Source of the DNA: Thermoleptolyngbya sichuanensis A183
GTDB lineage: Bacteria; Cyanobacteriota; Cyanobacteriia; Elainellales; Elainellaceae
NCBI RefSeq assembly: GCF_013177315.1
Contig: NZ_CP053661.1
Span: 248,001-312,000, forward strand
Direction of reading: 5' to 3'
Length of the DNA stretch: 64,000 nt
Every line of letters begins with the position of its first letter. The first letter of the stretch is position 1. Below are positions 1 through 64,000 of this stretch, in pieces. Below the pieces are notes generated by a model. The model was not told the DNA's origin, searched no databases, and saw nothing but the letters and a program-made list of their open reading frames with translations. The translations under genes were made by a program, and so were the position numbers.

Positions 1-156
1 CTGATTTTTGTCGGCATCGACATCATCGGTGGCTACCTCACCGAAGTCAACGTCACCAGCCCCACAGGCATTCGAGAAATCGATCGGCTTAACGATGTGC
101 GCTTGGGGCAGCAGGTGATGGACTGGCTGAGCCAGTCGCAGGGAATAGAGCCGTAG
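1..156 (+). CDS. gshB: Glutathione synthetase, C-terminal end (partial)
   Basis: Only the last 51 codons are in the window; the gene begins upstream. The reading frame is open from base 1 and ends at TAG 154-156. The segment GIDIIGGYLTEVNVTSPTG matches the conserved end of the ATP-grasp glutathione synthetase, where the Glu and Asn (EVN) bind metal in the active site. The enzyme joins glycine to gamma-glutamylcysteine in the cytoplasm using ATP. The family assignment rests on this short but very characteristic motif. The downstream gene starts about 490 bases away, beyond a repeat element, so the two are probably not one operon. Confidence 0.9.
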   Translation: MIFVGIDIIGGYLTEVNVTSPTGIREIDRLNDVRLGQQVMDWLSQSQGIEP

Positions 157-643
157 CGTAGTTAATAGAGCCTCATCACTCAAATCCCACAATTTTTGCA
201 CTGCGGCACCCTCATCTCTCGTATCTCAAACTACAATCCAGGGTGATGCGTTCTAGTAGGGTCAAATATTGGGATTTGTAAAGACCCTGGCTCTGAGGCG
301 TGTTTTAGAGCCTTTTGATCCCCCCTGGCCCCCCTTGTTAAGGGGGGAACCGGGCCGAGCCGCACCGGAAGTCCCCCTTGTTAAGGGGGAACCGGGCCGA
401 GCCGCACCGGAAGTCCCCCTTGTTAAGGGGGATTTAGGGGGATCGACTCAGGGCAATTAACGGTTCAGAGAGTTTGAAAACACGGTCTAGAGGGCTGAAT
501 ATCTTTAGAACCAGGGTCGCTTTTCGGAGTATGCAGAAACTACGTATTCAGAAACTACAGAGGCGATACAGGTCTTTACAGCACGCCTGCATCGGGCATT
601 CTGTTTTCGTTCGCTCAATTTTGTTAGCAATGAGGTGAGTTGG
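157..643. other. Intergenic region with a MITE-like element
   Basis: No convincing gene. The stretch holds a C/G-rich repeat element (297-488, listed separately) and then the leader of the ABC transporter binding-protein gene. An apparent small frame at 269-460 simply reads through the repeat, giving the duplicated peptide EPGRAAPEVPLVKG, and I do not regard it as a gene. Confidence 0.7.
297..488. repeat. MITE-like repeat, type A, copy 1
   Basis: The element begins GGCGTGTTTTAGAGCC and ends in the imperfect inverse (AGTTTGAAAACACGGTC). The interior is a C-run/G-run core, GATCCCCC...GGGGGATCGACTC. In this copy an inner module of about 50 bases (CCGGGCCGAGCCGCACCGGAAG plus AGTCCCCCTTGTTAAGGGGG-like arms, in part) is present twice in tandem, so it is longer than the other copies. 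Related copies lie at 31886-32060, 35819-35970 and 51514-51648. No transposase is encoded, so it would be non-autonomous. Confidence 0.75.
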
Positions 644-1738
644 ATGAGTCAGTTGTGGTATCCATCGGGGCGATCGCCCCTGAAACGACGCAAGTTTTTA
701 CAATATGGGGCGATCGCCGCTGGCACGGGCCTCGTCGCAGCCTGCGCGTCTCAAGCGCCAACCTCGACCGAAGCGCCGGCCAGTCCTGCGGCTGGTGCTA
801 GCCCTGCGTCCGGTGAGCTAACCAAAATCACCTACGGCACCAACTGGTACGCCCAGGCAGAACACGGCGGCTTCTATCAGGCGGTTGCCACGGGCTTATA
901 CAAAGATGCAGGGCTGGACGTGACCATTAGCATGGGCGGGCCCCAGGTCAACGGCACGCAGTTGCTCATGGGCGGCGCGATCGACTTTTTCATGGGCTAC
1001 GCCGCCGATGCCATCAAGGCCGTCGAAGAGGGCATTCCCAAAGTCACCGTTGCCGCCATCTTCCAAAAAGACCCGCAAATCCTGATGGCGCACCCCGGCA
1101 CGGCCGACTCGCTTGAAGACCTGAAGGGTCGCCCCATTTTTATCTCCTCTTCGGCAAACGTGACCTATTGGCCGTTTTTGAGAGCCAAGTTTGGGTTCAC
1201 CGACGACCAGAAGCGACCCTACAACTTCAACCCTGGCCCATTTTTGCAAGACAAGCAAACCGCGCAGCAAGGCTATCTCAGTTCCGAGCCGCTGGCGATT
1301 AAAAAAGAAGGCGGCTTCGACCCCGTGGTATTTCTGATGGCAGACTACGGCTACGAACCGTATTCCACAACCATCGAGTGCAAGCGTGAACTGGTCGAAA
1401 GCAACCCCGACTTGGTGCAGCGGTTTGTGGATGCCTCCATCAAGGGCTGGTACAGCTATCTCTACGGCGATCCTTCGCCGGGTAACGAGCTCATCAAGAA
1501 AGACAACCCGGAGATGACCGACGAGCAAATAGCCTATGGCATCGAGAAGATGAAGGAATACGGCATTGTCGATTCGGGCGACGCACAGGTGAAAGGCATC
1601 GGCGCAATGACCGAGGAACGCTGGAAATCCTTCTATGACACGATGGCGGCAGAGGGCGTGTTTAAGCCGGAAACCGACTATACCCAGGCCTACACGCTCC
1701 AGTTTGTCAACAAAGGCCCGGATGCGTATAAGGTCTAA
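644..1738 (+). CDS. ABC transporter substrate-binding lipoprotein, NMT1/THI5-like
   Basis: This is the periplasmic binding protein of the importer completed by the next two genes. The N-terminus carries a twin-arginine-type signal (KRRKFLQYGAIAAG) followed by a lipobox (LVAAC), so it is probably exported folded and anchored as a lipoprotein. A Pro/Ala/Ser-rich linker leads into an NMT1/THI5 (TauA/SsuA-like) domain starting ITYGTNWYAQAEHGGFYQAV. I chose ATG 644 because a GAGGTGAG ribosome site lies about 8 bases upstream; a GTG three codons earlier (635) overlaps that site. The family binds sulfonates, nitrate or pyrimidine precursors. The cytosine-deaminase-like gene nearby favours a pyrimidine-like or other N-heterocyclic ligand, which is inference. 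Confidence 0.88.
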   Translation: MSQLWYPSGRSPLKRRKFLQYGAIAAGTGLVAACASQAPTSTEAPASPAAGASPASGELTKITYGTNWYAQAEHGGFYQAVATGLYKDAGLDVTISMGGPQVNGTQLLMGGAIDFFMGYAADAIKAVEEGIPKVTVAAIFQKDPQILMAHPGTADSLEDLKGRPIFISSSANVTYWPFLRAKFGFTDDQKRPYNFNPGPFLQDKQTAQQGYLSSEPLAIKKEGGFDPVVFLMADYGYEPYSTTIECKRELVESNPDLVQRFVDASIKGWYSYLYGDPSPGNELIKKDNPEMTDEQIAYGIEKMKEYGIVDSGDAQVKGIGAMTEERWKSFYDTMAAEGVFKPETDYTQAYTLQFVNKGPDAYKV

Positions 1739-1772
1739 GTCGAGTACGGTGTAAATGAAGCGCAGCCGGTGT

Positions 1773-1799
1773 AGCGGAATTGGCGCAACTGATTCCGCT
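1773..1799 (+). terminator. Intra-operon hairpin
   Basis: An 8-bp perfect stem (AGCGGAAT / ATTCCGCT) with an 11-base loop follows the binding-protein gene. There is no clear T-run, so it may be a processing or attenuation hairpin that lowers expression of the ATPase and permease relative to the binding protein. That role is inference. Confidence 0.4.
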
Positions 1800-1864
1800 G
1801 CCCCGCTGCCGAACTAGGCCTATGTAACTAGTCTCGCTCCACTAGCTTTAAGGAACCCCATCGC

Positions 1865-2674
1865 ATGAACACCCCAGCGGCGTTTACGCTCAGCGATGTC
1901 AGCAAAGTCTACTCCAATGGCACAGTGGCGCTGCACAATCTCGACCTGACGGTGCATGAGGGGCAGTTTGTCAGCCTGTTGGGCCCGTCGGGCTGCGGCA
2001 AAAGCACCGTGCTGCGGATGGTAGCAGGGCTGGGCAAGATGAGTTCGGGCAACCTGTATTGGGGCAGCAGTTCTCAGCGGAAGTTGGCCTACGTCTTTCA
2101 AGAGGCGGCGCTGATGCCTTGGGCGACGGTGGAAGACAACGTGGCGCTGCCGCTGAAGCTGGCAGGCCTGTCGAAGAGCGCGGCGCGGGAGGCGGTACAG
2201 GAGGCGATCGCCCTCGTTGCGCTGCAAGGCTTTGAAAAGGCCTACCCGCGAGAACTCTCCGGCGGGATGCGGATGCGCGTCTCCATCGCCCGCGCCCTGG
2301 TGACAAAGCCAGAAATCTTGCTGATGGACGAACCCTTTGGGGCGCTGGACGAAATGACCCGCAGCAAGCTCAACAGCGACCTGCTGAACCTCTGGGGGCA
2401 GAAGCAGTGGACGGTGGTGTTTGTCACCCACAATATCTACGAAGCGGTGTACCTGTCGAATCGTGTGGTGGTGATGGCGGCGCGTCCGGGGCGCGTGGTG
2501 GCGGATGTGGCGATCGCCGCTCCCTACCCCCGCACTGAGGAGTTTCGCACCACGCCACTGTTTAACGACTACTGTCGCGACATTTCCAACAGCCTGTCTC
2601 GCGCCGCTGGGCAGACGGCTGCATTACACCCCAGCGACAGCGTTTCCGCCAGCGTCGTAAACCAGCCCGCATAG
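1865..2674 (+). CDS. ABC transporter ATP-binding protein (TauB/SsuB type)
   Basis: This is the cytoplasmic ATPase of the importer. Walker A is GPSGCGKST near residue 40, the Q-loop is VFQEAALMPW, the signature is LSGGMRMRVSIARAL (a slightly altered LSGGQ), Walker B is ILLMDEPFGALDEMTR and the switch His is in FVTHNIYEAVYL. The 269-residue length is normal for the nitrate/sulfonate/taurine group. ATG 1865 has an AAGGAA site about 10 bases upstream. It lies 126 bases after the binding-protein gene and 79 before the permease gene. The substrate cannot be read from the ATPase itself. Confidence 0.93.
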   Translation: MNTPAAFTLSDVSKVYSNGTVALHNLDLTVHEGQFVSLLGPSGCGKSTVLRMVAGLGKMSSGNLYWGSSSQRKLAYVFQEAALMPWATVEDNVALPLKLAGLSKSAAREAVQEAIALVALQGFEKAYPRELSGGMRMRVSIARALVTKPEILLMDEPFGALDEMTRSKLNSDLLNLWGQKQWTVVFVTHNIYEAVYLSNRVVVMAARPGRVVADVAIAAPYPRTEEFRTTPLFNDYCRDISNSLSRAAGQTAALHPSDSVSASVVNQPA

Positions 2675-2737
2675 CGCCAACCCGATTTCGCGCCAACTCG
2701 ATTTCGCGCCAACTCGATTTCGCGCCAACCTGATGTC
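2674..2737. repeat. Four tandem 16-bp repeats
   Basis: Four units of GCGCCAACTCGATTTC run head to tail between the ATPase and permease genes; the first begins on the last base of the ATPase stop codon. Units 2 and 3 are identical, and units 1 and 4 differ by a few bases. They make up most of the gap between the two genes. Confidence 0.85.
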
Positions 2738-2753
2738 ATAAGGCAGTATTCCG

Positions 2754-3638
2754 ATGGACAATCTGTTTGACGTACCTCGCCAGCCCGAAGCCTCTGCCCC
2801 ATCCTCGGAATCTGGTCAACCGTCCCAACTGCAACGCCTGCTCTCGCCCGATATCCTGGCTCCGATTCTCGTGGGCCTGTTGATGCTGGCGCTGTGGGAA
2901 CTTGGCGTGCGCCTGACCAACACCCCCCCCTACATCCTGCCGGGGCCGATTCTGGTGCTGCAAACGCTGGTGCGAGAATGGGGGACGCTGTTCCCCTCGC
3001 TGCTGATCACGATGAAAATCACGCTGTTTGCCTTCCTGGCGGCGGTGGTGTCGGGCCTGCTGGTTTCTGTGCTGTTTACCCAGAGCAAGTGGATCGAGCG
3101 CAGTTTCTTTCCCTACGCGGTGATTTTGCAGACGACCCCGATTGTGGCGATCGCCCCCCTGATCATCCTCTGGGTGCGGCAGTTGGTTCCGGGTACTGCG
3201 TCTACCTTTGTGTCACTGGTCATCTGCGCCTGGCTGGTGGCCTTTTTCCCTATCCTGTCCAACACGACTCTGGGCCTCAACAGCGCCGACCATAACCTAA
3301 TTAACCTGTTTCAGCTTTATCGCGCTTCCCGCTGGCAAACCCTGCGCTACCTGCGGCTGCCCAGCGCCTTGCCCTATTTCCTGGGCGGCTTGCGAATTAG
3401 CGGCGGGCTAGCGCTGATCGGCGCAGTCGTGGCGGAATTCGTCGCGGGCACAGGCGGCACCAGTTCTGGGCTGGCCTACCAAATCCTGATCTCCAGCTTC
3501 AACCTCCAGATTCCCCGCATGTTTGCTGCCCTCTTGCTGACCACCGTACTGGGCATCCTGATTTTTGTCTTGCTGACGATGCTCTCCGACCGCCTCCTGC
3601 GCCACTGGCACGAAAGCGCCGTCCGCCGAGAAAATTAA
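2754..3638 (+). CDS. ABC transporter permease (TauC/SsuC type)
   Basis: This is the inner-membrane channel subunit of the importer. A polar N-terminus of about 45 residues is followed by hydrophobic spans, for example ILAPILVGLLMLALWELGV and LLITMKITLFAFLAAVVSGL. The EAA-type coupling region appears as LFRAS-like YRASRWQTLRYLRLPSALPY, with the conserved Gly following in LGGLRISGGLALIGAVVAEF. The length of 294 residues is slightly above the usual 250-280 because of the N-terminal extension. Its stop codon overlaps the end of the convergent DUF2087 gene by four bases. Confidence 0.92.
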   Translation: MDNLFDVPRQPEASAPSSESGQPSQLQRLLSPDILAPILVGLLMLALWELGVRLTNTPPYILPGPILVLQTLVREWGTLFPSLLITMKITLFAFLAAVVSGLLVSVLFTQSKWIERSFFPYAVILQTTPIVAIAPLIILWVRQLVPGTASTFVSLVICAWLVAFFPILSNTTLGLNSADHNLINLFQLYRASRWQTLRYLRLPSALPYFLGGLRISGGLALIGAVVAEFVAGTGGTSSGLAYQILISSFNLQIPRMFAALLLTTVLGILIFVLLTMLSDRLLRHWHESAVRREN

Positions 3639-3922
3639 GCTGATTCCTTGGGTGGCAGCCAGTAGGCAGAGCCGTTTCGTTCCCGCTGGAGCAGGCCGTG
3701 TTCAAACAGTTCGCGGCGGAGTAGAGCCGGGTCGCAGAACGTGTGATGTTCATTGAGGAGCTGGTTTACCTCGCGTTCGGTGTAGGTTTTGCCCGCAGCG
3801 AATTTTTCAGCCAGGTACCACAACACCAGCGTTTGCACCCGCGCTCGATTGCGCTTGGACGGCCAGCGCGTCACCCGGCCCTGGTCATCCAGGTAGGGCT
3901 GGAGTTCTGTAAAGTCGATCAT
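3635..3922 (-). CDS. DUF2087 domain protein
   Basis: This 95-residue protein is almost entirely a DUF2087 domain: YLDDQGRVTRWPSKRNRARV, then YLAEKFAAGKTYTEREVNQL, LNEHHTFCDPALLRRELFEH and GLLQRERNGSAYW. The fold is predicted to be winged-helix-like, and in other bacteria the domain occurs alone or at the end of ArsR/MarR-like regulators. A DNA-binding role is therefore possible but not shown. It faces the transporter genes and overlaps the permease stop codon, so it may be co-selected with the importer or simply a neighbour. Confidence 0.85.
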   Translation of the reverse strand: MIDFTELQPYLDDQGRVTRWPSKRNRARVQTLVLWYLAEKFAAGKTYTEREVNQLLNEHHTFCDPALLRRELFEHGLLQRERNGSAYWLPPKESA

Positions 3923-4034
3923 TTCACCCCGCTCCTCCGTCTAATTTGGGATTTTGGATTCGTGATTTTGGCTCACGATCTGAGGTAGGTTTGCAAAGTG
4001 CCAACCTGAATCCCCGATTTCCAATTCCTACACT

Positions 4035-5453
4035 ATGCCGCAACTCGATTTCGCCCGCCTGAATGAACCGCACTACTGGCTATGCAACGCCCATGTTCCC
4101 CGGCCGCTGCTGCCTGATTCGCTGGTGTTGCCTGAGTCGGCGGGCATTCTGGCGCAGGATAACCTGGCGCAGGTGGATCTGGAAATTTTAGATGGCGCAA
4201 TTCGCAGGATTTGCCCCAGTGCGGATGCGGCGGGTGAGGCAGGAGGAGAACCCGTGCCGACGGTTGACCTGAAGGGCGGCATGGTGTGGGCTGGGCTGGT
4301 CGATTTGCATACGCATCTGGATAAGGGGCACGTTTGGGGGCGATCGCCCAACTATTCTGCAACCTTTGAGGAAGCGCTGGAGACGATCCGCGCAGATGCC
4401 AGCAAACACTGGGATGCAGAGGATGTCTATCGCCGCATGGAGTTTGGGCTAAAGTGCAGCTATGCCCACGGCACGACTGCCCTCCGCACCCATATAGATT
4501 CCTTTGGCGACCAAGCGGCGGTGAGTTGGAGCGTGTTTAATGCGCTTCAGCAAGACTGGAGCGATCGCCTCGCGCTAAAAGCCGTTTCCCTGGTAACACT
4601 GGACTATTACCAAACTCCAGAGGGCGAAATCTTGGCCGATCTAGTTGCCGAGATGGGCGGCATTCTGGGCGGCGTGACGGAAATGGGCCCCCATTTGGAA
4701 GCCCAGCTTGATCGCCTGTTTACCCTGGCCATTGATCGGGGCCTCGACATCGATCTGCACACCGACGAAAGCGGCGACCCCAACGACATTACCCTGCGCT
4801 ACGTGGCCGAGGCCGCCCTGCGCCGCGATTTTCGCGGGCAGATTGTCTGCGGCCACTGTTGCAGCCTGGCCGTGCAGTCTGACGACGAAGCCCAGAAAAC
4901 CATCGATCTGGTGAAAGCTGCCCGCATCGGCGTGGTCAGCCTGCCCATGTGCAATCTGTATCTGCAAGACCGAAATCAGCGCTCGGCCCTCAGGGGGCAG
5001 GTGGCGGCGGCTCACCCAGGCACTCACCCACCCGCCCTGCGACAGACACCCACCCGCACCCCCCGCTGGCGCGGCATTACGCTGCTGCACGAACTGAAAC
5101 ATGCGGGCGTTCCGGTGGCGATCGCCAGCGACAACTGCCGCGATCCGTTCTATGGCTTTGGCGACCACGACGGGCTGGAGGTGTTCACCCAGGGCGTACG
5201 GATTGCCCAGCTCGATGCGCCCTATGGCGACTGGAGCCGGGTCGTGACGACCACACCGGCCGACCTGATGGGCCTGCCCACCGTGGGCCGCATTGCGCCA
5301 GGGCTACCCGCCGATCTGATTCTCTGCGCGGCTCGCTACTTCAGCGAACTGCTGGCCCGTCCCCAAGGCGATCGCACGGTATTGCGCCAGGGCAAACCTA
5401 TCGACACAACCCTGCCCGACTACGCAGAGCTAGACGATCTGCTGCTGAAGTAG
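4035..5453 (+). CDS. codA: Cytosine deaminase-like metal-dependent amidohydrolase
   Basis: This is an amidohydrolase-superfamily enzyme of the CodA group. Metal-binding and catalytic elements are visible in order: DLHTHLDKGH near residue 91, a His in DIDLHTDESGD, GHCCSL, and the catalytic Asp in IASDNCRDPFYGFGD. CodA hydrolyses cytosine to uracil and ammonia; relatives act on isoguanine, creatinine or triazines. An extra loop rich in Pro, Thr and Arg (about residues 317-350, after LYLQDRNQ) makes the protein longer than the roughly 420-residue family norm. The ABC importer upstream and Rieske oxygenase downstream suggest joint uptake and breakdown of an N-heterocycle. The exact substrate is unknown. 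Confidence 0.82.
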   Translation: MPQLDFARLNEPHYWLCNAHVPRPLLPDSLVLPESAGILAQDNLAQVDLEILDGAIRRICPSADAAGEAGGEPVPTVDLKGGMVWAGLVDLHTHLDKGHVWGRSPNYSATFEEALETIRADASKHWDAEDVYRRMEFGLKCSYAHGTTALRTHIDSFGDQAAVSWSVFNALQQDWSDRLALKAVSLVTLDYYQTPEGEILADLVAEMGGILGGVTEMGPHLEAQLDRLFTLAIDRGLDIDLHTDESGDPNDITLRYVAEAALRRDFRGQIVCGHCCSLAVQSDDEAQKTIDLVKAARIGVVSLPMCNLYLQDRNQRSALRGQVAAAHPGTHPPALRQTPTRTPRWRGITLLHELKHAGVPVAIASDNCRDPFYGFGDHDGLEVFTQGVRIAQLDAPYGDWSRVVTTTPADLMGLPTVGRIAPGLPADLILCAARYFSELLARPQGDRTVLRQGKPIDTTLPDYAELDDLLLK

Positions 5454-5555
5454 CGCTGAACTAGATTGCCCAGGGCAGCACTAACACCGGAACTGACGCA
5501 GTGGACTGGTTTCCCGCGAGTACCGCCTGCAAGCTGCGAACCATACTTCTGATTT

Positions 5556-5599
5556 AGGACTTACGCAGTTGGACGATTTCTGGCAAGTGCGTAAGTCCT
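5556..5599. repeat. Hairpin MITE, type D, internally deleted copy
   Basis: This 44-base inverted-repeat element starts AGGACTTACGCA and ends TGCGTAAGTCCT. It keeps the termini and a few interior bases (GTTGGACGATTTCT, CAAG) of the 90-base copies at 20448-20537 and 48036-48125 but lacks their central hairpin arm. It lies in the gap between the amidohydrolase and Rieske genes. Confidence 0.85.
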
Positions 5600-5745
5600 G
5601 TGATTTTTCAATACTAAAAACTTATCGCCTGGGGAAAGGGCTTGCCTGTAGTAGAGGGGGATACAGTTCTCAGCCGTCTGTCCGTCTTAGCATCGGCTAG
5701 GATCTCGACCGCTCAAGCACCTACAGGTTTTTCCTTCAAATTCCT

Positions 5746-6774
5746 ATGACTGCCATTTTCACCCTGCCTCGGGATTGCACCTTCAGCCCTTCTGATTGGG
5801 AAGTGCTTGCCCCATTTTGGTATCCCGTTGCCTTTGCCCACGACGTTACCGATAAGCCCGTGGGGGTGCGCCTGCTCGACGAGCGGCTAGTGCTTTACCG
5901 GGCGGGCGACGGCGGCGTAATAGCAGCAAAAGACCTCTGCCTGCATCGCGGCGCTCCCCTCAGCATGGGCTGGGTTGAAGATGGCGAACTGGTCTGCGCC
6001 TACCACGGCGTTCGGTATACCCAGGACGGCCAATGCGTCTGCATTCCGGCTGCCCCCGATGCCGCAATTCCCAAGCGTCTCCGCCTCACGACCTACCCGG
6101 TGCGAGAGCAGTACGGACTGATCTGGGTACGGCTGGTGGACAATGGCCCGGTTCCCTTTCCCGAATTTGATGCGTGGGATAACCCCGACTACATCCAGAT
6201 CATTCCCGATTCGGTTTATCTAGATGCGGCGGCGGGTCGTCAAATCGAGGGCTTTCTGGATGTCAGCCACTTTGCCTTTGTCCACAAAGACTCCTTTGGG
6301 GAGCGGGATAATCCTGAAGTGCCCGACTATCCCGTGACCTTCACCGAGGGCGGATTTACGGCGGACTACGTGAGTTCCGTCAGCAATCTGCCCCACGGCT
6401 ACAAACACCTCAGCCCGCCAGGGTTTCAGTGGCGGCGGCTGTTTCAGGCCTGGCTGCCGTTCACGGTCAAGCTCTCGGTCACATTCCCCAACGGAATGCT
6501 GCATATTCTGAATGCGGCCAGCCCCATTTCAGCCCGCAAGACCCGCGTATTTTCGCCCCTCTGCCGCAACTTTGATAAAGACGCGCCTCTGGAAGAAACG
6601 CTGGCCTTCAACCACCAGGTTTTTGGCGAAGATAAGGAAATTGTCGAGGAACTCTGGCCTGAGGATTTGCCGATTAACCTGGCGGATGAAGTCCACATCG
6701 CGGGCGACAAAAGCTCCATTACCTACCGCAAGCTGCTGGCCAAGCTGGGACTGGGGCGATCGTTTACGAGCTAA
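5746..6774 (+). CDS. Rieske [2Fe-2S] aromatic-ring/O-demethylase type oxygenase
   Basis: This is the terminal oxygenase component of a Rieske non-heme iron oxygenase. The Rieske cluster ligands are in CLHRGAP...CAYHGV (CxH...CxxH, residues about 65-88). The mononuclear iron site is in the segment EGFLDVSHFAFVH, which carries the expected Asp and two His residues. The overall order resembles vanillate O-demethylase (VanA)-like proteins of 340-350 residues. No reductase partner is adjacent, so a general ferredoxin would have to supply electrons. Position after the importer and amidohydrolase suggests oxidation of the imported compound, which is inference. Confidence 0.88.
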   Translation: MTAIFTLPRDCTFSPSDWEVLAPFWYPVAFAHDVTDKPVGVRLLDERLVLYRAGDGGVIAAKDLCLHRGAPLSMGWVEDGELVCAYHGVRYTQDGQCVCIPAAPDAAIPKRLRLTTYPVREQYGLIWVRLVDNGPVPFPEFDAWDNPDYIQIIPDSVYLDAAAGRQIEGFLDVSHFAFVHKDSFGERDNPEVPDYPVTFTEGGFTADYVSSVSNLPHGYKHLSPPGFQWRRLFQAWLPFTVKLSVTFPNGMLHILNAASPISARKTRVFSPLCRNFDKDAPLEETLAFNHQVFGEDKEIVEELWPEDLPINLADEVHIAGDKSSITYRKLLAKLGLGRSFTS

Positions 6775-6805
6775 TTGATTCGCAAATGCACTTGCGTAAA
6801 TCGCG

Positions 6806-8464
6806 CTAAATCGCGCAAGTCAGATCGCCGGCCCGCTGGCTGAAGCGGAGGTTTTCGCTATAGTCGATGGGGCAATCGATGATGGCAGGTACGTCTTGCG
6901 CTAGGGCTTCCTTGAGCGTAGGGATAAAGTCGGTAGTGGCGGAGATACGATAGCCTTTCAGCCCCATACTTTCCGCTAGTTTCACAAAGTCGGGATTGGT
7001 GAACTTGATAAACGCCGACTCGCCGAAGTGGTTGTGCTGCTTCCATTCGATCAGCCCGTAGCCGCCATCGTTGAAGATAATGGTGACGAACGGCGTGCCG
7101 ATGCGGAGCGCGGTTTCTAGCTCCTGATTGTTCATCATGAAGCCGCCATCCCCCGTCACGGCGACCACCTTGCGGTTTGGGGCGACCAGCTTGGCGGCGA
7201 TCGCCCCTGGTATAGCAATCCCCATTGCCGCGAAACCGTTGGAGATAATGCAGGTGTTGGGGCGATCGCAGTGATAGTGTCTCGCCATCCACATCTTGTG
7301 CGCTCCCACGTCCGAAATGACGATATCTTCTGGCCCCATCACCGTTCGCAGATCATAGATTAATTTTTGTGGCTTGACGGGAAAGCTATCGTCCTTGGCG
7401 TGCTCCTCATAGTCAGCCAAGATATCTTTTCGCAGGTGAATGGCGTAGGGTTCGGGCTTGTCTTGGCGATCGCTCCGCCGCAGAATTTCCTCTAGCGAAT
7501 CGGAGATATCGCCAATCACTTCTGCCAGCGGAATATAGCTGCTGTCGATTTCCGCAGGGGTGGCGTTGATGTGAATAATCGGGATCTCCCCCGTCGGATT
7601 CCAGCGCTTGGGCGAATACTCGATCAGGTCGTAGCCGATGGCAATCACCAGGTCAGTATTGTCAAACCCGCAGCTAATGAAGTCACGCTGCTGCAAGCCC
7701 ACCGTCCACAGGGCCAGGCGATCGGTGTAGGGAATCACGCCCTTGCCCATGAAGGTATTGGCGACGGGAATATTGAGCGATCGCGCAAAGTGGGTCACCG
7801 CATCACTGGCATAGGAGCGAATTGCGCCATTCCCCACCAGGATGATGGGATTCTGGGCTTGCGAAATGGCAGCGGCCGCCCGTTCAATGCTGTTGAACGA
7901 TGCATACACTTTTTCGATCGCCTCTTTTCGCAGTGGCGTTCCCTCCACCGTCATTGCCGCGATATTTTCCGGGAGGTCAATGTGTACGGCACCGGGTTTT
8001 TCGCTTTGTGCAATCTTGAACGCCTTGCGGACAATTTCTGGGGTAATGCTTGGTCGCACGATTTGCGCGTTCCATTTCGTGACGGGTGAAAACATGGCGA
8101 CCAGATCGAGATACTGATGCGATTCAATATGCATCCGATCCGTACCCACTTGTCCGGTAATGGCCACCAGCGGCGCACGGTCTAGATTGGCATCCGCTAC
8201 GCCCGTCATCAGGTTCGTCGCGCCGGGCCCCAGCGTAGACAAACACACGCCCGCCTTGCCCGTCAGCCGCCCATACACATCCGCCATAAACGCCGCACCC
8301 TGTTCATGTCGCGTGGTGATGAAGCGGATTGACGAGTGCTTCAGCGCCTCCAAGACATGCAGGTTTTCCTCACCTGGCAAACCAAAGATGTATTCCACAC
8401 CTTCGTTTTCCAGACATTTCACAAGCAGTTCGGCGGTGTTGAGAGAGGTCATGCGAGAGGTCAT
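6806..8464 (-). CDS. ThDP-dependent enzyme, probable 2-oxoglutarate decarboxylase (acetolactate-synthase family)
   Basis: This large ThDP enzyme would usually be annotated as acetolactate synthase. It shows the N-terminal ThDP glutamate region (YIFGLPGEENLH, TTRHEQGAAFMADVYGR), a central domain, and the C-terminal ThDP/Mg motif (VTGDGGFMMNNQELETA ... FNDGGYG). In Synechococcus sp. PCC 7002 the neighbour of a succinate-semialdehyde dehydrogenase gene in this family was shown to decarboxylate 2-oxoglutarate to succinic semialdehyde. The same pairing is present here: the dehydrogenase gene lies 129 bases upstream on the same strand. ATG 8464 has an AGGA site about 8 bases upstream; a second ATG follows four codons in. 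No small regulatory subunit is adjacent. True acetolactate synthase remains possible. Confidence 0.8.
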   Translation of the reverse strand: MTSRMTSLNTAELLVKCLENEGVEYIFGLPGEENLHVLEALKHSSIRFITTRHEQGAAFMADVYGRLTGKAGVCLSTLGPGATNLMTGVADANLDRAPLVAITGQVGTDRMHIESHQYLDLVAMFSPVTKWNAQIVRPSITPEIVRKAFKIAQSEKPGAVHIDLPENIAAMTVEGTPLRKEAIEKVYASFNSIERAAAAISQAQNPIILVGNGAIRSYASDAVTHFARSLNIPVANTFMGKGVIPYTDRLALWTVGLQQRDFISCGFDNTDLVIAIGYDLIEYSPKRWNPTGEIPIIHINATPAEIDSSYIPLAEVIGDISDSLEEILRRSDRQDKPEPYAIHLRKDILADYEEHAKDDSFPVKPQKLIYDLRTVMGPEDIVISDVGAHKMWMARHYHCDRPNTCIISNGFAAMGIAIPGAIAAKLVAPNRKVVAVTGDGGFMMNNQELETALRIGTPFVTIIFNDGGYGLIEWKQHNHFGESAFIKFTNPDFVKLAESMGLKGYRISATTDFIPTLKEALAQDVPAIIDCPIDYSENLRFSQRAGDLTCAI

Positions 8465-8593
8465 ACGGGTTTCCTGTAGGTTGATAGGTTGAGGGACTGG
8501 ATGCGGATGCGAATCAGAAAAAGGCCATGAGGCGTGTTATTGGGCGGGTAGGTATTTAGAGAACTTAGAGAATTAGAGAACTAATTCGTCCCC

Positions 8594-9985
8594 TTACTTA
8601 ACCCAGACAGTTTTGACGTTGACGAATTCCAGAATGCCTTCGCGGCCGAGTTCGCGGCCATAGCCAGAGCGCTTGATGCCACCAAAAGGCAGGCGCGGAT
8701 CCGATTTCACCATGCCGTTGAGGAAGACGCTGCCTGCTTCCAGTTCTGCGATGAGGCGATCGCCCTCTTCAGGAATTTGCGTCCAGGCGCTCGCACCCAG
8801 CCCAAAGGGGGTGCTGTTAGCAAGACGAATGGCAGCCTCCAGGTCGGGCACACGGAAGACCGTGGCGACGGGGCCAAAGATTTCTTCCTGGGCAATGGGG
8901 GCATCGGGCGGCACATCGACGATAATCGTCGGCGGGTAAAAATTGCCCTGGCTCAGTTTGGCATCAGCTTTGGTGGGCACGTCATCCGGGTCGCCGCCGA
9001 TCAGCACCCTGCCGCCCGCCTCGATGCAGGCTTCTACTTGGTGGTGAACTTCGTGCAAAATGGCAGGCGTGGCCAGCGGCCCAATCTGGGTTTCGGGCAA
9101 AAGCGGATTGCCAATTTTCAGGGCTTTGTATTTCTCGACTAAGGCATTGAGAAACGCATCGGCGATCGCCTCTTGTACGATAAAGCGCTTGGCCGCAATG
9201 CAGGACTGACCATTGTTAATCATGCGGGCCGTCACAGCAGTAGACACGGCTAAGTCTAGATCAGCGCTGGCCATGACGACGAACGGATCGCTGCCGCCCA
9301 GCTCCAGCACGGTTTTCTTGAGAGACTTCCCCGCAGTAGAGGCGAGGCTGGCTCCGGCGGGTTCGCTGCCCGTCAGCGTGGCGGCCTTGATGCGATCGTC
9401 CGCAACGATTTGCGCTACCTTATCCGCGCCAATCAGCAGCGTTTGAAAGGCCCCTTTGGGAAAACCGCCCCGTTCTAAAATGTCCTGAATTGCCAGGGCC
9501 GACTGGGGCACGTTGGAGGCATGTTTCAGCAGACCGACGTTGCCCGCCATCAGCGCCGGAGCCGCAAACCGAAACACCTGCCAGAAGGGAAAATTCCACG
9601 GCATCACCGCCAGCACAATCCCCAGCGGCTGATACATGACGTAGCTACGGCTGGCATCGGTTTCGATGGGCACGGGCGCGAGGAATTTCTCGGCGTTTTC
9701 GGCATAAAAGCGGCAGACCCAGGCGGATTTTTCCACTTCGGCAACCGACGGGCCGATGGGCTTGCCCATCTCCAGGGTCATTAATTTGCCAAATTCTGCT
9801 TTTTCCTGTTCTAGAATTTCGGCAGCGGCGTAGAGCCACTGGGCCCGCTGGGCCAAGGGGGTGTGGCGATAAGACTCGAACATGTGTTGGGCTGCGTCGA
9901 TGGCGCGGGCGATCGCCCCATCGGTCAGTGCGTCAAATGTTTGTAGCGTTTCGCCAGTCGCCGGGTTTACTGTAGCGATTCCCAT
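8594..9985 (-). CDS. gabD: NAD(P)-dependent succinate-semialdehyde dehydrogenase
   Basis: This is an aldehyde dehydrogenase superfamily protein of 463 residues. The cofactor-binding segment is [20 protein letters not shown], the general base Glu is in [12 protein letters not shown], and the catalytic Cys is in [25 protein letters not shown] is the usual C-terminal signature. I chose ATG 9985 because AGGAGG lies just upstream (9991-9999 region) and the family starts with [10 protein letters not shown]; the frame is open 33 codons further. With the downstream ThDP enzyme it would convert 2-oxoglutarate to succinate. It is divergent from the LysR gene. Confidence 0.9.
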
Positions 9986-10439
9986 GACTAAACCTCCTTT
10001 CATTGCAAGGAGCGGACGCGCAAGCGCCTTAACCTTCTCAACTCTAACGTGCTGATTTTGCAAGGCTCGACGGAATTGTCTCAACTTGTTGCGATTTGGT
10101 GACAGGGCGATCGCCCCTTCCAGCCGCTTGCTCAGCGCCGAACCCTGCCCAGATCCCTAGCTCAACCGGGCTTCTTCCTTTCTAGTCTTCCAAGAAAAAT
10201 CGGCGGTAGACGCAGAACGTTGGAAATATTGACAAAGTGTGACGAATTTAACAATTTGAGCCGCGCCAGTCGATCGTTCTAGTCACAGCCTAAAGCCAGC
10301 GCAGAAATCCATAGAAAAAATGCTTTTCTTGGCAACCTTGTAATAGACTAGAGTCTATAAGAATTCGGAATGATCTTGTCCTATCGACGTATCCCTTCAT
10401 CTGCGCTCTTGACCGCGCTTTCTTTACGAGGAGGCTCTT
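9986..10439. promoter_or_regulatory. Divergent promoter region between SSADH and LysR genes
   Basis: This 454-base region separates the leftward SSADH/decarboxylase pair from the rightward LysR gene. It contains the palindrome TAGACT-AG-AGTCTA at 10344-10357, about 85 bases before the LysR start, and an AT-rich patch around 10225-10258. LysR regulators normally bind such shared regions and control the divergent operon and themselves. The role of this palindrome is not shown. Confidence 0.5.
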
Positions 10440-11366
10440 GTGATTCACGCGACGCTGCATCAGCTCAAGGTCTTTGAGGCAACGGCCCGGCACGGCAGCT
10501 TTACGCGGGCGGCGGAGGAGCTATTTCTGACCCAGCCCACCGTGTCCATGCAGGTAAAGCAGCTAACCAAGGCAATCGGCCTGCCCCTGTTCGAGCAAGT
10601 CGGCAAACGACTGTTTTTGACCGATGCAGGACGGGAGCTATTTTCCACCTGTCAGGAGATTTTTGGCAAGCTGGAACAGTTGGAAATGAGCATTGCCGAC
10701 CTGAAAGGCATGAAGCAGGGCCGGCTGCGGCTAGCGGTCATCACGACGGCAAAATACTTTCTGCCGCGCCTGCTCGGCCCCTTTTGCCAAAAATATCCCG
10801 GCGTCGATATTTCCCTCACGGTCACCAACCATGAACGTGTGATCGAGCGCCTGGGCAACAACCAGGACGACCTCTACGTGATGAGCCAGTTGCCGGAAAA
10901 TCTGGACATCGTGGCCCACCCGTTTTTGGATAACCCGCTGGTGGTGATTGGCCCCAAAACCCATCCCCTGGCAAAAGAAAAGAACATTTCCCTAGAGCGG
11001 CTGGCAGAAGAAACTTTCATTATGCGGGAGCCGGGATCGGGCACACGCCGCGCCTTTCAGAAGTTGCTGGATGACCACGACCTGTCGGTGCGGGTGCGGC
11101 TGGAATTGGGCAGCAATGAGGCCATTAAGCAGGCGATCGCCGGAGGGCTGGGGCTGGCAGTTCTGTCGTCGCACACCATCGCTCACGACGGCTCGATGGG
11201 CGAACTGATGGCCTTCGATGTCGAAGGTTTCCCAATTCCCCGCAAGTGGTACGTCGTCCACCTGTCGGGCAAGCAGCTTTCGGTCGTCGCCTCCACCTTC
11301 CTCGACTACCTGCAAGTCGCCGCCGCCCAAATGGAAGAAACAGGCGTAATTCCCACGCTAGTTTAG
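10440..11366 (+). CDS. LysR-family regulator, CmpR/RbcR (CbbR) type
   Basis: The N-terminal winged helix-turn-helix (TLHQLKVFEATARHGSFTRA ... LTQPTVSMQVKQLT) is followed by a helical linker and an effector-binding domain (RLRLAVITTAKYFLPRLLGP, NHPLA-like KTHPLAKEKN). The sequence closely resembles cyanobacterial CmpR/RbcR proteins, which control carbon-uptake or carbon-fixation genes in response to metabolites. The start is GTG 10440 with a strong ACGAGGAGG site 6-8 bases upstream. It diverges from the SSADH/2-oxoglutarate decarboxylase pair, so it may control that shunt (inference). Its 3' end is partly repeated just downstream. Confidence 0.9.
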   Translation: MIHATLHQLKVFEATARHGSFTRAAEELFLTQPTVSMQVKQLTKAIGLPLFEQVGKRLFLTDAGRELFSTCQEIFGKLEQLEMSIADLKGMKQGRLRLAVITTAKYFLPRLLGPFCQKYPGVDISLTVTNHERVIERLGNNQDDLYVMSQLPENLDIVAHPFLDNPLVVIGPKTHPLAKEKNISLERLAEETFIMREPGSGTRRAFQKLLDDHDLSVRVRLELGSNEAIKQAIAGGLGLAVLSSHTIAHDGSMGELMAFDVEGFPIPRKWYVVHLSGKQLSVVASTFLDYLQVAAAQMEETGVIPTLV

Positions 11367-11459
11367 GCTTCCTGCACCTGCCGTTTAGCCTCATCAGCCT
11401 CTCTGCGAACTGGATAAACGGCGTAGTTTTCACGCTAGTTTAGGCTTCTTGCACCTGCC
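11342..11459. repeat. 77-bp tandem duplication of the LysR gene 3' end
   Basis: About 40 bases covering the final codons and stop of the LysR gene (11342-11382) recur at 11419-11459 with a few mismatches; both copies contain CACGCTAGTTTAGGCTTC. The offset is 77 bases. The downstream copy is outside the gene. Confidence 0.8.
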
Positions 11460-11641
11460 CAGTTTCCAAGCATCAGCCTTCTTAAGCAGCGGGTCAACCT
11501 GCAAACTTGCCCAGCCCCAAACCCAATCCAGGGTCTAAATCCAAAATCTAAAATCCAAAATCTAAAATCCCCACCCCAAAATCCCACGCAACGCCCACCC
11601 CGGATTAAAATCAAGCTTGCTCTTCATCTCCCCTGGTGCGT

Positions 11642-12505
11642 ATGGCGGACATTTTGGATGGCAAGGCGCTGGCTCAAACACTTCAGACAGACCTGGCGCA
11701 GCAAATCGCAAAGATCAAAGCGGCAGGAGGGCGATCGCCCGGTCTAGCCGTCCTCATGGTGGGCGACAACCCCGCCAGCGCCGCCTACGTCCGCAACAAA
11801 GAACGCGCCTGCGAGAAACTGGGCATGGTGTCCTTGGGCAAGCATTTTCCCGCCAATACGACTCAAGCAGAACTGTCGCAGGTCATCGACGAACTCAACC
11901 ACGATGATCGCGTAGACGGCATACTGGTGCAGCTTCCTCTGCCCGATCACCTGGATTCCGTCGCCCTGCTCAACCAAATTCACCCCGACAAAGATGCCGA
12001 CGGGCTGCACCCCATGAACTTGGGTCGCTTGGTGCGCGGCGAAGTGGGGCTACAAAGCTGCACCCCCGCAGGCGTGATGAAGCTGCTGGAGGAATATCAC
12101 ATCGACCCCAGGGGCAAACATGCTGTCGTCATCGGGCGCAGCATCCTGGTCGGCAAGCCCCTCGGCCTGATGCTGCTAGCCCAAGATGCCACCGTCACGA
12201 TGGCCCATTCCCGCACCCCCGACCTGCCTGCTGTTGCCCGCTCTGCCGATATCCTGGTCGCCGCCGTGGGCCGCCCCAACCTGATCACTGCCGATATGGT
12301 GAAGCCCGGAGCCGTTGTGATTGATGTGGGCATCAACCGCATCACCGACGACGGCGGCGGCCGTTTGGTGGGCGACGTAGACTTTGCATCGGTCAAAGAC
12401 GTGGCCTCCTGGATCACGCCCGTCCCCGGCGGCGTTGGGCCGATGACCGTAACGATGCTGATGGCAAATACGGTGTGGAGTTATTTAAGGAGAGTGGCGG
12501 GGTGA
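11642..12505 (+). CDS. folD: Methylenetetrahydrofolate dehydrogenase/cyclohydrolase
   Basis: This bifunctional one-carbon enzyme oxidises 5,10-methylene-THF and hydrolyses the product to 10-formyl-THF. Typical features are the start [12 protein letters not shown], the catalytic-Lys region [32 protein letters not shown], the NADP site [17 protein letters not shown] and the ending [20 protein letters not shown] use ATG 11642, which gives the usual N-terminus; an in-frame GTG two codons upstream is possible. Length of about 287 residues is normal. crtE follows after a pyrimidine-rich gap of 258 bases. Confidence 0.96.
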
Positions 12506-12763
12506 CGGACGGAAAAAACGAAAAACGGAACTTCTTCGTTCTTCGTTCTTCTCTCTTCGTTCTTCTCTTTTCCCTTACACCAACACTCCATCACCCCTAT
12601 CCCCTGACCCCTGACCCCTAATCCTTGGCCCCTAATCTGTACATTCCGACCCTCATCCGGGGTACATTGGATTGCGTCTAGATTAATGTGCTAGATCCGT
12701 TCAGTTGGCCGAAGATTGGCCAATTTATCACCCTGACTGAGGGCAGAATTCCAGGAAATTGGC

Positions 12764-13663
12764 ATGGTGGCGACTCAAGTTTTTGATTTATCGGGTTATT
12801 TGGCAGAACGACAGGCGATCGTAGAAGCGGCGCTGGATCAATCCCTTCCGGTGGTCTATCCCGAAACGATCTACGAGTCGATGCGCTATTCCCTGATGGC
12901 GGGGGGCAAGCGGCTGCGGCCGATTTTGTGCCTGGCGACTTGCGAGATGTTGGGCGGCACGGTAGAAATGGCGCTGCCGACGGCCTGTGCGCTAGAGATG
13001 ATTCATACCATGTCGCTGATTCACGATGATCTGCCTGCGATGGACAACGACGACTATCGCCGGGGCAAACTCACGAATCATAAGGTTTACGGCGAGGACA
13101 TCGCGATTCTGGCGGGCGATGGCCTTTTGACCTATGCATTTGAATACATTGCTGCAAGAACGACGGGCGTGCCGAGCGATCGCACGCTTCAGGTGATTGT
13201 CCACCTCAGTCGGGCAGTCGGCGCGGCGGGTCTGGTGGGCGGACAGGTTGTAGATCTGGAGTCGGAAGGGAAGCCGGACGTGACCCTGGAAACGCTGACC
13301 TGGATTCATCGCCACAAGACCGGGGCGCTGCTAGAAGCATCGGTCGTCTGTGGGGCGATCCTGGCAGGCGCTTCGGCAGAAGATCAGCAGCGGCTATCTA
13401 GATATTCGCAAGATATTGGGCTGGCGTTCCAGATTGTGGATGACGTGCTGGATTTGACCGCTACGCCGGAGGAATTGGGGAAATCTGTTGGCAAAGACCT
13501 ACAGGCTCAAAAGGCAACTTATCCCAGTTTTTGGGACATTGAAGAATCGAAGCGGCAGGCGGCGCAACTGATCGCCAGCGCCAAGGCAGAACTGTCTCCC
13601 TATGGCACTCGTGCCCAGCCGCTTTTGGCGATCGCCGACTATATCACTGCCCGAACGCACTAG
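12764..13663 (+). CDS. crtE: Geranylgeranyl diphosphate synthase
   Basis: This trans-isoprenyl diphosphate synthase makes the C20 precursor of carotenoids, phytol and quinone tails. The first aspartate-rich motif is in [17 protein letters not shown] and the second in [20 protein letters not shown], with the GGKRLRP substrate site near residue 47. The 299-residue length and the small-residue context before the first DDxx(xx)D match the cyanobacterial/plant-type enzyme. It is followed after 13 bases by the DUF212 gene, so the two are probably one transcript. Confidence 0.95.
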
Positions 13664-13676
13664 GGGGAGCAACCTC

Positions 13677-14129
13677 ATGCAGGATTTTGGTCAGGTCTTT
13701 CAAAACGTCGTGCTGTGGGTTGCAGTAGCGGCCTGCCTCATTGCCCAAGTGCTGAAGCTAATCGTGGAACTGGCCCGTAACGGCAAGGTCAGCTTTCGCA
13801 CGGTTGTCAACACGGGCGGAATGCCCAGCGCCCATTCTGCATTCGTCACGGCGCTCGCCTGTGGCGTGGGGCAATCTTCCGGCTGGGAGAGTCCTGAGTT
13901 TGCGGTGGCGGTGGTGTTTGCCATTATCGTTATGTACGACGCGGCAGGGGTGCGGCAGGCGGCAGGCAAGCAGGCCCGCGTGCTGAACAAAATCGTGGGC
14001 GAGTTTTTTGAAGATGCCGAATTTCACGAAGAGCGGCTCAAGGAACTGCTCGGACACACGCCCGTTCAGGTGATTGCGGGCTGTGCCCTGGGCGTTGTGG
14101 TCTCCTGGCTGGCGGCAAAAGCCTATTGA
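13677..14129 (+). CDS. Divergent PAP2 (DUF212/YuiD-like) membrane protein
   Basis: This is a small membrane protein of the divergent PAP2 family. Hydrophobic spans are VVLWVAVAACLIAQVLKLIV near the N-terminus, FAVAVVFAIIVMYDAAGVRQ in the middle and VIAGCALGVVVSWLAA at the end. The phosphatase-like signature GGMPSAHSAFVTAL (PSAH) is present. ATG 13677 has a GGGGGAG site 6-7 bases upstream; the longer open frame overlaps crtE and is not preferred. It probably acts on a lipid or isoprenoid phosphate, which fits its place behind crtE, but the substrate is unproven. Confidence 0.88.
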   Translation: MQDFGQVFQNVVLWVAVAACLIAQVLKLIVELARNGKVSFRTVVNTGGMPSAHSAFVTALACGVGQSSGWESPEFAVAVVFAIIVMYDAAGVRQAAGKQARVLNKIVGEFFEDAEFHEERLKELLGHTPVQVIAGCALGVVVSWLAAKAY

Positions 14130-14231
14130 ATCCTGCTGATTCTTGATTTTGGATCTGCGATTTTGGATTCTGGATTTGCGATTTTGGACTGCCTGTCAAG
14201 TATTTGCAGGGTTTCCAGCAATTGCATTTAC

Positions 14232-14366
14232 AGCGCCACTAAATTTGTAGTGCCAATAATTTGTAGTGCCACTAAAGCGCCACTAAAGCACCACTAACTC
14301 ATAGCGCTACTAACTTGTAGCGCCCCTAATCGTAACTCCACTAACTGATAACGCCTAACGCTACTG
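14232..14366. repeat. Degenerate short tandem repeats (GCGCCACTAA type)
   Basis: A run of imperfect units of the form (T)AGCGCCACTAAxTTG fills the gap between two convergent genes. Units vary in length and sequence (for example AGTGCCACTAAAGCGCC). No gene is seen. It is preceded by GATTTTGGATT-type short repeats at 14140-14190, which also occur near 3950, 22310, 30165, 32100 and 55530. Confidence 0.65.
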
Positions 14367-14379
14367 AAGAGAGTTGAGG

Positions 14380-15030
14380 CTATCCGCCGACCGGCCGGAG
14401 TCCTGCAATTTGGCGACCATCGACAATCAGGGTGACAAAGCCGCGATCGCTCAAGTCTCGTAGCAATCCAGCGGCGATCGCCCAGTCGTTGGTGCTGGTT
14501 ACCAGCAGATGCGGGCGCTGGTCGTAGGTGACAACCGTGACGCGGCGACCCGTGACCTGCTGCACCTGATCCAGCAAATCCAGGCGATTGTAATGATTCA
14601 CCAGCACGGCGTAGCTGATGGGGCCTGGCTGCGGCGTGGGGTTGGGCGCAGTGGCCACGGTGGTAAAGGCACGATAGCCAAACGCTCGATTCAGGTAATC
14701 CGCCCAGTCGCGGGCCAGAGCAGGCGTAGCAAAGCCGCCAATGCGGGTGACGTTTAGCCCCAAATAATCGCAAACCGTCAGGCTGGCGTTGCGTGGCACG
14801 ACAGACCGCAGTTGCTCCAGCGTGTTGGGGGTCTGATTTAGCACCATCACCAGCGTTTCGCTAGACTGGGGCGGCAGGCAGGCGGGCAGTCCTTGGGCGA
14901 TTCGCGAAGCAATCCCTATGGGAATCGCCCCCGACGGCACTAGACGAGCCTGCGCCCAAGCCCCCGCACTGGCATTGCCCAAAATTGCTAAACTGCATAG
15001 CGCCACCGTTCCCCAGCCCCAATCCCGCAT
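14380..15030 (-). CDS. Exported protein of unknown function, SPOR-like organisation
   Basis: I do not recognise a named family. The N-terminus is a signal peptide (VALCSLAILGNASAGAWA, cleavage likely after AWA). The mature part has features reminiscent of cyanobacterial SPOR-like secreted proteins: GGFATPALARDWADYLNRAFGY and SYAVLVNHYNRLDLLDQVQQ. The peptide AIPIGIASRIA just after the signal sequence is encoded by a 32-bp mobile palindrome (14897-14928), so it was probably acquired late. The gene is convergent with the DUF212 gene and divergent from the GST gene. Confidence 0.75.
   Translation of the reverse strand: MRDWGWGTVALCSLAILGNASAGAWAQARLVPSGAIPIGIASRIAQGLPACLPPQSSETLVMVLNQTPNTLEQLRSVVPRNASLTVCDYLGLNVTRIGGFATPALARDWADYLNRAFGYRAFTTVATAPNPTPQPGPISYAVLVNHYNRLDLLDQVQQVTGRRVTVVTYDQRPHLLVTSTNDWAIAAGLLRDLSDRGFVTLIVDGRQIAGLRPVGG
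14897..14928. repeat. 32-bp palindromic element within a gene (copy a)
   Basis: This element runs GCGATTCGCGAAGC through to GGGAATCGC. It is the reverse complement, with one mismatch, of the copy at 43907-43938, and close to those at 47727-47758 and 48829-48860. It is translated on the minus strand as AIPIGIASRIA. Confidence 0.9.
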
Positions 15031-15166
15031 AACCCGCTCAATCCTTACGCTGCAACGCTAATCTACTACAGCAGCATAGCCCGCTCCAACCGGATTTTTT
15101 TAAACTAAGCCTGCTTCATTGCCTGCTTTATCTCCGTGCAGATAAATCTTTTTCTCCCGTTTGCCC

Positions 15167-15814
15167 ATGCTTCCCCTCACGCTCATCATCGGCAACAAAA
15201 ACTACTCCTCTTGGTCTTTGCGGCCGTGGCTGGCGATGCACCAAATGGCCGTGCCCTTTACCGAAATTCGGCTACCGCTAGATACGCCAGAGTTTCACGC
15301 GCAGATCGAGCGCTACTCGCCATCGCGGCGGGTTCCTGCGCTGCGGCAGGGCGATTGGGTCATTTGGGAATCGCTGGCGATTTGTGAGTATGTTGCAGAA
15401 CTGTTTCCCGATCGCCCTTGGTATCCCGCCGATCCTCAGGTGAGGGCGATCGCCCGCGCAGTGAGCCACGAAATGCACGCTGGCTTTGCCAAACTGCGGA
15501 CTCATATGCCGATGGACGTGCGATCGCGCTATCCAGGCAAAGGCCGCGCTCCAGGCGTGCAGGCTGATATCGACCGCATCACATCCCTGTGGCGCGAATG
15601 CCGCAGCACCTACGGCAGCGGGGGTGAGTTTCCGTTTGGTGGCTTCGGCATTGCCGATGCAATGTATGCCCCGGTAGTATCGCGCTTTGTCACCTATGGA
15701 GTGGCGCTTGACCCGGTATGCCAAGCCTATGCCGATGCCGTGTGGGCGCTGCCGAGTATGCAGGCATGGATTACAGACGCTCAACAAGAAACAGAAGTCC
15801 TGACTCACCCATAA
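15167..15814 (+). CDS. Glutathione S-transferase family protein
   Basis: This is a soluble GST with an N-terminal thioredoxin-like domain (LIIGNKNYSSWSLRPWLAMH, with the conserved Ser-rich glutathione site and Pro in RRVPALRQGD, then WESLAICEYVAE) and an all-helical C-terminal domain ending in MQAWITDAQQET. About 215 residues is typical. The start chosen is ATG 15167; a TTG two codons upstream is in frame. GSTs conjugate or reduce with glutathione in detoxification; the substrate cannot be read. Confidence 0.92.
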   Translation: MLPLTLIIGNKNYSSWSLRPWLAMHQMAVPFTEIRLPLDTPEFHAQIERYSPSRRVPALRQGDWVIWESLAICEYVAELFPDRPWYPADPQVRAIARAVSHEMHAGFAKLRTHMPMDVRSRYPGKGRAPGVQADIDRITSLWRECRSTYGSGGEFPFGGFGIADAMYAPVVSRFVTYGVALDPVCQAYADAVWALPSMQAWITDAQQETEVLTHP

Positions 15815-16067
15815 GCAGCACGCAACAGAGATGACTCCTTCGCTAGGATGAGGCAGTGTAGAACCCCAGACAGGGCGTTTCATCTCCAGGGCGGACTAAA
15901 ATCATAAGCAAATCTGATATTCTTCAGGGATTCTTCGATTGACGACTTATAATTTTGACTGTTACTGTAAAGAAAAAGTTAAAGAAAACATAGACTCCTT
16001 CATACTTATGGTTGCCCAACGGGTCACCCGATCTGGGCGCTTGACCTCCATTCAAGGACTCTTCGCA

Positions 16068-16805
16068 ATGCGATCGCTCTCCGGACTCACCCTCTTCTGC
16101 GACTTTGACGGCCCCATCATCGACGTTTCCGACCGCTACTACGAAACGTATCTCCTGGGTCTGTCAGATGTGCAAACCCTGTATCAAACTCGCGGCATTA
16201 CGGTGCCTGTGCATCGCCTCAGCAAGGCCCAGTTCTGGGACATGAAGCAAAACCGCGTGCCCGATGTAGAAATTGCCCTGCGATCGGGGCTGTGGGGCGA
16301 CCAGATCGAGGTGTTCCTCAAGCGCGTGGTGGAAATTGTGAACCGTCCCGACCTGCTGCAAAAAGACACCCTCCAGCCAGGGGCGCGGTGGGCACTGTCG
16401 CTGCTGCGGGCACAGGGGGCGCGGCTGGTGTTGGTGACGCTGCGCTGCCGCGACCAGGCAACGCAAGTTTTGAAAAGCCACGGCCTGCTTGACCTGTTCA
16501 ACGGCATTTGGGGAATGCAGGATACGGGCGCGGCCTACGCAAACCAGGCAGAACACAAGACGGGGCTATTGGCAGAGGCGATCGCCACGATGGGCAGCGG
16601 CTCCACGGCTTGGATGGTGGGCGACACCGAAGCAGACGTGATCGCCGGACAAGCTGCGGGCATTGCCACAATCGCCCTCACCTGCGGCATTCGCAGTCAG
16701 TCCTACCTGAAAAAGTTTGAACCCACCCGTCTGCACAGCGACCTGCTTTCTGCGGTTCACTACCTGGTCTATCAGAGCGAAAACTGCTCGATGTCGGTCG
16801 CCTAG
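16068..16805 (+). CDS. HAD-superfamily hydrolase
   Basis: This is a haloacid dehalogenase-like phosphatase. Motif I, with the nucleophile Asp, is LFCDFDGPIID about 10 residues from the chosen start; motif II is in VLVTLRC, and motifs III/IV are in HKTG and MVGDTEADVIAGQAAGIATI. The insertion between motifs I and II suggests a cap domain. ATG 16068 puts motif I at its usual place and has AAGGA upstream; the frame is open back to 15939 with ATG 16008 as an alternative. The substrate is unknown. Confidence 0.85.
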   Translation: MRSLSGLTLFCDFDGPIIDVSDRYYETYLLGLSDVQTLYQTRGITVPVHRLSKAQFWDMKQNRVPDVEIALRSGLWGDQIEVFLKRVVEIVNRPDLLQKDTLQPGARWALSLLRAQGARLVLVTLRCRDQATQVLKSHGLLDLFNGIWGMQDTGAAYANQAEHKTGLLAEAIATMGSGSTAWMVGDTEADVIAGQAAGIATIALTCGIRSQSYLKKFEPTRLHSDLLSAVHYLVYQSENCSMSVA

Positions 16806-16954
16806 AGCATTGGAGCAGACCTTCGCGGGCAGTCCTTCATGGGCCTTCACGGGTAGTTCCTCACGGGCGATCCCTCCACAGGGAACTTCAGGCACAGCAT
16901 TGGGGCAGAATTTCGCTAGGATCGACTTGGCTGCGTATCTTTACCTAACGAACC

Positions 16955-17449
16955 ATGTCTCTCGACAATCTGCGCGATCTCTACCAGCAGGTCATCCTGG
17001 AGCGCTACAAAAAGCCACGCTATAAGGGCAAAACCGACCCTATTGACCGCTACCAGAAGGGGCACAATCCGTCTTGCGGCGATACGATCGAACTCACGCT
17101 CCACCTAGAGGACGATCCGCAGGGTGATCCTTCGGTGAAGCGCATTTCAGACGTGAAATTTGAAGGGGAAGGCTGCGCGATTTCCATGGCCTCGGCCGAT
17201 CTGATGGCCGAAGCACTGCGCGGCAAGACCACAGACGAAGCGCTGGAGATGGTGCAAAAGTTTCAAGCCATGATGCGCGGCGAGGCCGAGTTTCCCGCCG
17301 ATCTCCGCAAGCTCAACGTCATGCAGGGCGTTGCCCAATTTCCCGTGCGGATCAAGTGCGCGAACCTCTCCTGGCATACGCTAAAAGCCGCACTGGAAGC
17401 CGCTCAGAGCGAACAGCCCGAATTTGTCAGCAACGAGGCCGAGGGCTAA
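16955..17449 (+). CDS. sufU: SufU-type iron-sulfur cluster scaffold / zinc-dependent sulfur acceptor
   Basis: SufU/IscU fold proteins accept sulfur from cysteine desulfurase during Fe-S assembly. The three expected cysteines are visible: NPSCGDTI, EGEGCAISMASADL and RIKCANLSWHTL. The extra loop between the second and third cysteines (about 20 residues, with MMRGEAEFPADL) is the SufU hallmark relative to IscU. The length of 164 residues and the start LDNLRDLYQQVILERYKKPR are typical. The short gap before it contains degenerate CTTCACGGG repeats. Confidence 0.94.
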   Translation: MSLDNLRDLYQQVILERYKKPRYKGKTDPIDRYQKGHNPSCGDTIELTLHLEDDPQGDPSVKRISDVKFEGEGCAISMASADLMAEALRGKTTDEALEMVQKFQAMMRGEAEFPADLRKLNVMQGVAQFPVRIKCANLSWHTLKAALEAAQSEQPEFVSNEAEG

Positions 17450-17499
17450 GGGAACTGAGGAAGGCACGGCTAATCTTCTAGCGGGCGATCGCCCGCTGG

Positions 17500-17940
17500 G
17501 TGAAGCTGCAAAAGTTTAAGCAAGCCCAGTGGCAGCATAAGCTCGACCACTACTTCTTGCAGTGCAAAACGCAGCTTGATCAGGTGATTTACTCGCTGAT
17601 TCGGACTCAGGATGCCGACCTGACCAACGAGCTATATTTTCGTCTGCTAGAAGGTGAGCAGTCTTTCGCAGAACTGGCCGCGCAATATTCCCAGGGACCG
17701 GAGGCGGCAAAAGGCGGGCTGGTTGGCCCGGTAGAAATCGGCGCTTATTATCCCAGCTTTGCCCATGTCTTGACGACCCACGCACCGGGCGACCTGCTTA
17801 CGCCGCTGCCGTTAGAAGATTGCGTGGTGATCATTCGCATCGAGCAAAAGATTCCCGCCCGATTTGACGAAGCGACGCAGCAGCGCCTGCTGGATGAACT
17901 GTTTGCTGCGTGGATGGATGCAGAACTGCGGGCCAGCTAG
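17500..17940 (+). pseudogene. Parvulin-type peptidylprolyl isomerase, probably missing its 5' part
   Basis: The visible part covers the PPIase domain: IRTQDADLTNELYFRLLEGE, SFAELAAQYSQGPEAAKGG, LVGPVEIGAYYPSFAHVL and a C-terminal helical tail. From memory, cyanobacterial relatives are about 250 residues and carry a SurA-like N-terminal helical domain of about 100 residues before the LKxxKFKQAxWxxKL segment, which is where this frame begins. The frame is closed upstream by TAG 17479-17481, next to a GCGGGCGATCGCCCGC palindrome. The GTG start has no good ribosome site. It could be a real short parvulin, but truncation is more likely. Confidence 0.65.
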
Positions 17941-18089
17941 ATACTCTACCGGATCGCCCTGGGAGCGCTTTTGGAACGGAATGGGAGCGCCTGCTTCGAT
18001 AGCTTAGAAACAGAGCAGGGGAGATACCCGACTCAACTCAAACTTAAGTAAGCCACACCATATCTTATCACCTTATCAAAGGAAGCGCC

Positions 18090-18425
18090 ATGCTGATCAA
18101 ACTCTCATACTTTTTGCAAAGCGTGCTACTGACGGGCGCACTGATGACCACGGCGATCGCCCCGCCCAGCCCAAGCCTGACAACCGCAATTCAGATTGCT
18201 CAAGATTGCGTGGCATTCGGTGGTACTTATCATACTTTGGCTGCGGGGCACTGGATTTGTTTGTATCCGACTCCCGATCAGACCGGAGCGCTGGGACTGT
18301 ATTGCAATGTCGTGCAGACGTGCGATCGCCTGATGGAGACTCGCCGCCCAGACCACACCGCCAGCCCGTTGTGGGAACCTATGGTTCCAACTGAACGCAT
18401 TGATGACGGAACGATGACGGAATAA
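18090..18425 (+). CDS. Small secreted protein of unknown function
   Basis: The 111-residue product starts with a signal peptide (LSYFLQSVLLTGALMTTAIA). The mature part has four cysteines (DCVAFG, WICLYP, YCNVVQTCDR) that could form disulfides. ATG 18090 has an AAAGGAAG site upstream. The last codons lie in a 12-base repeat (GATGACGGAACG, three units near 18398-18437), which makes the 3' end unstable in sequence. I recognise no family. Confidence 0.6.
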   Translation: MLIKLSYFLQSVLLTGALMTTAIAPPSPSLTTAIQIAQDCVAFGGTYHTLAAGHWICLYPTPDQTGALGLYCNVVQTCDRLMETRRPDHTASPLWEPMVPTERIDDGTMTE

Positions 18426-18437
18426 TGACGGAACGAT
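18398..18437. repeat. Short tandem repeat at a gene end
   Basis: Three imperfect 12-15-base units of ATGACGGAACG overlap the stop codon of the small secreted protein gene. Confidence 0.65.
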
Positions 18438-18556
18438 TTCACGATTCATTTTGCCATTCGCTTATCCAACCTGCTGTAGCGAGTGAGAGGCGCTCTGCGG
18501 AGTCGCCACCCCTCGGCTCGTTACAACACACCCCTACAAACCTTGAGGATACTTCC

Positions 18557-19675
18557 ATGACGACGCTACAACCAATTGAGCAATCCCGATGCGACTCGCC
18601 CGAACTCGACCTGCCCCGATTCGACCCAGCTAAAGCCGAAGCTTTTGCCGAAACCCTGGTGGGCACGCTGAACAGCGGCGCACTGGCGCTGATGATTTCC
18701 ATCGGACATCGGACTGAACTGTTTGACACTCTGGCAGAACTGCCGCCCGCCACCAGCCAGCAAATTGCTGATGCAGCGGGGCTGAACGAGCGCTATGTGC
18801 GGGAGTGGCTGGGCGCAATGGTGACGGGTCGCGTGGTGGACTATGACTCGGTTACTCAGACCTATAGCCTACCTGCGGAACACGCTGCATTTCTGACGCG
18901 GGCCGCCGGATCAGACAATATTGCCGTTTTCGCGCAATATATTCCCCTGCTGGGCGCTGTTGAGGATGCGGTGCTGGAATGCTTCTATAAAGGCGGCGGC
19001 GTTCCCTATTCTGCTTACAAGCGCTTTCATGCCGTCATGGCCGAAGACAGCGCACAGAGCGTAGTGTCGGCGCTGTTTGACCATGTGCTGCCGCTGGTGC
19101 CAGGGCTGATGGAGGATCTGGAGCGCGGCATCGACGTGCTGGATGTGGGCTGTGGCAGCGGTCGCGCTCTGATCCGCATGGCGCAGGCATATCCCAATAG
19201 CCGCTTTACTGGATATGACTTTTCTCCGGAGGCGATCGCCATTGCGAATGCAGCCGCACAGCGATATCTCCTGTCAAACATCCAGTTTCAAGTACAGGAT
19301 GCGGCACAGATCGATGAGAGCGATCGCTACGATCTGATTACCACCTTTGATGCAATTCATGATCAGGCGCACCCCGACCGGGTTCTCCACAATATTCACC
19401 GTGCGCTTCGTTCGACGGGCACGTACCTGATGCAGGATATTCACGCCGCTACGGACGTGGGTGGGAATCTAGAGCATCCAGTGGGAATACTGCTGTATAC
19501 CATCTCTTGCCTACACTGCATGTCCGTTTCTCTTGCCTATGGCGGCATAGGTTTGGGCGCAATGTGGGGACAGGATCAGGCCCTGCAAATGCTGGCAGAG
19601 GCCGGATTTGAAACGGTGGAAATCAAGCGACTGGCGCACGACTTCCAGAACGACTACTACATCGTTCGCAAGTAG
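18557..19675 (+). CDS. SAM-dependent methyltransferase with winged-helix N-terminal domain
   Basis: The N-terminal part (about residues 20-100) is a dimerisation/winged-helix region like that in transcription-factor-like methyltransferases: GHRTELFDTLAELPPATSQQ, IADAAGLNERYVREWLGAMV. The class I Rossmann core follows with motif I VLDVGCGSGRALIRMA, FTGYDFSPEAI and a post-motif segment YDLITTFDAIHDQAHPDRVL. ATG 18557 has TGAGG upstream, while the longer frame overlaps the previous gene and is unlikely. The similarity is to plant/animal-like METTL-type and O-methyltransferase-like proteins; the substrate is unknown. Confidence 0.88.
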   Translation: MTTLQPIEQSRCDSPELDLPRFDPAKAEAFAETLVGTLNSGALALMISIGHRTELFDTLAELPPATSQQIADAAGLNERYVREWLGAMVTGRVVDYDSVTQTYSLPAEHAAFLTRAAGSDNIAVFAQYIPLLGAVEDAVLECFYKGGGVPYSAYKRFHAVMAEDSAQSVVSALFDHVLPLVPGLMEDLERGIDVLDVGCGSGRALIRMAQAYPNSRFTGYDFSPEAIAIANAAAQRYLLSNIQFQVQDAAQIDESDRYDLITTFDAIHDQAHPDRVLHNIHRALRSTGTYLMQDIHAATDVGGNLEHPVGILLYTISCLHCMSVSLAYGGIGLGAMWGQDQALQMLAEAGFETVEIKRLAHDFQNDYYIVRK

Positions 19676-19959
19676 GTTCCTAGTTTGCAAGTAAGTTCCT
19701 AATTCCTCACTCTTATGTGTACCCTTTGCTCGATGGCGGCACGGTTTCAGCGTGCTGATGGAGAGGCTTTGTCTCGGTTCAACGTGGCTCAGTTTTCAGC
19801 AGCATTGCACCCTTCGCAAAACGGACGCAGTGCTGCTGAAGCCCTCCCTAAACCAGAAGCCTCCTCCAAACGCGCAAGCACGCGATTCTCCCAGCCAATT
19901 TACGCATCTAAAACCATCCTGCTCTCGCCCTTGAAAGCCCAATCTGGAGATAGTCAACC

Positions 19960-20244
19960 ATGAAACTTTACCTGCTAAATGTCCAGTCCTACGAACATCT
20001 GCTGAACGCAACCAGGACTGCCAAACGGCAAACAAACGCGCACCGCTGGCTGAAGACCGTTGGGCGGGCGATCGCCCAGACCTTTTCCCACAGCCATGAT
20101 CCCAAGATATGTAAGATCTGTACCGTTGAGACACGCGCTGGGCAAACAATCTGGCAAGTTTACGATCCAATCACCAACCACAGAATCCGGTTCGATATCG
20201 AAGCCGAGGTGCGAATTTGGTTGGATCAGCGCTTCCGGACTTAG
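19960..20244 (+). CDS. Small conserved cyanobacterial protein of unknown function
   Basis: The 94-residue product ends with the pattern WQVYDPITNHRIRFDIEAEV-RIWLDQRF, which I recall from short cyanobacterial proteins of unknown role. ATG 19960 has a GGAGA site 9 bases upstream, supporting a real start. No signal or membrane segment is visible. The preceding 280 bases hold only a doubtful frame (19715-19963). Confidence 0.65.
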   Translation: MKLYLLNVQSYEHLLNATRTAKRQTNAHRWLKTVGRAIAQTFSHSHDPKICKICTVETRAGQTIWQVYDPITNHRIRFDIEAEVRIWLDQRFRT

Positions 20245-20593
20245 CCCCTGCACGAGATGGTGTTCTTGCAACGTGCGATCGCACTGCCCCCAATCGCGCA
20301 GATTGAAAAATCTCAAGACTAGGACAATGCTCGCAAAGAATTGACTACCATCGATTCTAGCCACTTTAAGAACACCCAAATCTCCACACGGGTTGCGTAG
20401 CTGTCTGCATCGTTCTACATCATTCTGCATCATTATTCCACATCATTAGGACTTACGCAGTTGGACGATTTCTCGTGGGTGCAGCCCACGAGAAATCGTC
20501 CAAAACCCAGACAACTTATCGCAAGTGCGTAAGTCCTGATCATTTTGGATCAAGTCATCTCTTCAGGTCTTTAGAACTTCGGAGGCAAGTTCG
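20245..20593. other. Intergenic region with a hairpin MITE
   Basis: No gene is seen. The region holds CATCGTTCTACATCATTC-type short repeats (20405-20447), then the type D hairpin element (20448-20537), then the leader of the TPR protein gene with a GGAGG site at 20580-20584. Confidence 0.7.
20448..20537. repeat. Hairpin MITE, type D, full copy
   Basis: This 90-base element is bounded by AGGACTTACGCA and TGCGTAAGTCCT. Its interior contains a 19-bp perfect stem (TTGGACGATTTCTCGTGGG with its complement, loop TGCAG). A second 90-base copy in the opposite orientation is at 48036-48125, and a 44-base deletion derivative is at 5556-5599. Confidence 0.92.
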
Positions 20594-22306
20594 ATGAACC
20601 GGATCAAACTCTTTCGCGCCATGCTGTTTGTTGCAACGCTCATTCTTGCACTGAGCTTTCCTGTCCACGGAACGGGTGCAGGAACGGCGATCGCCCATAC
20701 AGAACACCTCATCCAGGAACCAATCGCAATCGCCCCCCCATCCCCCACGGCTCCCCTATTTGACAATTTGGGCAATCACCATCATCCCGTGTCTACCCGC
20801 AATCCCCTGGCACAGCGCTATTTTGACCAGGGACTCATTCTGGCCTACGGATTCAACCATGCCGAGGCGCTGCGATCCTTTCAGCAGGCTGCCGAACTCG
20901 ACCCCACCTGCGCCCTCTGCTACTGGGGCATGGCCTACGTGCTGGGGCCCAATATCAACGCCGCGATGGAAGATAGCGACGTGCCGACGGCCTGGGCGGC
21001 TATTCAAAAAGCCGTGCAACTGGGGGGCAATGCGAGCGATCGCGAACGCGCCTATATCCACGCCCTCGCCACCCGCTATGCGCCAGAACCCGTAGAAGAC
21101 CGCACCGAACTCAACCGGGCCTATGCCAACGCCATGCGCGATGTGGCGCAGCGCTATCCCAATGACCCAGACGCGGGCACGCTGTTTGCCGAAGCGCTGA
21201 TGGACACGACTCCCTGGGACTATTGGGACGAGTCGGGCAATCCCACCGATGCAGGCGCAGAAATTATCGCCACGCTGGAATCGGTGCTGGAGCGGTTCCC
21301 CAACCACGTCGGCGCATTGCACCTCTACATTCACGCAGTGGAGGCGCAGCGGCCAGAACTGGCAGCCGACGTAGCAGATCGCCTGCGGGATTTGAATATC
21401 CAAACCAGCCACCTGCTCCACATGCCTGCTCACATCTACCTGCGGGTGGGGCGCTATCACGATGCGGTGGTGGCCAATCAGCAGGCTACTGCCAACGACC
21501 GGGAATATACCCAGGCGCATCACCCCGACGGCATTTTCCGCATTGCCTACATGCCACACAATCACCATTTCCTCTGGTATGCGGCGATGATGGCTGGTCA
21601 GCGGCGAGAGGCGGTGGAGGCGGCGCGAAACACGGCCCATCTAGTGGAGCGATCGCTCTGGAAAGAACCGGGTTACGGTACGCTGCAACACTACGCCGTG
21701 ATTCCGCTCTATACCTACGTCAAGTTTGGCCTGTGGGATGACATTCTGGCAGAACCCAAGCCAGAGGCGGATCTGGTCTATCCAACGGGCGTGTGGCACT
21801 TTGCACGAGGCATGGCGCTGGCCGCGAAGGGCGAGGGGCAAGCAGCCGCGCAAGAACTGAAAGCACTGAAGGCGATCGCCGCTGACCCAGCCCTGGACGG
21901 GGTGACCATTTGGGACATCAACTCGACGGCAGATTTGCTGAAGATTGGCGTGGAGGTGCTGTCGGGCGAACTGGCCGCCAAGCGGGGCGATGTTTACGGG
22001 GCGATCGCCCATCTAGAAGCGGGCGTGGCGCTACAAGACCAGCTCAACTATGACGAACCCGCGCCCTGGTATTCGCCCGTGCGCCAAAACCTGGGAGCGA
22101 TGCTACTGCAAGCGGGCCGCCCTGCGGAGGCAGAGCAGGTGTTCCGCGATGACCTGGCGATTTATCCCAACAACGGCTGGTCGCTCTATGGCCTGGCGCA
22201 AAGCCTGGAGGCTCAGGGCAAAACAGACGAAGCCCGACAGGCCCGCGCCCAGTTTCGCTCGGCATGGCAACACGCTGATGTGACGCTGACCGCTGCCCGG
22301 TTCTAG
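20594..22306 (+). CDS. Exported tetratricopeptide-repeat protein
   Basis: A signal peptide (LFVATLILALSFPVHGTGAG) is followed by about 530 residues of helical repeats. Clear TPR units include YFDQGLILAYGFNHAEALRS, FQQAAELDPTCALCYWGMAY, and near the C-terminus RPAEAEQVFRDDLAIYPNNG. Histidine-rich conserved segments (LHLYIHAVEA, LLHMPAHIYLRVGRYHDAV, YMPHNHHFLWYAAM) suggest a metal or ligand site and match a widespread but uncharacterised TPR family. ATG 20594 has GGAGG about 8 bases upstream. It probably acts in the periplasm or cell envelope. No partner gene is obvious. Confidence 0.85.
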   Translation: MNRIKLFRAMLFVATLILALSFPVHGTGAGTAIAHTEHLIQEPIAIAPPSPTAPLFDNLGNHHHPVSTRNPLAQRYFDQGLILAYGFNHAEALRSFQQAAELDPTCALCYWGMAYVLGPNINAAMEDSDVPTAWAAIQKAVQLGGNASDRERAYIHALATRYAPEPVEDRTELNRAYANAMRDVAQRYPNDPDAGTLFAEALMDTTPWDYWDESGNPTDAGAEIIATLESVLERFPNHVGALHLYIHAVEAQRPELAADVADRLRDLNIQTSHLLHMPAHIYLRVGRYHDAVVANQQATANDREYTQAHHPDGIFRIAYMPHNHHFLWYAAMMAGQRREAVEAARNTAHLVERSLWKEPGYGTLQHYAVIPLYTYVKFGLWDDILAEPKPEADLVYPTGVWHFARGMALAAKGEGQAAAQELKALKAIAADPALDGVTIWDINSTADLLKIGVEVLSGELAAKRGDVYGAIAHLEAGVALQDQLNYDEPAPWYSPVRQNLGAMLLQAGRPAEAEQVFRDDLAIYPNNGWSLYGLAQSLEAQGKTDEARQARAQFRSAWQHADVTLTAARF

Positions 22307-22481
22307 CTGGATTTGCGATTTTAGATTCGTGATTTTGGATTCGTGATTTTGGATGCCTGGTCAAGCCTCTGCGAGGCTTCTGTCCCTTGCACGCGCAGCG
22401 CCCCTTCAGAAGACTGCCACCTGGAAGCTGCCATCTAGAAACTGCCATCTGGAGGAAGTGCAAGGGCAGCTTTGGGAACCG

Positions 22482-23015
22482 CTAACGGGTTGCGCCGATC
22501 AGGTTGGAGGACTTGATTTCTCTGGCGGGAATGCCCACTACCGTCGCACCGGGGCGAATGTCTTTCGTGACTACGGCATTGGCTCCGATGCGAGCGCGAT
22601 CGCCAATCGTCACCGGCCGGATAATCTTTGCGCCCGCGCCAATATCCACCCCGTTGCCCACCTTCACCCCTGCCACCAGCGTCACTTGCTGCAAAATCAG
22701 GCAGTTTGCACCCACCTCTGCATCGGGATGAATAATCACGCCGTTGGGATGCGTCAGCAGCAGCCCACCACCCAGCTTGCAGGTGAGGTGAATTTCCGAA
22801 GCAGACACCACGCTCCAAAAGCGGTAGTGCAGCACAGCGACCTTGCTGCCCAATAGCCCCAGCAATCCACCGCGTCGCTTCCAGGTTTGATAGCGACGAA
22901 TAGAGCGCAAAAGCTGCCGACCGGGGTCCCACCAGCGTTTTAGCTGCTCTCGACTCCAGTCGGGCTGGGCAATGGTTAACTCTGCATCCCTGAATTCGTT
23001 CCTGAATTCGTCCAT
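22482..23015 (-). CDS. Hexapeptide-repeat acetyltransferase (serine O-acetyltransferase/colanic-acid type)
   Basis: A left-handed beta-helix acyltransferase. The C-terminal half shows hexapeptide repeats: GGGLLLTHPNGVIIHPDAEV, GANCLILQQVTLVAGVKVGN, GVDIGAGAKIIRPVTIGDRA, RIGANAVVTKDIRPGATVVG, with the IPA motif (GIPAREI). The catalytic His is probably the one in LTHPNG or IIHPDAEV. ATG 23015 gives a 177-residue protein of normal size; the frame is open to 23270 but that extension is not acyltransferase-like. It could act on serine, or on a sugar in polysaccharide synthesis. Neighbours do not decide. Confidence 0.82.
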   Translation of the reverse strand: MDEFRNEFRDAELTIAQPDWSREQLKRWWDPGRQLLRSIRRYQTWKRRGGLLGLLGSKVAVLHYRFWSVVSASEIHLTCKLGGGLLLTHPNGVIIHPDAEVGANCLILQQVTLVAGVKVGNGVDIGAGAKIIRPVTIGDRARIGANAVVTKDIRPGATVVGIPAREIKSSNLIGATR

Positions 23016-23774
23016 GAATTGAACGGTTCCCCTTGACGCAACGTTCTGGTAGCGGCTGGCGAGCGATCGCCGATCGAGGGTAGCTCCCCTCAGCATCCGT
23101 TGACGCTCCCTTACAGCGTAGAAACACTGAGACGCAAAGATACTACCACAGTTCAATCGGGGGAACCGTTTTCCCTGCAACTCCTGTGCAACGACCTTTT
23201 CCCAAGAACAGCTGCTATTCCGCCAGTTGTTTGAAGATATCCTGCATTTTAGGAATGCCCTGCGCGTCAAAGCTAATGGAGTTGGTATTGAGTGCAGCCA
23301 TTTGGGGTCGTTTTCCTAGTCTGCTGTGGATTTGGCTGGATGGGGGAAATAGCGGAAGAGAGTTTGCCGATTGGGTGTTGCAGAGCGACCACTAGATTTT
23401 GCGCGTGGTGCGTCGCCCTCAGCAGACTAAAGGTAGAGATGTATCCACGATGTATCAACAATCGGCATCAACAATCGGCAATTGATTCAGTGAGGGCGAT
23501 CACCTGCTCAGAAAGCACAGAGGGCGATCGCCCTTCCATCAGTGCGTCAGTCTTTCCTCATCGGCGGACAGGCACATAGGGTAGACTGTTGCCCTGCTCT
23601 TGTCCCAGTTTTTTTCCTGAGGTTTCTTTGCAAGCCTGGATCTCTATTGCTTGACTTATTGAGAATTTATATCAATAATGAGATAGCAGTTCATGCCTAA
23701 CTCTCGACTGGGCGTGACCTGCCTACCCAGGCACATTGCTCGATTTCACAAGCCCCACGAAGGTTAAACAGCCC
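23016..23774. other. Intergenic region, 759 bases
   Basis: I see no convincing gene. The first part is an open extension of the acetyltransferase frame without good start signals. A HIP1 site lies near 23524. The last 130 bases are AT-richer and contain a possible operator (23656-23678, listed separately) before the zinc-ribbon gene. Confidence 0.6.
23656..23678 (+). promoter_or_regulatory. Candidate operator/promoter of the zinc-ribbon/Crp/ferritin cluster
   Basis: A 7-bp perfect inverted repeat, TTATTGA-N9-TCAATAA, lies about 100 bases before the zinc-ribbon gene in an AT-rich patch. Its spacing is wider than the FNR/CRP consensus, so the regulator is uncertain. Fur-like or Crp-like control would suit the ferritin gene downstream. 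Confidence 0.4.
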
Positions 23775-23969
23775 ATGAGCCAGTGTCTTTGCTGCAATGC
23801 AAGCCTATTGCGCCATTTTCGTAGTTCAGGGATGTATTGGTTTTGTCCCAGTTGCCGACAAGAAATGCCGAGCTTTGCCCCAGCCGTTGAGAATCCTGCC
23901 CAAGGTGCGCGATCGCCCCGCACCATAGGGTGTGAAACAGGTGCAAGCTCATTGAGCAGAGTTCCATAG
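23775..23969 (+). CDS. Small zinc-ribbon protein
   Basis: The 64-residue product has two Cys pairs typical of a zinc ribbon: QCLCCNASLLRHFRSS and YWFCPSCRQEMPSF. I recall short cyanobacterial proteins with this CLCC...WFCxxCxQEMP pattern, of unknown function. ATG 23775 is chosen since the conserved part begins there; a start at 23736 is also in frame. It lies just upstream of a Crp-type regulator and a ferritin gene on the same strand. Confidence 0.72.
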   Translation: MSQCLCCNASLLRHFRSSGMYWFCPSCRQEMPSFAPAVENPAQGARSPRTIGCETGASSLSRVP

Positions 23970-24039
23970 CAGAACCGCTTGAACAGGCAGTTGCCTGCTG
24001 AATCGTTCGACCCCAGCCTGCATATCGTTGACCCCAACC

Positions 24040-24594
24040 ATGCTAAAGCTTAATCCGGCTACCAAGCGCTCATTCAAACGTCGGGAGTCCCTCCCCGCCT
24101 ACCCGCAGCACCTTTGGCTGATAGAAAGCGGTGCGGTGCGAGCCTATACGCTGATGGAAGACGGCACGATTGTCGGTTTGGGATTTTGGGGAGTAGGCGA
24201 TCAGGTTGGACAACATCTGACCTGCATTCAGCCCTATGAGTTGGAGTGTCTGACTGAGGTGCAAGCCAGGGCGATCGCCCTAGATGACTGCGTGGACTTG
24301 TCTCAGACGCTGCTTTCCCATCTTTATCAAGCACAAGAGTTAGTTGGCATTCGCAGTGGACAAGTTCCCCTAAGGCTTCAGCGTCTGCTAGAGTGGCTCT
24401 CAAATCAATTTGGAGAAACACACGAGCAAGGGAAACTAATTAATCTGCGACTGACCCATCAAGACATAGCCGATGCACTGGGCACAACGCGGGTAACGGT
24501 GACTCGCTTACTCAATCAGTTTGAGCGAGAGCGTCGAATTTGCTGGATAGAGCAGTATCTCCTGCTGCCCCAGAGTAGCCATAGCCATACGTAA
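24040..24594 (+). CDS. Crp/Fnr-family transcription regulator
   Basis: The protein has a shortened cyclic-nucleotide-binding-like beta roll (LWLIESGAVRAYTLMEDGTI, GFWGVGDQVGQHL) and a C-terminal winged helix-turn-helix (LTHQDIADALGTTRVTVTRL LNQF). The cAMP-contact residues of true CRP are not evident, so it may bind another ligand or none. ATG 24040 gives 184 residues; TTG 24028 is an alternative. The ferritin gene 61 bases downstream is a likely target or cotranscribed partner, suggesting an iron or redox role (inference). Confidence 0.87.
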   Translation: MLKLNPATKRSFKRRESLPAYPQHLWLIESGAVRAYTLMEDGTIVGLGFWGVGDQVGQHLTCIQPYELECLTEVQARAIALDDCVDLSQTLLSHLYQAQELVGIRSGQVPLRLQRLLEWLSNQFGETHEQGKLINLRLTHQDIADALGTTRVTVTRLLNQFERERRICWIEQYLLLPQSSHSHT

Positions 24595-24655
24595 AGATAA
24601 GCCAGTTGCCTCAAAATAGCCTCGAATCATGATGACTTAGGAGTGTTGAAAAGCA

Positions 24656-25186
24656 GTGCTATCACCAAACATGATCAATCGCTTGAATGAGCAAATCAAC
24701 CTGGAAATGTTTTCTTCTCATCTCTATCTACAGATGAGTTCCTGGTGTGCCTACAGAGCATTGGACGGCTGTGCATCATTTCTCAATCAGCACGCTGATG
24801 AAGAAATGATGCACATGCGTCGCCTCATTACCTATCTTCAAGAAACGGGCGCGTTGGCGATTCTTGGAAGTATGGAAGCCCCTGCTCATGACTTTCAATC
24901 GTTGACTGAGATGTTTGAGAAGATTTATGCTCATGAGCAATTCATCACGAGTAAAATCAACGACTTGGTGCATCTGGCTAATACTGAACCTGACTATCCA
25001 ACGCTACAGTTCTTGCAATGGTATGTTGCGGAGCAACATCAAGAAGAATTTTTATTCAAGAGCATCTTAGATAAGATTCATCTGATTGGTACTGAAGGAC
25101 AGGGATTGTTCTTTATCGATCGAGAAATTGGCGGTTTGGCAGCTGCGGCAACTTCTGCGGCAACTTCAGAGCCTGCGCGTGCATAA
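24656..25186 (+). CDS. ftnA: Ferritin
   Basis: A non-heme bacterial ferritin that stores iron as a 24-subunit shell. Ferroxidase ligands are visible: Glu in INLEMFSSHLYLQM, Glu and His in ADEEMMHMRRLI, and Glu in the third helix EQHQEEFLFKSIL. Start GTG 24656 has AGGAG about 12 bases upstream, and the first residues (LSPNMINRLNEQINLEM) match the family start. The tail is Ala/Thr-rich and slightly longer than usual. It is downstream of the Crp-type regulator. Confidence 0.93.
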   Translation: MLSPNMINRLNEQINLEMFSSHLYLQMSSWCAYRALDGCASFLNQHADEEMMHMRRLITYLQETGALAILGSMEAPAHDFQSLTEMFEKIYAHEQFITSKINDLVHLANTEPDYPTLQFLQWYVAEQHQEEFLFKSILDKIHLIGTEGQGLFFIDREIGGLAAAATSAATSEPARA

Positions 25187-25378
25187 AGACCTGAAAACCT
25201 GGCTGCCTGACACATCTCGCTGACACATCTCTGGGAACTCCTGATTTTCTCTGGGAACTCCTGATTTCTCGTAGGAGACGCTGGCCCAAAAGCCTCTTCG
25301 ACCAAGCCTTCCGGCTCCAGATCAGAGGCTATGGGCTTCGACTCCCAGACGACATATTTTCAGGGCTTTTGGGACTTG

Positions 25379-25504
25379 TAAGTAGATAGACCAGATTAAA
25401 AAAACAGATCCCGAACCCTGTGCCGCCCGCTGCGCGGGCGGCACAGGGTATTTGGGTTTTATATTTGTATTTGGGTTTTATATTTATTAATGTCCACCTA
25501 CTTA
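25379..25504. repeat. Small inverted-repeat element with an internal hairpin (type F)
   Basis: The ends are imperfect inverted repeats (TAAGTAGATAGACC at the left; TAAGTAGGTGGACA on the other strand at the right). The centre (25416-25448) is a perfect 15-bp stem, CCCTGTGCCGCCCGC with its complement around the loop TGC, followed by a repeated TATTTGGGTTTTATATTT. It could double as a terminator between the convergent ferritin gene and the next gene. Confidence 0.7.
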
Positions 25505-25519
25505 TCAGGCAACTAGGCT

Positions 25520-26290
25520 CTAGCGACAGCGCAAGGACTCATAGACCTGCTGCGCCGTCTTTTTCGCATCCTGCCCAATTGCCATCAAGATAATCGAGTG
25601 GTTTTGCCCGTCTAGCTCAATAGTGGCTTCATAGCGAATGGCGGGAACTGGACGAGGCGAGTCTATCAGCAGCGCCCGGCCTGATTCGATGTTAATCACA
25701 GTGGGCACCTCGCAGAGAAATCCGGGCTGGTCACGGCTGGTGGTGGGCTGAAATTCGCCTTGGATTTCGTAGGAAATAGACACACCGGGCAGCGACAGCA
25801 GGCTAAAGTCAGACTCGCCGTTTGTGTGGTTCATTCGAGAGCGGGCGCTGAGGGGGGCACGGGCGATTAGCAGTTCAACCCGCGTGCGATCGCCCGGATG
25901 GGTTTGTGATGCATCTGCTAATCCCATTGGAACGCTGGAAGATCGATTAGAAGACCCATCGGGTGGCACAGAAGGGTCCACGCTTGATGGCACAGTGGGC
26001 TGAACGCTGGATAGCACGTTAGACGATTCAGCAGGCGGCGCATTTGTTACCACGCCCATCTTGACGCTGCCAATGTTGATGCCAAATAGTCCATGCACCT
26101 GTCCGGGAATGCGATAGTCCATGATGCTGCGGGCGATCGCCTCGGCCCGCGCCGGATCAGTCGCATTGCGAATCGCCTTATCGCCCAGCCCCACGATGCC
26201 GCCCAAAATTACCAGCAGCCCGCCCAGGGCGATCGCCCCACCTTCGCGCAGGCTCATCCGGTAGTCCGTTGGAGAAGTGGGTTCGTTCAT
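25520..26290 (-). CDS. Membrane-anchored protein of unknown function
   Basis: The 256-residue product has one N-terminal membrane span (GGAIALGGLLVILGGIVGLG), a Ser/Pro/Val-rich linker (SSVQPTVPSSVDPSVPPDGS) and an extracytoplasmic domain ending in a Cys-containing tail (YESLRCR). I recognise no named domain, although the organisation is common in cyanobacterial envelope proteins. The Ser/Pro-rich part is low complexity. It lies 60 bases after the AMP-forming ligase gene on the same strand, so the two may be cotranscribed. Confidence 0.7.
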   Translation of the reverse strand: MNEPTSPTDYRMSLREGGAIALGGLLVILGGIVGLGDKAIRNATDPARAEAIARSIMDYRIPGQVHGLFGINIGSVKMGVVTNAPPAESSNVLSSVQPTVPSSVDPSVPPDGSSNRSSSVPMGLADASQTHPGDRTRVELLIARAPLSARSRMNHTNGESDFSLLSLPGVSISYEIQGEFQPTTSRDQPGFLCEVPTVINIESGRALLIDSPRPVPAIRYEATIELDGQNHSIILMAIGQDAKKTAQQVYESLRCR

Positions 26291-26356
26291 CGGGGCACAG
26301 GCATCGGATCACGGGCATTTGGGCACGGGCATCGGGGCACGGGCATCGGATCACAG
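26291..26356. repeat. Tandem repeat GGGCACGGGCATCGGATCAC type
   Basis: About three and a half imperfect units of about 20 bases lie between the two minus-strand genes, ending near the ligase stop codon. Confidence 0.75.
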
Positions 26357-27910
26357 GCGGTCGAGCAGTCGTTGCAGAGCGGGGTAATCTACCTTGGCGT
26401 TGTGGCGCTTGTCTACCGGAATCTGACAGAGGTGGAACTGGTGAATTTGGGCCCAGGCCAGTGCCGTTTGCAAGTCCTGTAGCGCGGGCGATCGCGCTGC
26501 TTTGGGAAAATGCTCTGCCCATTCTATTAGTAGCACCCGCCGACCCCGATGCGCCACCAGCGCCGATCGATGAATGCCTTGTTGTGCCTGGGCTGCCGCT
26601 TCTACTGCAAAGGGATAAATCGTGCCCCAGGTGTCCGTCAGCTTGGCACTGCATCGCCCCAACAGCCATAGCCGACCCTGCTCGTCCAAATAGCCCGCAT
26701 CGCCCGTGCGGTGCCAGGGAACGCCGTCTACTCGAAACTTGGTTTCCGCGTCGCCCTGGCCGTGCAAATATCCAGGCAGCACATGGTCGCCGCTGACGAC
26801 AATTTCGCCGACTGTGCCTGCTGGCAGGGTTTGGGCGTGCAGTTCGGCAGTGGTCAGGGTCGGTATAGGCTGGCCCCAGCGATCGCCCAAAATTCGCAGC
26901 GCAATTTCCGGCACCGGATAGCCCGCCAACAGCCCCTTTCCCTGGGTCATGCGGGCTAGGTCGTTGGGCTGAATCTCATGATAGGCAACGTGGGCAATGG
27001 GTTCCGCTTCGGTGGAGCCATAGACGGCGGTGACTTCGGCCTGGGGGGCGATCGCCGCTAGCCGTTGCAGCAGCCCCGGAAACACTGGCGCACCGCCCGT
27101 AAAAATACGGCGGAATTCGGGCAGCGTCTGCCCCGTCGCCTCGCATTCCGTCGCCAATCGCCCCAACAGCGCCGGAGACGCAGCCGTACTCGTTGGTCGG
27201 TAGCGTCGGATATCCCGCAGCAGCCGTCTGGCGTTGACCTTGCCGGGATAGCGCAAGTCTACATTGGGCAGCAGACTGGCGACACCGGACGCGAGGTTTG
27301 CCAGCACGAAAATGGGCAGCGTTGATAAATCGATCTCGCCTGGAGCCAGGTGCAGGCTGTGGGCCAGGGCGCGGTGCTGGGCCAGCAGAAAGCCGTGGGT
27401 GCGGAGGGCGGCTTTGGGCTGGCCCGTGCTGCCGCTGGTGAAGGTGAGCAGGGCAGGGGTGGCAGCGGGAAGCGCGGGCGGGGAGGCAGGATCTAGCGGG
27501 GCCGTGGCAGAAAAGAGGCGGTGAGTTGAGAACTTTAGGGGAATGCGGCGGAGGGCAGCAGATTTTAGCTGGAGCAGGTGTGCTTTGGGCGTGGCGATCA
27601 GGGCGCGGGGCGGGTGCAAGGTGCAGCAGCGTTCTAGGTGGTCGAGTCCGGCGGCAGGGTCGATGAACTGGGCGATCGCCCCCAGCCGAAACAGCGCCAG
27701 CAGCACCGCATACAGCCTCGCCGACACAGGCACCAGCACCAGCGCCGCCTCGCCTGCCTGCAACCCTGCCCGCTGCAACTGCTCCGCAATCTGCACCGAC
27801 TGTCGCTCTAGCACTGCAAAAGACACTGTTTCCCGCGTCTTCCCGTCGATAATCGCGGGCGCATCGGGACGTTCGGCAGCCTGTTGATGGAGCAGGAGGG
27901 CGATCGCCAT
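26351..27910 (-). CDS. AMP-forming acyl-adenylating enzyme (ANL superfamily, OleC-like)
   Basis: This acyl/aryl-CoA synthetase-type enzyme shows the P-loop motif LLTFTSGSTGQPKAALRTHG, the A5-like motif TAVYGSTEAEPIAHV, the A7/A8 region WHRTGDAGYLDEQGRLWLLGR, and a final Lys (DKRHNAKVDY) that would be the adenylation lysine. The segment LSTLPIFVLANLASGVASLL PNVD resembles OleC-type beta-lactone synthetases and related ligases more than acetyl-CoA synthetase. No ole or thioesterase gene is adjacent. The substrate is unknown. ATG 27910 gives 519 residues, a normal size. Confidence 0.85.
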   Translation of the reverse strand: MAIALLLHQQAAERPDAPAIIDGKTRETVSFAVLERQSVQIAEQLQRAGLQAGEAALVLVPVSARLYAVLLALFRLGAIAQFIDPAAGLDHLERCCTLHPPRALIATPKAHLLQLKSAALRRIPLKFSTHRLFSATAPLDPASPPALPAATPALLTFTSGSTGQPKAALRTHGFLLAQHRALAHSLHLAPGEIDLSTLPIFVLANLASGVASLLPNVDLRYPGKVNARRLLRDIRRYRPTSTAASPALLGRLATECEATGQTLPEFRRIFTGGAPVFPGLLQRLAAIAPQAEVTAVYGSTEAEPIAHVAYHEIQPNDLARMTQGKGLLAGYPVPEIALRILGDRWGQPIPTLTTAELHAQTLPAGTVGEIVVSGDHVLPGYLHGQGDAETKFRVDGVPWHRTGDAGYLDEQGRLWLLGRCSAKLTDTWGTIYPFAVEAAAQAQQGIHRSALVAHRGRRVLLIEWAEHFPKAARSPALQDLQTALAWAQIHQFHLCQIPVDKRHNAKVDYPALQRLLDRL

Positions 27911-28428
27911 TTGGAAGGTGTTAGAGCGTCAGCGTCTAGAGCTGGATATCAGATCATTTTGAGATAAGGCTACACCTTGAGCAGCCCCCTTCATCAAGAG
28001 AACCTTCTGAACGCCAACCCAAACAGCTCAGATTCAGGCCCAGGCACGAGCGATCGCCCTTTATCTCCCAACACCACAACTTCTCGGCGATCGCCCTTCA
28101 TTTCACAGCACCGACATCTTTGGGCGATCGCCCTTCATCTGGCAGCACCGACACCTTTGGGCGATCGCCCCCCCAGATACTTTTGGGGCATTGCACACTG
28201 ACCGAAGTCTATCGCTACTCCACCTCTGCGGCCGACCCGAAAGCGGCTGGGAGTGTGCAGCTTGACCCAGACCTCGAAGAACTGAACCTTCGCAATTTGG
28301 GGGGCGAATCGCTGACCCCCACCGGAAGCTGACAGAACCAGGGCGCTGAGGGCTAACAATATTATTAGACGGAAAGTTTCTGGATAACTGCCCATCTGGG
28401 GGTGTTATACGGAAACCGTCGGGTTATT
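27911..28428. other. Intergenic region with HIP1-containing tandem repeats
   Basis: Between 28050 and 28172 there are three to four imperfect units of about 36 bases, each with GCGATCGCCC followed by TTCATCTxxCAGCACCGACA. A short frame (ending VQLDPDLEELNLRNLGGES at about 28332) looks protein-like but has no clear start, so I do not call it. A copy of a GTTATACGGAAA repeat at 28404-28424 abuts the insertion sequence. Confidence 0.6.
28050..28172. repeat. HIP1-bearing tandem repeats
   Basis: Imperfect units carrying GGGCGATCGCCCTTCATCT and CAGCACCGACAxCTTTG occur in direct order. Each unit contains a HIP1 octamer, which makes the spacing of HIP1 unusually regular here. Confidence 0.75.
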
Positions 28429-29945
28429 CTTTAGTTTGGACTAATGGTGAAGAGGAAGGCAGTCAATGAGAAGCACCGACTGCCGTAAGGTCAATGAAGT
28501 ACAACCAACATTGACCCCATGATTTTCAACGAACTTCAGCAATTTCGCCAAACGTTGTATGCCAGCTTGGGAAACGCCAGAGATGCCCTGTTTGATCTGA
28601 TGGATGCCGTGTTAGTGAGTGCGTGCATCGTGTCGTTTGTGAGGCTATCGCAGAGTCCTGTCTTTCGTCGCCAGTGGTCGAGCACCTATGAAGCGTTGCG
28701 CGATAGCCGCCTACCCCGATCAAAGGTGCTGAAGCTGTTGGTGCAGCAGATACCGACTCAGCAGCAACCGTTGTTGGCAGGTGATGCGAGTCGGTGGAAC
28801 CGTCCTGCTGCCAGGCGTTTGAAAGACCGCACCTTATCAGGCAGAACAGGACATGCCCCGATAGCCGGACAAAACTACAGTACCTTAGCCTGGATTGCTG
28901 AAGACAGGGGCAGTTGGGCATTACCATTGCGGCATGAGCGCATCACCAGCTTTGAAACACCCGCCAGTAAAGCGGCATTCCAACTCAAACAAGTGACTCG
29001 GCAGTTAGCGGTGCGTCCGTTGGCGATCTACGACCGAGGGTACGGCAATGCCAGTTTTGTCAACCAAACGGCAGGGATTGAGGCAGACTTGCTGCTGCGG
29101 GTTACATCCAATCGATGTGTCTATGGCGCGCCCCCAGCGTATCGAGGGCGAGGCGCACCTGCCAAGCATGGACATAAGATGAAACTCAATGACCCTGACA
29201 CTTGGAGTGTCCCGGTCGAAACCGTTGAAGTCGATGATCCCAACTGGGGACGAGTGCGGGTCAGTCGTTGGAGTGCATACCATTTCCGCAAATCCCCCAA
29301 ACGGGCAATGGAAGTGTTGCGCGTGGAGGTGCTGGAGACACAGAGCAGCACGCGACGCTTGGCTCCTTTGTGGTTAGTTTGGCTGGGTGAGCAGATGCCT
29401 CCGTTAGAAACCCTGTGGTTGCACTACCTCCGTCGCTTTGCCATTGAACACTGGTATCGCTTTGCCAAGCAGAGGCTATATTGGACACATCCCCAGTTCA
29501 GTTCTGTATCGGCAACCGAACAGTGGAGCAGCCTGATGCCGTTGCTCAGTTGGCAGTTGTGGTTAGCGCGAAAGGACTGTACTGACCACCCCTTGCCCTG
29601 GCAGGCACCGCAAGAAACGTTGACTCCGGGTCGGGTCGCACAAGCGTTTGCAGGCATTTTGGCAGCGATTGGCACCCCTGCTCCTGCGCCTAAACCTCGT
29701 GGTAAATCGCCAGGACGAGGCAAGGGGCACAAGCCAACTCCTCGTCCCTGCTATCCGATGGTCAAAAAACGAGCCTCGAAACGCAAGACATCCGAACAAT
29801 CCCTGAACAGTCCGGTTGCAACAGCAGCTTAACTGCGAGCAGGATTGTATCCAATTCCTTAAGTTCAACTGTTATGAACGGTTGAGCAGATTCTTTATGG
29901 CATCCTGTTGAGCATTATTGTGATGCCAGTTAGTCCAAACTAAAG
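28429..29945 (+). mobile_element. Insertion sequence, 1,517 bp, copy 1
   Basis: Terminal inverted repeats are CTTTAGTTTGGACTAA and its complement. It carries a single transposase gene. The flanks show GTTATT on both sides, a 6-bp duplication if the element ends are C and G. The same element, with an identical transposase, is present in the opposite orientation at 61193-62709, where a 7-bp duplication is clear. It is inserted in a cluster of short GTTATACGG repeats. Confidence 0.92.
28519..29832 (+). CDS. IS transposase, DDE type
   Basis: The 437-residue transposase has the DDE pattern of the IS4/IS701 clan: Asp in LLAGDASRWNRP, Asp in AIYDRGYGNASF, and Glu in FAIEHWYRFAKQRLYW. The C-terminus is basic and Lys/Arg-rich (KPRGKSPGRGKGHKP), as in DNA-binding tails. 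The protein is identical to the product of 61306-62619. Both copies look intact and could be active. Confidence 0.93.
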   Translation: MIFNELQQFRQTLYASLGNARDALFDLMDAVLVSACIVSFVRLSQSPVFRRQWSSTYEALRDSRLPRSKVLKLLVQQIPTQQQPLLAGDASRWNRPAARRLKDRTLSGRTGHAPIAGQNYSTLAWIAEDRGSWALPLRHERITSFETPASKAAFQLKQVTRQLAVRPLAIYDRGYGNASFVNQTAGIEADLLLRVTSNRCVYGAPPAYRGRGAPAKHGHKMKLNDPDTWSVPVETVEVDDPNWGRVRVSRWSAYHFRKSPKRAMEVLRVEVLETQSSTRRLAPLWLVWLGEQMPPLETLWLHYLRRFAIEHWYRFAKQRLYWTHPQFSSVSATEQWSSLMPLLSWQLWLARKDCTDHPLPWQAPQETLTPGRVAQAFAGILAAIGTPAPAPKPRGKSPGRGKGHKPTPRPCYPMVKKRASKRKTSEQSLNSPVATAA

Positions 29946-30237
29946 GTTATTCCGGATGTTGGGGAATTAAACCGAAACTTGCCGTATAACATCCGCCCCA
30001 GGGCAATTAAACCGACATTTTCCGTATGTTTTCAGAATCACGGCAAAGACCGTGAGGAATTTATACCCGTACACTGAATCGGGGTGGACGAGAGGTACGG
30101 AGTCCGTTGGATGGGTGAGTGCAGGAGAGGGCTTTAGGGGTGTTTGGACGGGTTGAGTTTTGGAGTGGGGATTTTGGATTTTGGAGTGAGGGGATGCCCT
30201 GCTAAAATCCAAAACCCAAAATCCTCCTTATCTGTTC
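29946..30237. other. Intergenic region with GTTATACGG repeats
   Basis: Two inverted copies of the 28404 repeat (about 29969-29993 and 30009-30031; TAAACCGA...CCGTAT) lie just right of the insertion sequence. GATTTTGGATT-type short repeats lie at 30165-30185. No gene is seen. Confidence 0.6.
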
Positions 30238-30534
30238 TTACTCGTTTGCACCAGGATTGCTGCGGATTTCACGATGGAGGTAGCGCAGCACTTCGCCAGG
30301 GCGACCGTCGAGGACGATGCCGTGGGGCGGGAAATCCAGGGCGTGCGTCCACTCGAAGCGTTCGGCATAGCGGAGCAGGTGGAGCCGGTCAATCGCCATC
30401 TGGGCATCTTCAGGGAGGCCAATGATGCAGTGGCGCAGGCGGCGACGGTGGGGCAGTTCGCAGGTGAGCGGGGGCAGCGAAAACTGGGTCGCCTCCGAGC
30501 GTGGGGACGACCAGGTGTATTGAATTGTCAGCAT
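30238..30534 (-). CDS. Conserved cyanobacterial protein of unknown function
   Basis: The 98-residue product has no signal or membrane segment. Segments such as CIIGLPEDAQMAIDRLHLLR, FEWTHALDFPPHGIVLDGRP and GEVLRYLHREI look like a compact alpha/beta protein. A strong AGGAGG site precedes ATG 30534 by about 8 bases, which supports a real gene. I do not recognise a function. Confidence 0.75.
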   Translation of the reverse strand: MLTIQYTWSSPRSEATQFSLPPLTCELPHRRRLRHCIIGLPEDAQMAIDRLHLLRYAERFEWTHALDFPPHGIVLDGRPGEVLRYLHREIRSNPGANE

Positions 30535-30989
30535 TTGGGGTTTCCTCCTGGAAACGAGTGGGGTAGGAAACCCCGAAATGTTGGCCGCCCACGGACGTGA
30601 AGCGCTGGGACAGGGCGGCCTACAATGGACGCAGCCCTGAGACAGGCTAGGACTGTCGAGGGGTCAGGTGTTGGTAGATGTTTGCCGCATCTACCGACAC
30701 CGTAGGTGACTAAACGACCAAAATTTCGGGGGAAAGTGAGCTGCGTCGAAGGGAACCAACGGGCAGCTTGATGGACGATTGTACTGGATGCGATCGCCCC
30801 CGTCAATTGCCCTGATGAGTTGTGCTGGCGACCCTATCCATCGTGCGATCGCCCCTGCTTACGCTAGGGCCCAGGTTTTTCTTATCCCAGAGTCGGTAAA
30901 GATATATTAAGGTATTATATTAAGGTATATTCCAAAACCCAAGCCCCCTCGCGCTAGAACGGCGGAGCAACTAGTTCAGCGCCGGACGA
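30535..30989. other. Intergenic region with a strong hairpin
   Basis: No gene is seen. At 30667-30701 a 14-bp stem with one wobble pair (GGTGTTGGTAGATG / CATCTACCGACACC, 7-base loop TTTGCCG) lies about 135 bases upstream of the 30534 gene start. It could be a regulatory leader structure or an element remnant. Confidence 0.55.
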
Positions 30990-31622
30990 TTACACGTTGG
31001 CGTAGGGCAGCAAGACGATGTGGCGATCGCGATCGATCAAGAGCCAGCCCTCTTCCCGCAGTTGGCTGATCAGGCGCGTAACTGTGACGCGAGTCGTGCC
31101 AATGGCGTTGGCAAGCTGCTGATGGGTCAGGCGGACGCTCAGGCGGGTTCCCTCCGGAGTAGGCTGTCCCACTTCCCGCTTTAGCAGCACCAGCAAATGC
31201 CGCAGCCGATCTTCGACTCGACGATAGCCCACCATTGCCAGCACGGCCTCCGTTTGCCGCAGCCGCCGCGCCATGTGTTGAAAAATGCCCTGCGCCAGCA
31301 TAGGAGACTGTTCCACTTCCGACCAAGTGAGGCGCATTAAGTCTACATCCGACAGCGCGGTGGCGTGATAGGGACGAATCAGCGTCAGCGGCAGCCCAAA
31401 CGGCATCGAAGCGGAAGCCAGCCCCAGCAGCGCCTCGTCCCCTGTGTCATAAAACGTACCCAACTGCACTACGCCCCGGCAAACCACCCAGACTTCATGT
31501 GGCGTGAGCGGGATGTCTTGCCCTGCGCGGAAGGACTGCAAGCTTCTGCCCTGATAAAGTTTCTCCAACAACAAGCGCAAGTCTGACTGGCTGGGAACTT
31601 CCAGGGCGAATGACTGAAGCAT
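30990..31622 (-). CDS. Crp/Fnr-family transcription regulator
   Basis: The product has a beta-roll sensor (WVVCRGVVQLGTFYDTGDEA, LLGLASASMPFGLPL) and a C-terminal winged HTH (RLTHQQLANAIGTTRVTVTRL ISQLREEGW). It resembles cyanobacterial Crp-type regulators other than NtcA; the NtcA signature for 2-oxoglutarate is not evident. ATG 31622 has AAGGGAG about 7 bases upstream, while the frame extends 11 codons further. The HTH is very like that of the 24040-24594 regulator (GTTRVTVTRL in both). Confidence 0.9.
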   Translation of the reverse strand: MLQSFALEVPSQSDLRLLLEKLYQGRSLQSFRAGQDIPLTPHEVWVVCRGVVQLGTFYDTGDEALLGLASASMPFGLPLTLIRPYHATALSDVDLMRLTWSEVEQSPMLAQGIFQHMARRLRQTEAVLAMVGYRRVEDRLRHLLVLLKREVGQPTPEGTRLSVRLTHQQLANAIGTTRVTVTRLISQLREEGWLLIDRDRHIVLLPYANV

Positions 31623-32141
31623 ATTGAACTCCCTTGTGTGAGCGTGCCCTCTCAATCTAGAATCTGGACCTAAAGACAGGGTAATTCTCTGGTTTAGAGA
31701 AGGTTAAGATCCCGTATGCTCACGGATACGCAATCATTTGCAAATTTACGCAAGAATTCACGGATTTACCCATAGATCCATCTATAAAAATGCTGTTTAG
31801 AATTGTGCTGGCTGCCCGGAAGTAGCCTTTTTAGTAAAGCAGTTGAGGATACATGTTCAAGATCCCTACGCCTCAGTTGCGCTATGCGTGTTTTCAAACC
31901 CTTTGCTCCCCCCTTTAGCCCCCTTAAAGATCCCCTCTAGCCCCCCTTAAAAAAGGGGGGAACCGAGCCGAGCCGCTCCGGAGGTTCCCCTTAACAAGGG
32001 GGATTTAGGGGGATCGACTCAAGGCAGTCAACGACCTAGAAAGTTTTAAGACATTGCCTAGGAATGAGAATGCTAGAGGCTCTGCAAATGCTCGACAGGC
32101 AATCCAAAATCGCAAATCTAAAATCTAAAACCCACATCACT
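31623..32141. other. Intergenic region with a MITE-like element
   Basis: The first 200 bases are the AT-richer leader of the Crp gene, with a small hairpin around TTCTCTGG/TTTAGAGAA. The rest contains the type A element at 31886-32060. No gene is seen. Confidence 0.65.
31886..32060. repeat. MITE-like repeat, type A, copy 2
   Basis: The element starts GCGTGTTTTCAAACCC and ends AAGTTTTAAGACATTGCC, with the core GATCCCCTCTAGCCCCCCTT ... GGGGGATTTAGGGGGATCGA between. The right end (GGCAGTCAACGACCTAGAAA) is almost identical to that of the 35819-35970 copy. Confidence 0.8.
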
Positions 32142-33479
32142 TTATGCTTTCTGGGAACCCGTTTCAACGGACAGCAGGCTAGTGCTGCGAACCCAATCGA
32201 CAAACTGGCGGGCCGTGCGGCCCGATCGCCCATTTTGCTGGGTTGCCCATTGGAGGGCTTGAAATTCCAGCGTTTTGGGGTCGAGCGGGAGGTCATTTTG
32301 GCGGGCAAGATGGCGCACAATTTCTAAGTAGGTGTCCTGGTCGGCGGGTTCAAAGGTGAGCGTCAGCCCAAAGCGATCGCCAAAGGACAGCTTTTCTTGC
32401 ACCGTGTCCCAACTGTAGATTTCGTCGGCATCGCTGGGACGGGGGCGATCGCCAAAAAACTCGCGGATCAGGTGGCGACGGTTGGAGGTGGCGTAGACCA
32501 CGACATTGGGCGATCGCGCGACTACGCTGCCCTCTAGCACGACCTTTAGCGCCTTGAAGGCTTCGTCATCTTCTTCAAAAGATAGGTCATCAACGAAGAG
32601 AATAAACGCCTGCGGCACATCGCGCAGCAGCGGCAAAATGTCCGGCAAGTTCGCCAGTTCTGCCTTGCTGACTTCGATGAGTCGCAAGCCGCGATCGCCA
32701 TACTGATTCAGCAGCGCCTTCACCAGCGACGACTTGCCCGTGCCCCGGCTGCCATAGAGCAACACGTTCAGCGCCGGAGCGCCTGCTAGCAGCGCCTCAG
32801 TATTTTGCAAAAGCTGCTGTTTTTGCCGCTCATAGCCCACCAGCGCATTGAGCGAAATCGGGTCGGGATGGGGGATGCCCTCTAGCCGACCACCTTGCCA
32901 GCGAAAGGCACGATAGCGGGCATAGTCGCCCACGCCCGCGCTGCGGTAGTGTTGCGCCAAATCGGGCAATAGGCTAGCCCAATCGGCGGCGGCTTGAAAC
33001 TGGGCGCGAATGGTTTGGGTTTGCGGGCTGGCGGATGCTTTGGGGTCGTCGGCTGCGCCCCAACTGACGGGCGGCAGGGACAGCCCTGCGGCGATCGCCA
33101 GCCATTGCCCCAGGCGATCGCCCGTGCAGGTGGTATAAAGCGCCTGGAGCGATCGCAGGTCGGCGGCGGCGGCGGCCACTAGGGGTTGCGGCAGGTCGCT
33201 TAGGTCGGTTCGCTGAGTCGCCTGGGTAAAGGGGTTGTCGTCTAGCAAAATCTGATCCAGCAGGTGCGATTGCCAGCTTTGCTGACGAGTCGCCAGCGTA
33301 TAAAACCAGTCGCCATAGGCCCTCAGGAGGTCTACCCGGTCGGCGGGCGATCGCCCCAGCGCCGCCAACAGCCGCAGCAACGCCTGCCCTGGCTCTTGCC
33401 GCAGCACCGATGGGTAAACCAGCAGCGAGGCGGCCTGCTGATGGAGGAGGTGAATTTGCTTTAAAACCTGGGCATCCAT
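32142..33479 (-). CDS. DUF815-family AAA ATPase
   Basis: The C-terminal half is a P-loop ATPase: Walker A GSRGTGKSSLVKALLNQYGD, Walker B AFILFVDDLSFEEDDEAFKA, sensor-like VVYATSNRRHLIREF. The N-terminal half (about 200 residues) is Ala/Leu/Gln-rich and helical. The DUF815 family lacks a settled function; AAA-type remodelling is possible. The 445-residue length is normal. It stands alone between repeat-rich gaps. Confidence 0.88.
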   Translation of the reverse strand: MDAQVLKQIHLLHQQAASLLVYPSVLRQEPGQALLRLLAALGRSPADRVDLLRAYGDWFYTLATRQQSWQSHLLDQILLDDNPFTQATQRTDLSDLPQPLVAAAAADLRSLQALYTTCTGDRLGQWLAIAAGLSLPPVSWGAADDPKASASPQTQTIRAQFQAAADWASLLPDLAQHYRSAGVGDYARYRAFRWQGGRLEGIPHPDPISLNALVGYERQKQQLLQNTEALLAGAPALNVLLYGSRGTGKSSLVKALLNQYGDRGLRLIEVSKAELANLPDILPLLRDVPQAFILFVDDLSFEEDDEAFKALKVVLEGSVVARSPNVVVYATSNRRHLIREFFGDRPRPSDADEIYSWDTVQEKLSFGDRFGLTLTFEPADQDTYLEIVRHLARQNDLPLDPKTLEFQALQWATQQNGRSGRTARQFVDWVRSTSLLSVETGSQKA

Positions 33480-33797
33480 GCGGCGATCGCGCGTTTGAGA
33501 AAACGGATTTCGGGTCAGGGGTCAGGGGTCAAAGCGAGGAATCCTGCACTTTAATCCTGCACTTTATTCTTTATTAGGATAGGTTTTACAGGATATGCGA
33601 GCGCTGGGGAAATGCATCAACGCCCGACGGAGCGAGTGCGTTGCGGCTACACCCAGCAGCACCCTACAATACAGCCGACTTGCTACAGCCTATCTATAAT
33701 TGCTAGAGCCTATTTGCTACAGCCTATTTGCTACAGCCTATTTGATGCCGGTTGATGCCGTTCAGCACAAGGCGGCTGCCCCCCAAACCCTGAATCC
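33480..33797. other. Intergenic region with tandem repeats
   Basis: No gene is seen. At 33680-33741 there are four units based on TTGCTACAGCCTAT (14 bases), the first with a six-base extension. It separates two minus-strand genes. Confidence 0.7.
33680..33741. repeat. 14-bp tandem repeats
   Basis: Four units of TTGCTACAGCCTAT; the last two are identical, the second has one mismatch, and the first carries extra bases (CTATAA). Confidence 0.85.
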
Positions 33798-34751
33798 CTA
33801 GCCCTCTTTCTCGTCCACCATCGACAACATGCCTTGCAGCGCGGCGGGGATGCTCTTGGGGTCCATGAACATCACCTTGCTGCTGTCGCTCTTGCCGATG
33901 GTGTTGCCCATATCGAGATAGCCCAGCGCCAGCAGAACCTGTCCCGCTTCCATCGCGCGGGGGTCGTTTTTCAAGGCTTGCGTGACGATGCCGATGGCTT
34001 CGGCGGTGGCCTGAGCCTTTAGCACGGCGGCCTGGCGCTCGGCCTGGGCCTTCAGCACAGCCGCTTTTTGGTCGGCTTCGGCTCGCAGCACGACGGCTTT
34101 CTGGTTTGCCTCTGCTTCAAGAACCTGCGCGTCCGCCTTGCCTCGGGCAGTGTTCACGGCTGCTTCTCGATCGCCCTCCGAGGTCAAAATCGCCGCCCGC
34201 TTGCGTCGCTCAGCGGACATTTGCAGTTCCATCGACTCTTGCACCGCTTTCGACGGCACGATGTCGCGCAGTTCCACGCGAGTCACCTTCACACCCCAAG
34301 GGTCGGTGGCGGTGTCTAGCTCTCGCAGCAGGATTTCATTAATCTGCGATCGCGCGGTAAAGGTTTCGTCTAGCTCCAGCTTGCCCATCTCGGCGCGAAT
34401 CTGGGTTAGCACCAGGTTCACCATTGCCGCCTGGAGATTTTGCACCTTGTAATAGGCCTTTTCCATGTCCACAATCCGCCAATAGACCACCGCATCCACC
34501 GTAATCGAAACGTTGTCCTTGGTAATCGACGGCTGGGGCGGAACATCCAGCACCTTTTCCCGAATCGTTTCCTGAAACGCGATGCGATCGGCAAAGGGCA
34601 GGATAAAGTTCAAACCGGGCTTCAGCTTTTTGTTGTAGCTGCCGAGGCGTTCGACCAGGGCTTCGTTCCCCTGGTTCACAATTTTGACAGAGCTAGACAG
34701 CCCAGCCGTACCCAACACCAGCGCAATCAGAGCGGCGAAAAAACTTTCCAT
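33798..34751 (-). CDS. SPFH/Band 7 membrane protein (QmcA/HflC-like)
   Basis: One N-terminal span ([19 protein letters not shown]) is followed by an SPFH domain ([40 protein letters not shown]) and a long Ala/Glu/Lys coiled coil with repeats of [20 protein letters not shown]. Such proteins form large membrane-bound rings that organise microdomains or modulate FtsH proteolysis. ATG 34751 has GGAGG 7 bases upstream. The NfeD gene upstream on the same strand is the usual partner of SPFH proteins. Confidence 0.93.
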
Positions 34752-34827
34752 GCAAAACCTCCAAAATCCAATGTGAATCTGATGTGAATCCAAATGTGAT
34801 TAGAGAAACCAATCCGCGGCTTACCCG

Positions 34828-34899
34828 CAGCGATTCATCCGCAGCGACTTGCCCTCAGCGATTTATCCTCAAGCGACTTGCCCTCAAGCGACTTGCCCA
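34828..34899. repeat. Short tandem repeats (AGCGACTTGCCCTCA type)
   Basis: About four imperfect 15-18-base units occupy most of the gap between the NfeD and SPFH genes. Confidence 0.65.
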
Positions 34900-34910
34900 A
34901 TGACTTGACC

Positions 34911-35342
34911 TCATTGGCGCACCAGATGCTCTGGCAACACGATGAGCGTCGTGCCCCGACGCTCCACCACCACCACTTTTTGATCGGCGGCGATCGCCAG
35001 ATTTTCGTCCTCACACCGGGCCTGCCAGGAGTTGCCTTCGTAGATCACCCGCCCCGTTTCGCCAGGGGGAATCGAGGTCAGCGTCCGCGCTTCGTGAGAA
35101 TCTTCGATCAAGCGCGATCGCCGCTGCGGGATGAATCGGCGCGACAGCACCACCAGCAACACCGACAGCACCAGCCAGAGAATTACCTGAAGGCTAACCT
35201 GCGGCACCGACAGCGCCACAAAGGCAACAATCAGCGCACTAATTCCCATCACAAATTCCACGAACGCGGTCGGCAGGACGACCTCCATCATGCAGAGGAC
35301 GATGCCTGCAATTAGCCAAATCACGCTAGGACTCATGGTCAT
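34911..35342 (-). CDS. NfeD-family membrane protein
   Basis: Membrane spans near residues 6-55 (IWLIAGIVLCMMEVVLPTAF, VEFVMGISALIVAFVALSV) and 60-85 precede a soluble OB-fold NfeD domain (TGRVIYEGNSWQARCEDENL, VVVVERRGTTLIVLP). NfeD proteins associate with SPFH proteins, and here the SPFH gene follows after about 160 bases, so a shared operon is likely. ATG 35342 is used; a second ATG lies two codons in. Confidence 0.92.
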   Translation of the reverse strand: MTMSPSVIWLIAGIVLCMMEVVLPTAFVEFVMGISALIVAFVALSVPQVSLQVILWLVLSVLLVVLSRRFIPQRRSRLIEDSHEARTLTSIPPGETGRVIYEGNSWQARCEDENLAIAADQKVVVVERRGTTLIVLPEHLVRQ

Positions 35343-36261
35343 CAGCCGTTATCCGAGAGAGAAGGACAAACGATACAAGAAGAAAGCCAGGAGAACGCTT
35401 GGTTGAGAGACTTTTCAACAAGACTCTGTGGACGAAAAGACTCTGTTGACGAAGAGGACTATGTTTCTAGGAGCAGAGGGTTATGCAGAGGACATGAATG
35501 CAAGGAATGCAACCGTCCCCGCTTAAATCCAACACGTCGCTGTCACGGGTTCATTACGACACTTTCGATACTACGGATAGCTACAAAAAACGCTGGCAAT
35601 ATTCCAGATGGACGGCCGTTGAACGAGCCGCTGGGTTCAGACTGCGGGTGGCAATGTTTCAGCCGGTTCTGCGTGAAATCTGGGTAACGTCTGCACAAAC
35701 CCTGGGACGCGCTCGGATTGGGGGATTGGTTTGCGGGTTTGAGCGTCTGCCTGTTTGAACCCAGCCGCTTGAATCTAGCTGCTTGAATTCAGCCGCTTGA
35801 ATCTAGCCGCTTGAATCTAGGGCGTGTTTTAAAACCCTTTGATCCCCCCCGCCCCCCTTAAAAAAGGGGGAACTGAGCCGAACCACTCCGCAAGTCCCCC
35901 TTAACAAGGGGGATTTAGGGGGATCGACTCAAGGCAATCAACGACCTAGAAAGTTTTAAGACACTGCCTAGCCACGTTTGCAACATTCGACCGGAGTTGT
36001 CGCGTTTTTTGGAATTGGCGCTATCTTTGGCTAGTTAAGGGCTGCCCTAGTCGGGCTTGCTGAGATGCCTTTCACTCCCCTTCTATCCTGACTTATTCCA
36101 TCTTGAACGACCCCGTTCCAAAATCAGAAGATTTGAATGATGGCTTAACGATTGGTCGGGAATTTAGAGGATCGTGCCCGATGGGCAAGGCATTCACAAT
36201 CCGTCGCCCAGTCTGATAGACCCTGTTAATTAGCTCAGCGTCGAACGCCTCTATCACGCTT
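35343..36261. other. Intergenic region, 919 bases
   Basis: Open frames here (35403-35687, 35498-35758, and 36093-36317 on the minus strand) have no recognisable domains or good start signals. The region contains a GCTTGAATCTAGCC short repeat run (35765-35820) and a type A element (35819-35970). It ends with the leader of the PP2C gene. Confidence 0.6.
35819..35970. repeat. MITE-like repeat, type A, copy 3
   Basis: This is the best-bounded type A copy: GGGCGTGTTTTAAAACCC at the left and TTTTAAGACACTGCC at the right, with CTAG at both borders. The core is GATCCCCCC ... GGGGGATCGACTCAAGGC. Confidence 0.82.
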
Positions 36262-38286
36262 ATGATCTCCTCTTCACCTCCTTCGCGTCGTCCGACGGCG
36301 CTGCTGTCCACCCGCATCCAGTGTGCCCAGGCAGATTGTCAACACGACAATCCTGCGGATCAATCGCTGTGTGAACGCTGTGGGCGGCCGCTGACCTATC
36401 GCTATCTCTGGGTTGTCGGGCAGAGCGAGGGGGTGAATCCGGCCCATGTGTCTCCGTCGGGACGCTATCGAGCCGTGTCTCCGAGGGTGTGGCTAGATAC
36501 GCAGCCCGCCGCTGCGCCCGACCTGCCGCAGCCCTGGCCCGAGGAGGCGCTGCCCTATTTCCACCTGTTTCCCCATCGGCTGCATGTGCCCGTGCTGTTT
36601 GGCTTTGGCTGGCACGGGGGGCAACGGCTGATGCTGCTGGAAAATGGGCCCATCGACGGGGCCGGAAAACTGCTTCCGGCGATCGCCCCCAGTTTTGCGG
36701 CTGCGTCTCCGACTCGTCAGGTCTACTGGCTGTGGCAAATCCTCGACCTGTGGGCCCCGCTGCGCGACTATGGCGTGGCGGCCAGTCTGCTGATGCCGGA
36801 CAACTTGCGGGTGGAGGGGTGGCGGGTACGCCTGCGGGAGCTAATTCCCGATCGGCTGCATCCGGGGGGTCAGCCGTCCTTGGCGGATCTGGCGGCGTGC
36901 TGGCTGGGTTGGCTGGGGGCTCTGCAAATCCAGGTGGCAGACTCCGTGCGATCGCTCTGTGAGCAAATGCAGCAGCCCATTGCCGACACGCCAGAGGGAC
37001 TGCGGGCGATCGCCCTCCAGCTCAACGACCTGCTGCTGCAACAATCGACCCAACTGGCGCTGAAGCTGGCGGTGGCCGGTGGCACGACGGCAGGCCCTCA
37101 GCGGGCCCACAACGAAGATGCCTGCTATCCGCCAGCCCAGCACTCGGCAGAAACCAGCCTCACCTGGCTCCAGAGTCCGCCCGATTTGCTCTCTGGGCTG
37201 GGCATTGTCTGCGACGGCATTGGCGGCCACGCGGGCGGCGAGGTGGCTAGCCAGATGGCTGTGCGATCGCTCGTGATGCAACTGCGGGCGCTGCTGTATG
37301 AAGTGGCCGAGGAAACCACTGTGCTGTCGCCAGACGTGGTGATGCAGCAGCTAGAGGCGATCGCCCGCGTGGTGAACAACCTCATCGCCAGCCAAAACGA
37401 CAGCCAGCAGCGCCAGTCGCGCCAGCGCATGGGCACGACCCTCACCCTGGCCCTGCATCTGCCCCAGCGGATCAACGGTGGCACTGCCCAGGAGCTTTAT
37501 CTGCTCAATGTGGGCGATAGCCGCGCCTACTGGATTACGCCGGAGCGCTGCCAGTTGCTCACGCTAGACGATGACCTGGCTGGGCGGGAGGTGCGCCTGT
37601 CTCGCGCCACCCATGCCGAAGCCCGCAAGTATCCCAACGCAGGCGCTCTGACGCAGGCCGTAGGGATTCATGAAGGCGATCGCCTCTATCCCACGGTGCA
37701 GCGTTTCATGATTGACGAAGACGGCGTGCTGCTGCTGTGTACCGACGGCCTCAGCGACCACGGCTGGGTCGAAGCCCTGGGGCCAGAAGTGACGCAACTG
37801 CTGTTCAATGACCAACTTACGCCGCAACAGGCCGTGCAAACCTGGCTGGAACACGCCAACCAGCGCAACGGCCACGACAACGCCTCGGTGGTGGTGATGC
37901 GCTGCCGCGTGACGGCGCAGGCTCCAAAACTGTTCGACCCGACGGTGTTCGACCCGACGGTGTTCGACCCGACGATGACGGAGCGGGCGATCGCCACCGC
38001 CATGCCCCAGCCCGCCCCGGATGCCGATGTGGAGCTATCTCAGGCTTCGCGGGCCCTGCTGTTTGACAACACCCTCGACGCGCCAACTCCAGCAAAACCG
38101 CGTCCTAAGGGCGATCGCTGGATCACGGTGCTGCTGCTGGGCATCACGCTGCTGACGCTGGGAGCCGCAGGTGTGCAAATCTGGCGGCAGATGCACACTC
38201 GCCAAACGCCGCGCCTCTGGCCCAGCGCCCCGGTCGATCAGCCTGCAACCCGCGACCCAATGGATTCCATCAACACCCAGCCTTAG
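36262..38286 (+). CDS. PP2C-type protein phosphatase with N-terminal zinc ribbon and C-terminal membrane span
   Basis: The protein starts with a four-Cys zinc ribbon (CAQADC...CERCGRPL, residues 21-43). Residues about 90-260 form a helical region resembling a degenerate kinase lobe (VYWLWQILDLWAPLRDYGVA, LLMPDNLRVEGWRVRLREL). A metal-dependent PP2C domain follows: RAHNEDAC, VCDGIGGHAGGEVASQMA, LNVGDSRAYW, CTDGLSDHG and GHDNASVVV. A single span (WITVLLLGITLLTLGAAGVQ) lies near the C-terminus. A triplicated VFDPT peptide (37933-37977) links the phosphatase to the membrane. It probably dephosphorylates Ser/Thr on proteins; partners are unknown. Confidence 0.9.
   Translation: MISSSPPSRRPTALLSTRIQCAQADCQHDNPADQSLCERCGRPLTYRYLWVVGQSEGVNPAHVSPSGRYRAVSPRVWLDTQPAAAPDLPQPWPEEALPYFHLFPHRLHVPVLFGFGWHGGQRLMLLENGPIDGAGKLLPAIAPSFAAASPTRQVYWLWQILDLWAPLRDYGVAASLLMPDNLRVEGWRVRLRELIPDRLHPGGQPSLADLAACWLGWLGALQIQVADSVRSLCEQMQQPIADTPEGLRAIALQLNDLLLQQSTQLALKLAVAGGTTAGPQRAHNEDACYPPAQHSAETSLTWLQSPPDLLSGLGIVCDGIGGHAGGEVASQMAVRSLVMQLRALLYEVAEETTVLSPDVVMQQLEAIARVVNNLIASQNDSQQRQSRQRMGTTLTLALHLPQRINGGTAQELYLLNVGDSRAYWITPERCQLLTLDDDLAGREVRLSRATHAEARKYPNAGALTQAVGIHEGDRLYPTVQRFMIDEDGVLLLCTDGLSDHGWVEALGPEVTQLLFNDQLTPQQAVQTWLEHANQRNGHDNASVVVMRCRVTAQAPKLFDPTVFDPTVFDPTMTERAIATAMPQPAPDADVELSQASRALLFDNTLDAPTPAKPRPKGDRWITVLLLGITLLTLGAAGVQIWRQMHTRQTPRLWPSAPVDQPATRDPMDSINTQP
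37933..37977 (+). repeat. In-frame 15-bp triplication
   Basis: Three 15-base units (TTCGACCCGACGGTG) encode FDPTV-FDPTV-FDPTM in the linker of the PP2C protein. Confidence 0.9.
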
Positions 38287-38409
38287 GCTGAAGGATCATC
38301 CTGTGAGATGATGAGAGATGCTGTTTTGCTAAGCACCTCTCAGAAATTGCTGGCTTGTTACAAGTCAGCCTGCTTTGTATAAGACACTCTTTGAAACCCT
38401 TGGAACACT

Positions 38410-38634
38410 ATGAAGGCTGGCGATCGCGTCCGGGTGACTGAATCAGTCATTGTTTACCACCATCCCGAACATCGCAACGAACCCTTTGACCTCAAAGGGC
38501 AGGAGGGTGAAGTTGTCGGACTGGCCAATACTTGGCAGGGCAAAGCCATCAGCGCCAACTTCCCAGTCCTGGTTCAGTTCACCAAAAAATTCAAAGCCCA
38601 TCTGCGCGAAACGGAGCTGGAGGTCATCAGCTAG
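38410..38634 (+). CDS. ftrV: Ferredoxin-thioredoxin reductase, variable chain
   Basis: The 74-residue SH3-like subunit stabilises the catalytic FtrC chain, which passes electrons from photosynthetic ferredoxin to thioredoxin. Diagnostic segments are MKAGDRVRVTESVIVYHHPE, FDLKGQEGEVVGLANTWQGK and FPVLVQFTKKFKAHLRETEL. ftrC is not in the window. Its stop codon overlaps the end of the convergent gene at 38627. Confidence 0.95.
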   Translation: MKAGDRVRVTESVIVYHHPEHRNEPFDLKGQEGEVVGLANTWQGKAISANFPVLVQFTKKFKAHLRETELEVIS

Positions 38635-38917
38635 CATCCAAGCCTAAGTCGTAGACTTCCGTTTCAGGCTCAGGGAAGGTAGGCTTGTCCGACCGTCGGT
38701 TCAGCCATCCAAAGAAATTTAGCTCCCGCTGCATCTGGGCAAGATCCCGCTGATTTTCGGCAGCCGTTTCGGCGTACCACTGGCAATACTGCTCAAAGGC
38801 CTCGCGATAGCGCACCTCGCGATAGAACTCGTAGGCTGCGTAGTGGCTTTGCAGGATTTCCTGCGCCTCGGTTTCAGGGGGCGGCAGAATGCGGCGGTAG
38901 AAGATGGGTTCCGGCAT
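38627..38917 (-). CDS. Conserved cyanobacterial protein of unknown function
   Basis: The 96-residue soluble product is helical and rich in Glu, Tyr and Arg (HYAAYEFYREVRYREAFEQY CQWY) with no membrane segment. ATG 38917 has AGGAG 6-7 bases upstream; the frame extends six codons further. It overlaps ftrV tail to tail by 8 bases and lies 9 bases after the YdcF gene start-side partner on the same strand, so it is probably cotranscribed with that gene. Confidence 0.72.
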   Translation of the reverse strand: MPEPIFYRRILPPPETEAQEILQSHYAAYEFYREVRYREAFEQYCQWYAETAAENQRDLAQMQRELNFFGWLNRRSDKPTFPEPETEVYDLGLDAS

Positions 38918-38925
38918 GGTCACTC

Positions 38926-39717
38926 CTAGAGCCACCCCCGCAGTCGGTAGACCAGCAGCCCAATATATTCCTTGAGGGCGCGGGTGGTTTGCTGGAGACG
39001 GTCGGCATCGGGCATGACATTAAGAATCATCGCCTGCCAGGAGTTATCGACTTCTTCGAGTTCCTGATTGCTGACAAAGAAGTCGGTGGGTGCAGGAATT
39101 GCGTCAATGCCCAGCTTTTGGAAAATTTTGAGCGATCGCGGCATATGCATCGCCGACGTGACCAGCAAGATCTGCTGAATGCCCCGCTCTTGCAAAATCT
39201 TTTTCACATTCACGGCGTTTTCGTAGGTGTTGAGCGAGGTCTGATCTTCCAGAATGGCATAGGAGGGAACGCCCAAATCCTGCGCCAGCTTTGCCATGTC
39301 GCTCGATTCGGGTGGGCCGCCGCCTTTCCAATAAATTCGCCCGCCGCTCATGATCACCAGCGGCGCTTTGCCCTGGCGATATAGCTCGGCTCCATACAAG
39401 ACGCGATCGCCCGGCTCCATCACATCAATCGACGGGCGCGGCGGAATATGCGGCTTCAGGCTGCCCCCCAGCACCACGATCGCCCCAGCACGCGGCAACT
39501 CTCCTTCAGGAATATGCTGCCACTCCAGGGATTGTGTCAGCGCGTTGGACAGCCGCAGATTGCTGCCCAAGAGCAGGCTGGCCAGCGCCAGCACCAGAGA
39601 CACTGCGGCCAGCCGCGGCCGCTTCCACAGCGTTGCCAGGGCCACCAGCATCAGCACACACGCCAGCCCAACTGGGTAAATGAACAGCGGCAGGAGTTTG
39701 GAAAGAAACAGGAACAT
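38926..39717 (-). CDS. YdcF/ElyC-family (DUF218) membrane protein
   Basis: Two N-terminal spans (LLPLFIYPVGLACVLMLVAL, LAAVSLVLALASLLLG) are followed by the DUF218 domain: AGAIVVLGGSL, LYRQGKAPLVIMSGG, ILEDQTSLNTYENAVNVKKI, LLVTSAMHMPRSLKIFQKLG. The family includes ElyC, which affects envelope polysaccharide metabolism, and SanA-like proteins. Start ATG 39717 places the first span near the N-terminus; the longer frame (to 39783) is less likely. Confidence 0.88.
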   Translation of the reverse strand: MFLFLSKLLPLFIYPVGLACVLMLVALATLWKRPRLAAVSLVLALASLLLGSNLRLSNALTQSLEWQHIPEGELPRAGAIVVLGGSLKPHIPPRPSIDVMEPGDRVLYGAELYRQGKAPLVIMSGGRIYWKGGGPPESSDMAKLAQDLGVPSYAILEDQTSLNTYENAVNVKKILQERGIQQILLVTSAMHMPRSLKIFQKLGIDAIPAPTDFFVSNQELEEVDNSWQAMILNVMPDADRLQQTTRALKEYIGLLVYRLRGWL

Positions 39718-39939
39718 GAGCGGTTTGGGATTGGGACACAGAGGGGAAACGAGGGGTTGGAGATTGCTGGATGGCTCCATCACGCCATCACTTCACCACA
39801 CCATACGCCATCACCCACTACTCTAATGCCCTCGCTCCTGTCCTGGCTGCTCAAGTCACGCTCTGTCTGAGATATCTAACGGCCTAAATACCTAACCCTC
39901 TAAATAGCTAACCCTCAATGACCAGCTAGCCGCCAAGAG

Positions 39940-40974
39940 TTACCAGCCGTCTGGCACGTCGCGGCTCTCGATCCAGTCGTAGAGATCGCGCTCTGCCTTG
40001 GCGACGTTAAATAAGTGCAGCCCAAAGTCGCGGGACAGGTCTTCGCAGGCTTTGATACCCCGGACGCTGTTGCCCTTCTCGTCGAGCAGGGGCGAAAAAG
40101 TGCCGATGCCCAGCTTTCCGGGCACGACCGCAGTGATGCCACCGCCGACCCCGCTCTTGGCAGGCATCCCCACGCGATAGGCCCACTCGCCGGAATAGTC
40201 GTACATGCCGCAGGTCAGCATGACGCTAATCACGTCCTGCACATAATGCTCATCGATCGCGCGATCGCCCGTGATTGGGTTCACGCCCCCGTTGGCCAGC
40301 GTAGCCGACATCATCGCCAGGTCGCGGGCGCTGATCAAGATGGAACACTGCTGAAAGTACAGATCGAGCGTTTCATCAATGCGATCGGTCACCATGCCAA
40401 AGTTCAGCATCAGGTAGGAAATCGCCCGATTGCGGTGTCCGGTTGCTTTTTCAGACAGAAACACGGGCACGTTGATGTCGATTTCTTTGCGTCCGGTGTA
40501 GCGCAGGAACATATCCAGAATTCGCTTGAGCCGATCGGTGGCGCTGTCTCCCTTGATCAGGTCAGTGGTGGCGATCGCCCCCGCATTCACCATCGGGTTA
40601 TAGGGGCGATTCGTCTTTTCGTCCAGCACAATCGCATTAAACGCCTCACCCGTCGGCTCCACGCTTACCTTGCTGTTGACATACTCCCGGCCGTGATCTT
40701 CCAGCGCCAGACCATAGACAAACGCCTTGGAGATGGACTGAATCGTAAACACCTGATCGCAGTCGCCCACATCAAACACGCGCCCGTCCGTTGTGACGAC
40801 ACAGATGCCAAACCACTCCGGTCTAGCCTGGGTCAGTTCTGGAATATAGTCTGCAACCTTTCCGGTGTTGAGAGGCTTGTATTTTGCGTGCAAATCGCTC
40901 AGATAAGCCCGAAATGGCGATGCCACAGCCTGAATCGAGTTTGCTAGCGATTTCAAGTCTCCGATATTCACCAT
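39940..40974 (-). CDS. glsA: Glutaminase (serine-dependent, GlsA type)
   Basis: Hydrolyses glutamine to glutamate and ammonia. The serine-lysine catalytic site is in [16 protein letters not shown] (SxxK), with [11 protein letters not shown]-like [17 protein letters not shown] and the conserved GGVNPITG and [12 protein letters not shown] segments. The product is 344 residues, longer than the 300-310 of many enzymes, mainly at the C-terminus. It stands alone and its product feeds the glutamate/2-oxoglutarate pool. Confidence 0.95.
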
Positions 40975-41142
40975 AGTTGCCTCAACATAGTTGCCTCAAA
41001 CAGTGACCTCAAATAAACCTGGGGACGAATCTTGGCACAAGGAGCGACTCTTAATTGAACATGAGGGAGTATAGAAGCGATTCGTCCAGCATTCGCAACA
41101 TTGATAGGATTTGCGGATTGACCGCAACACCGAATCCACGCG

Positions 41143-41904
41143 CTAATCCGTATCCTGGATCTGCTGTGCCAATCGCTGAAACTCTTGGCTCACCGGATGC
41201 TCTGGAAACTTCATGCAAAACACGCCCTCGCTAGCAAGCTGCACCACATCTTCAGACAGCGGAAAGATGCCCGCCACCGGAGCATCGTAGGTTTCTTCGA
41301 TCTTCTGCTTCAGCGCTTCAAAGTTGAGGCGGCTATGTACCTTGTTGATGGCCAGCAGCATCTTGCGGACGCGCAACTGTCGGGCCACGTCCACCGCCAC
41401 CGCCGTTCCCTGATAGTCTTGTTTGTCGGGGCGCAGCAGCAGGATCAGCACATGGGAAATGGCGATCGACAAAAAGGTTTCCTTCGATAGCCCCGGATGC
41501 GTATCGATGAACAGGTAGTCAAGCTGGAGGTTTTTGACCAGGCTGCGGAAACCGTCGTTGAGCAGCTTTACGTCGTAGCCTTCCTTAAGGATGCGGGCAA
41601 TGTCGTCTGCTTTGACGCTGGAGGGCACCAGCAGCACCTTTCCGTCGCCAGACAGGCCTGCATTGGCGCTCACGTCGTAGGCGGCTTCCTCAATCGGCGC
41701 TTCTCCCCAGAGATAGCTGTTAAGCGTCTCGGTCATGGCATCGGGTTCCAGGCTGAAGATGTTGTGAATGCCCGGAGAGGGTACGTCGGTATCTACCACG
41801 CCCACCCGGTTTCCCTGCATCGCCAGCGCGGCTGCCAGGTTTGCCGTGAAATTAGATTTGCCAGTGCCACCCCGATAGGAGTGGATCGAGACGACTTTAG
41901 GCAT
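41143..41904 (-). CDS. ParA/MinD-like P-loop ATPase
   Basis: This SIMIBI-class ATPase begins MPKVVSIHSYRGGTGKSNFT. The Walker A is RGGTGKS, in which the signature first Lys of ParA/MinD proteins (KGGxGK) is replaced by Arg. Walker A' is VGVVDTDVPSPGIH and the Walker B-like strand is LDYLFIDTHPGLSKETFLS. No ParB-like or MinE-like partner is adjacent, so chromosome segregation and division roles are both unsupported. The length of 253 residues is typical. Confidence 0.87.
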   Translation of the reverse strand: MPKVVSIHSYRGGTGKSNFTANLAAALAMQGNRVGVVDTDVPSPGIHNIFSLEPDAMTETLNSYLWGEAPIEEAAYDVSANAGLSGDGKVLLVPSSVKADDIARILKEGYDVKLLNDGFRSLVKNLQLDYLFIDTHPGLSKETFLSIAISHVLILLLRPDKQDYQGTAVAVDVARQLRVRKMLLAINKVHSRLNFEALKQKIEETYDAPVAGIFPLSEDVVQLASEGVFCMKFPEHPVSQEFQRLAQQIQDTD

Positions 41905-42327
41905 TGGAGGCTTGTGAAAGCATATAACTTTCAGTAGATAGAAGTGCAGTCAAACAAGGTGTGCCTTGCAATACAAATTTGCTTTAATTTTGCTTTAATT
42001 GCAGATTTTTTCCTTAATCTAGCTAGTATCTGGCCAAAGATATCAGTCCTTTTTACCGTTTTTCCACCGCTATCGACCGAGTTCGTTACTATTCAGTACA
42101 ACAGGACACAAATTCCAAAGAAATGATTAACAAACACGGGGATTGCCCAAGATTCCTGGCACGATCAATACAAGTTCAAATGAGGTCAGCTTAATAAAGA
42201 CCTTAACCATAAACTACTGTTATCAATGGCAATAAGCGCCAATTACCGTGTCCGGTATTTGGCGCTTTTTAGGGTTTACATCGCTCTAGATAAGCCCTAG
42301 ATAAGCTCTAGAAGTTTACTCAGAAAG
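41905..42327. other. AT-rich intergenic region with an orphan terminator
   Basis: A 423-base region with no convincing protein gene. It is AT-richer than its surroundings and ends in a strong plus-strand terminator (42234-42270) although no plus-strand gene precedes it. A small RNA is possible. Confidence 0.5.
42234..42270 (+). terminator. Rho-independent terminator (plus strand)
   Basis: A 15-bp stem with one mismatch (AAGCGCCAATTACCG paired with CGGTATTTGGCGCTT), a TGTC loop and a following T-run. It points rightwards and is not accounted for by any plus-strand gene. Confidence 0.8.
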
Positions 42328-42585
42328 TCAATAGGCAAGCGTTTCTAGCGTTTCTCGTAGGTAGCGACGAACACGCTGATCTAGGGGTAAGGTGCTGAGT
42401 TCGCCTGCAACTGGCGGATCGCCCGCTGCGAATTCAGCCGCTGACTGTTCGTCGCTACGCTCAAGCTGCCAGCGCTGGAAACCAGAGCTAGAGGCGATCG
42501 CCTGCTTCAGGCTTTCCCAAATGGTTTCGTCATTTGAGACTGAGGGATTTGGCAGCGAGTTGGAAGACGTGGATGAGCTGGTCAT
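42328..42585 (-). CDS. Small conserved cyanobacterial protein of unknown function
   Basis: The 85-residue product starts Ser-rich (MTSSSTSSNSLPNPSVSNDE) and ends LDQRVRRYLRETLETLAY, which I recall from short cyanobacterial proteins of unknown role. No signal or membrane segment is seen. The flanking 298 bases to the right (42586-42883) hold no gene I can see. Confidence 0.62.
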   Translation of the reverse strand: MTSSSTSSNSLPNPSVSNDETIWESLKQAIASSSGFQRWQLERSDEQSAAEFAAGDPPVAGELSTLPLDQRVRRYLRETLETLAY

Positions 42586-42883
42586 AGGATCTCAGTAATG
42601 CCTCAAACGTTAGATCAGCAATCAATCAACCGAGCAGAACACAGCGAACGATCAAGAGACTTAATCTCAAAGATACGAAGCTAAAGAGAGAAAGCTAGGT
42701 AACCGCAATGCAAACGCATACAAAAGCAGCACAAGGATTCAGGATTAAACCTGTTCCTTTTCTCACCATAGCGTACTCTTTGGGGCGAGTTGTGCTTTGA
42801 AGCACGGTCGCTGGGCCGGATCAAGCCTCGACTCGCCCAAATTTTAAGTCTTTACTCAAACCTTGCAGCAGCCTGCGGCTTCT

Positions 42884-44560
42884 TTACGGGTTCTCGGCGG
42901 GGGGGCGCTCTGGCGACTCAAATTCGGACGCTGCATCGTCGGTCAGGCTGACATCGGTCAGCGGATCGGGTAGCTCACGCAACAGCTCGGCATCTACCGC
43001 TTCCAGGGCCTCTGCGACTAGCGCTTCTACGTCCACGCTGGGTGTGTCTGCGGAGAGGGGGTCTGAGGCCAGGGAATTTTGCTCATGGGCGATCGCCCCC
43101 TCAGTGGTTTCCTCTGTTTTCTCTATCGACTGATTTGCCAACAGAGCGCTGGCATCGACAATTTCCAGGGTTTGGGGTTCTGCGGAGTCGCGGGTCAATT
43201 CTGGGGTTAATTCTGTCGCGCTGGCATCAATAAGTTCTCGGTGTTCTGGGAGTTCTGGGGTGGAATCCGACGCGTCTAGGGAATCCAGAGCGTCTAGCCC
43301 AGCAGCGACACCGCCCCCAAAATCGTCTCCAAGATCCAGGCCAGGGTTGAGAGTTTCGGTGTCCAGAATCGTGGCTTCTGCTGGGGGGGGTTCGGGAGCC
43401 TGGGCAATCAGGTCTGCTGCCTGGGCAATCGCCCCCGCCATCGCGTCTATCTCTGCCATGCCCTCGTCTGCGTCTGAAGGCGCTGCGGCCCCGTCTGGCG
43501 GCTTTGCGGAAACCCGCACTTCTGAAACGATCGTCTCTGAAACCACGGCTGCGGCATCTGACAGGGGTGCGGACGAAGCTTGTGCGTCTGAAATGGCTTC
43601 CGAAACAACACTCGTGGGCTGGAAGCACTCAGGCGAGTCCTCTCTCTCAGGCGGGTTCTCTGCTTGGAACGCTTCAGAAAACGGCTCAGGCAGAGTGGTG
43701 GAAGTTTCCAGCGACGGTTCTGGGGTTGCAGGTTCTGGGGTTGCAGGTTCTGGGGTTGCAGGTTCCGGGATTGCAAGGTCGGGAGTGCCAGAGTCTGGGG
43801 TCAGTTCCGGCGCGAGAGGCTGCGACCCTGAAGGCTCAGATTCGTCCCAGGGCGACTCGTTCAGCGCTTCGTCAACCACCAACGGTGCAGCGGAGGGCGG
43901 CTGGGGGCGATTCCCGTAGGGATTGCTTCGCGAATCGCGCTTGATTGCAGGCGGAACGCGGGGCGCAGCGGCGACCAAATCGGGCACAATTTGCTTAACC
44001 CGAAAGCCGGGAATCGTGAAGGATTTCGCCACTTCGTCCGGCGTATAGGGTGCAAACTGGGCGATCGCCGCATCGCTCGACAGCAGCGCCCGAATCACGC
44101 TCAGCGGCACTTGCACAAACAGGTTGCACAGCAAAAACGCGATGGCTGCAATGAGCAGGCCCAGCGCCCGGTTTTGGGGCAGGGTTGCGGCGGCTTCCGT
44201 CGCCACGGGCGCAAAGCGAAACAGTTGCCAGAGCAAGAGAAACAGGGCGATCGCTGCCGACCCCGCCAACGCCTGCACTTCGGTTCCCTTAAACAAATGC
44301 AGCATCCGTCGCCGATCGTCCGACAGCGCATCGGGGCGCAGCGCCAGCGGGGTCAGGCTAAAAATGCAAAACGGTCGCTTCCACTGCATCCACAGCACGG
44401 GCGCAATGCCCACCACCGCTACCAGCAACACCTCCAGCCACACGGGCAGCCACGGATCACCCACCGCCAATCCCACCAGGCACACCTCCACCAGCAGGGG
44501 CACTGCCGCCAGACCTGCAAGATGAACCCAGAGATATGGATCAGACCAGAAGGATCGCAT
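42884..44560 (-). CDS. Low-complexity-tail membrane protein
   Basis: The N-terminal 200 residues hold several membrane spans (LWVHLAGLAAVPLLVEVCLV, LPVWLEVLLVAVVGIAPVLW, AIALFLLLWQLFRF, ALGLLIAAIAFLLCNLFVQV). The remaining 350 residues are an acidic tail rich in Glu, Asp, Ser, Pro and Ala with repeats (IPEPATPEPATPEPATPEP). This matches a cyanobacterial family known by that description. ATG 44560 is preferred to the open extension to 44728. The peptide SRSNPYGNR at the domain boundary comes from a 32-bp mobile palindrome (43907-43938). Confidence 0.85.
   Translation of the reverse strand: MRSFWSDPYLWVHLAGLAAVPLLVEVCLVGLAVGDPWLPVWLEVLLVAVVGIAPVLWMQWKRPFCIFSLTPLALRPDALSDDRRRMLHLFKGTEVQALAGSAAIALFLLLWQLFRFAPVATEAAATLPQNRALGLLIAAIAFLLCNLFVQVPLSVIRALLSSDAAIAQFAPYTPDEVAKSFTIPGFRVKQIVPDLVAAAPRVPPAIKRDSRSNPYGNRPQPPSAAPLVVDEALNESPWDESEPSGSQPLAPELTPDSGTPDLAIPEPATPEPATPEPATPEPSLETSTTLPEPFSEAFQAENPPEREDSPECFQPTSVVSEAISDAQASSAPLSDAAAVVSETIVSEVRVSAKPPDGAAAPSDADEGMAEIDAMAGAIAQAADLIAQAPEPPPAEATILDTETLNPGLDLGDDFGGGVAAGLDALDSLDASDSTPELPEHRELIDASATELTPELTRDSAEPQTLEIVDASALLANQSIEKTEETTEGAIAHEQNSLASDPLSADTPSVDVEALVAEALEAVDAELLRELPDPLTDVSLTDDAASEFESPERPPAENP
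43716..43775 (-). repeat. In-frame 15-bp repeats (four units)
   Basis: Four 15-base units (plus strand GGTTCTGGGGTTGCA; the fourth has two mismatches) encode the PEPAT-type repeats of the acidic tail. Confidence 0.88.
43907..43938. repeat. 32-bp palindromic element within a gene (copy b)
   Basis: GCGATTCCCGTAGGG through to GCGAATCGC. On the minus strand it is translated in the frame giving RDSRSNPYGNR, different from the frame used at 14897 and 47727. Confidence 0.9.
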
Positions 44561-45261
44561 AAGGCTTACCGGAGTATTCGCCGTGATAGCAGCGAGTGTT
44601 ACAGCAAAAATTAGAGCCTGGGGCTGTGTTCTTTGACCTACTTTTGTGATCCTAATCCAACCCGCGTGCGATCGCGCTTTTTCCGCAGCACAACGTTCCC
44701 TATAGAACCGGTTGCGCCAGCCCACCATCCGCCGCAGCTCCGACCCCGCTGTAGATGTAGAGGATCGCCCCAGACTTTTCTAATCCCCAACATCCCGCTT
44801 ACATCCCTTAACATGGTCAATAAGCTTAAAAGGCGAGGCTCGATATTGCTTAATATTGCTCGATATTGTTGGGGCAGGACTTTCGCACTAGTGGATGTCA
44901 ACCCTGATCCCCCCTCGCCCCCTTAATGCCCTTAATCAAGGCTACTGTGTACACACAAGTCTTCTAGGCTTGCGCGGCGATGCTTTGATCCCCCCTGACC
45001 CCCTTGAACAAGGGGGGAACTGATCCCCTCTTAAGTAAGGGGTGAGGCGTGACCTACCGCAGGGAGAACTGGCTCGGAAGTCCCCCTTCTTAAGGGGGAT
45101 TCAGGGGGATCTTTCGCAACAGAGAGAACTGAATCGAAAGTCCCCCTTCTTAAGGGGGATTTAGGGGGATCTCTCGGAGCGTGACGCAAAAAATCGAAAC
45201 GTGTGTACACAGGAGCTTAATCAAGGGGAGTTCCAGCAGGATTAATTTTTCAGGATTTTGG
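44561..45261. other. Intergenic region between divergent genes, with a MITE-like element
   Basis: Between the low-complexity-tail gene and moaA. The right half is a type B element (44942-45215) that ends about 47 bases before the moaA start, so the moaA promoter is within or next to it. No other gene is seen. Confidence 0.65.
44942..45215. repeat. MITE-like repeat, type B, copy 1
   Basis: Ends are CTACTGTGTACACA and its imperfect complement TGTGTACACAGGAG. The interior contains GATCCCCCCTGACCCCC ... and two direct GGAAGTCCCCCTTCTTAAGG-type modules. Copy 2 is at 52136-52292. Confidence 0.85.
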
Positions 45262-46245
45262 ATGACGCTGGATCGCTTTGGTCGCAACATCAACTACCTC
45301 CGCATCTCCCTCACCGATCGGTGCAATCTGCGCTGCGTTTACTGTATGCCCGTCAATATGACGTTTCGCCCACGGGCAGAACTGCTGCAAGACGCAGAGC
45401 TATATCAACTGCTGCCGATTTTTGCCAAGCTGCTGGGCTTCAACAAGTTTCGGCTGACGGGCGGCGAACCCACCCTGCGAGAAAATATCGTCGAAATCGT
45501 CCGCTTTATCGCCGACCTACCCGATGCGCCAGAGGTCGCCATGACCACCAACGGCGTGCTGCTGGGGCAACTGGCTGCGCCCCTGGCTGCGGCCGGGCTG
45601 CGCCGCGTCAACATCAGCATTGACACGCTCAATCCAGAGAAATTTCAGCAGATTACGCGCTGGGGAAAGCTGGACGACGTATGGCGCGGAATGCAGGCGG
45701 CGGCCGATGCGGGGCTGCGGGTGAAGCTGAATGCCGTTGTGGTGCGCGGCTTTAACGATCAGCAGGACGTGGTAGACCTAGCGCGGCTGACCTACGAATT
45801 TCCCTGGCAGGTGCGGTTTATCGAGATGATGCCCTTTGGGGAAGTGTCGGATTTTCAGCAGCAAAACACAGTCAGCGAGGACGAGTTGCTGGGCGTGATC
45901 GGGCAACACCTGCAACCGCCAGACCTGCTGAACCAAGGAGAACTGGATGGCGAGGCACGGCTCTATCAACTGCCCGGAGCGCTGGGCACGCTGGGGTTTA
46001 TTAGCTCCGTGACGAAGCCGTTTTGTGCAGGCTGCAATCGGGCGCGGCTGACGGCAGACGGGCGGCTGCGGCTCTGCCTGCTGCGGGAAAAGGAACTGGA
46101 CTTGCTGACCCCGCTGCGCCGGGGAGCCAGCGTGGATGACCTAAAGGCGTTGATTGAAAAGAGCATCTGGTGGAAGCCGTGGGGCCACGGGCTGGCAGAT
46201 CAGGACGTGCCGATGAATCGGGTGATGTCGGAGATTGGGGGCTAG
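45262..46245 (+). CDS. moaA: GTP 3',8-cyclase (molybdenum cofactor biosynthesis protein A)
   Basis: A radical-SAM enzyme that starts molybdopterin synthesis. The SAM-cluster motif is SLTDRCNLRCVYCMP (CxxxCxxC) and the second [4Fe-4S] cluster is in KPFCAGCNRARLTADGRLRL CLL. GGEPTLRENI and MTTNGVLL are also present. The start ATG 45262 gives the usual N-terminus (MTLDRFGRNINYLRISLTDR); the frame extends upstream into the type B repeat. No other moa gene is adjacent. Confidence 0.95.
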   Translation: MTLDRFGRNINYLRISLTDRCNLRCVYCMPVNMTFRPRAELLQDAELYQLLPIFAKLLGFNKFRLTGGEPTLRENIVEIVRFIADLPDAPEVAMTTNGVLLGQLAAPLAAAGLRRVNISIDTLNPEKFQQITRWGKLDDVWRGMQAAADAGLRVKLNAVVVRGFNDQQDVVDLARLTYEFPWQVRFIEMMPFGEVSDFQQQNTVSEDELLGVIGQHLQPPDLLNQGELDGEARLYQLPGALGTLGFISSVTKPFCAGCNRARLTADGRLRLCLLREKELDLLTPLRRGASVDDLKALIEKSIWWKPWGHGLADQDVPMNRVMSEIGG

Positions 46246-46309
46246 GCGCTGGGACTTCGGGCGTGAATCTTCTCGAATCTTCTCGATACCAGTGAATTTG
46301 AAAGCTTGT

Positions 46310-47899
46310 CTAGTCTGTTTGAGTGCCTGTGCTGCCGTTCAAGTCTGAGCGCGATCGCCCCCGCGACAACTGGGCGATCGCCCAACGCGCTGTCGCCTGC
46401 ACCTCTGGGTCGGGGTCGTTCGCGGCATGGCTGAGCAGGTCGCTCATCTGCATTACCACGTCATACATGCGCGTCACGTCTCGAATCGCGTTTTTGCGAA
46501 CATCGGCATTGCTGTCGCGCAGGGAGGTGAGCAGGGCTTGTTTCATCGGCTTGAGCGTCCGCAGGGCAATCTCCGACAGCGTTGCCAAAATCAGGCTGCA
46601 CTGCTGCGAATCGGCATCTACCAGCAGATCGACTAGCGGCTGCACTGCCCGCGAATCGCCCGCCTGACCCAGTTCCCAAATGGCCTTGCGGCGAGTCGCC
46701 GGGTCGGGGCTGTGCAGTTCCTCCAGCAGCTTATCCACAATACTGATGCGCTGGAGCCGGGTGGTTTCTGTGAGGACGGTTTCTAGGGAGGTTTCAGGAT
46801 TTGAGTCGGGTGCGGCGTGGGCTAGAGAATCCACAGACTGGGGCGATCGCGCTGGCGTAGGAATCAACGCCTGGGAGGAACTGGTCGTCGCAATCGGGCC
46901 CACCGTTTCCCACAGCATATTGGGCTTTGGATCAGGCTGTGGGGAGGGTTCAGCGCGGGTCACGCGGGTCACGACCTCAGAAGTCGCAGGTGGAGCCTGT
47001 GGCGGTGCATCGCCATTCCCTATGGCGGCATGACCCGTAGCGGCCTGACCTGTGGCGAGGTTGCTTGGGGCGGCCGACTCTGCCGCTGCCCGCGACCAGC
47101 CTGGATTGAGCGGCGGCTCTAACGGCACGCCTACCCCTGAGCCGCCGGCCCCGTCGAGCACAGGCCCGCCGTCTGTTTCCAGCGTCCCCAGCCGACTCTG
47201 GCGCAACTGGCTGTAGATGACCCCAATGGCGATCGCCAGCCCCACCAGCAGTCCTGCCCAGCCAATCCAGTCTGCGGATTCGCCCGTCTCTGGCCCCGAT
47301 TCTGCTAGCTCACTCGGCGGCGCTTCAGCAACTTCGCCAGACTCACCCACTGGCAACTCTGACGGTTCCACACCCGCCTCATCTGGGCCTATTTCACCAG
47401 CAGGCACGTCTGTCCCACCAAACAGCGGCGCTTCATCACCCAACAGTTCCACTCGGGCCTGCCGCAGTCTGGCGCGGGTGGGGTCGTCTAGTTCGCCCGT
47501 CGCCACCAGCCCCGATTCTTTCTGAAAGGTCAGCAGCGCAGTCTGCGTTTCTTTGCCAAACTCGCCATTGATTGCGCCATAGTAATAGCCCAGCCGATTG
47601 AGCGTGGTTTGCAACTCCTGCACTGCCGCACCTCGGCTGCCCAAGCCCAGTAGCTCTGGCGGCGAGGGCGAAGGAGTGCTAGAGGGGTCGGCAGGTTGGC
47701 TGGATTGGGCAAGGGAAAATGCAGGGGCGATTCCCACAGGGATCGCTTCGCGAATCGCTTGGTCAGCCTGCGCCTTTTCCACACCAGAGCGGGCTGCTGC
47801 AACAGAACCCCAAGGCAAGCTAGCAGAAACCCCTCGCAAATCGGCGGCGAGTCCCACAGAAGAAATCACAGTCAGCAGCAGAACCGCAGAGCAGCGCAT
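46310..47899 (-). CDS. Exported peptidoglycan-binding protein with membrane span and HEAT repeats
   Basis: A signal peptide (CSAVLLLTVISSVGLAADL) is followed by a PG_binding_1 domain (GLGSRGAAVQELQTTLNRLG YYYGAING, FQKESGLVATGELDDPTRA). After a Glu/Pro/Ser-rich linker there is one span (WIGWAGLLVGLAIAIGVIY), a second low-complexity linker, and C-terminal HEAT-like repeats (HSPDPATRRKAIWELGQAGD, AVQPLVDLLVDADSQQ). ATG 47899 has TGGAG 7 bases upstream. It would link the cell wall with a cytoplasmic HEAT platform. The peptide IREAIPVGIA comes from a 32-bp mobile palindrome. Confidence 0.85.
   Translation of the reverse strand: MRCSAVLLLTVISSVGLAADLRGVSASLPWGSVAAARSGVEKAQADQAIREAIPVGIAPAFSLAQSSQPADPSSTPSPSPPELLGLGSRGAAVQELQTTLNRLGYYYGAINGEFGKETQTALLTFQKESGLVATGELDDPTRARLRQARVELLGDEAPLFGGTDVPAGEIGPDEAGVEPSELPVGESGEVAEAPPSELAESGPETGESADWIGWAGLLVGLAIAIGVIYSQLRQSRLGTLETDGGPVLDGAGGSGVGVPLEPPLNPGWSRAAAESAAPSNLATGQAATGHAAIGNGDAPPQAPPATSEVVTRVTRAEPSPQPDPKPNMLWETVGPIATTSSSQALIPTPARSPQSVDSLAHAAPDSNPETSLETVLTETTRLQRISIVDKLLEELHSPDPATRRKAIWELGQAGDSRAVQPLVDLLVDADSQQCSLILATLSEIALRTLKPMKQALLTSLRDSNADVRKNAIRDVTRMYDVVMQMSDLLSHAANDPDPEVQATARWAIAQLSRGRSRSDLNGSTGTQTD
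47727..47758. repeat. 32-bp palindromic element within a gene (copy c)
   Basis: GCGATTCCCACAGGG through to GCGAATCGC. On the minus strand it encodes AIREAIPVGIA. Confidence 0.9.
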
Positions 47900-48035
47900 G
47901 AAACTCCAGGTCAAGATTGCAGACTGAGACACCGTAGCCCAGCGGAGAATACCATCACGCCCGTTTTCACCTCAGTAACTCTAGGTTATAAATGCCCATC
48001 GAACACCCATTTCATCGACCCATTTCATCTAGTAC

Positions 48036-48125
48036 AGGACTTACACACTTGCGATCAGTCTTCTGGGCTTTGGAGGATTTCTTGCGGGCTGCGCCCGCGA
48101 GAAATCCTCCAACTGCGTAAGTCCT
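48036..48125. repeat. Hairpin MITE, type D, full copy (opposite orientation)
   Basis: 90 bases, AGGACTTACAC at the left and GCGTAAGTCCT at the right. The internal stem (TTGGAGGATTTCTCGCGGGC on the minus strand) differs from the 20448 copy at positions that change on both arms. Confidence 0.92.
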
Positions 48126-48191
48126 ATAGTAGTCAGGATTTTAGAGTGAATTTACGCTACTAGATGCGCGGCGCGGATTTCCCCCTAAGAT

Positions 48192-48356
48192 GGGCACTAA
48201 CATACTTCACGCAGCAATTTCAGCCCTCACCCTAAATCCCTCTCCTGCTCCGGGAGAGGGACTTCAAACCTATGTCTGGCTCCCCTTCTCCCTGCTTGGG
48301 AGAAAGGGTTGGGGGATGAGGGCAGTAAGTTTGCTGTTTCAAGTATGTCAGTGCCC
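48192..48356. repeat. MITE-like element, type E, with target-site duplication
   Basis: The ends are imperfect inverted repeats of about 25 bases (GGGCACTAACATACTTCAC; complement of AAGTATGTCAGTGCCC). The interior has a palindromic TCTCCTGCTCCGGGAGAGGG and CTTCTCCCTGCTTGGGAGAA. TAAGAT flanks both sides (48186-48191 and 48357-48362), extending to CTAAGATG if the terminal G/C is counted in the target. Confidence 0.88.
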
Positions 48357-48429
48357 TAAGATGACTATTTTTCAATTCTAGGCAGCTTGAGCGGCTCTAG
48401 CATTCAGGCACGAGGGGCAACACCCCCCA

Positions 48430-49104
48430 CTAGCTTAGTTCTAAATCAATTTCACAGAATGTTTGGACGGCCTGCCAAATGGCATCCTGTTGGTCGGTCA
48501 GCGCATGGTCACTATCCAGTTCCAGTAGCGTAACCCAGGGGCGAGTTGCGGCGTAATCTCGGCTGGACTGGACTGGAATTACGTCATCCCGTATCCCGTG
48601 CAAAATCAGCGTGGGCACTGGCCGCTTCAGCGTGGAGTGATCATACATCACTGCATCCGAGACAAATCCATAATGCAGCGGCCGCATTGCCTGATCGCCA
48701 TAATGATAAACCGACAGAAAGCCTGTCTCTTGCCACTGCGCTACCTGCTCCGTCCCTAGGCGAGGCAGCCAGTGATCGAGAAACCCAAATGCCGGAGCCA
48801 GCAGCACCAGTTTTTGCACCTGGGGATGGCGATTCCCGCAGGGATCGCTTTGCAAATCGCCCAGCCAGGCCGCCGTTAGCCCGCCAAGGCTCGACCCAAT
48901 CAGCACCACAGGCTCCGGCGGGGGCGGCAGTAGCGCTTCGACCTGGGCAATTTGACGACTGAGCGTCAGGTGGGCAAAGTCATTTTGGTTCAAATCGGGG
49001 ATGACTAGAGACAGCCCAGCCGCCCGAAAGCGATCGCCCAAATCCCGCGCCTTGGCAGAATTAGGACTCGACGCAAACCCATGTAAGTAGCAGTAGAACA
49101 CCAT
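48430..49104 (-). CDS. YqiA/YcfP-type alpha/beta-hydrolase esterase
   Basis: A 224-residue alpha/beta hydrolase. The N-terminal strand CYLHGFASSPNSAKARDL, nucleophile elbow VLIGSSLGGLTAAWL, acid region LILHGIRDDVIPV and catalytic His in LELDSDHALTDQ are all present. The peptide DLQSDPCGNR directly after the nucleophile helix comes from a 32-bp mobile palindrome (48829-48860) and would add about 11 residues at a surface loop. Substrates are probably short acyl esters; the true role is unknown. Confidence 0.88.
   Translation of the reverse strand: MVFYCYLHGFASSPNSAKARDLGDRFRAAGLSLVIPDLNQNDFAHLTLSRQIAQVEALLPPPPEPVVLIGSSLGGLTAAWLGDLQSDPCGNRHPQVQKLVLLAPAFGFLDHWLPRLGTEQVAQWQETGFLSVYHYGDQAMRPLHYGFVSDAVMYDHSTLKRPVPTLILHGIRDDVIPVQSSRDYAATRPWVTLLELDSDHALTDQQDAIWQAVQTFCEIDLELS
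48829..48860. repeat. 32-bp palindromic element within a gene (copy d)
   Basis: GCGATTCCCGCAGGG through to GCAAATCGC. On the minus strand it encodes DLQSDPCGNR, the same frame as copy b. Confidence 0.88.
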
Positions 49105-49285
49105 TGCTCAGCCGTTTTCTGGTCTATATTTAGATCTCTCTTGCAATCTTCTTTCTTGCAATCTTTCCTGAGATTATGCGATTGGCCGTCTTGGGGGCAC
49201 AAGGGAGTGTTCAAGCCGTCAGCAACTAACCTCCCTCCCTCACCTCCTTCCTTCCTCAACCTTTTCTTTCCCCTTTCTCTCCTCT

Positions 49286-50509
49286 ATGGATCTCCTCGAA
49301 TATCAGGCAAAGGATCTATTTCAGAAAGTTGGCATTCCCATCCTGCCGTCGCAGCGGATTGACCATCCTAAGGACTTGAAACAGTTGCGGATTCCCTATC
49401 CCATTGTGCTGAAGTCGCAGGTGTATGCGGGGGGGCGTGGTAAGGCAGGCGGCGTGCGCTTTGCAGAAAACACAATTGATGCGGTGGCGGCGGCTCAGGC
49501 GATTTTCTACCTGCCGATTTTAGGGCAATATCCAGAAGTGCTGCTGGCGGAGGCAAAGTATGAGCCAGACCAGGAACTCTATCTGGCAGTGGTGCTTGAT
49601 CCATCGCTGCGGCGGCCGCTGCTGCTGGGGTCGCGGGAAGGGGGCATGGCGCTGGAGGCAACCTCGCGACAAATTCAGCAGGTGCTGGTGGATGGAGAGT
49701 TTTCGCCCTTTTATGCGCGGCGATTGGCGATCAATATGGGGCTATCGGGTGGGCTAATCGAGTCCGTCAGCGCGATCGTCGAGAAAATGTATCGCCTGTT
49801 TTTGACCTATGACCTGGATCTGGTCGAGATCAACCCCCTGGCGGTCAATCCGGCTGGGGAAGTCATGGCACTGGATGGCAAGGTCGCTGTGAACGATGCA
49901 GCACTGGAGCGACATCCAGATTTACCGGTGATGCAGTCGGTGGGGGGCCGCAGGGATCACTCCGCGCATCGTCCCTCCCACTCCACCCTGGCAATGGGCC
50001 CAACCTGTAGCGGACTGGCCGCCAGCGCCTTTGATCTGCCCAACTTGAATCCCATGCTGTTTCCTGGCAGCCTGGGCATCTTGTGCAACGGGGCGGGGCT
50101 GACGATGGCGACACTCGATCTGGTCGATCGGGCGGGTGGACAGCCGTCGGCCTGTCTGAACTTGGGGGGAGAGTCGTCCTATCGGCTGCCGCCCGATACG
50201 CTATGCGATCGCCTAGAAAAAGGGCTGGACTGGATCTTGCAGACCCAGCGGCTGCGGAGCGTATTGCTCAACTTGCTGGGCGGCGCAGAAACCTGCAATG
50301 CGGTTGCCGGGGCGATCGCCCGCTACCTGAAGCAGCAGCGCCAGCCCGTCAGCGTTCCCCTTGTTGTGCGGCTGGGCGGGGCCCATGCGGCAGCAGCCCG
50401 TGAGCAACTCGCTGCCCTAGACTTGTCAATGCTGTTTGTTCTGGATTCGCTGGATGAGGCCCTCACCAAAGCGATCGCCCTCAGTGAGGGAGCCGGAGTC
50501 GGGCGGTAG
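49286..50509 (+). CDS. sucC: Succinyl-CoA synthetase beta-subunit homologue
   Basis: ATP-grasp domain with MDLLEYQAKDLFQKVGIPIL at the start, KSQVYAGGRGKAGGVRFAEN for nucleotide binding and LVEINPLAVNP for metal binding. The C-terminal ligase domain has GSLGILCNGAGLTMATLDLV and VLLNLLGGAETCNAVAGAI. With SucD it would make succinate and ATP from succinyl-CoA, or the reverse. The junction between the domains (VGGRRDHSAHRPSHSTLAMG) does not look like the family and may contain a decayed mobile palindrome. The CoA-loop GGGA of the family reads LGGESS here. The upstream leader is strongly pyrimidine-rich and has no clear ribosome site. Confidence 0.88.
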   Translation: MDLLEYQAKDLFQKVGIPILPSQRIDHPKDLKQLRIPYPIVLKSQVYAGGRGKAGGVRFAENTIDAVAAAQAIFYLPILGQYPEVLLAEAKYEPDQELYLAVVLDPSLRRPLLLGSREGGMALEATSRQIQQVLVDGEFSPFYARRLAINMGLSGGLIESVSAIVEKMYRLFLTYDLDLVEINPLAVNPAGEVMALDGKVAVNDAALERHPDLPVMQSVGGRRDHSAHRPSHSTLAMGPTCSGLAASAFDLPNLNPMLFPGSLGILCNGAGLTMATLDLVDRAGGQPSACLNLGGESSYRLPPDTLCDRLEKGLDWILQTQRLRSVLLNLLGGAETCNAVAGAIARYLKQQRQPVSVPLVVRLGGAHAAAAREQLAALDLSMLFVLDSLDEALTKAIALSEGAGVGR

Positions 50510-50605
50510 GGTTGCCTCTGGGCAGGCGTTTCGCATTTTGCCCGTCTCTTCTCAAGGCTCAAGTTTCACAAATCCTAACTCTCAAACCCAAACGCTCTAT
50601 CAGAC

Positions 50606-51496
50606 ATGGATTTATCGGCAAGAAGTAAAGTTCTGGTGCAAGGCATTGCGGGCGCTCTGGGAAGCCTCTACACGACGCGAATGCGGGCCTATGGCACGTC
50701 GATCGTGGCTGGGGTGTCGCCGGGGCACGGTGGGCAAGTGCTAGAGGGTGTGCCTGTGTTCGACTTGGTGGAACAGGCCTTAGCAACCGCTGGCCCGATG
50801 GATGTGACAGTAATCCTGATGGAGCCGTATCGGATGCTGGATGCGGCGCTGGAGGCGATCGCCGCTGGGATTCGGCATCTGGTGCTGGTGACGGAGGGCG
50901 TGCCGCCGCTGGACATGGTGAAGCTGCTGCATATTGCTGAGCGCACCGATACGCTGGTCGTCGGGCCCGATAGCCCCGGCATTATCCTCCCTGGCAAGAT
51001 TTTGTTAGGCACGTACCCTGCCGAGTTGTATTCCCCCGGACGTATCGGGCTGATCAGCCGCAGCGGCACGCTCACCCACGAAATCGCGCTGCATCTGACA
51101 CAGGCGGAACTGGGCCAGTCGATTGCAGTAGGTATTGGGGGCGATCGCATCGTTGGCTCTTCCTTTCAGCAGTGGCTGCAAATTCTGGACGAAGACGACC
51201 AGACCGAGGCGATCGTGCTAGTGGGCGAAATTGGGGGCAACAGTGAAGAAGAAGCAGCCCGCTACATCGTCGAGGCGATCGATAAACCCGTAATCGCCTA
51301 CATTGCCGGACGCACCGCGCCCAAGAATCATCGCATGGGCCACGCTGGGGCTATCATTGCCTCCCTGGTGGCGGGCTGGGGCAGCGAAATCGGCACACCT
51401 GACAGCAAAGTAACCGCCTTCCAAAAAGCAGGCGTTCCCGTTGCCGATCGCCCGTCCGATATTCCCAGCTTGCTAAAACAGGCCTTGCGGATTTGA
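50606..51496 (+). CDS. sucD: Succinyl-CoA synthetase alpha-subunit homologue
   Basis: The N-terminal CoA-binding Rossmann domain ([36 protein letters not shown]) and the ligase domain ([39 protein letters not shown]) are both present. The phosphorylated active-site histidine is in [19 protein letters not shown]. The gene follows sucC by 96 bases and makes the heterodimer partner. With the 2-oxoglutarate decarboxylase/SSADH pair elsewhere in the window, this would complete carbon flow around succinate. Confidence 0.9.
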
Positions 51497-51513
51497 GGGA
51501 CGCACTTCAGATT

Positions 51514-51648
51514 CTAGGCAGGGTCTTAAAACTTCCTGGGTCACTGATTGCCCTGAGTCGATCCCCCTTAAATCCCCCTTAGTAAGGGGGACTTCCGGAG
51601 CATCTCAGCCCGGTTTCCCCGTTTTCAGGGGCCCTAGATTCGGCAGGT
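51514..51648. repeat. MITE-like repeat, type A, copy 4 (reverse, one end degraded)
   Basis: The left border GGCAGGGTCTTAAAACTTCC is the complement of the right end of the other copies, followed by GAGTCGATCCCCCTTAAATC. The other end (GGTTTCCCCGTTTTCAGGGG) is diverged, so the boundary is approximate. It is just after sucD. Confidence 0.7.
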
Positions 51649-51689
51649 TGGGTTCAGCGGGCTGATTCCGGTCAGCGGCAGGGCGGGCA

Positions 51690-52043
51690 TCAGCCAAAGG
51701 TCGCCCCGTTCCAGCCCCAGAGATAGCCCTTGGCCTCAGAAAACTCAATATAGGTGCGGTTTCCAGGCACGCCCAGCGTCGCACTGATAATCTGGCAAAA
51801 CTCCTGGCTCATGGACTTGGTTTGGGCGGGGTTAAAGGAACCCACACTTTTCACTTCCACATAGCAAACCGGATCGAGCGTGCCCCCAAAGGTCATGGGC
51901 ACATCCGACTCAAACGCAGTCATTACATAGGATTCGGGCTTGCCTGTGTGCTTTGCCAGACTGTCTGACAGGGTCTTCAACAGTTCTTCCACTTCGGTCA
52001 ACGTAGGACAAGACACGGAGGTTTGGATCTTGATCAAGGGCAT
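51690..52043 (-). CDS. MIF/phenylpyruvate tautomerase-family protein
   Basis: The 117-residue product starts MPLIKIQTSV, giving the catalytic Pro1 of the tautomerase superfamily after removal of Met. The order of strands and helices (VEELLKTLSDSLAKHTGKPE, YVMTAFESDVPMTFGG, NRTYIEFSEAKGYLWGWNG) fits the macrophage-migration-inhibitory-factor family. It would form a trimer. The physiological substrate in cyanobacteria is unknown. Confidence 0.92.
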   Translation of the reverse strand: MPLIKIQTSVSCPTLTEVEELLKTLSDSLAKHTGKPESYVMTAFESDVPMTFGGTLDPVCYVEVKSVGSFNPAQTKSMSQEFCQIISATLGVPGNRTYIEFSEAKGYLWGWNGATFG

Positions 52044-52417
52044 GGCAGTTACGCTGTGGCAGTTCTAAAGGGCAAGCTGGGTTCAGACTTTCGACAAGGA
52101 CGTTCGACAAGCTCAATGACTTTCTCGATGCGCTGCTAGTGTGTACACCCAAGTCTTGTTTGAGCGGCGATGCTTTGATCCCCCCTAGCCCCCCTTGAGC
52201 AAGGGGGGGATCGGAAGTCCTCCCTGATAAGGGGGATTTAGGGGGATCTTTCGGAGCCTGACGCAACCAATCGAGATCTGTGTACACAGTAGAGCTACAC
52301 GCTGAACTCTATGCTGACTCAAAGATATCCTCAAAGATATCTCAGTAACAGCCGCAGTTTTTAATGACAAACCGTTTAACGACCGTTTAACGGATGACTC
52401 AAGAGATTGAACTGATG
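52044..52417. other. Intergenic region with a MITE-like element
   Basis: Contains the type B element 52136-52292 and the end region of the TPR gene. No gene is seen. Confidence 0.7.
52136..52292. repeat. MITE-like repeat, type B, copy 2
   Basis: Ends are CTAGTGTGTACACCC and TGTGTACACAGTAG. The core is GATCCCCCCTAGCCCCCCTT ... GGGGGATTTAGGGGGATC. The inner right end (GGAGCCTGACGCAACCAATC) matches copy 1 closely. Confidence 0.87.
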
Positions 52418-53752
52418 TTAGCTGCCGCTGAGGGTTTGAATTTGAGCGGTGTAGGCGCTAACGCGGCTGGCATAGTCGAGCTGCTGCGCCAGAGAAAGGG
52501 CGGACTGATAAGCAGCGATCGCCTCTGCGGTTTCGCCCTGGGCCTGGTGCAATTGGGCAATTTTTTCGTAGGCGGTCATGATGCCGTAGGTGTTGTAGGA
52601 CTGCTGCTCGACTTGAATCAGCGTTTGATAGACCAGTAGCGCATCTGCGGGACGATTTAGCCCCTCATATAGCACTGCTAGATGCACCAGTGCCTCGCTA
52701 GAGTAGCCATACTGCTGCTGCGCCTGGGCCTGGGTAAAGGCTTCCTGGTAGGTGGTCGCAGCCAGTCCCGCGCGGCCGATCGCCCGGTAATTGTCCCCCA
52801 GCGCAATCTTGAGCGGCGGGATCAGCAGCGGCAGGGGCAGGGCTTCGTATCGCTGCATCAGTTCTTGCTGAATCGGGATAGCGCGGTCGGGCATTTTGCC
52901 CTGCTGGTAAATATAGGCAAGCTGCTGTAGATACTCCAATTCGCGAATGCCGTCGCTGCGCGATCGCGCTAGGTTGAGCAAATCTGTATAGGCGATCGCC
53001 GCCTTTTCGTAGTCAAACCAGGCCAGGTGCAGTTGCCCCAAGGAAGTTAGCACCAACTGTTCAACGGCACTGTTGCGCTCGGCCCGCGCCTGGGTCAAAA
53101 GCTGGTCATAGAGGGTGACGGCTAGCGGCAGTGCCCGCATTTTTTCATAGCCCTGGGCGATGCTGAGCAGGAGGCTATAGTCTGGCGGAGCGATTGCCTG
53201 CTGCTCTTGCTCGATTTGCTCCAGGCGGGCGGTGATGATTCGCGTATCGGTGCGGCGGTTTTCGCGCCACGCAACTTCCCCCACGCGCCCCAGCGCCGAC
53301 ACTTCTTCTGACAGACCCAGCACCCGCCGCAGCCGCAGCTCGCGATACCAGATTTCAAACGCAGCATTCGTTTGGCCCAGCGCATACCGCGCTTCCGCCT
53401 GCCGCTGCAAGTCCTCTACCCCCAGCCGCAGGAAGTAAATTTCCAGCGGGCTGAGGGGCCGATCCACGACTGGGCTAGGCAACAGAGGATCGGGTTCCGT
53501 CATCTCTAGCGGGTTGGGCGGTGTTCGGAGCAGTTCCTCTTGCGAGGATGGGTTCTCGGAGGGCGACGGCGCAACCGGGGGCGGCAGGGGCACGATTTGG
53601 GCCACCGTTTCTGCGGTCTGAGCCGTTGTGGGCAGCGATTGCAGCGTGGCCCACAGACCGCCACAACCGAGCATCAGCGCGATCGCTCTCCATTGAGTCT
53701 GGTGATGAGTCTTGTGCGTTTTGGCTCTAGAACCGGGCATAGAAACAGGCAT
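52418..53752 (-). CDS. Exported tetratricopeptide-repeat protein
   Basis: An N-terminal hydrophobic segment (WRAIALMLGCGGLWATLQSL PTTAQ) looks like a signal peptide, followed by a Pro-rich linker and then at least eight TPR-like helix pairs (for example GLAATTYQEAFTQAQAQQQY, ALVHLAVLYEGLNRPADALL, KIAQLHQAQGETAEAIAAYQ). ATG 53752 is chosen; the frame is open to 53809. The protein probably acts in the periplasm as a scaffold. I do not know its partner. Confidence 0.85.
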   Translation of the reverse strand: MPVSMPGSRAKTHKTHHQTQWRAIALMLGCGGLWATLQSLPTTAQTAETVAQIVPLPPPVAPSPSENPSSQEELLRTPPNPLEMTEPDPLLPSPVVDRPLSPLEIYFLRLGVEDLQRQAEARYALGQTNAAFEIWYRELRLRRVLGLSEEVSALGRVGEVAWRENRRTDTRIITARLEQIEQEQQAIAPPDYSLLLSIAQGYEKMRALPLAVTLYDQLLTQARAERNSAVEQLVLTSLGQLHLAWFDYEKAAIAYTDLLNLARSRSDGIRELEYLQQLAYIYQQGKMPDRAIPIQQELMQRYEALPLPLLIPPLKIALGDNYRAIGRAGLAATTYQEAFTQAQAQQQYGYSSEALVHLAVLYEGLNRPADALLVYQTLIQVEQQSYNTYGIMTAYEKIAQLHQAQGETAEAIAAYQSALSLAQQLDYASRVSAYTAQIQTLSGS

Positions 53753-53976
53753 GATCTCACTCGTCACAGCAAAATAGCGAAGAAATCGGGCGTTCGACAG
53801 CCGTTGCATCGAATTTTCGCCGCCTTCTTTACCTTACGCCGAAGCCAGAGGTTTTCCGCCAGACTTTTAACGCTTTGCGAGAGTTTTATCGGCATCAGGA
53901 GATTGGTGGCATCAGGGTGCATAATGGAGGATGTTTTGAGACGCAACAGGTAACATTCGTAACGGTTGGTGAGGGT

Positions 53977-55254
53977 GTGGTTAAAGTTCTGGTAGTGGGA
54001 AACGGCGGCAGAGAACATGCGATCGCCACTTCTCTATTGCAGTCTCCCAGCGTGCAGGAGGTCGTGTGCGTTCCTGGCAATGGCGGTACTGCAACCCTTC
54101 CCCGTTGCCGCAATCTGGGGCTTTCGGTCAAGGACTTTGAAGGCATTGCTCGATTTTCCCTGGTCAATAACTTTAGCCTGATTGCGGTGGGGCCAGAAGT
54201 GCCCCTGGCCAATGGCATTGCCGACTATTTGAAAGAGCAGGGATTGCAAGTCTTTGGCCCGACCCAGGCGGGGGCCCAGATCGAAGCCAGCAAAGCTTGG
54301 GCAAAGGATCTGATGAAAGCGGCCGGCATTCCCACCGCAAACGCAGCCGTGTTTAGCGATGCCACAGCGGCGATCGCCCAGGTTCGCAAACAGGGTGCGC
54401 CGATTGTGGTGAAAGCAGACGGGCTGGCGGCAGGCAAGGGCGTGACGGTGGCCATGACCGAAACAGAGGCGATCGCCGCCATCGAAGCCGCCTTCGGGGG
54501 GCAGTTTGGCGAAGCGGGCAGCCGTGTGGTGCTGGAGGAATACCTGACGGGCGAAGAAGCCTCCGTGCTAGCGGTGACGGATGGACTCACCATTCGACCC
54601 TTGCTGCCCGCTCAGGATCATAAGCGCATTGGCGAGGGCGACACGGGCGAAAACACAGGCGGCATGGGAGCCTACGCCCCGGCCCCGGTGGTTACGCCAG
54701 AGCTAATGACACGCATCCAGACTGAGATTCTGGAACCGGCGATCGCCACCCTGCGCGATCGCGGCATCGACTATCGCGGAGTCCTTTATGCAGGGCTGAT
54801 GATTACACCCCAGGGCGATCCCAAAGTCATCGAGTTTAACTGTCGTTTTGGCGATCCCGAAACCCAGGTCGTGCTGCCGCTGCTAGAAACGCCGCTCGAT
54901 CAGCTAATGTTGGCCTGCACCCAACAAACCCTGGCCGACTTTCCGCCGCTGCAATGGAAGCCTGGAGCCGCCGCTTGCGTCGTCCTCGCCGCCGGAGGTT
55001 ATCCTGGCAGCTACGAAAAGGGGAAACCCATTAGCGGCCTCGCCCAAGCCGCCGACACGGGCGCGATGGTCTTCCATGCAGGCACTCGACTGATCGGCGA
55101 CACGATTCTCACCGACGGCGGCCGAGTGCTGGGCATCACTGCGCTGGGGGAAACGGTGAGAGAGGCGATCGCCCTCGCCTACGAAGCCGTAGATTGCATC
55201 CAGTTTGAGGGTGCTTACTGTCGGCGGGATATTGGGCATCGGGTGCTGACTTGA
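53977..55254 (+). CDS. purD: Phosphoribosylamine-glycine ligase
   Basis: Second enzyme of purine synthesis, an ATP-grasp ligase making GAR. It shows VKVLVVGNGGREHAIATSLL at the start, GPEVPLANGIADYLKEQG, the ATP-grasp segment VVKADGLAAGKGVTVAMTE, the family signature FGDPETQVVLPLL preceded by VIEFNCR, and the C-terminal GYPGSYEKGKPI. GTG 53977 places the nucleotide-binding strand at the N-terminus as in the family; the frame extends 34 codons upstream. Confidence 0.95.
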   Translation: MVKVLVVGNGGREHAIATSLLQSPSVQEVVCVPGNGGTATLPRCRNLGLSVKDFEGIARFSLVNNFSLIAVGPEVPLANGIADYLKEQGLQVFGPTQAGAQIEASKAWAKDLMKAAGIPTANAAVFSDATAAIAQVRKQGAPIVVKADGLAAGKGVTVAMTETEAIAAIEAAFGGQFGEAGSRVVLEEYLTGEEASVLAVTDGLTIRPLLPAQDHKRIGEGDTGENTGGMGAYAPAPVVTPELMTRIQTEILEPAIATLRDRGIDYRGVLYAGLMITPQGDPKVIEFNCRFGDPETQVVLPLLETPLDQLMLACTQQTLADFPPLQWKPGAAACVVLAAGGYPGSYEKGKPISGLAQAADTGAMVFHAGTRLIGDTILTDGGRVLGITALGETVREAIALAYEAVDCIQFEGAYCRRDIGHRVLT

Positions 55255-56132
55255 ACGGCGCTATCTGGACACCATCTTATCTTAGCTATCTTATCTAGAG
55301 TGGCGCGGGTCGCGTTTTGGTCACACTTTTTGGTCACACCTTGGAAGTTGCTAAAGTTACCGCTGGTCGAGATGGCTGGCGTTGCTAAACGCAGATATGA
55401 ACGACGCATCCCCAACCCTTCTTCTCGTGTCCCCTCTCCTTTGGGAGAGGGCTAGAGTGAGGGCTGCAAGACGCTCAGGCACGAGAATCACACTTCTTTT
55501 CAGCAAAGCCCAATGGCTTATCTGATTCTCAATTTTGGATGGGCGATTTTGGGCAGGCTGTCAAGGATCTGTCGGTCTTCCAGCCATTCCAGTCGTAACG
55601 TGCCTTAGAGAATGTTTGAAAAGTCCTACTGTTTGTAGCAAAGCGTGCAAGATCCCCCTAAATCCCCCTTAAAAAGGGGGACTTTAAGGCGGTTTCCCCC
55701 CTTTTTAAGGGGGGCTAGGGGGGATCTCTGAGAGAATGTTTGAAAAGTCCTACTGTTTGTAGCAAAGCGTGCAAGATCCCCCTAAATCCCCCTTAAAAAG
55801 GGGGACTTTAAGGCGGTTTCCCCCCTTAAAAAGGGGGGCTAGGGGGGATCTCTGAGTGCTTAACATTACAGGCGATACCTTTTCAAACACCCTCTTAGAA
55901 GCATTGACAGTAGAGGTAAAAATTTTCGGTCGCTCGCTCAGCGGCTTCTGGAATTGCTGCCTGAGACGGTGTGGATCGTAGTGTGTAGGAGTGAATCGTA
56001 GATCTGTGGCAGGGTTGCTCATTTCGGTTAATTTTTGTCTCGATATTCTCCAGGCAAGCCGAAATTTCCGGTATCAAACATATAAGACAGCTTGAGCATT
56101 TCCACTTGCTTCAAAAGGTAGGCTCAGATGCG
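55255..56132. other. Intergenic region, 878 bases, repeat-rich
   Basis: Contains CCCTCTCCTTTGGGAGAGGG-type sequence (55430-55455), GATTCTCAATTTTGGAT short repeats, and the duplicated type C element (55605-55898). No gene is seen. Confidence 0.7.
55605..55898. repeat. MITE-like element, type C, with a 124-bp tandem duplication
   Basis: Outer ends are TTAGAGAATGTTTGAAAAG and its imperfect complement (CTTTTCAAACACCCTCTTA). A unit of 124 bases starting AGAGAATGTTTGAAAAGTCC occurs twice in tandem (55607 and 55731), nearly identical. Each unit contains GATCCCCCTAAATCCCCCTT and CCCCTTxxxAAGGGGGGCTAG cores as in types A and B. Confidence 0.85.
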
Positions 56133-57139
56133 ATGAAAATAGCCAAACAGCACGGTGTGCCCTTGAGTGTCGCCTATCAGGATTCCGAGCAACTCATCTT
56201 GAAGACTCGTTCGTTTCGGAGCCTTCGAACAGTGGGGTTCTTGATTATGTCAGGCGTATTACTTCCTTTTTTATCCGTCCTTATACCTTCAATTCCAAGC
56301 AATACGGAACTAGCGTGCATCGCCCGACTTTGGAGACTACGCGCTGCCAGAAAACCCAATTCATTGGCTCCCTCCCAATTTTTTATCGACATTCTGTTGA
56401 ACTTCAGTCCTCGAATCAGCTAGAAGCCCAGATTACTGTTTTGCAACTATCGGACAACTTTAACTTGGAAATGCTAAGCGACTTCTATGAAGTCCGGATT
56501 TCGATAGGGGAGATGAGTTCAGGCACAGAAACCCGGGTTGATTTAGAAACTTCACCAGCCTTGAAACTCACTGACTCCCATATAGAAATGCGAGTTGGAC
56601 TTTGGAAAAATCCTGACGAAGCAAGAGCGATCGCTGACAAGATTCAGCGATTTCTCAAAAATCCCGCTCAATCATCCCTACGTGATGTCCATCCTCCCAT
56701 ATCTTGGATGGAGCGAGATATCGAATACTTGCAACTTGCATTACTTTTCCTGTATCACCTCTTCTATCCTGTTTGGGGAATTCTAATATGTGCTTCAACA
56801 CTACTCCTTAGCCTTCGTCAGGGATATTGTAAATTCGATCGATTGACAGGTAAGTTATCTTTCCGACCCTTATCTGGAAAAGCTACTAAAACCGTACCTC
56901 TGTCAGATATTGAATCAATCGCCATTGAAGAGTTTCAATGGGTCTCATCCAGCAGGGGTTATCGTTATCGAATTGTTGCCCTGACCAAAACAGGCAAACG
57001 GCTGCCAATAGAATTGGCTTTTGTAGATTCAAATCTTTCGAGCAGACAGGAAACGACTAAGGCAATTCGAGATTTTTTAGCCCTGCCTCCTGTTCAGATT
57101 ATAGCCCCAGGAAGTAATTCACTTTATGTAGGGCAATAG
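56133..57139 (+). pseudogene. Membrane protein of unknown function, frameshifted (paralogue 1)
   Basis: The first part reads MKIAKQHGVPLSVAYQDSEQ ... NTELAC and the second part RPTLETTRCQKTQFIGSL ... NSLYVGQ in another frame. The paralogue 1.4 kb downstream shows the missing link, CGATCGC, where this copy has CATCGC: one G is lost inside a HIP1 octamer at 56318/56319. Adding one base gives 1,008 bases, exactly 336 codons. Spans lie near VGFLIMSGVLLPFLSVLI and in LALLFLYHLFYPVWGILI. The family is unknown. The break could also be a sequencing error. Confidence 0.8.
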
Positions 57140-57587
57140 GAAGGGCTTAACGCCAGAAGTGTTGAACGCAATGTTAGCAGGGCAAGTTCATAGCTGAATC
57201 CAGTACAAAAGATCTATAATTCTGCCTGTAATGACCTACTTATTGCTTCCATTCTCAATAATCCGCCTCTTGAGAGTGCTTTTTGTAAAGTTTTACCATC
57301 AAGATTCAACACTTCTGGCTTAACGCGAATTGATCGATGTAAGCTCTTGCAGTCCTGCTTAATTTTTCTTTCCAATTTCTAATATAGACTCAAAGATCTC
57401 TTCAGAGAACTCAGAATTGCCAATGGGCACCTCGAAAAATTCAGATCCTCTTGAGAATGGTTGCGAGAAAACAAGGGTTTCAGGCTCCTAAGATTCTCAA
57501 TAAGGCAATTAATCGAGGTGCCCCAATATAAAAAGCACAAGAAATCTCGATCATTCTCGTTTGCTTCAAAAGGTAGGCTTAGATGTA
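57140..57587. other. Intergenic region between tandem paralogues, with a long inverted repeat
   Basis: A perfect 15-bp inverted repeat (GCCAGAAGTGTTGAA at 57152-57166; its complement at 57305-57319) bounds about 140 bases and may be a MITE. Just before each paralogue there is a conserved TTGCTTCAAAAGGTAGGCT. No gene is seen. Confidence 0.6.
57152..57319. repeat. Inverted-repeat bounded segment
   Basis: Perfect 15-bp arms GCCAGAAGTGTTGAA / TTCAACACTTCTGGC with TTAACG-type outer bases at each side. Only one copy is seen in the window. Confidence 0.6.
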
Positions 57588-57803
57588 ATGACAGCAACTA
57601 AAAAACAAGACGGTCTGCTAAAAGTAACTCGCAAGGATTCCCAGCGACTAGTCCTGAAAACGCAGCCATTGCCGCTTCTGCGGATATTAGGATTCTTGCT
57701 TTTCTCAGGTGGAATTCTGCTGGGTTTATCCACCGTGATGTCTCCGAACTTAGGTAAAACCGAGCTGACGTGCGATCGCCCAAACTTAGAAACGACCCGC
57801 TGT

Positions 57804-59178
57804 CCTGCTTGACTAACAAAACAGGTTAAAGCTGGAACGAAAGCCATGCGGGAAGCAGAGCATGATTTAGGCTGAGAAGTAACCACACCTGCTTGACTGA
57901 CAAAACTAAGAAGCTGGAATACGGCTGAGGACAGTGAATTCACGCTTTAGGGAGTCATCGTGTTGTCGCCTTGATGCGATGGCAGGTTGAGGGTCAGGTG
58001 AACAGGAGAGGAACTGATAAACGTGAATCTTCCACTGGTGAGTGATAGCCAGCCGAATCCAATTCCAGCCCAGCTTGAGATAACTCATGCCGCGCTTCCA
58101 GTGAGCATCGACTTGGCGACGCTTGCCGGATGCGACCACTTGCACCCCTTGGAGAACTAAGAACAGCATCGTCAAGGCGATTACCCCACACAACTGGGAA
58201 AGGGCAACCTTGTCTCTGAGTCTGGAGGCTTCGAGATTAAACCCGTTGGACTTCAAATCCAAAAACGACTCCTCCACCTGAAATCTCAGTCGATATTGGG
58301 CAAACGTCTGCAAGTTCGTCGGCTCATCACTCACAATTGTCCAATTCTCGCTGCTGAGTTTGTCGTGGGCAAAGGCAAGGTAAACATTGTCGTAGGGCTT
58401 TGTTCTACCCACCGACACTGCAGGCGTAAAGTAAGCTTGTCCTGGTTGCAATTGAACCGACGATACCTGGCGCCACTGCCCTTGGTGCTGAAATTGGAAG
58501 GAGCGTTTGATGCGGATGCGGAAATGCCAACCCAGATTCTCCCGGAGGTATTTCATCAACTTGCCATCGGCAAACCCTCGGTCTGCCAAAAGGACAATCG
58601 CGACACCCTCGGGCATCAGCCGTTGCGCTTGCCGCAGTACCCGTTGAATCGTCCACAACCTGACGGTGCTGCTTGATTGCGCCACCACTTTCCAAGCGAC
58701 CGGAACCGTTCTTCCTCGGTACACCACTGCGACCCAGACGATGCAGAAACAATTCCATACGACCGTTGTATCGAGGCTTAAGTAGAGTCGTTGGGTCTGC
58801 CAGTTGGACAGAGCCTGCCCAATCAGCGCATGATGAGCGGACGCGACATTGATCCGCCGATTCGACAACCAGCGGCGAAACCGGCGTTGGTGGGATTGAG
58901 CCATTTGAGCGCGACTCCTCACATACACCCCAAATCCATTGAGATGAACGTTTTGGCTTCCAATCATGCCAATGATCATCCAGCACAGTGTTTGCAGATG
59001 GCGAGCATCCTGCCACTGAATGTCGCATTGACGCAGAAAATCATTCAACGCATCATAAAGACGGGAAGTCGGTGACATTGATTTGACTGGTTTGTGTGGT
59101 TACTTCTCAGCCTAAATCATGCTCTGCTTCCCGCATGGCTTTCGTTCCAGCTTTAACCTGTTTTGTCAGTCAAGCAGG
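57804..59178 (-). mobile_element. IS4-type insertion sequence plus inverted end duplication
   Basis: The intact element is probably 57888-59178 (1,291 bp), with ends CCTGCTTGACTGACAAAAC in inverted orientation. To its left, 57804-57888 is an 85-base inverted copy of the right end with one mismatch. So a second partial element, or a copied end, is joined to it. It is inserted in paralogue 2 of a membrane protein. Confidence 0.85.
57906..59078 (-). CDS. IS transposase, IS4-like DDE type
   Basis: The 390-residue product has the DDE triad: Asp in LYLSLDTTVVWNCF, Asp in IVLLADRGFADGKL, and Glu in FQVEESFLDLKSNGFNLE (YREK-like region). The C-terminus is basic. The frame is intact. It differs entirely from the transposase of the two 1,517-bp elements. 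Confidence 0.9.
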   Translation of the reverse strand: MSPTSRLYDALNDFLRQCDIQWQDARHLQTLCWMIIGMIGSQNVHLNGFGVYVRSRAQMAQSHQRRFRRWLSNRRINVASAHHALIGQALSNWQTQRLYLSLDTTVVWNCFCIVWVAVVYRGRTVPVAWKVVAQSSSTVRLWTIQRVLRQAQRLMPEGVAIVLLADRGFADGKLMKYLRENLGWHFRIRIKRSFQFQHQGQWRQVSSVQLQPGQAYFTPAVSVGRTKPYDNVYLAFAHDKLSSENWTIVSDEPTNLQTFAQYRLRFQVEESFLDLKSNGFNLEASRLRDKVALSQLCGVIALTMLFLVLQGVQVVASGKRRQVDAHWKRGMSYLKLGWNWIRLAITHQWKIHVYQFLSCSPDPQPAIASRRQHDDSLKREFTVLSRIPAS

Positions 59179-59302
59179 GCAGGAAACGGCTGAAGCTATC
59201 CGAGAGTTTCTGGCCTTGCCTCCAGTCCAGAGCTTGCCTCGGATCAGATCAGGAAATATTCGCAACACCTGAAGCTTTTTGCCAGTAGAACGCTGCACGT
59301 AT

Positions 59303-59842
59303 TCAGTTAGGTTTAAGCAGTTCTACGCCATCGCGCCCGTCAATTTCTTGCAGAAAGACCTTCACTTTTTCATCCTTTGCAGTGGGCAATTCCTTCCCTG
59401 TGAAATCGGGGTGAATTGGCAAATCTCGATGGCCCCGATCGACCAGCACGGCCAGCAGGATCTTCTCAGGGCGGCCATATTCCGTTACGGCATTTAGCGC
59501 GGCGCGAATCGTGCGTCCCCGATAGATCACGTCGTCTACTAGCACGATGACCTTATCCGTCAGGTCGAAAGGAATGTCGGTCTTTTCTGGCGTTCGCAGG
59601 TCGATCTGGTCGAGGTCGTCGCGCCAGAAGGTGATGTCCAGATGTCCTACGGGAATCTTCACGCCCTCCAGGGCCTCGATTTGTCGGCCCAGCAGTTCCG
59701 CTAGCGGCACGCCCCGCGTAAAAATGCCCACCAGCACCAGCTTCGACAGGTCGCCAGCCCGCTCTACAATCTGCGAAGCAAGGCGGTTGACCGTGCGGCG
59801 AACTTCATCGGGCGAGAGGATTTCGATGACTTCGGGGGGCAT
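59303..59842 (-). CDS. pyrR: PyrR bifunctional regulator / uracil phosphoribosyltransferase
   Basis: A PRTase-fold protein: PRPP loop [21 protein letters not shown]-terminal [38 protein letters not shown] and [20 protein letters not shown]. PyrR binds pyr mRNA leaders in Bacillus and also has uracil PRTase activity; RNA binding in cyanobacteria is unproven. The 179-residue length is normal. No pyrimidine operon is adjacent. Confidence 0.95.
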
Positions 59843-60070
59843 GGGCTGGAGAGTGAGAAAGAGTGGACAGGGGTTAGACGATAACTTAAACGATTACACG
59901 GCTAAAGCCTAACTTCTGAACCCTAACCCTTGTTCTCTGAAGAGGCAAGCGGGCAACAGGCGATCGCCCAAAAATCGCCCCACATCGAACACATCGAGCC
60001 TCAGCCCAGCCTGCAACCGTGACACCGTGACCTGAATGTGACCTGAATGTGACCTGAAGTGACCTAACCG

Positions 60071-60964
60071 CTAGCGGCTGTCGATCTTTGCTTCCAGAAA
60101 TTCCTCGATTTCGTCGGGCAAGACGGAGAGAAAATCATAGCCCGTAATATTTTCAATCGTGTCTACCGATTCGCGATAGTCGCGCCAATTGTTGTCCTTA
60201 ATGCCCATGTCATTGGGCATGATGACCGTGATGACGCGAGTATCTGTGCCGATGTCTTCGAGGGTTTGCCCTGGATTTAGCACTACGGCGATTTTCCAGG
60301 TGGCGGCGGGGACGGAGATGGGGTTGCTGCTCCGGCCAATGGTGTTGCGGGGGCCGTTGCGGGCTGTGCCGCCTTCGCCTGCGCCGCCTGCGATGATGTA
60401 GAGCGTGTGTCCCCGGCGGGCCAGGGTGCGGCAATAGCTTTCCAGTCCTTCCCAGGGGCCCTGGTTGTTGTCGGGGGATTGGGGGATGATGTTGGTCATC
60501 CAGAAGACAGACTGGCTATCTTCGGGGCGGGCGTTGCGGTCGGCGGCGGGCAACAGGTGTCCCCGGTCAAACCCGCTGCCGGTGTAGTCGTTGGTGGTGA
60601 CGCGATACCAGCCTTGGGGCAAAGAGGGATCGGGCATGAAGGGCGATCGCGGCAATCGGCCCAGCCAGCTTGCGTCAAGCTGCCAGCTCACCCAATTGGC
60701 GATATTTTTGCCCCGGTTGTAGGACAGGGCGTATTGCGGCCGCACGATCAGGTAATTATTTTCATTCCGAGTTTCGGCGGTCGCTTCGCTGGGGTTCCCC
60801 AGCGCCAAGTGTACCGAGTCGATGGTGGGATCGGGCAGCAACACATGGGCCGCCAGTTGGGCACAGCCCGCTGCCAGAGAACCTGCCAGCAAAAGGCCCA
60901 GTCCGGCACTCACGGCTCGTTTAAGTCGTTTTCGAGGCTTGAAGATTGTGTTCCAATTCAGCAT
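60071..60964 (-). CDS. DNA/RNA non-specific endonuclease, lipoprotein
   Basis: NUC1-type beta-beta-alpha-Me nuclease. The catalytic motif is GFDRGHLLPAADRNAR (DRGH) and the metal-binding Asn is in MTNIIPQSPDNNQGPWEGLE. A lipoprotein signal (LGLLLAGSLAAGCAQ) targets it to the membrane surface facing the periplasm. ATG 60964 is chosen; the open frame to 61180 runs into remnants of another gene. It probably degrades extracellular or periplasmic nucleic acid. Confidence 0.9.
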   Translation of the reverse strand: MLNWNTIFKPRKRLKRAVSAGLGLLLAGSLAAGCAQLAAHVLLPDPTIDSVHLALGNPSEATAETRNENNYLIVRPQYALSYNRGKNIANWVSWQLDASWLGRLPRSPFMPDPSLPQGWYRVTTNDYTGSGFDRGHLLPAADRNARPEDSQSVFWMTNIIPQSPDNNQGPWEGLESYCRTLARRGHTLYIIAGGAGEGGTARNGPRNTIGRSSNPISVPAATWKIAVVLNPGQTLEDIGTDTRVITVIMPNDMGIKDNNWRDYRESVDTIENITGYDFLSVLPDEIEEFLEAKIDSR

Positions 60965-61000
60965 GGCGTTTCCCCCTTGGTTGCCCTGGCTCTGCATCCC

Positions 61001-61030
61001 GCCTGTATCCGCCTGTATCCGCCTGTATCC
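61001..61030. repeat. 10-bp tandem repeat (three units)
   Basis: Three units of GCCTGTATCC directly upstream of the endonuclease gene. Confidence 0.9.
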
Positions 61031-61185
61031 GCGCCCTGTTTGTTTCCCTGGCTTCACAGTCCAGAATACCCAGGGCAGACGGCGGGCTAGCGCTGGGGTG
61101 GGTCTGGAGACGAAGCCGGAGCCGTGGCAGTTTCCAAAGCCGTCAGGTAGGCGATCGCCTCTTCTCGGCAGGTGCCACACATCTC

Positions 61186-61192
61186 CTCTAAT
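61186..61192. repeat. Target-site duplication, left copy
   Basis: CTCTAAT beside the IS; the same seven bases occur at 62710-62716. Confidence 0.92.
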
Positions 61193-62709
61193 CTTTAGTT
61201 TGGACTAACTGGCATCACAATAATGCTCAACAGGATGCCATAAAGAATCTGCTCAACCGTTCATAACAGTTGAACTTAAGGAATTGGATACAATCCTGCT
61301 CGCAGTTAAGCTGCTGTTGCAACCGGACTGTTCAGGGATTGTTCGGATGTCTTGCGTTTCGAGGCTCGTTTTTTGACCATCGGATAGCAGGGACGAGGAG
61401 TTGGCTTGTGCCCCTTGCCTCGTCCTGGCGATTTACCACGAGGTTTAGGCGCAGGAGCAGGGGTGCCAATCGCTGCCAAAATGCCTGCAAACGCTTGTGC
61501 GACCCGACCCGGAGTCAACGTTTCTTGCGGTGCCTGCCAGGGCAAGGGGTGGTCAGTACAGTCCTTTCGCGCTAACCACAACTGCCAACTGAGCAACGGC
61601 ATCAGGCTGCTCCACTGTTCGGTTGCCGATACAGAACTGAACTGGGGATGTGTCCAATATAGCCTCTGCTTGGCAAAGCGATACCAGTGTTCAATGGCAA
61701 AGCGACGGAGGTAGTGCAACCACAGGGTTTCTAACGGAGGCATCTGCTCACCCAGCCAAACTAACCACAAAGGAGCCAAGCGTCGCGTGCTGCTCTGTGT
61801 CTCCAGCACCTCCACGCGCAACACTTCCATTGCCCGTTTGGGGGATTTGCGGAAATGGTATGCACTCCAACGACTGACCCGCACTCGTCCCCAGTTGGGA
61901 TCATCGACTTCAACGGTTTCGACCGGGACACTCCAAGTGTCAGGGTCATTGAGTTTCATCTTATGTCCATGCTTGGCAGGTGCGCCTCGCCCTCGATACG
62001 CTGGGGGCGCGCCATAGACACATCGATTGGATGTAACCCGCAGCAGCAAGTCTGCCTCAATCCCTGCCGTTTGGTTGACAAAACTGGCATTGCCGTACCC
62101 TCGGTCGTAGATCGCCAACGGACGCACCGCTAACTGCCGAGTCACTTGTTTGAGTTGGAATGCCGCTTTACTGGCGGGTGTTTCAAAGCTGGTGATGCGC
62201 TCATGCCGCAATGGTAATGCCCAACTGCCCCTGTCTTCAGCAATCCAGGCTAAGGTACTGTAGTTTTGTCCGGCTATCGGGGCATGTCCTGTTCTGCCTG
62301 ATAAGGTGCGGTCTTTCAAACGCCTGGCAGCAGGACGGTTCCACCGACTCGCATCACCTGCCAACAACGGTTGCTGCTGAGTCGGTATCTGCTGCACCAA
62401 CAGCTTCAGCACCTTTGATCGGGGTAGGCGGCTATCGCGCAACGCTTCATAGGTGCTCGACCACTGGCGACGAAAGACAGGACTCTGCGATAGCCTCACA
62501 AACGACACGATGCACGCACTCACTAACACGGCATCCATCAGATCAAACAGGGCATCTCTGGCGTTTCCCAAGCTGGCATACAACGTTTGGCGAAATTGCT
62601 GAAGTTCGTTGAAAATCATGGGGTCAATGTTGGTTGTACTTCATTGACCTTACGGCAGTCGGTGCTTCTCATTGACTGCCTTCCTCTTCACCATTAGTCC
62701 AAACTAAAG
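61193..62709 (-). mobile_element. Insertion sequence, 1,517 bp, copy 2
   Basis: Inverted relative to the copy at 28429-29945, with the same length and termini (CTTTAGTTTGGACTAA ...). Flanked by a 7-bp direct repeat CTCTAAT. It interrupts the YkgJ-family gene. Confidence 0.95.
61306..62619 (-). CDS. IS transposase, DDE type (second copy)
   Basis: The product is identical over 437 residues to that of 28519-29832 (Asp in LLAGDASRWNRP, Asp in AIYDRGYGN, Glu in IEHWYRFAKQRL). Identity indicates recent transposition. Confidence 0.93.
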   Translation of the reverse strand: MIFNELQQFRQTLYASLGNARDALFDLMDAVLVSACIVSFVRLSQSPVFRRQWSSTYEALRDSRLPRSKVLKLLVQQIPTQQQPLLAGDASRWNRPAARRLKDRTLSGRTGHAPIAGQNYSTLAWIAEDRGSWALPLRHERITSFETPASKAAFQLKQVTRQLAVRPLAIYDRGYGNASFVNQTAGIEADLLLRVTSNRCVYGAPPAYRGRGAPAKHGHKMKLNDPDTWSVPVETVEVDDPNWGRVRVSRWSAYHFRKSPKRAMEVLRVEVLETQSSTRRLAPLWLVWLGEQMPPLETLWLHYLRRFAIEHWYRFAKQRLYWTHPQFSSVSATEQWSSLMPLLSWQLWLARKDCTDHPLPWQAPQETLTPGRVAQAFAGILAAIGTPAPAPKPRGKSPGRGKGHKPTPRPCYPMVKKRASKRKTSEQSLNSPVATAA

Positions 62710-62915
62710 CTCTAATGGCTGCAAGTGGTTGCAAAAGGCAGGGCGCTCTGGCTTGCCAAACAGCTTGCAGCGGTTATCTTCGGTCAACTGTACACAGCGT
62801 ACTCCGGCGGGTTTGCCGTTTGGCATACCCGGCAGGGGACTATTGATCGAAGGCGCGATGCAGCAGGCACCGCAGTCGGGGCGGCAGTTCATGGTGTCGA
62901 GCTTGGCGGCAAGGG

Positions 62916-64000
62916 CTAAACGGTCCTCAGCGCAGCAAGGGGCGGGTCGGGGGCGTCGGGCGGTGGGGCAGTGGGGGGGCAAATCGGAATTTCGAGGATG
63001 AACGTGGTGCCTTTGCCCAGCGTCGAGTGGCACTCCAGCGTTCCCTGGTGCTGCTGCACGATGGTCTGATAGGCAATGGAAAGCCCCAGCCCGTAGCCCT
63101 GGCCAACGCTTTTGGTGGTGAAGAAGGGGTCAAAAATCTTGGGCTGGAGGTGGGCAGGGATGCCGGGGCCCGTGTCGGCGATCGCCACGCGCACCCAGGG
63201 CTGCTCTAGGGGCGAGTGCCAGAAGGATTCGGTGGTGAGGGTGATGATCCGAGGGCGATCGCCAACGGATTCCATCGCCTCCAGCGCGTTTTTAATAATG
63301 TGGAAAAAGACCTGATTCAGCCGACTAGGAAAGCATTCCACAGGCGGCAAATCGCCATAGCAACGGCAAATTTCCACATCTGCGGGAATGGAATGCTGTA
63401 GGAGCTTAAGCGTACTTTCCAGACCCTCTTGCAGATCCACCACCTTGCGGTTTGCCTCATGCACCCGCGAGAAATTGCGAAGCGACAGCACAATTTCCCG
63501 AATTCGACTGGCTCCCGCCCGCATGGAGTCGAGAATTCGGGGCAAGTCTTCTAGCACAAAGTCTGGCTCGATTTCCTCCAGCAAGTCTCGCAGCTTTTCG
63601 GTGCTTTGGGGATAGCTGGCTTGATAAGCCGTCAGCAGCCGCAGCAGGTCTTTGACGTAGCGCTCCACGAAGGGGATATTGCCGTAGATGAAGCTGATGG
63701 GGTTGTTGATTTCGTGGGCGATCCCCGATACCAGTTGCCCCAAGCTGGACATTTTCTCGCTCTGGATCAGGTGTGCCTGGGTTTGCTGGAGATTCAGCAG
63801 GGCCTCGCTGAGGCGCTCGGCCTGGGCGGCGCTTTCCTGGGCCTGCTGGCGGGTTTTGGCGTAGAGGTGGGCCTGCTGGATCGAGATCGCAAGCTGGTCG
63901 GCGACGGCCTGGGCAAGCTTTTGGTCGTCTCGTGTCCAGTAGCGGATATGCGAACACTGGTTGAGATACAGGATGGCCTGGAGCGTGCCGTTTGCCTGGA
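62916..64000 (-). CDS. GAF-containing sensor histidine kinase (partial)
   Basis: The gene enters from the right edge of the window and its start lies outside. In order there is the end of a GAF domain ([38 protein letters not shown]), a coiled-coil linker ([20 protein letters not shown]), the phospho-acceptor His in [20 protein letters not shown], and the ATPase domain with the N box ([13 protein letters not shown]), DTGPGIP and [18 protein letters not shown] Pro-rich tail ends the protein. The signal sensed is unknown. The stop codon is at 62916-62918, 24 bases before the YkgJ start. Confidence 0.92.

Follow-up and report, generated by a model that had tools for sequence, protein, structure and literature searches.

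The five genes that an earlier note had joined into one cluster, within a stretch of 64,000 nucleotides of Thermoleptolyngbya sichuanensis A183 (contig NZ_CP053661.1, positions 248,001 to 312,000; here called the window), are two unrelated things: an importer and an amidohydrolase, which form a conserved row, and a Rieske oxygenase, which most likely is an unrelated chance neighbour of that row. Sequence comparisons indicate that the true partner of the amidohydrolase is an FAD enzyme closely related to the protein of PDB entry 6v42. With moderate confidence we propose that the importer and the amidohydrolase take up and deaminate folate or pterins, because of the conserved row, the co-occurrence with the FAD enzyme, the kinship of the latter to 6v42, and an active site that deviates from that of cytosine deaminase.

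All five open reading frames were located on the plus strand where the earlier note had put them. The importer is composed of an NMT1-type substrate-binding protein (635..1738; Pfam NMT1), an ATPase (1865..2674; Pfam ABC_tran), and a permease (2754..3638; Pfam BPD_transp_1). An in-frame ATG at position 644 of the binding-protein frame corresponds to the start given previously, and the Tat signal reported for this protein can be read from the sequence: its N-terminus has the twin-arginine motif RRKFLQYG and, after it, a VAAC resembling a lipobox. The amidohydrolase (4035..5453; Pfam Amidohydro_3/1) belongs to the family NF005759/PRK07583, is annotated as a "cytosine deaminase", and is proposed here to be a folate/pterin deaminase; the VanA_C-type Rieske oxygenase gene (5746..6774; Pfam Rieske and VanA_C) follows on the same strand after about 290 bases. 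A sixth gene, which had been overlooked, encodes a DUF2087 protein on the minus strand between the permease and deaminase genes (3635..3922; Pfam PF09860, 94.8 bits). Of 100 scanned deaminase loci, 92 of them distinct, two (L031 and L041) have a DUF2087 gene in the corresponding position. A glutathione synthase gene is located just upstream of the importer-deaminase row in this genome and near the deaminase gene in 17 of the 92 distinct loci. A promoter/terminator scan performed no better than on shuffles (2 vs 2.3 and 6 vs 6.9, observed vs shuffles), and no Rfam family reached its gathering score anywhere in the 64-kb window.

In 34 of the 92 distinct loci the permease gene preceded the deaminase gene by no more than 2.4 kb, the ATPase gene was part of the conserved row in 23, and all three importer genes accompanied the deaminase gene in 20. 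On three Rhizobium plasmids (L163 to L165), importer, deaminase, and FAD enzyme are encoded in one row in the order creatininase, LysR, binding protein, ATPase, permease, deaminase, FAD enzyme, and NAD(P)H/FMN oxidoreductase; two of these rows also include RidA. Compared with its counterpart in L163, the window binding protein is 59% identical over 300 residues, the permease 52%, and the deaminase 48.7%. Rows like L163 were also found in another Rhizobium (L201), Mameliella (L202), Palleronia (L204), a member of the Comamonadaceae (L205), and Pantoea (L203), there with a VanB-type reductase. The cyanobacterial loci and the Rhizobium plasmids agree in showing that importer and deaminase belong together, as the earlier note had assumed. 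PMC7950203 lists two Rhizobium leguminosarum genes as pea-bacteroid-specific, RLV_169, described as "cytosine deaminase like", and RLV_170, described as "FAD-binding dehydrogenase"; they are candidate counterparts of the window deaminase and of the FAD enzyme. Binding proteins with 57 to 72% identity also occur in three genomes that lack the deaminase (G042, G054, and G055), which counts against our preferred explanation.

The FAD enzyme of T. sichuanensis is encoded at G000:C1:821420-822766. Among the matches listed for 291 genomes, 75 genomes contained both the deaminase and the FAD enzyme, 4 the deaminase without the FAD enzyme, 14 the FAD enzyme without the deaminase, and 198 neither. The resulting deaminase count of 79 excludes paralogues below 220 bits and a broken copy in G188, and matches of 220 to 276 bits were counted as family only in the f2 genomes, where the FAD gene adjoins. 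In all 36 small-genome (f2) carriers of both genes among the matches listed, the two are adjacent on one strand with a gap of 44 to 558 bases; in the cyanobacterial loci the FAD gene lies within 2.5 kb of the deaminase gene in only 9 of 92, which, like the 14 genomes with the FAD enzyme alone and the position of the FAD gene outside the window, counts against our proposal. The FAD partner of the deaminase matched 6v42 with an E value of 4e-132, and the enzyme of the window's genome did so with 3.3e-131 in a sequence search. The link to folate catabolism comes from the title of this PDB entry, "flavin oxygenase with cofactor bound involved in folate catabolism". By coordinates, the FAD and deaminase genes are immediate neighbours in 7 of the 12 plasmid records nearest to 6v42 among the matches listed. 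Structure modelling of the FAD enzyme gave a poor result (pLDDT 50) and served only to reach the 6v42 title, the kinship itself being derived from sequence. A literature search of open-licence papers retrieved neither a publication behind the folate-catabolism title nor a description of the cyanobacterial pair of deaminase and FAD enzyme.

According to our proposal, the NMT1-type ABC importer would take up folate or pterin fragments, the so-called cytosine deaminase would remove the amino group from the pterin ring by hydrolysis, and the deaminated product would then be oxidised by the FAD-dependent oxygenase. A pterin or folate would be a more likely compound than a free pyrimidine. Of the earlier sequence of uptake, deamination, and oxidation, the oxidation step is retained in so far as an oxidising enzyme accompanies the deaminase, but the candidate oxidant is the FAD enzyme encoded elsewhere and not the Rieske oxygenase. 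The pathway may have a role in clearing pterins freed by light damage.

The description of the oxygenase as VanA-like is correct by Pfam, the motifs of the Rieske cluster (CxH...CxxH; CLHRGAPLSMGWVEDGELVCAYH) and of the iron site (DxxHx4H; DVSHFAFVH) are present, and neither the open reading frames nor Pfam revealed a reductase gene next to it, in line with the earlier note. Its nearest solved structures are NdmA, NdmB, SxtDIOX, and SxtT. In relatives, the Rieske gene was nowhere close to the deaminase gene, an outcome that the earlier note had named as refuting its reading: no Rieske homologue was found at a threshold of E 1e-8 in the 92 distinct deaminase loci (100 scanned), with 1.5 kb or more of downstream sequence in 82 of these, and in 10 of 10 other carrier genomes the Rieske orthologue is located on a contig other than that of the deaminase. 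In one of these 10, a genome of the same genus (G001), the 92% identical Rieske orthologue has neighbours on one side that differ from those in the window and stands with ALS, SSADH, and LysR genes, without the deaminase gene. On the basis of the locus and contig counts we rejected the Rieske gene as a member of the pathway; of the five-gene cluster, the joint conservation of importer and deaminase is what remains.

The substrate of the Rieske oxygenase itself is probably a purine or a comparable ring, because some of its orthologues are located in rows for purine breakdown; in 3 of 10 other carriers the orthologue adjoins a guanine deaminase gene. We tend not to see the window-type enzyme as a plain replacement of xanthine dehydrogenase, in the manner of HpxD/E hypoxanthine-xanthine oxygenases, since xanthine dehydrogenase scored over the cut-off in 7 of its 11 carriers; among the others, it occurred in two pieces (G033), as a fragment (G035), or not at all (G012 and G045). 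Such a replacement is better fitted by another Rieske group encoded beside guanine deaminase, whose carriers G040, G041, G015, and G025 lack a xanthine dehydrogenase over the cut-off, G004 having one. OHCU decarboxylase, an enzyme of purine breakdown, was over the cut-off in 41 of 60 genomes including that of the window, and discriminates between none of the readings.

These rows raise the question of whether all of the clusters, including those with Rieske genes, are devoted to purine scavenging, the window row handling a purine or a breakdown product such as guanine, 8-oxoguanine, or xanthine. Besides the guanine deaminase neighbours, L182, L183, and L185 encode a paralogous importer, with a binding protein of 61 to 65% identity, next to an amidohydrolase resembling 8-oxoguanine deaminase and to one or two Rieske oxygenases, which points to purines, and PMC7373994 describes xanthine (NMT1-motif) riboswitches preceding NMT1/THI5-like and tauA-like transporters and hpxD/E-like oxygenases in Proteobacteria. 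However, the usual partner of the deaminase is the 6v42-type flavin enzyme, which is neither a Rieske nor a purine enzyme, the window lacks any Rfam match at gathering score, and the amidohydrolase of the paralogous clusters best matches another subfamily. We therefore regard purine scavenging by the window row as rather unlikely.

If the annotation were correct, the row would pair a cytosine importer with a deaminase for cytosine or 5-methylcytosine. The protein scored 648.5 bits against NF005759 (cut-off 403), its metal site (H92, H94, H242, E245, H274, and D366) is kept in all 98 family members analysed, and the structures nearest to its model are those of cytosine and 5-methylcytosine deaminases (1k6w and 4r7w) and of AtzC, which counts against the pterin reading. 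Gln156 of the Escherichia coli enzyme (1k6w), which we take to be a contact to the pyrimidine, aligns with Thr in the window protein; all 98 family members have S, P, T, A, V, or G at this position and none has Gln, which was also absent from five further proteobacterial homologues but is retained in 4r7w and AtzC according to the alignment. Asp314 is replaced by Asn in 98 of 98 and Trp319 by Phe in 97 of 98 members, and Lys97 and Asn367 are invariant. The name cytosine deaminase is doubtful because Gln156 is missing in all family members analysed, and cytosine deamination should require neither an FAD oxygenase nor a creatininase or RidA, so that this explanation appears improbable to us. The loop described earlier as unusual (residues 314-342, 4974..5060 on the plus strand) is an insertion, with 29 residues between NLYLQDR and PRWRG; its length is 5 residues in 67 family members, 6 to 11 in five, and 20 to 34 in 26. 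Because of this spread and a pLDDT below 50 at residues 317-339 of the model, we regard it as a variable insertion and rejected it as a functional feature.

Transport of a pyrimidine precursor of thiamin (HMP or FAMP), as by ThiXYZ, is suggested by the NMT1/THI5 binding protein with its ATPase and permease and by the FAMP-binding protein 3ix1 among the nearest structures (E 1e-10), but it is very unlikely: the lack of Rfam matches in the 64 kb includes the TPP riboswitch, for which reason thiamin control was rejected, no thiamin gene was seen by eye in the 40 largest clusters of neighbours around the 92 deaminase loci, and deamination of the 4-aminopyrimidine would destroy the precursor. That importer, deaminase, and Rieske oxygenase nevertheless act on one compound in this particular lineage, as their common strand, a deaminase-Rieske gap without a terminator-like site on the plus strand, and the parallel form with other genes in L182, L183, and L185 might suggest, is hardly credible in view of the locus and contig counts and of the G001 neighbourhood given above.

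Returning to folate or pterins, such a substrate would show what becomes of a light-sensitive vitamin in phototrophs and make the window importer a candidate folate/pterin ABC importer. More tentatively, and with less conviction than for the substrate itself, many cyanobacteria, including those with streamlined 1.6-Mb genomes, might possess a dedicated disposal pathway for folate and pterins that clears pterins released by light or UV, the version with the importer recapturing external ones. Its parts would be a pterin deaminase misnamed cytosine deaminase and a flavin oxygenase related to glycolate and D-lactate oxidases; even in genomes of 1.6 Mb the deaminase keeps a single partner, the FAD enzyme. 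According to PMC9659335, loss of codA or gshB lowers UV fitness in Synechococcus elongatus, and Synpcc7942_0567 is listed beside codA, a candidate family member, in this UV screen. The disposal pathway, if true, would explain the UV sensitivity of the codA mutant and the link to gshB, and a folate or pterin substrate would make this phenotype testable. In PMC5974335, a pathway table for Prochlorococcus enters codA as pyrimidine salvage; if that gene belongs to the NF005759 family, it probably has another role.

Among known systems, the pRL12-type row of Rhizobium (L163) matches the window in the gene order of importer and deaminase, whereas the window row ends at the deaminase, the FAD enzyme is encoded elsewhere, and a creatininase-family protein (37% identical) lies away from the row at G000:C1:5215733. 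The 6v42/6v43 protein matches the deaminase-associated FAD enzyme over its full length with 45% identity and is 66% identical to the Rhizobium FAD enzymes whose genes adjoin the deaminase gene; in contrast to these and the other adjacent FAD genes, the copy in the window's genome is 568 kb from the deaminase gene. The E. coli cytosine deaminase 1k6w and the Klebsiella 5-methylcytosine deaminase 4r7w share fold and metal ligands with the window protein, from which they differ by the active-site exchanges described above and by its invariant Lys97. AtzC (N-isopropylammelide amidohydrolase, 2qt3) shares the HTHxDK motif of the first metal site but keeps Gln at the Gln156 position and is only 20 to 21% identical. 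Among solved structures, the methylxanthine demethylases NdmA and NdmB (6ick and 6icl) gave the best matches to the window Rieske oxygenase (E 1e-51 and 2e-41), which differs from them by the lack of a nearby reductase and by the guanine deaminase neighbours of its orthologues. With bacterial purine oxidation (hpxD and hpxO), represented in G040 by a row of HpxO, Rieske, and guanine deaminase genes (L191), the theme of NMT1 importer, Rieske oxygenase, and amidohydrolase is shared, but the importer-deaminase row of the window contains neither a purine enzyme nor a riboswitch.

The window (G000:C1:248001-312000) belongs to a host genome of 5.5 Mb on a single contig. ORF and domain searches placed the genes for an NMT1-type binding protein, an ATPase and a permease (635-3638), an amidohydrolase annotated as cytosine deaminase (4035-5453) and a VanA_C-type Rieske protein (5746-6774) on the forward strand, and a DUF2087 gene (3635-3922) on the reverse strand between permease and amidohydrolase. 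This antisense gene is present in three genomes (the window; L031, ~7596; L041, ~10317), with no further match among the 100 deaminase loci scanned. The glutathione synthase gene gshB (433 bits vs a profile cut-off of 299) is located directly upstream of the row, at positions 9072-10154 of the fetched locus L151, and ends within the first 160 bases of the window. Beyond the Rieske gene, AlsS-like and SSADH-like genes were identified on the opposite strand by profile and domain searches.

From other genomes, 100 stretches around deaminase relatives were collected, of which 92 remained after removal of duplicates, and were searched with nine window proteins. The permease gene was found at most 2.4 kb upstream of the deaminase gene in 34 of the 92 loci and all three importer genes upstream in 20. 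Of the permease loci, 30 extended 4.5 kb or more upstream, and 11 of these had no binding protein there. Relatives of the binding protein are also present in three deaminase-less genomes (G042, G054, G055). gshB occurred in 17 loci, in 14 with the importer in between and in 3 without a permease. In 12 loci queC started 1.3 to 1.8 kb downstream of the deaminase start (e.g., L063, L073, L076, L101, L106, L109), its identity being profile-tested in L063 alone.

The Rieske protein had no match at E 1e-8 in any of the 92 loci, 82 of which extended at least 1.5 kb downstream. A search of 60 genomes revealed Rieske orthologues of at least 57% identity in 11 carriers, including the window's genome, and in all 10 others orthologue and deaminase were on different contigs. 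The stretches fetched around the orthologues, several of which end at contig ends, contained no deaminase. In the same-genus genome G001, the Rieske gene lies beside ALS, SSADH and LysR genes, but its upstream neighbours differ from those in the window. The earlier note had proposed importer, deaminase and Rieske oxygenase as one five-gene pathway for scavenging N-heterocycles, and had named a lasting separation of these genes in relatives as refuting it. The association of importer and deaminase is conserved, but the Rieske gene was never near the deaminase in the 92 loci or the 10 other carriers, and the five-gene pathway therefore fails for this gene. It is ruled out as a member of the importer-deaminase system and is a chance neighbour of the row.

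The real partner of the deaminase is an FAD enzyme, not the Rieske protein. On three Rhizobium plasmids (L163 to L165), the gene order is creatininase, LysR, binding protein, ATPase, permease, "cytosine deaminase," FAD-binding oxidoreductase and NAD(P)H oxidoreductase, followed by RidA in L163 and L164. Compared with L163, identity is 59% for the window's binding protein and 52% for its permease; the creatininase adds little, since relatives of this family matched in 56 of the 60 genomes, including some without the deaminase. The FAD_binding_4 enzymes of the cyanobacterium and Rhizobium are 47% identical. The own-genome copy is located outside the window (G000 C1:821420-822766), and in 9 of the 92 cyanobacterial loci the deaminase is followed by the FAD gene within 2.5 kb. 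Among 291 genomes of the phylum with at least 95% completeness, the deaminase family was present in 79 and the FAD enzyme in 89 (75 with both, 4 with the deaminase alone, 14 with the FAD enzyme alone, 198 with neither); Fisher tests, which ignore relatedness and are descriptive only, gave p values of about 1e-49, or 1e-29 without the genome family f2. In the 36 genomes of f2 in which the deaminase was found (1.6 to 3.7 Mb), the FAD gene was always adjacent on the same strand, separated by 44 to 558 bases (median, 78). Judged by their genome size, the f2 members are probably picocyanobacteria. An R. leguminosarum proteome study (PMC7950203) gives as pea-specific both the "cytosine deaminase like" RLV_169 and the "FAD-binding dehydrogenase" RLV_170, which may correspond to this row. 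Plasmid pRspBT04e of Rhizobium sp. BT04 carries a second "cytosine deaminase" row of importer, isopenicillin-N-synthase-like oxygenase, LysR and deaminase (L200:3312-9320), with no annotated FAD gene within that stretch. Distant row versions occur on gamma- and betaproteobacterial plasmids (L203, Pantoea, with a PDR/VanB reductase; L205, Comamonadaceae).

The FAD enzyme matches PDB 6v42/6v43 along its whole length (E 4e-132; own-genome copy, E 3.3e-131), and entry 6v42 is titled "Crystal structure of the flavin oxygenase with cofactor bound involved in folate catabolism." At least 7 of the best 12 of 141 plasmid records matching 6v42 (66% identical) have the deaminase directly beside the FAD gene (CP131057, CP050515, CP053206, NZ_CP053440, NZ_CP071679, NZ_CP088105, NZ_CP121642). 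Given this title and this adjacency, the simplest reading of the row is folate or pterin catabolism. Pterin has a 2-amino-4-oxo pattern, which would be open to attack by a deaminase of this superfamily.

In an alignment of 98 deaminases (window, 92 loci, three from Rhizobium, and those of genomes G036 and G046), the metal ligands His92, His94, His242, Glu245, His274 and Asp366 were invariant, as were Lys97 and Asn367. The position of E. coli Gln156, set by alignment to E. coli cytosine deaminase (1k6w), Klebsiella 5-methylcytosine deaminase (4r7w) and also AtzC, was occupied by Ser (53), Pro (26), Thr (16), Ala, Val or Gly (1 each), and by Gln in none of the 98; an equivalent was also absent in four more distant proteobacterial homologues and the second Rhizobium type. 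These features cast doubt on the name "cytosine deaminase" for this family, and the active site lacking a Gln156 equivalent agrees with a folate or pterin substrate. The predicted structure of the window deaminase (pLDDT 80.9) is closest to 4r7w (TM 0.71), 1k6w (0.72) and AtzC (0.70), normalised on the query. With moderate confidence, we predict that the conserved importer and amidohydrolase serve folate/pterin uptake and deamination.

Pterins are photosensitisers, which makes the clearance of light-made pterins an attractive candidate for the physiological setting. One of 14 control genomes exceeded the deaminase family cut-off, and 10, including S. elongatus, matched at all. In S. elongatus, a transposon screen found reduced fitness under UV on loss of gshB or of codA (PMC9659335); this codA may belong to the deaminase family.

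The main alternative to folate or pterin, which we retain, is that importers of the window's type may carry purines. It draws on NMT1-type transporters standing under xanthine riboswitches in Proteobacteria, as stated in an excerpt of PMC7373994, and on parallel clusters in which a binding-protein paralogue (61 to 65% identity) is encoded with an ATPase, a permease, one or two Rieske genes and an 8-oxoguanine-deaminase-like amidohydrolase (L182:5946-12506 in G014, L183:6369-13696 in G003, L185:5731-11292 in G024). The amidohydrolases were nearest to 8-oxoguanine deaminase but under the cut-off (246, 266 and 256 bits, respectively, vs 532). These clusters have the architecture imagined in the earlier note, built from other genes than the window's. 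The L182 cluster has a divergent GntR/FCD regulator, identified by a test, and L185 has one that looks similar; in L184, just the paralogous binding protein and two Rieske genes are present.

In G040, genes for the FAD urate hydroxylase HpxO (601.8 bits vs 500), a Rieske oxygenase and guanine deaminase stand in one row (L191:6551-10548). Xanthine dehydrogenase had no match in this genome, and the row is a candidate cyanobacterial route for oxidising xanthine with a Rieske enzyme. In G042 (L189:7770-15707), three tandem Rieske genes are followed by one open frame and a 1127-residue frame with a xanthine-dehydrogenase-like match under the cut-off.

The 11 window-type Rieske orthologues form a single clade (support 100/98), separate from those Rieske genes that neighbour guanine deaminase or the importer paralogue. 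A guanine deaminase gene adjoins the orthologue in 3 of the 10 other carriers: L155, L159, which also has a purine permease, and L161, which also has a ribokinase and where the deaminase reads in two frames. In a profile search of the 11 carriers, xanthine dehydrogenase was over the cut-off in 7; G033 has it in pieces and G035 as a fragment, and G012 and G045 gave no match. With the enzyme present in 7 of 11 carriers, the Rieske protein is therefore rejected as its simple substitute. We infer that the window-type protein oxidises a purine ring. Its Rieske and iron-site motifs are both intact, and its best solved relative is the methylxanthine demethylase NdmA, followed by NdmB, SxtDIOX and SxtT.
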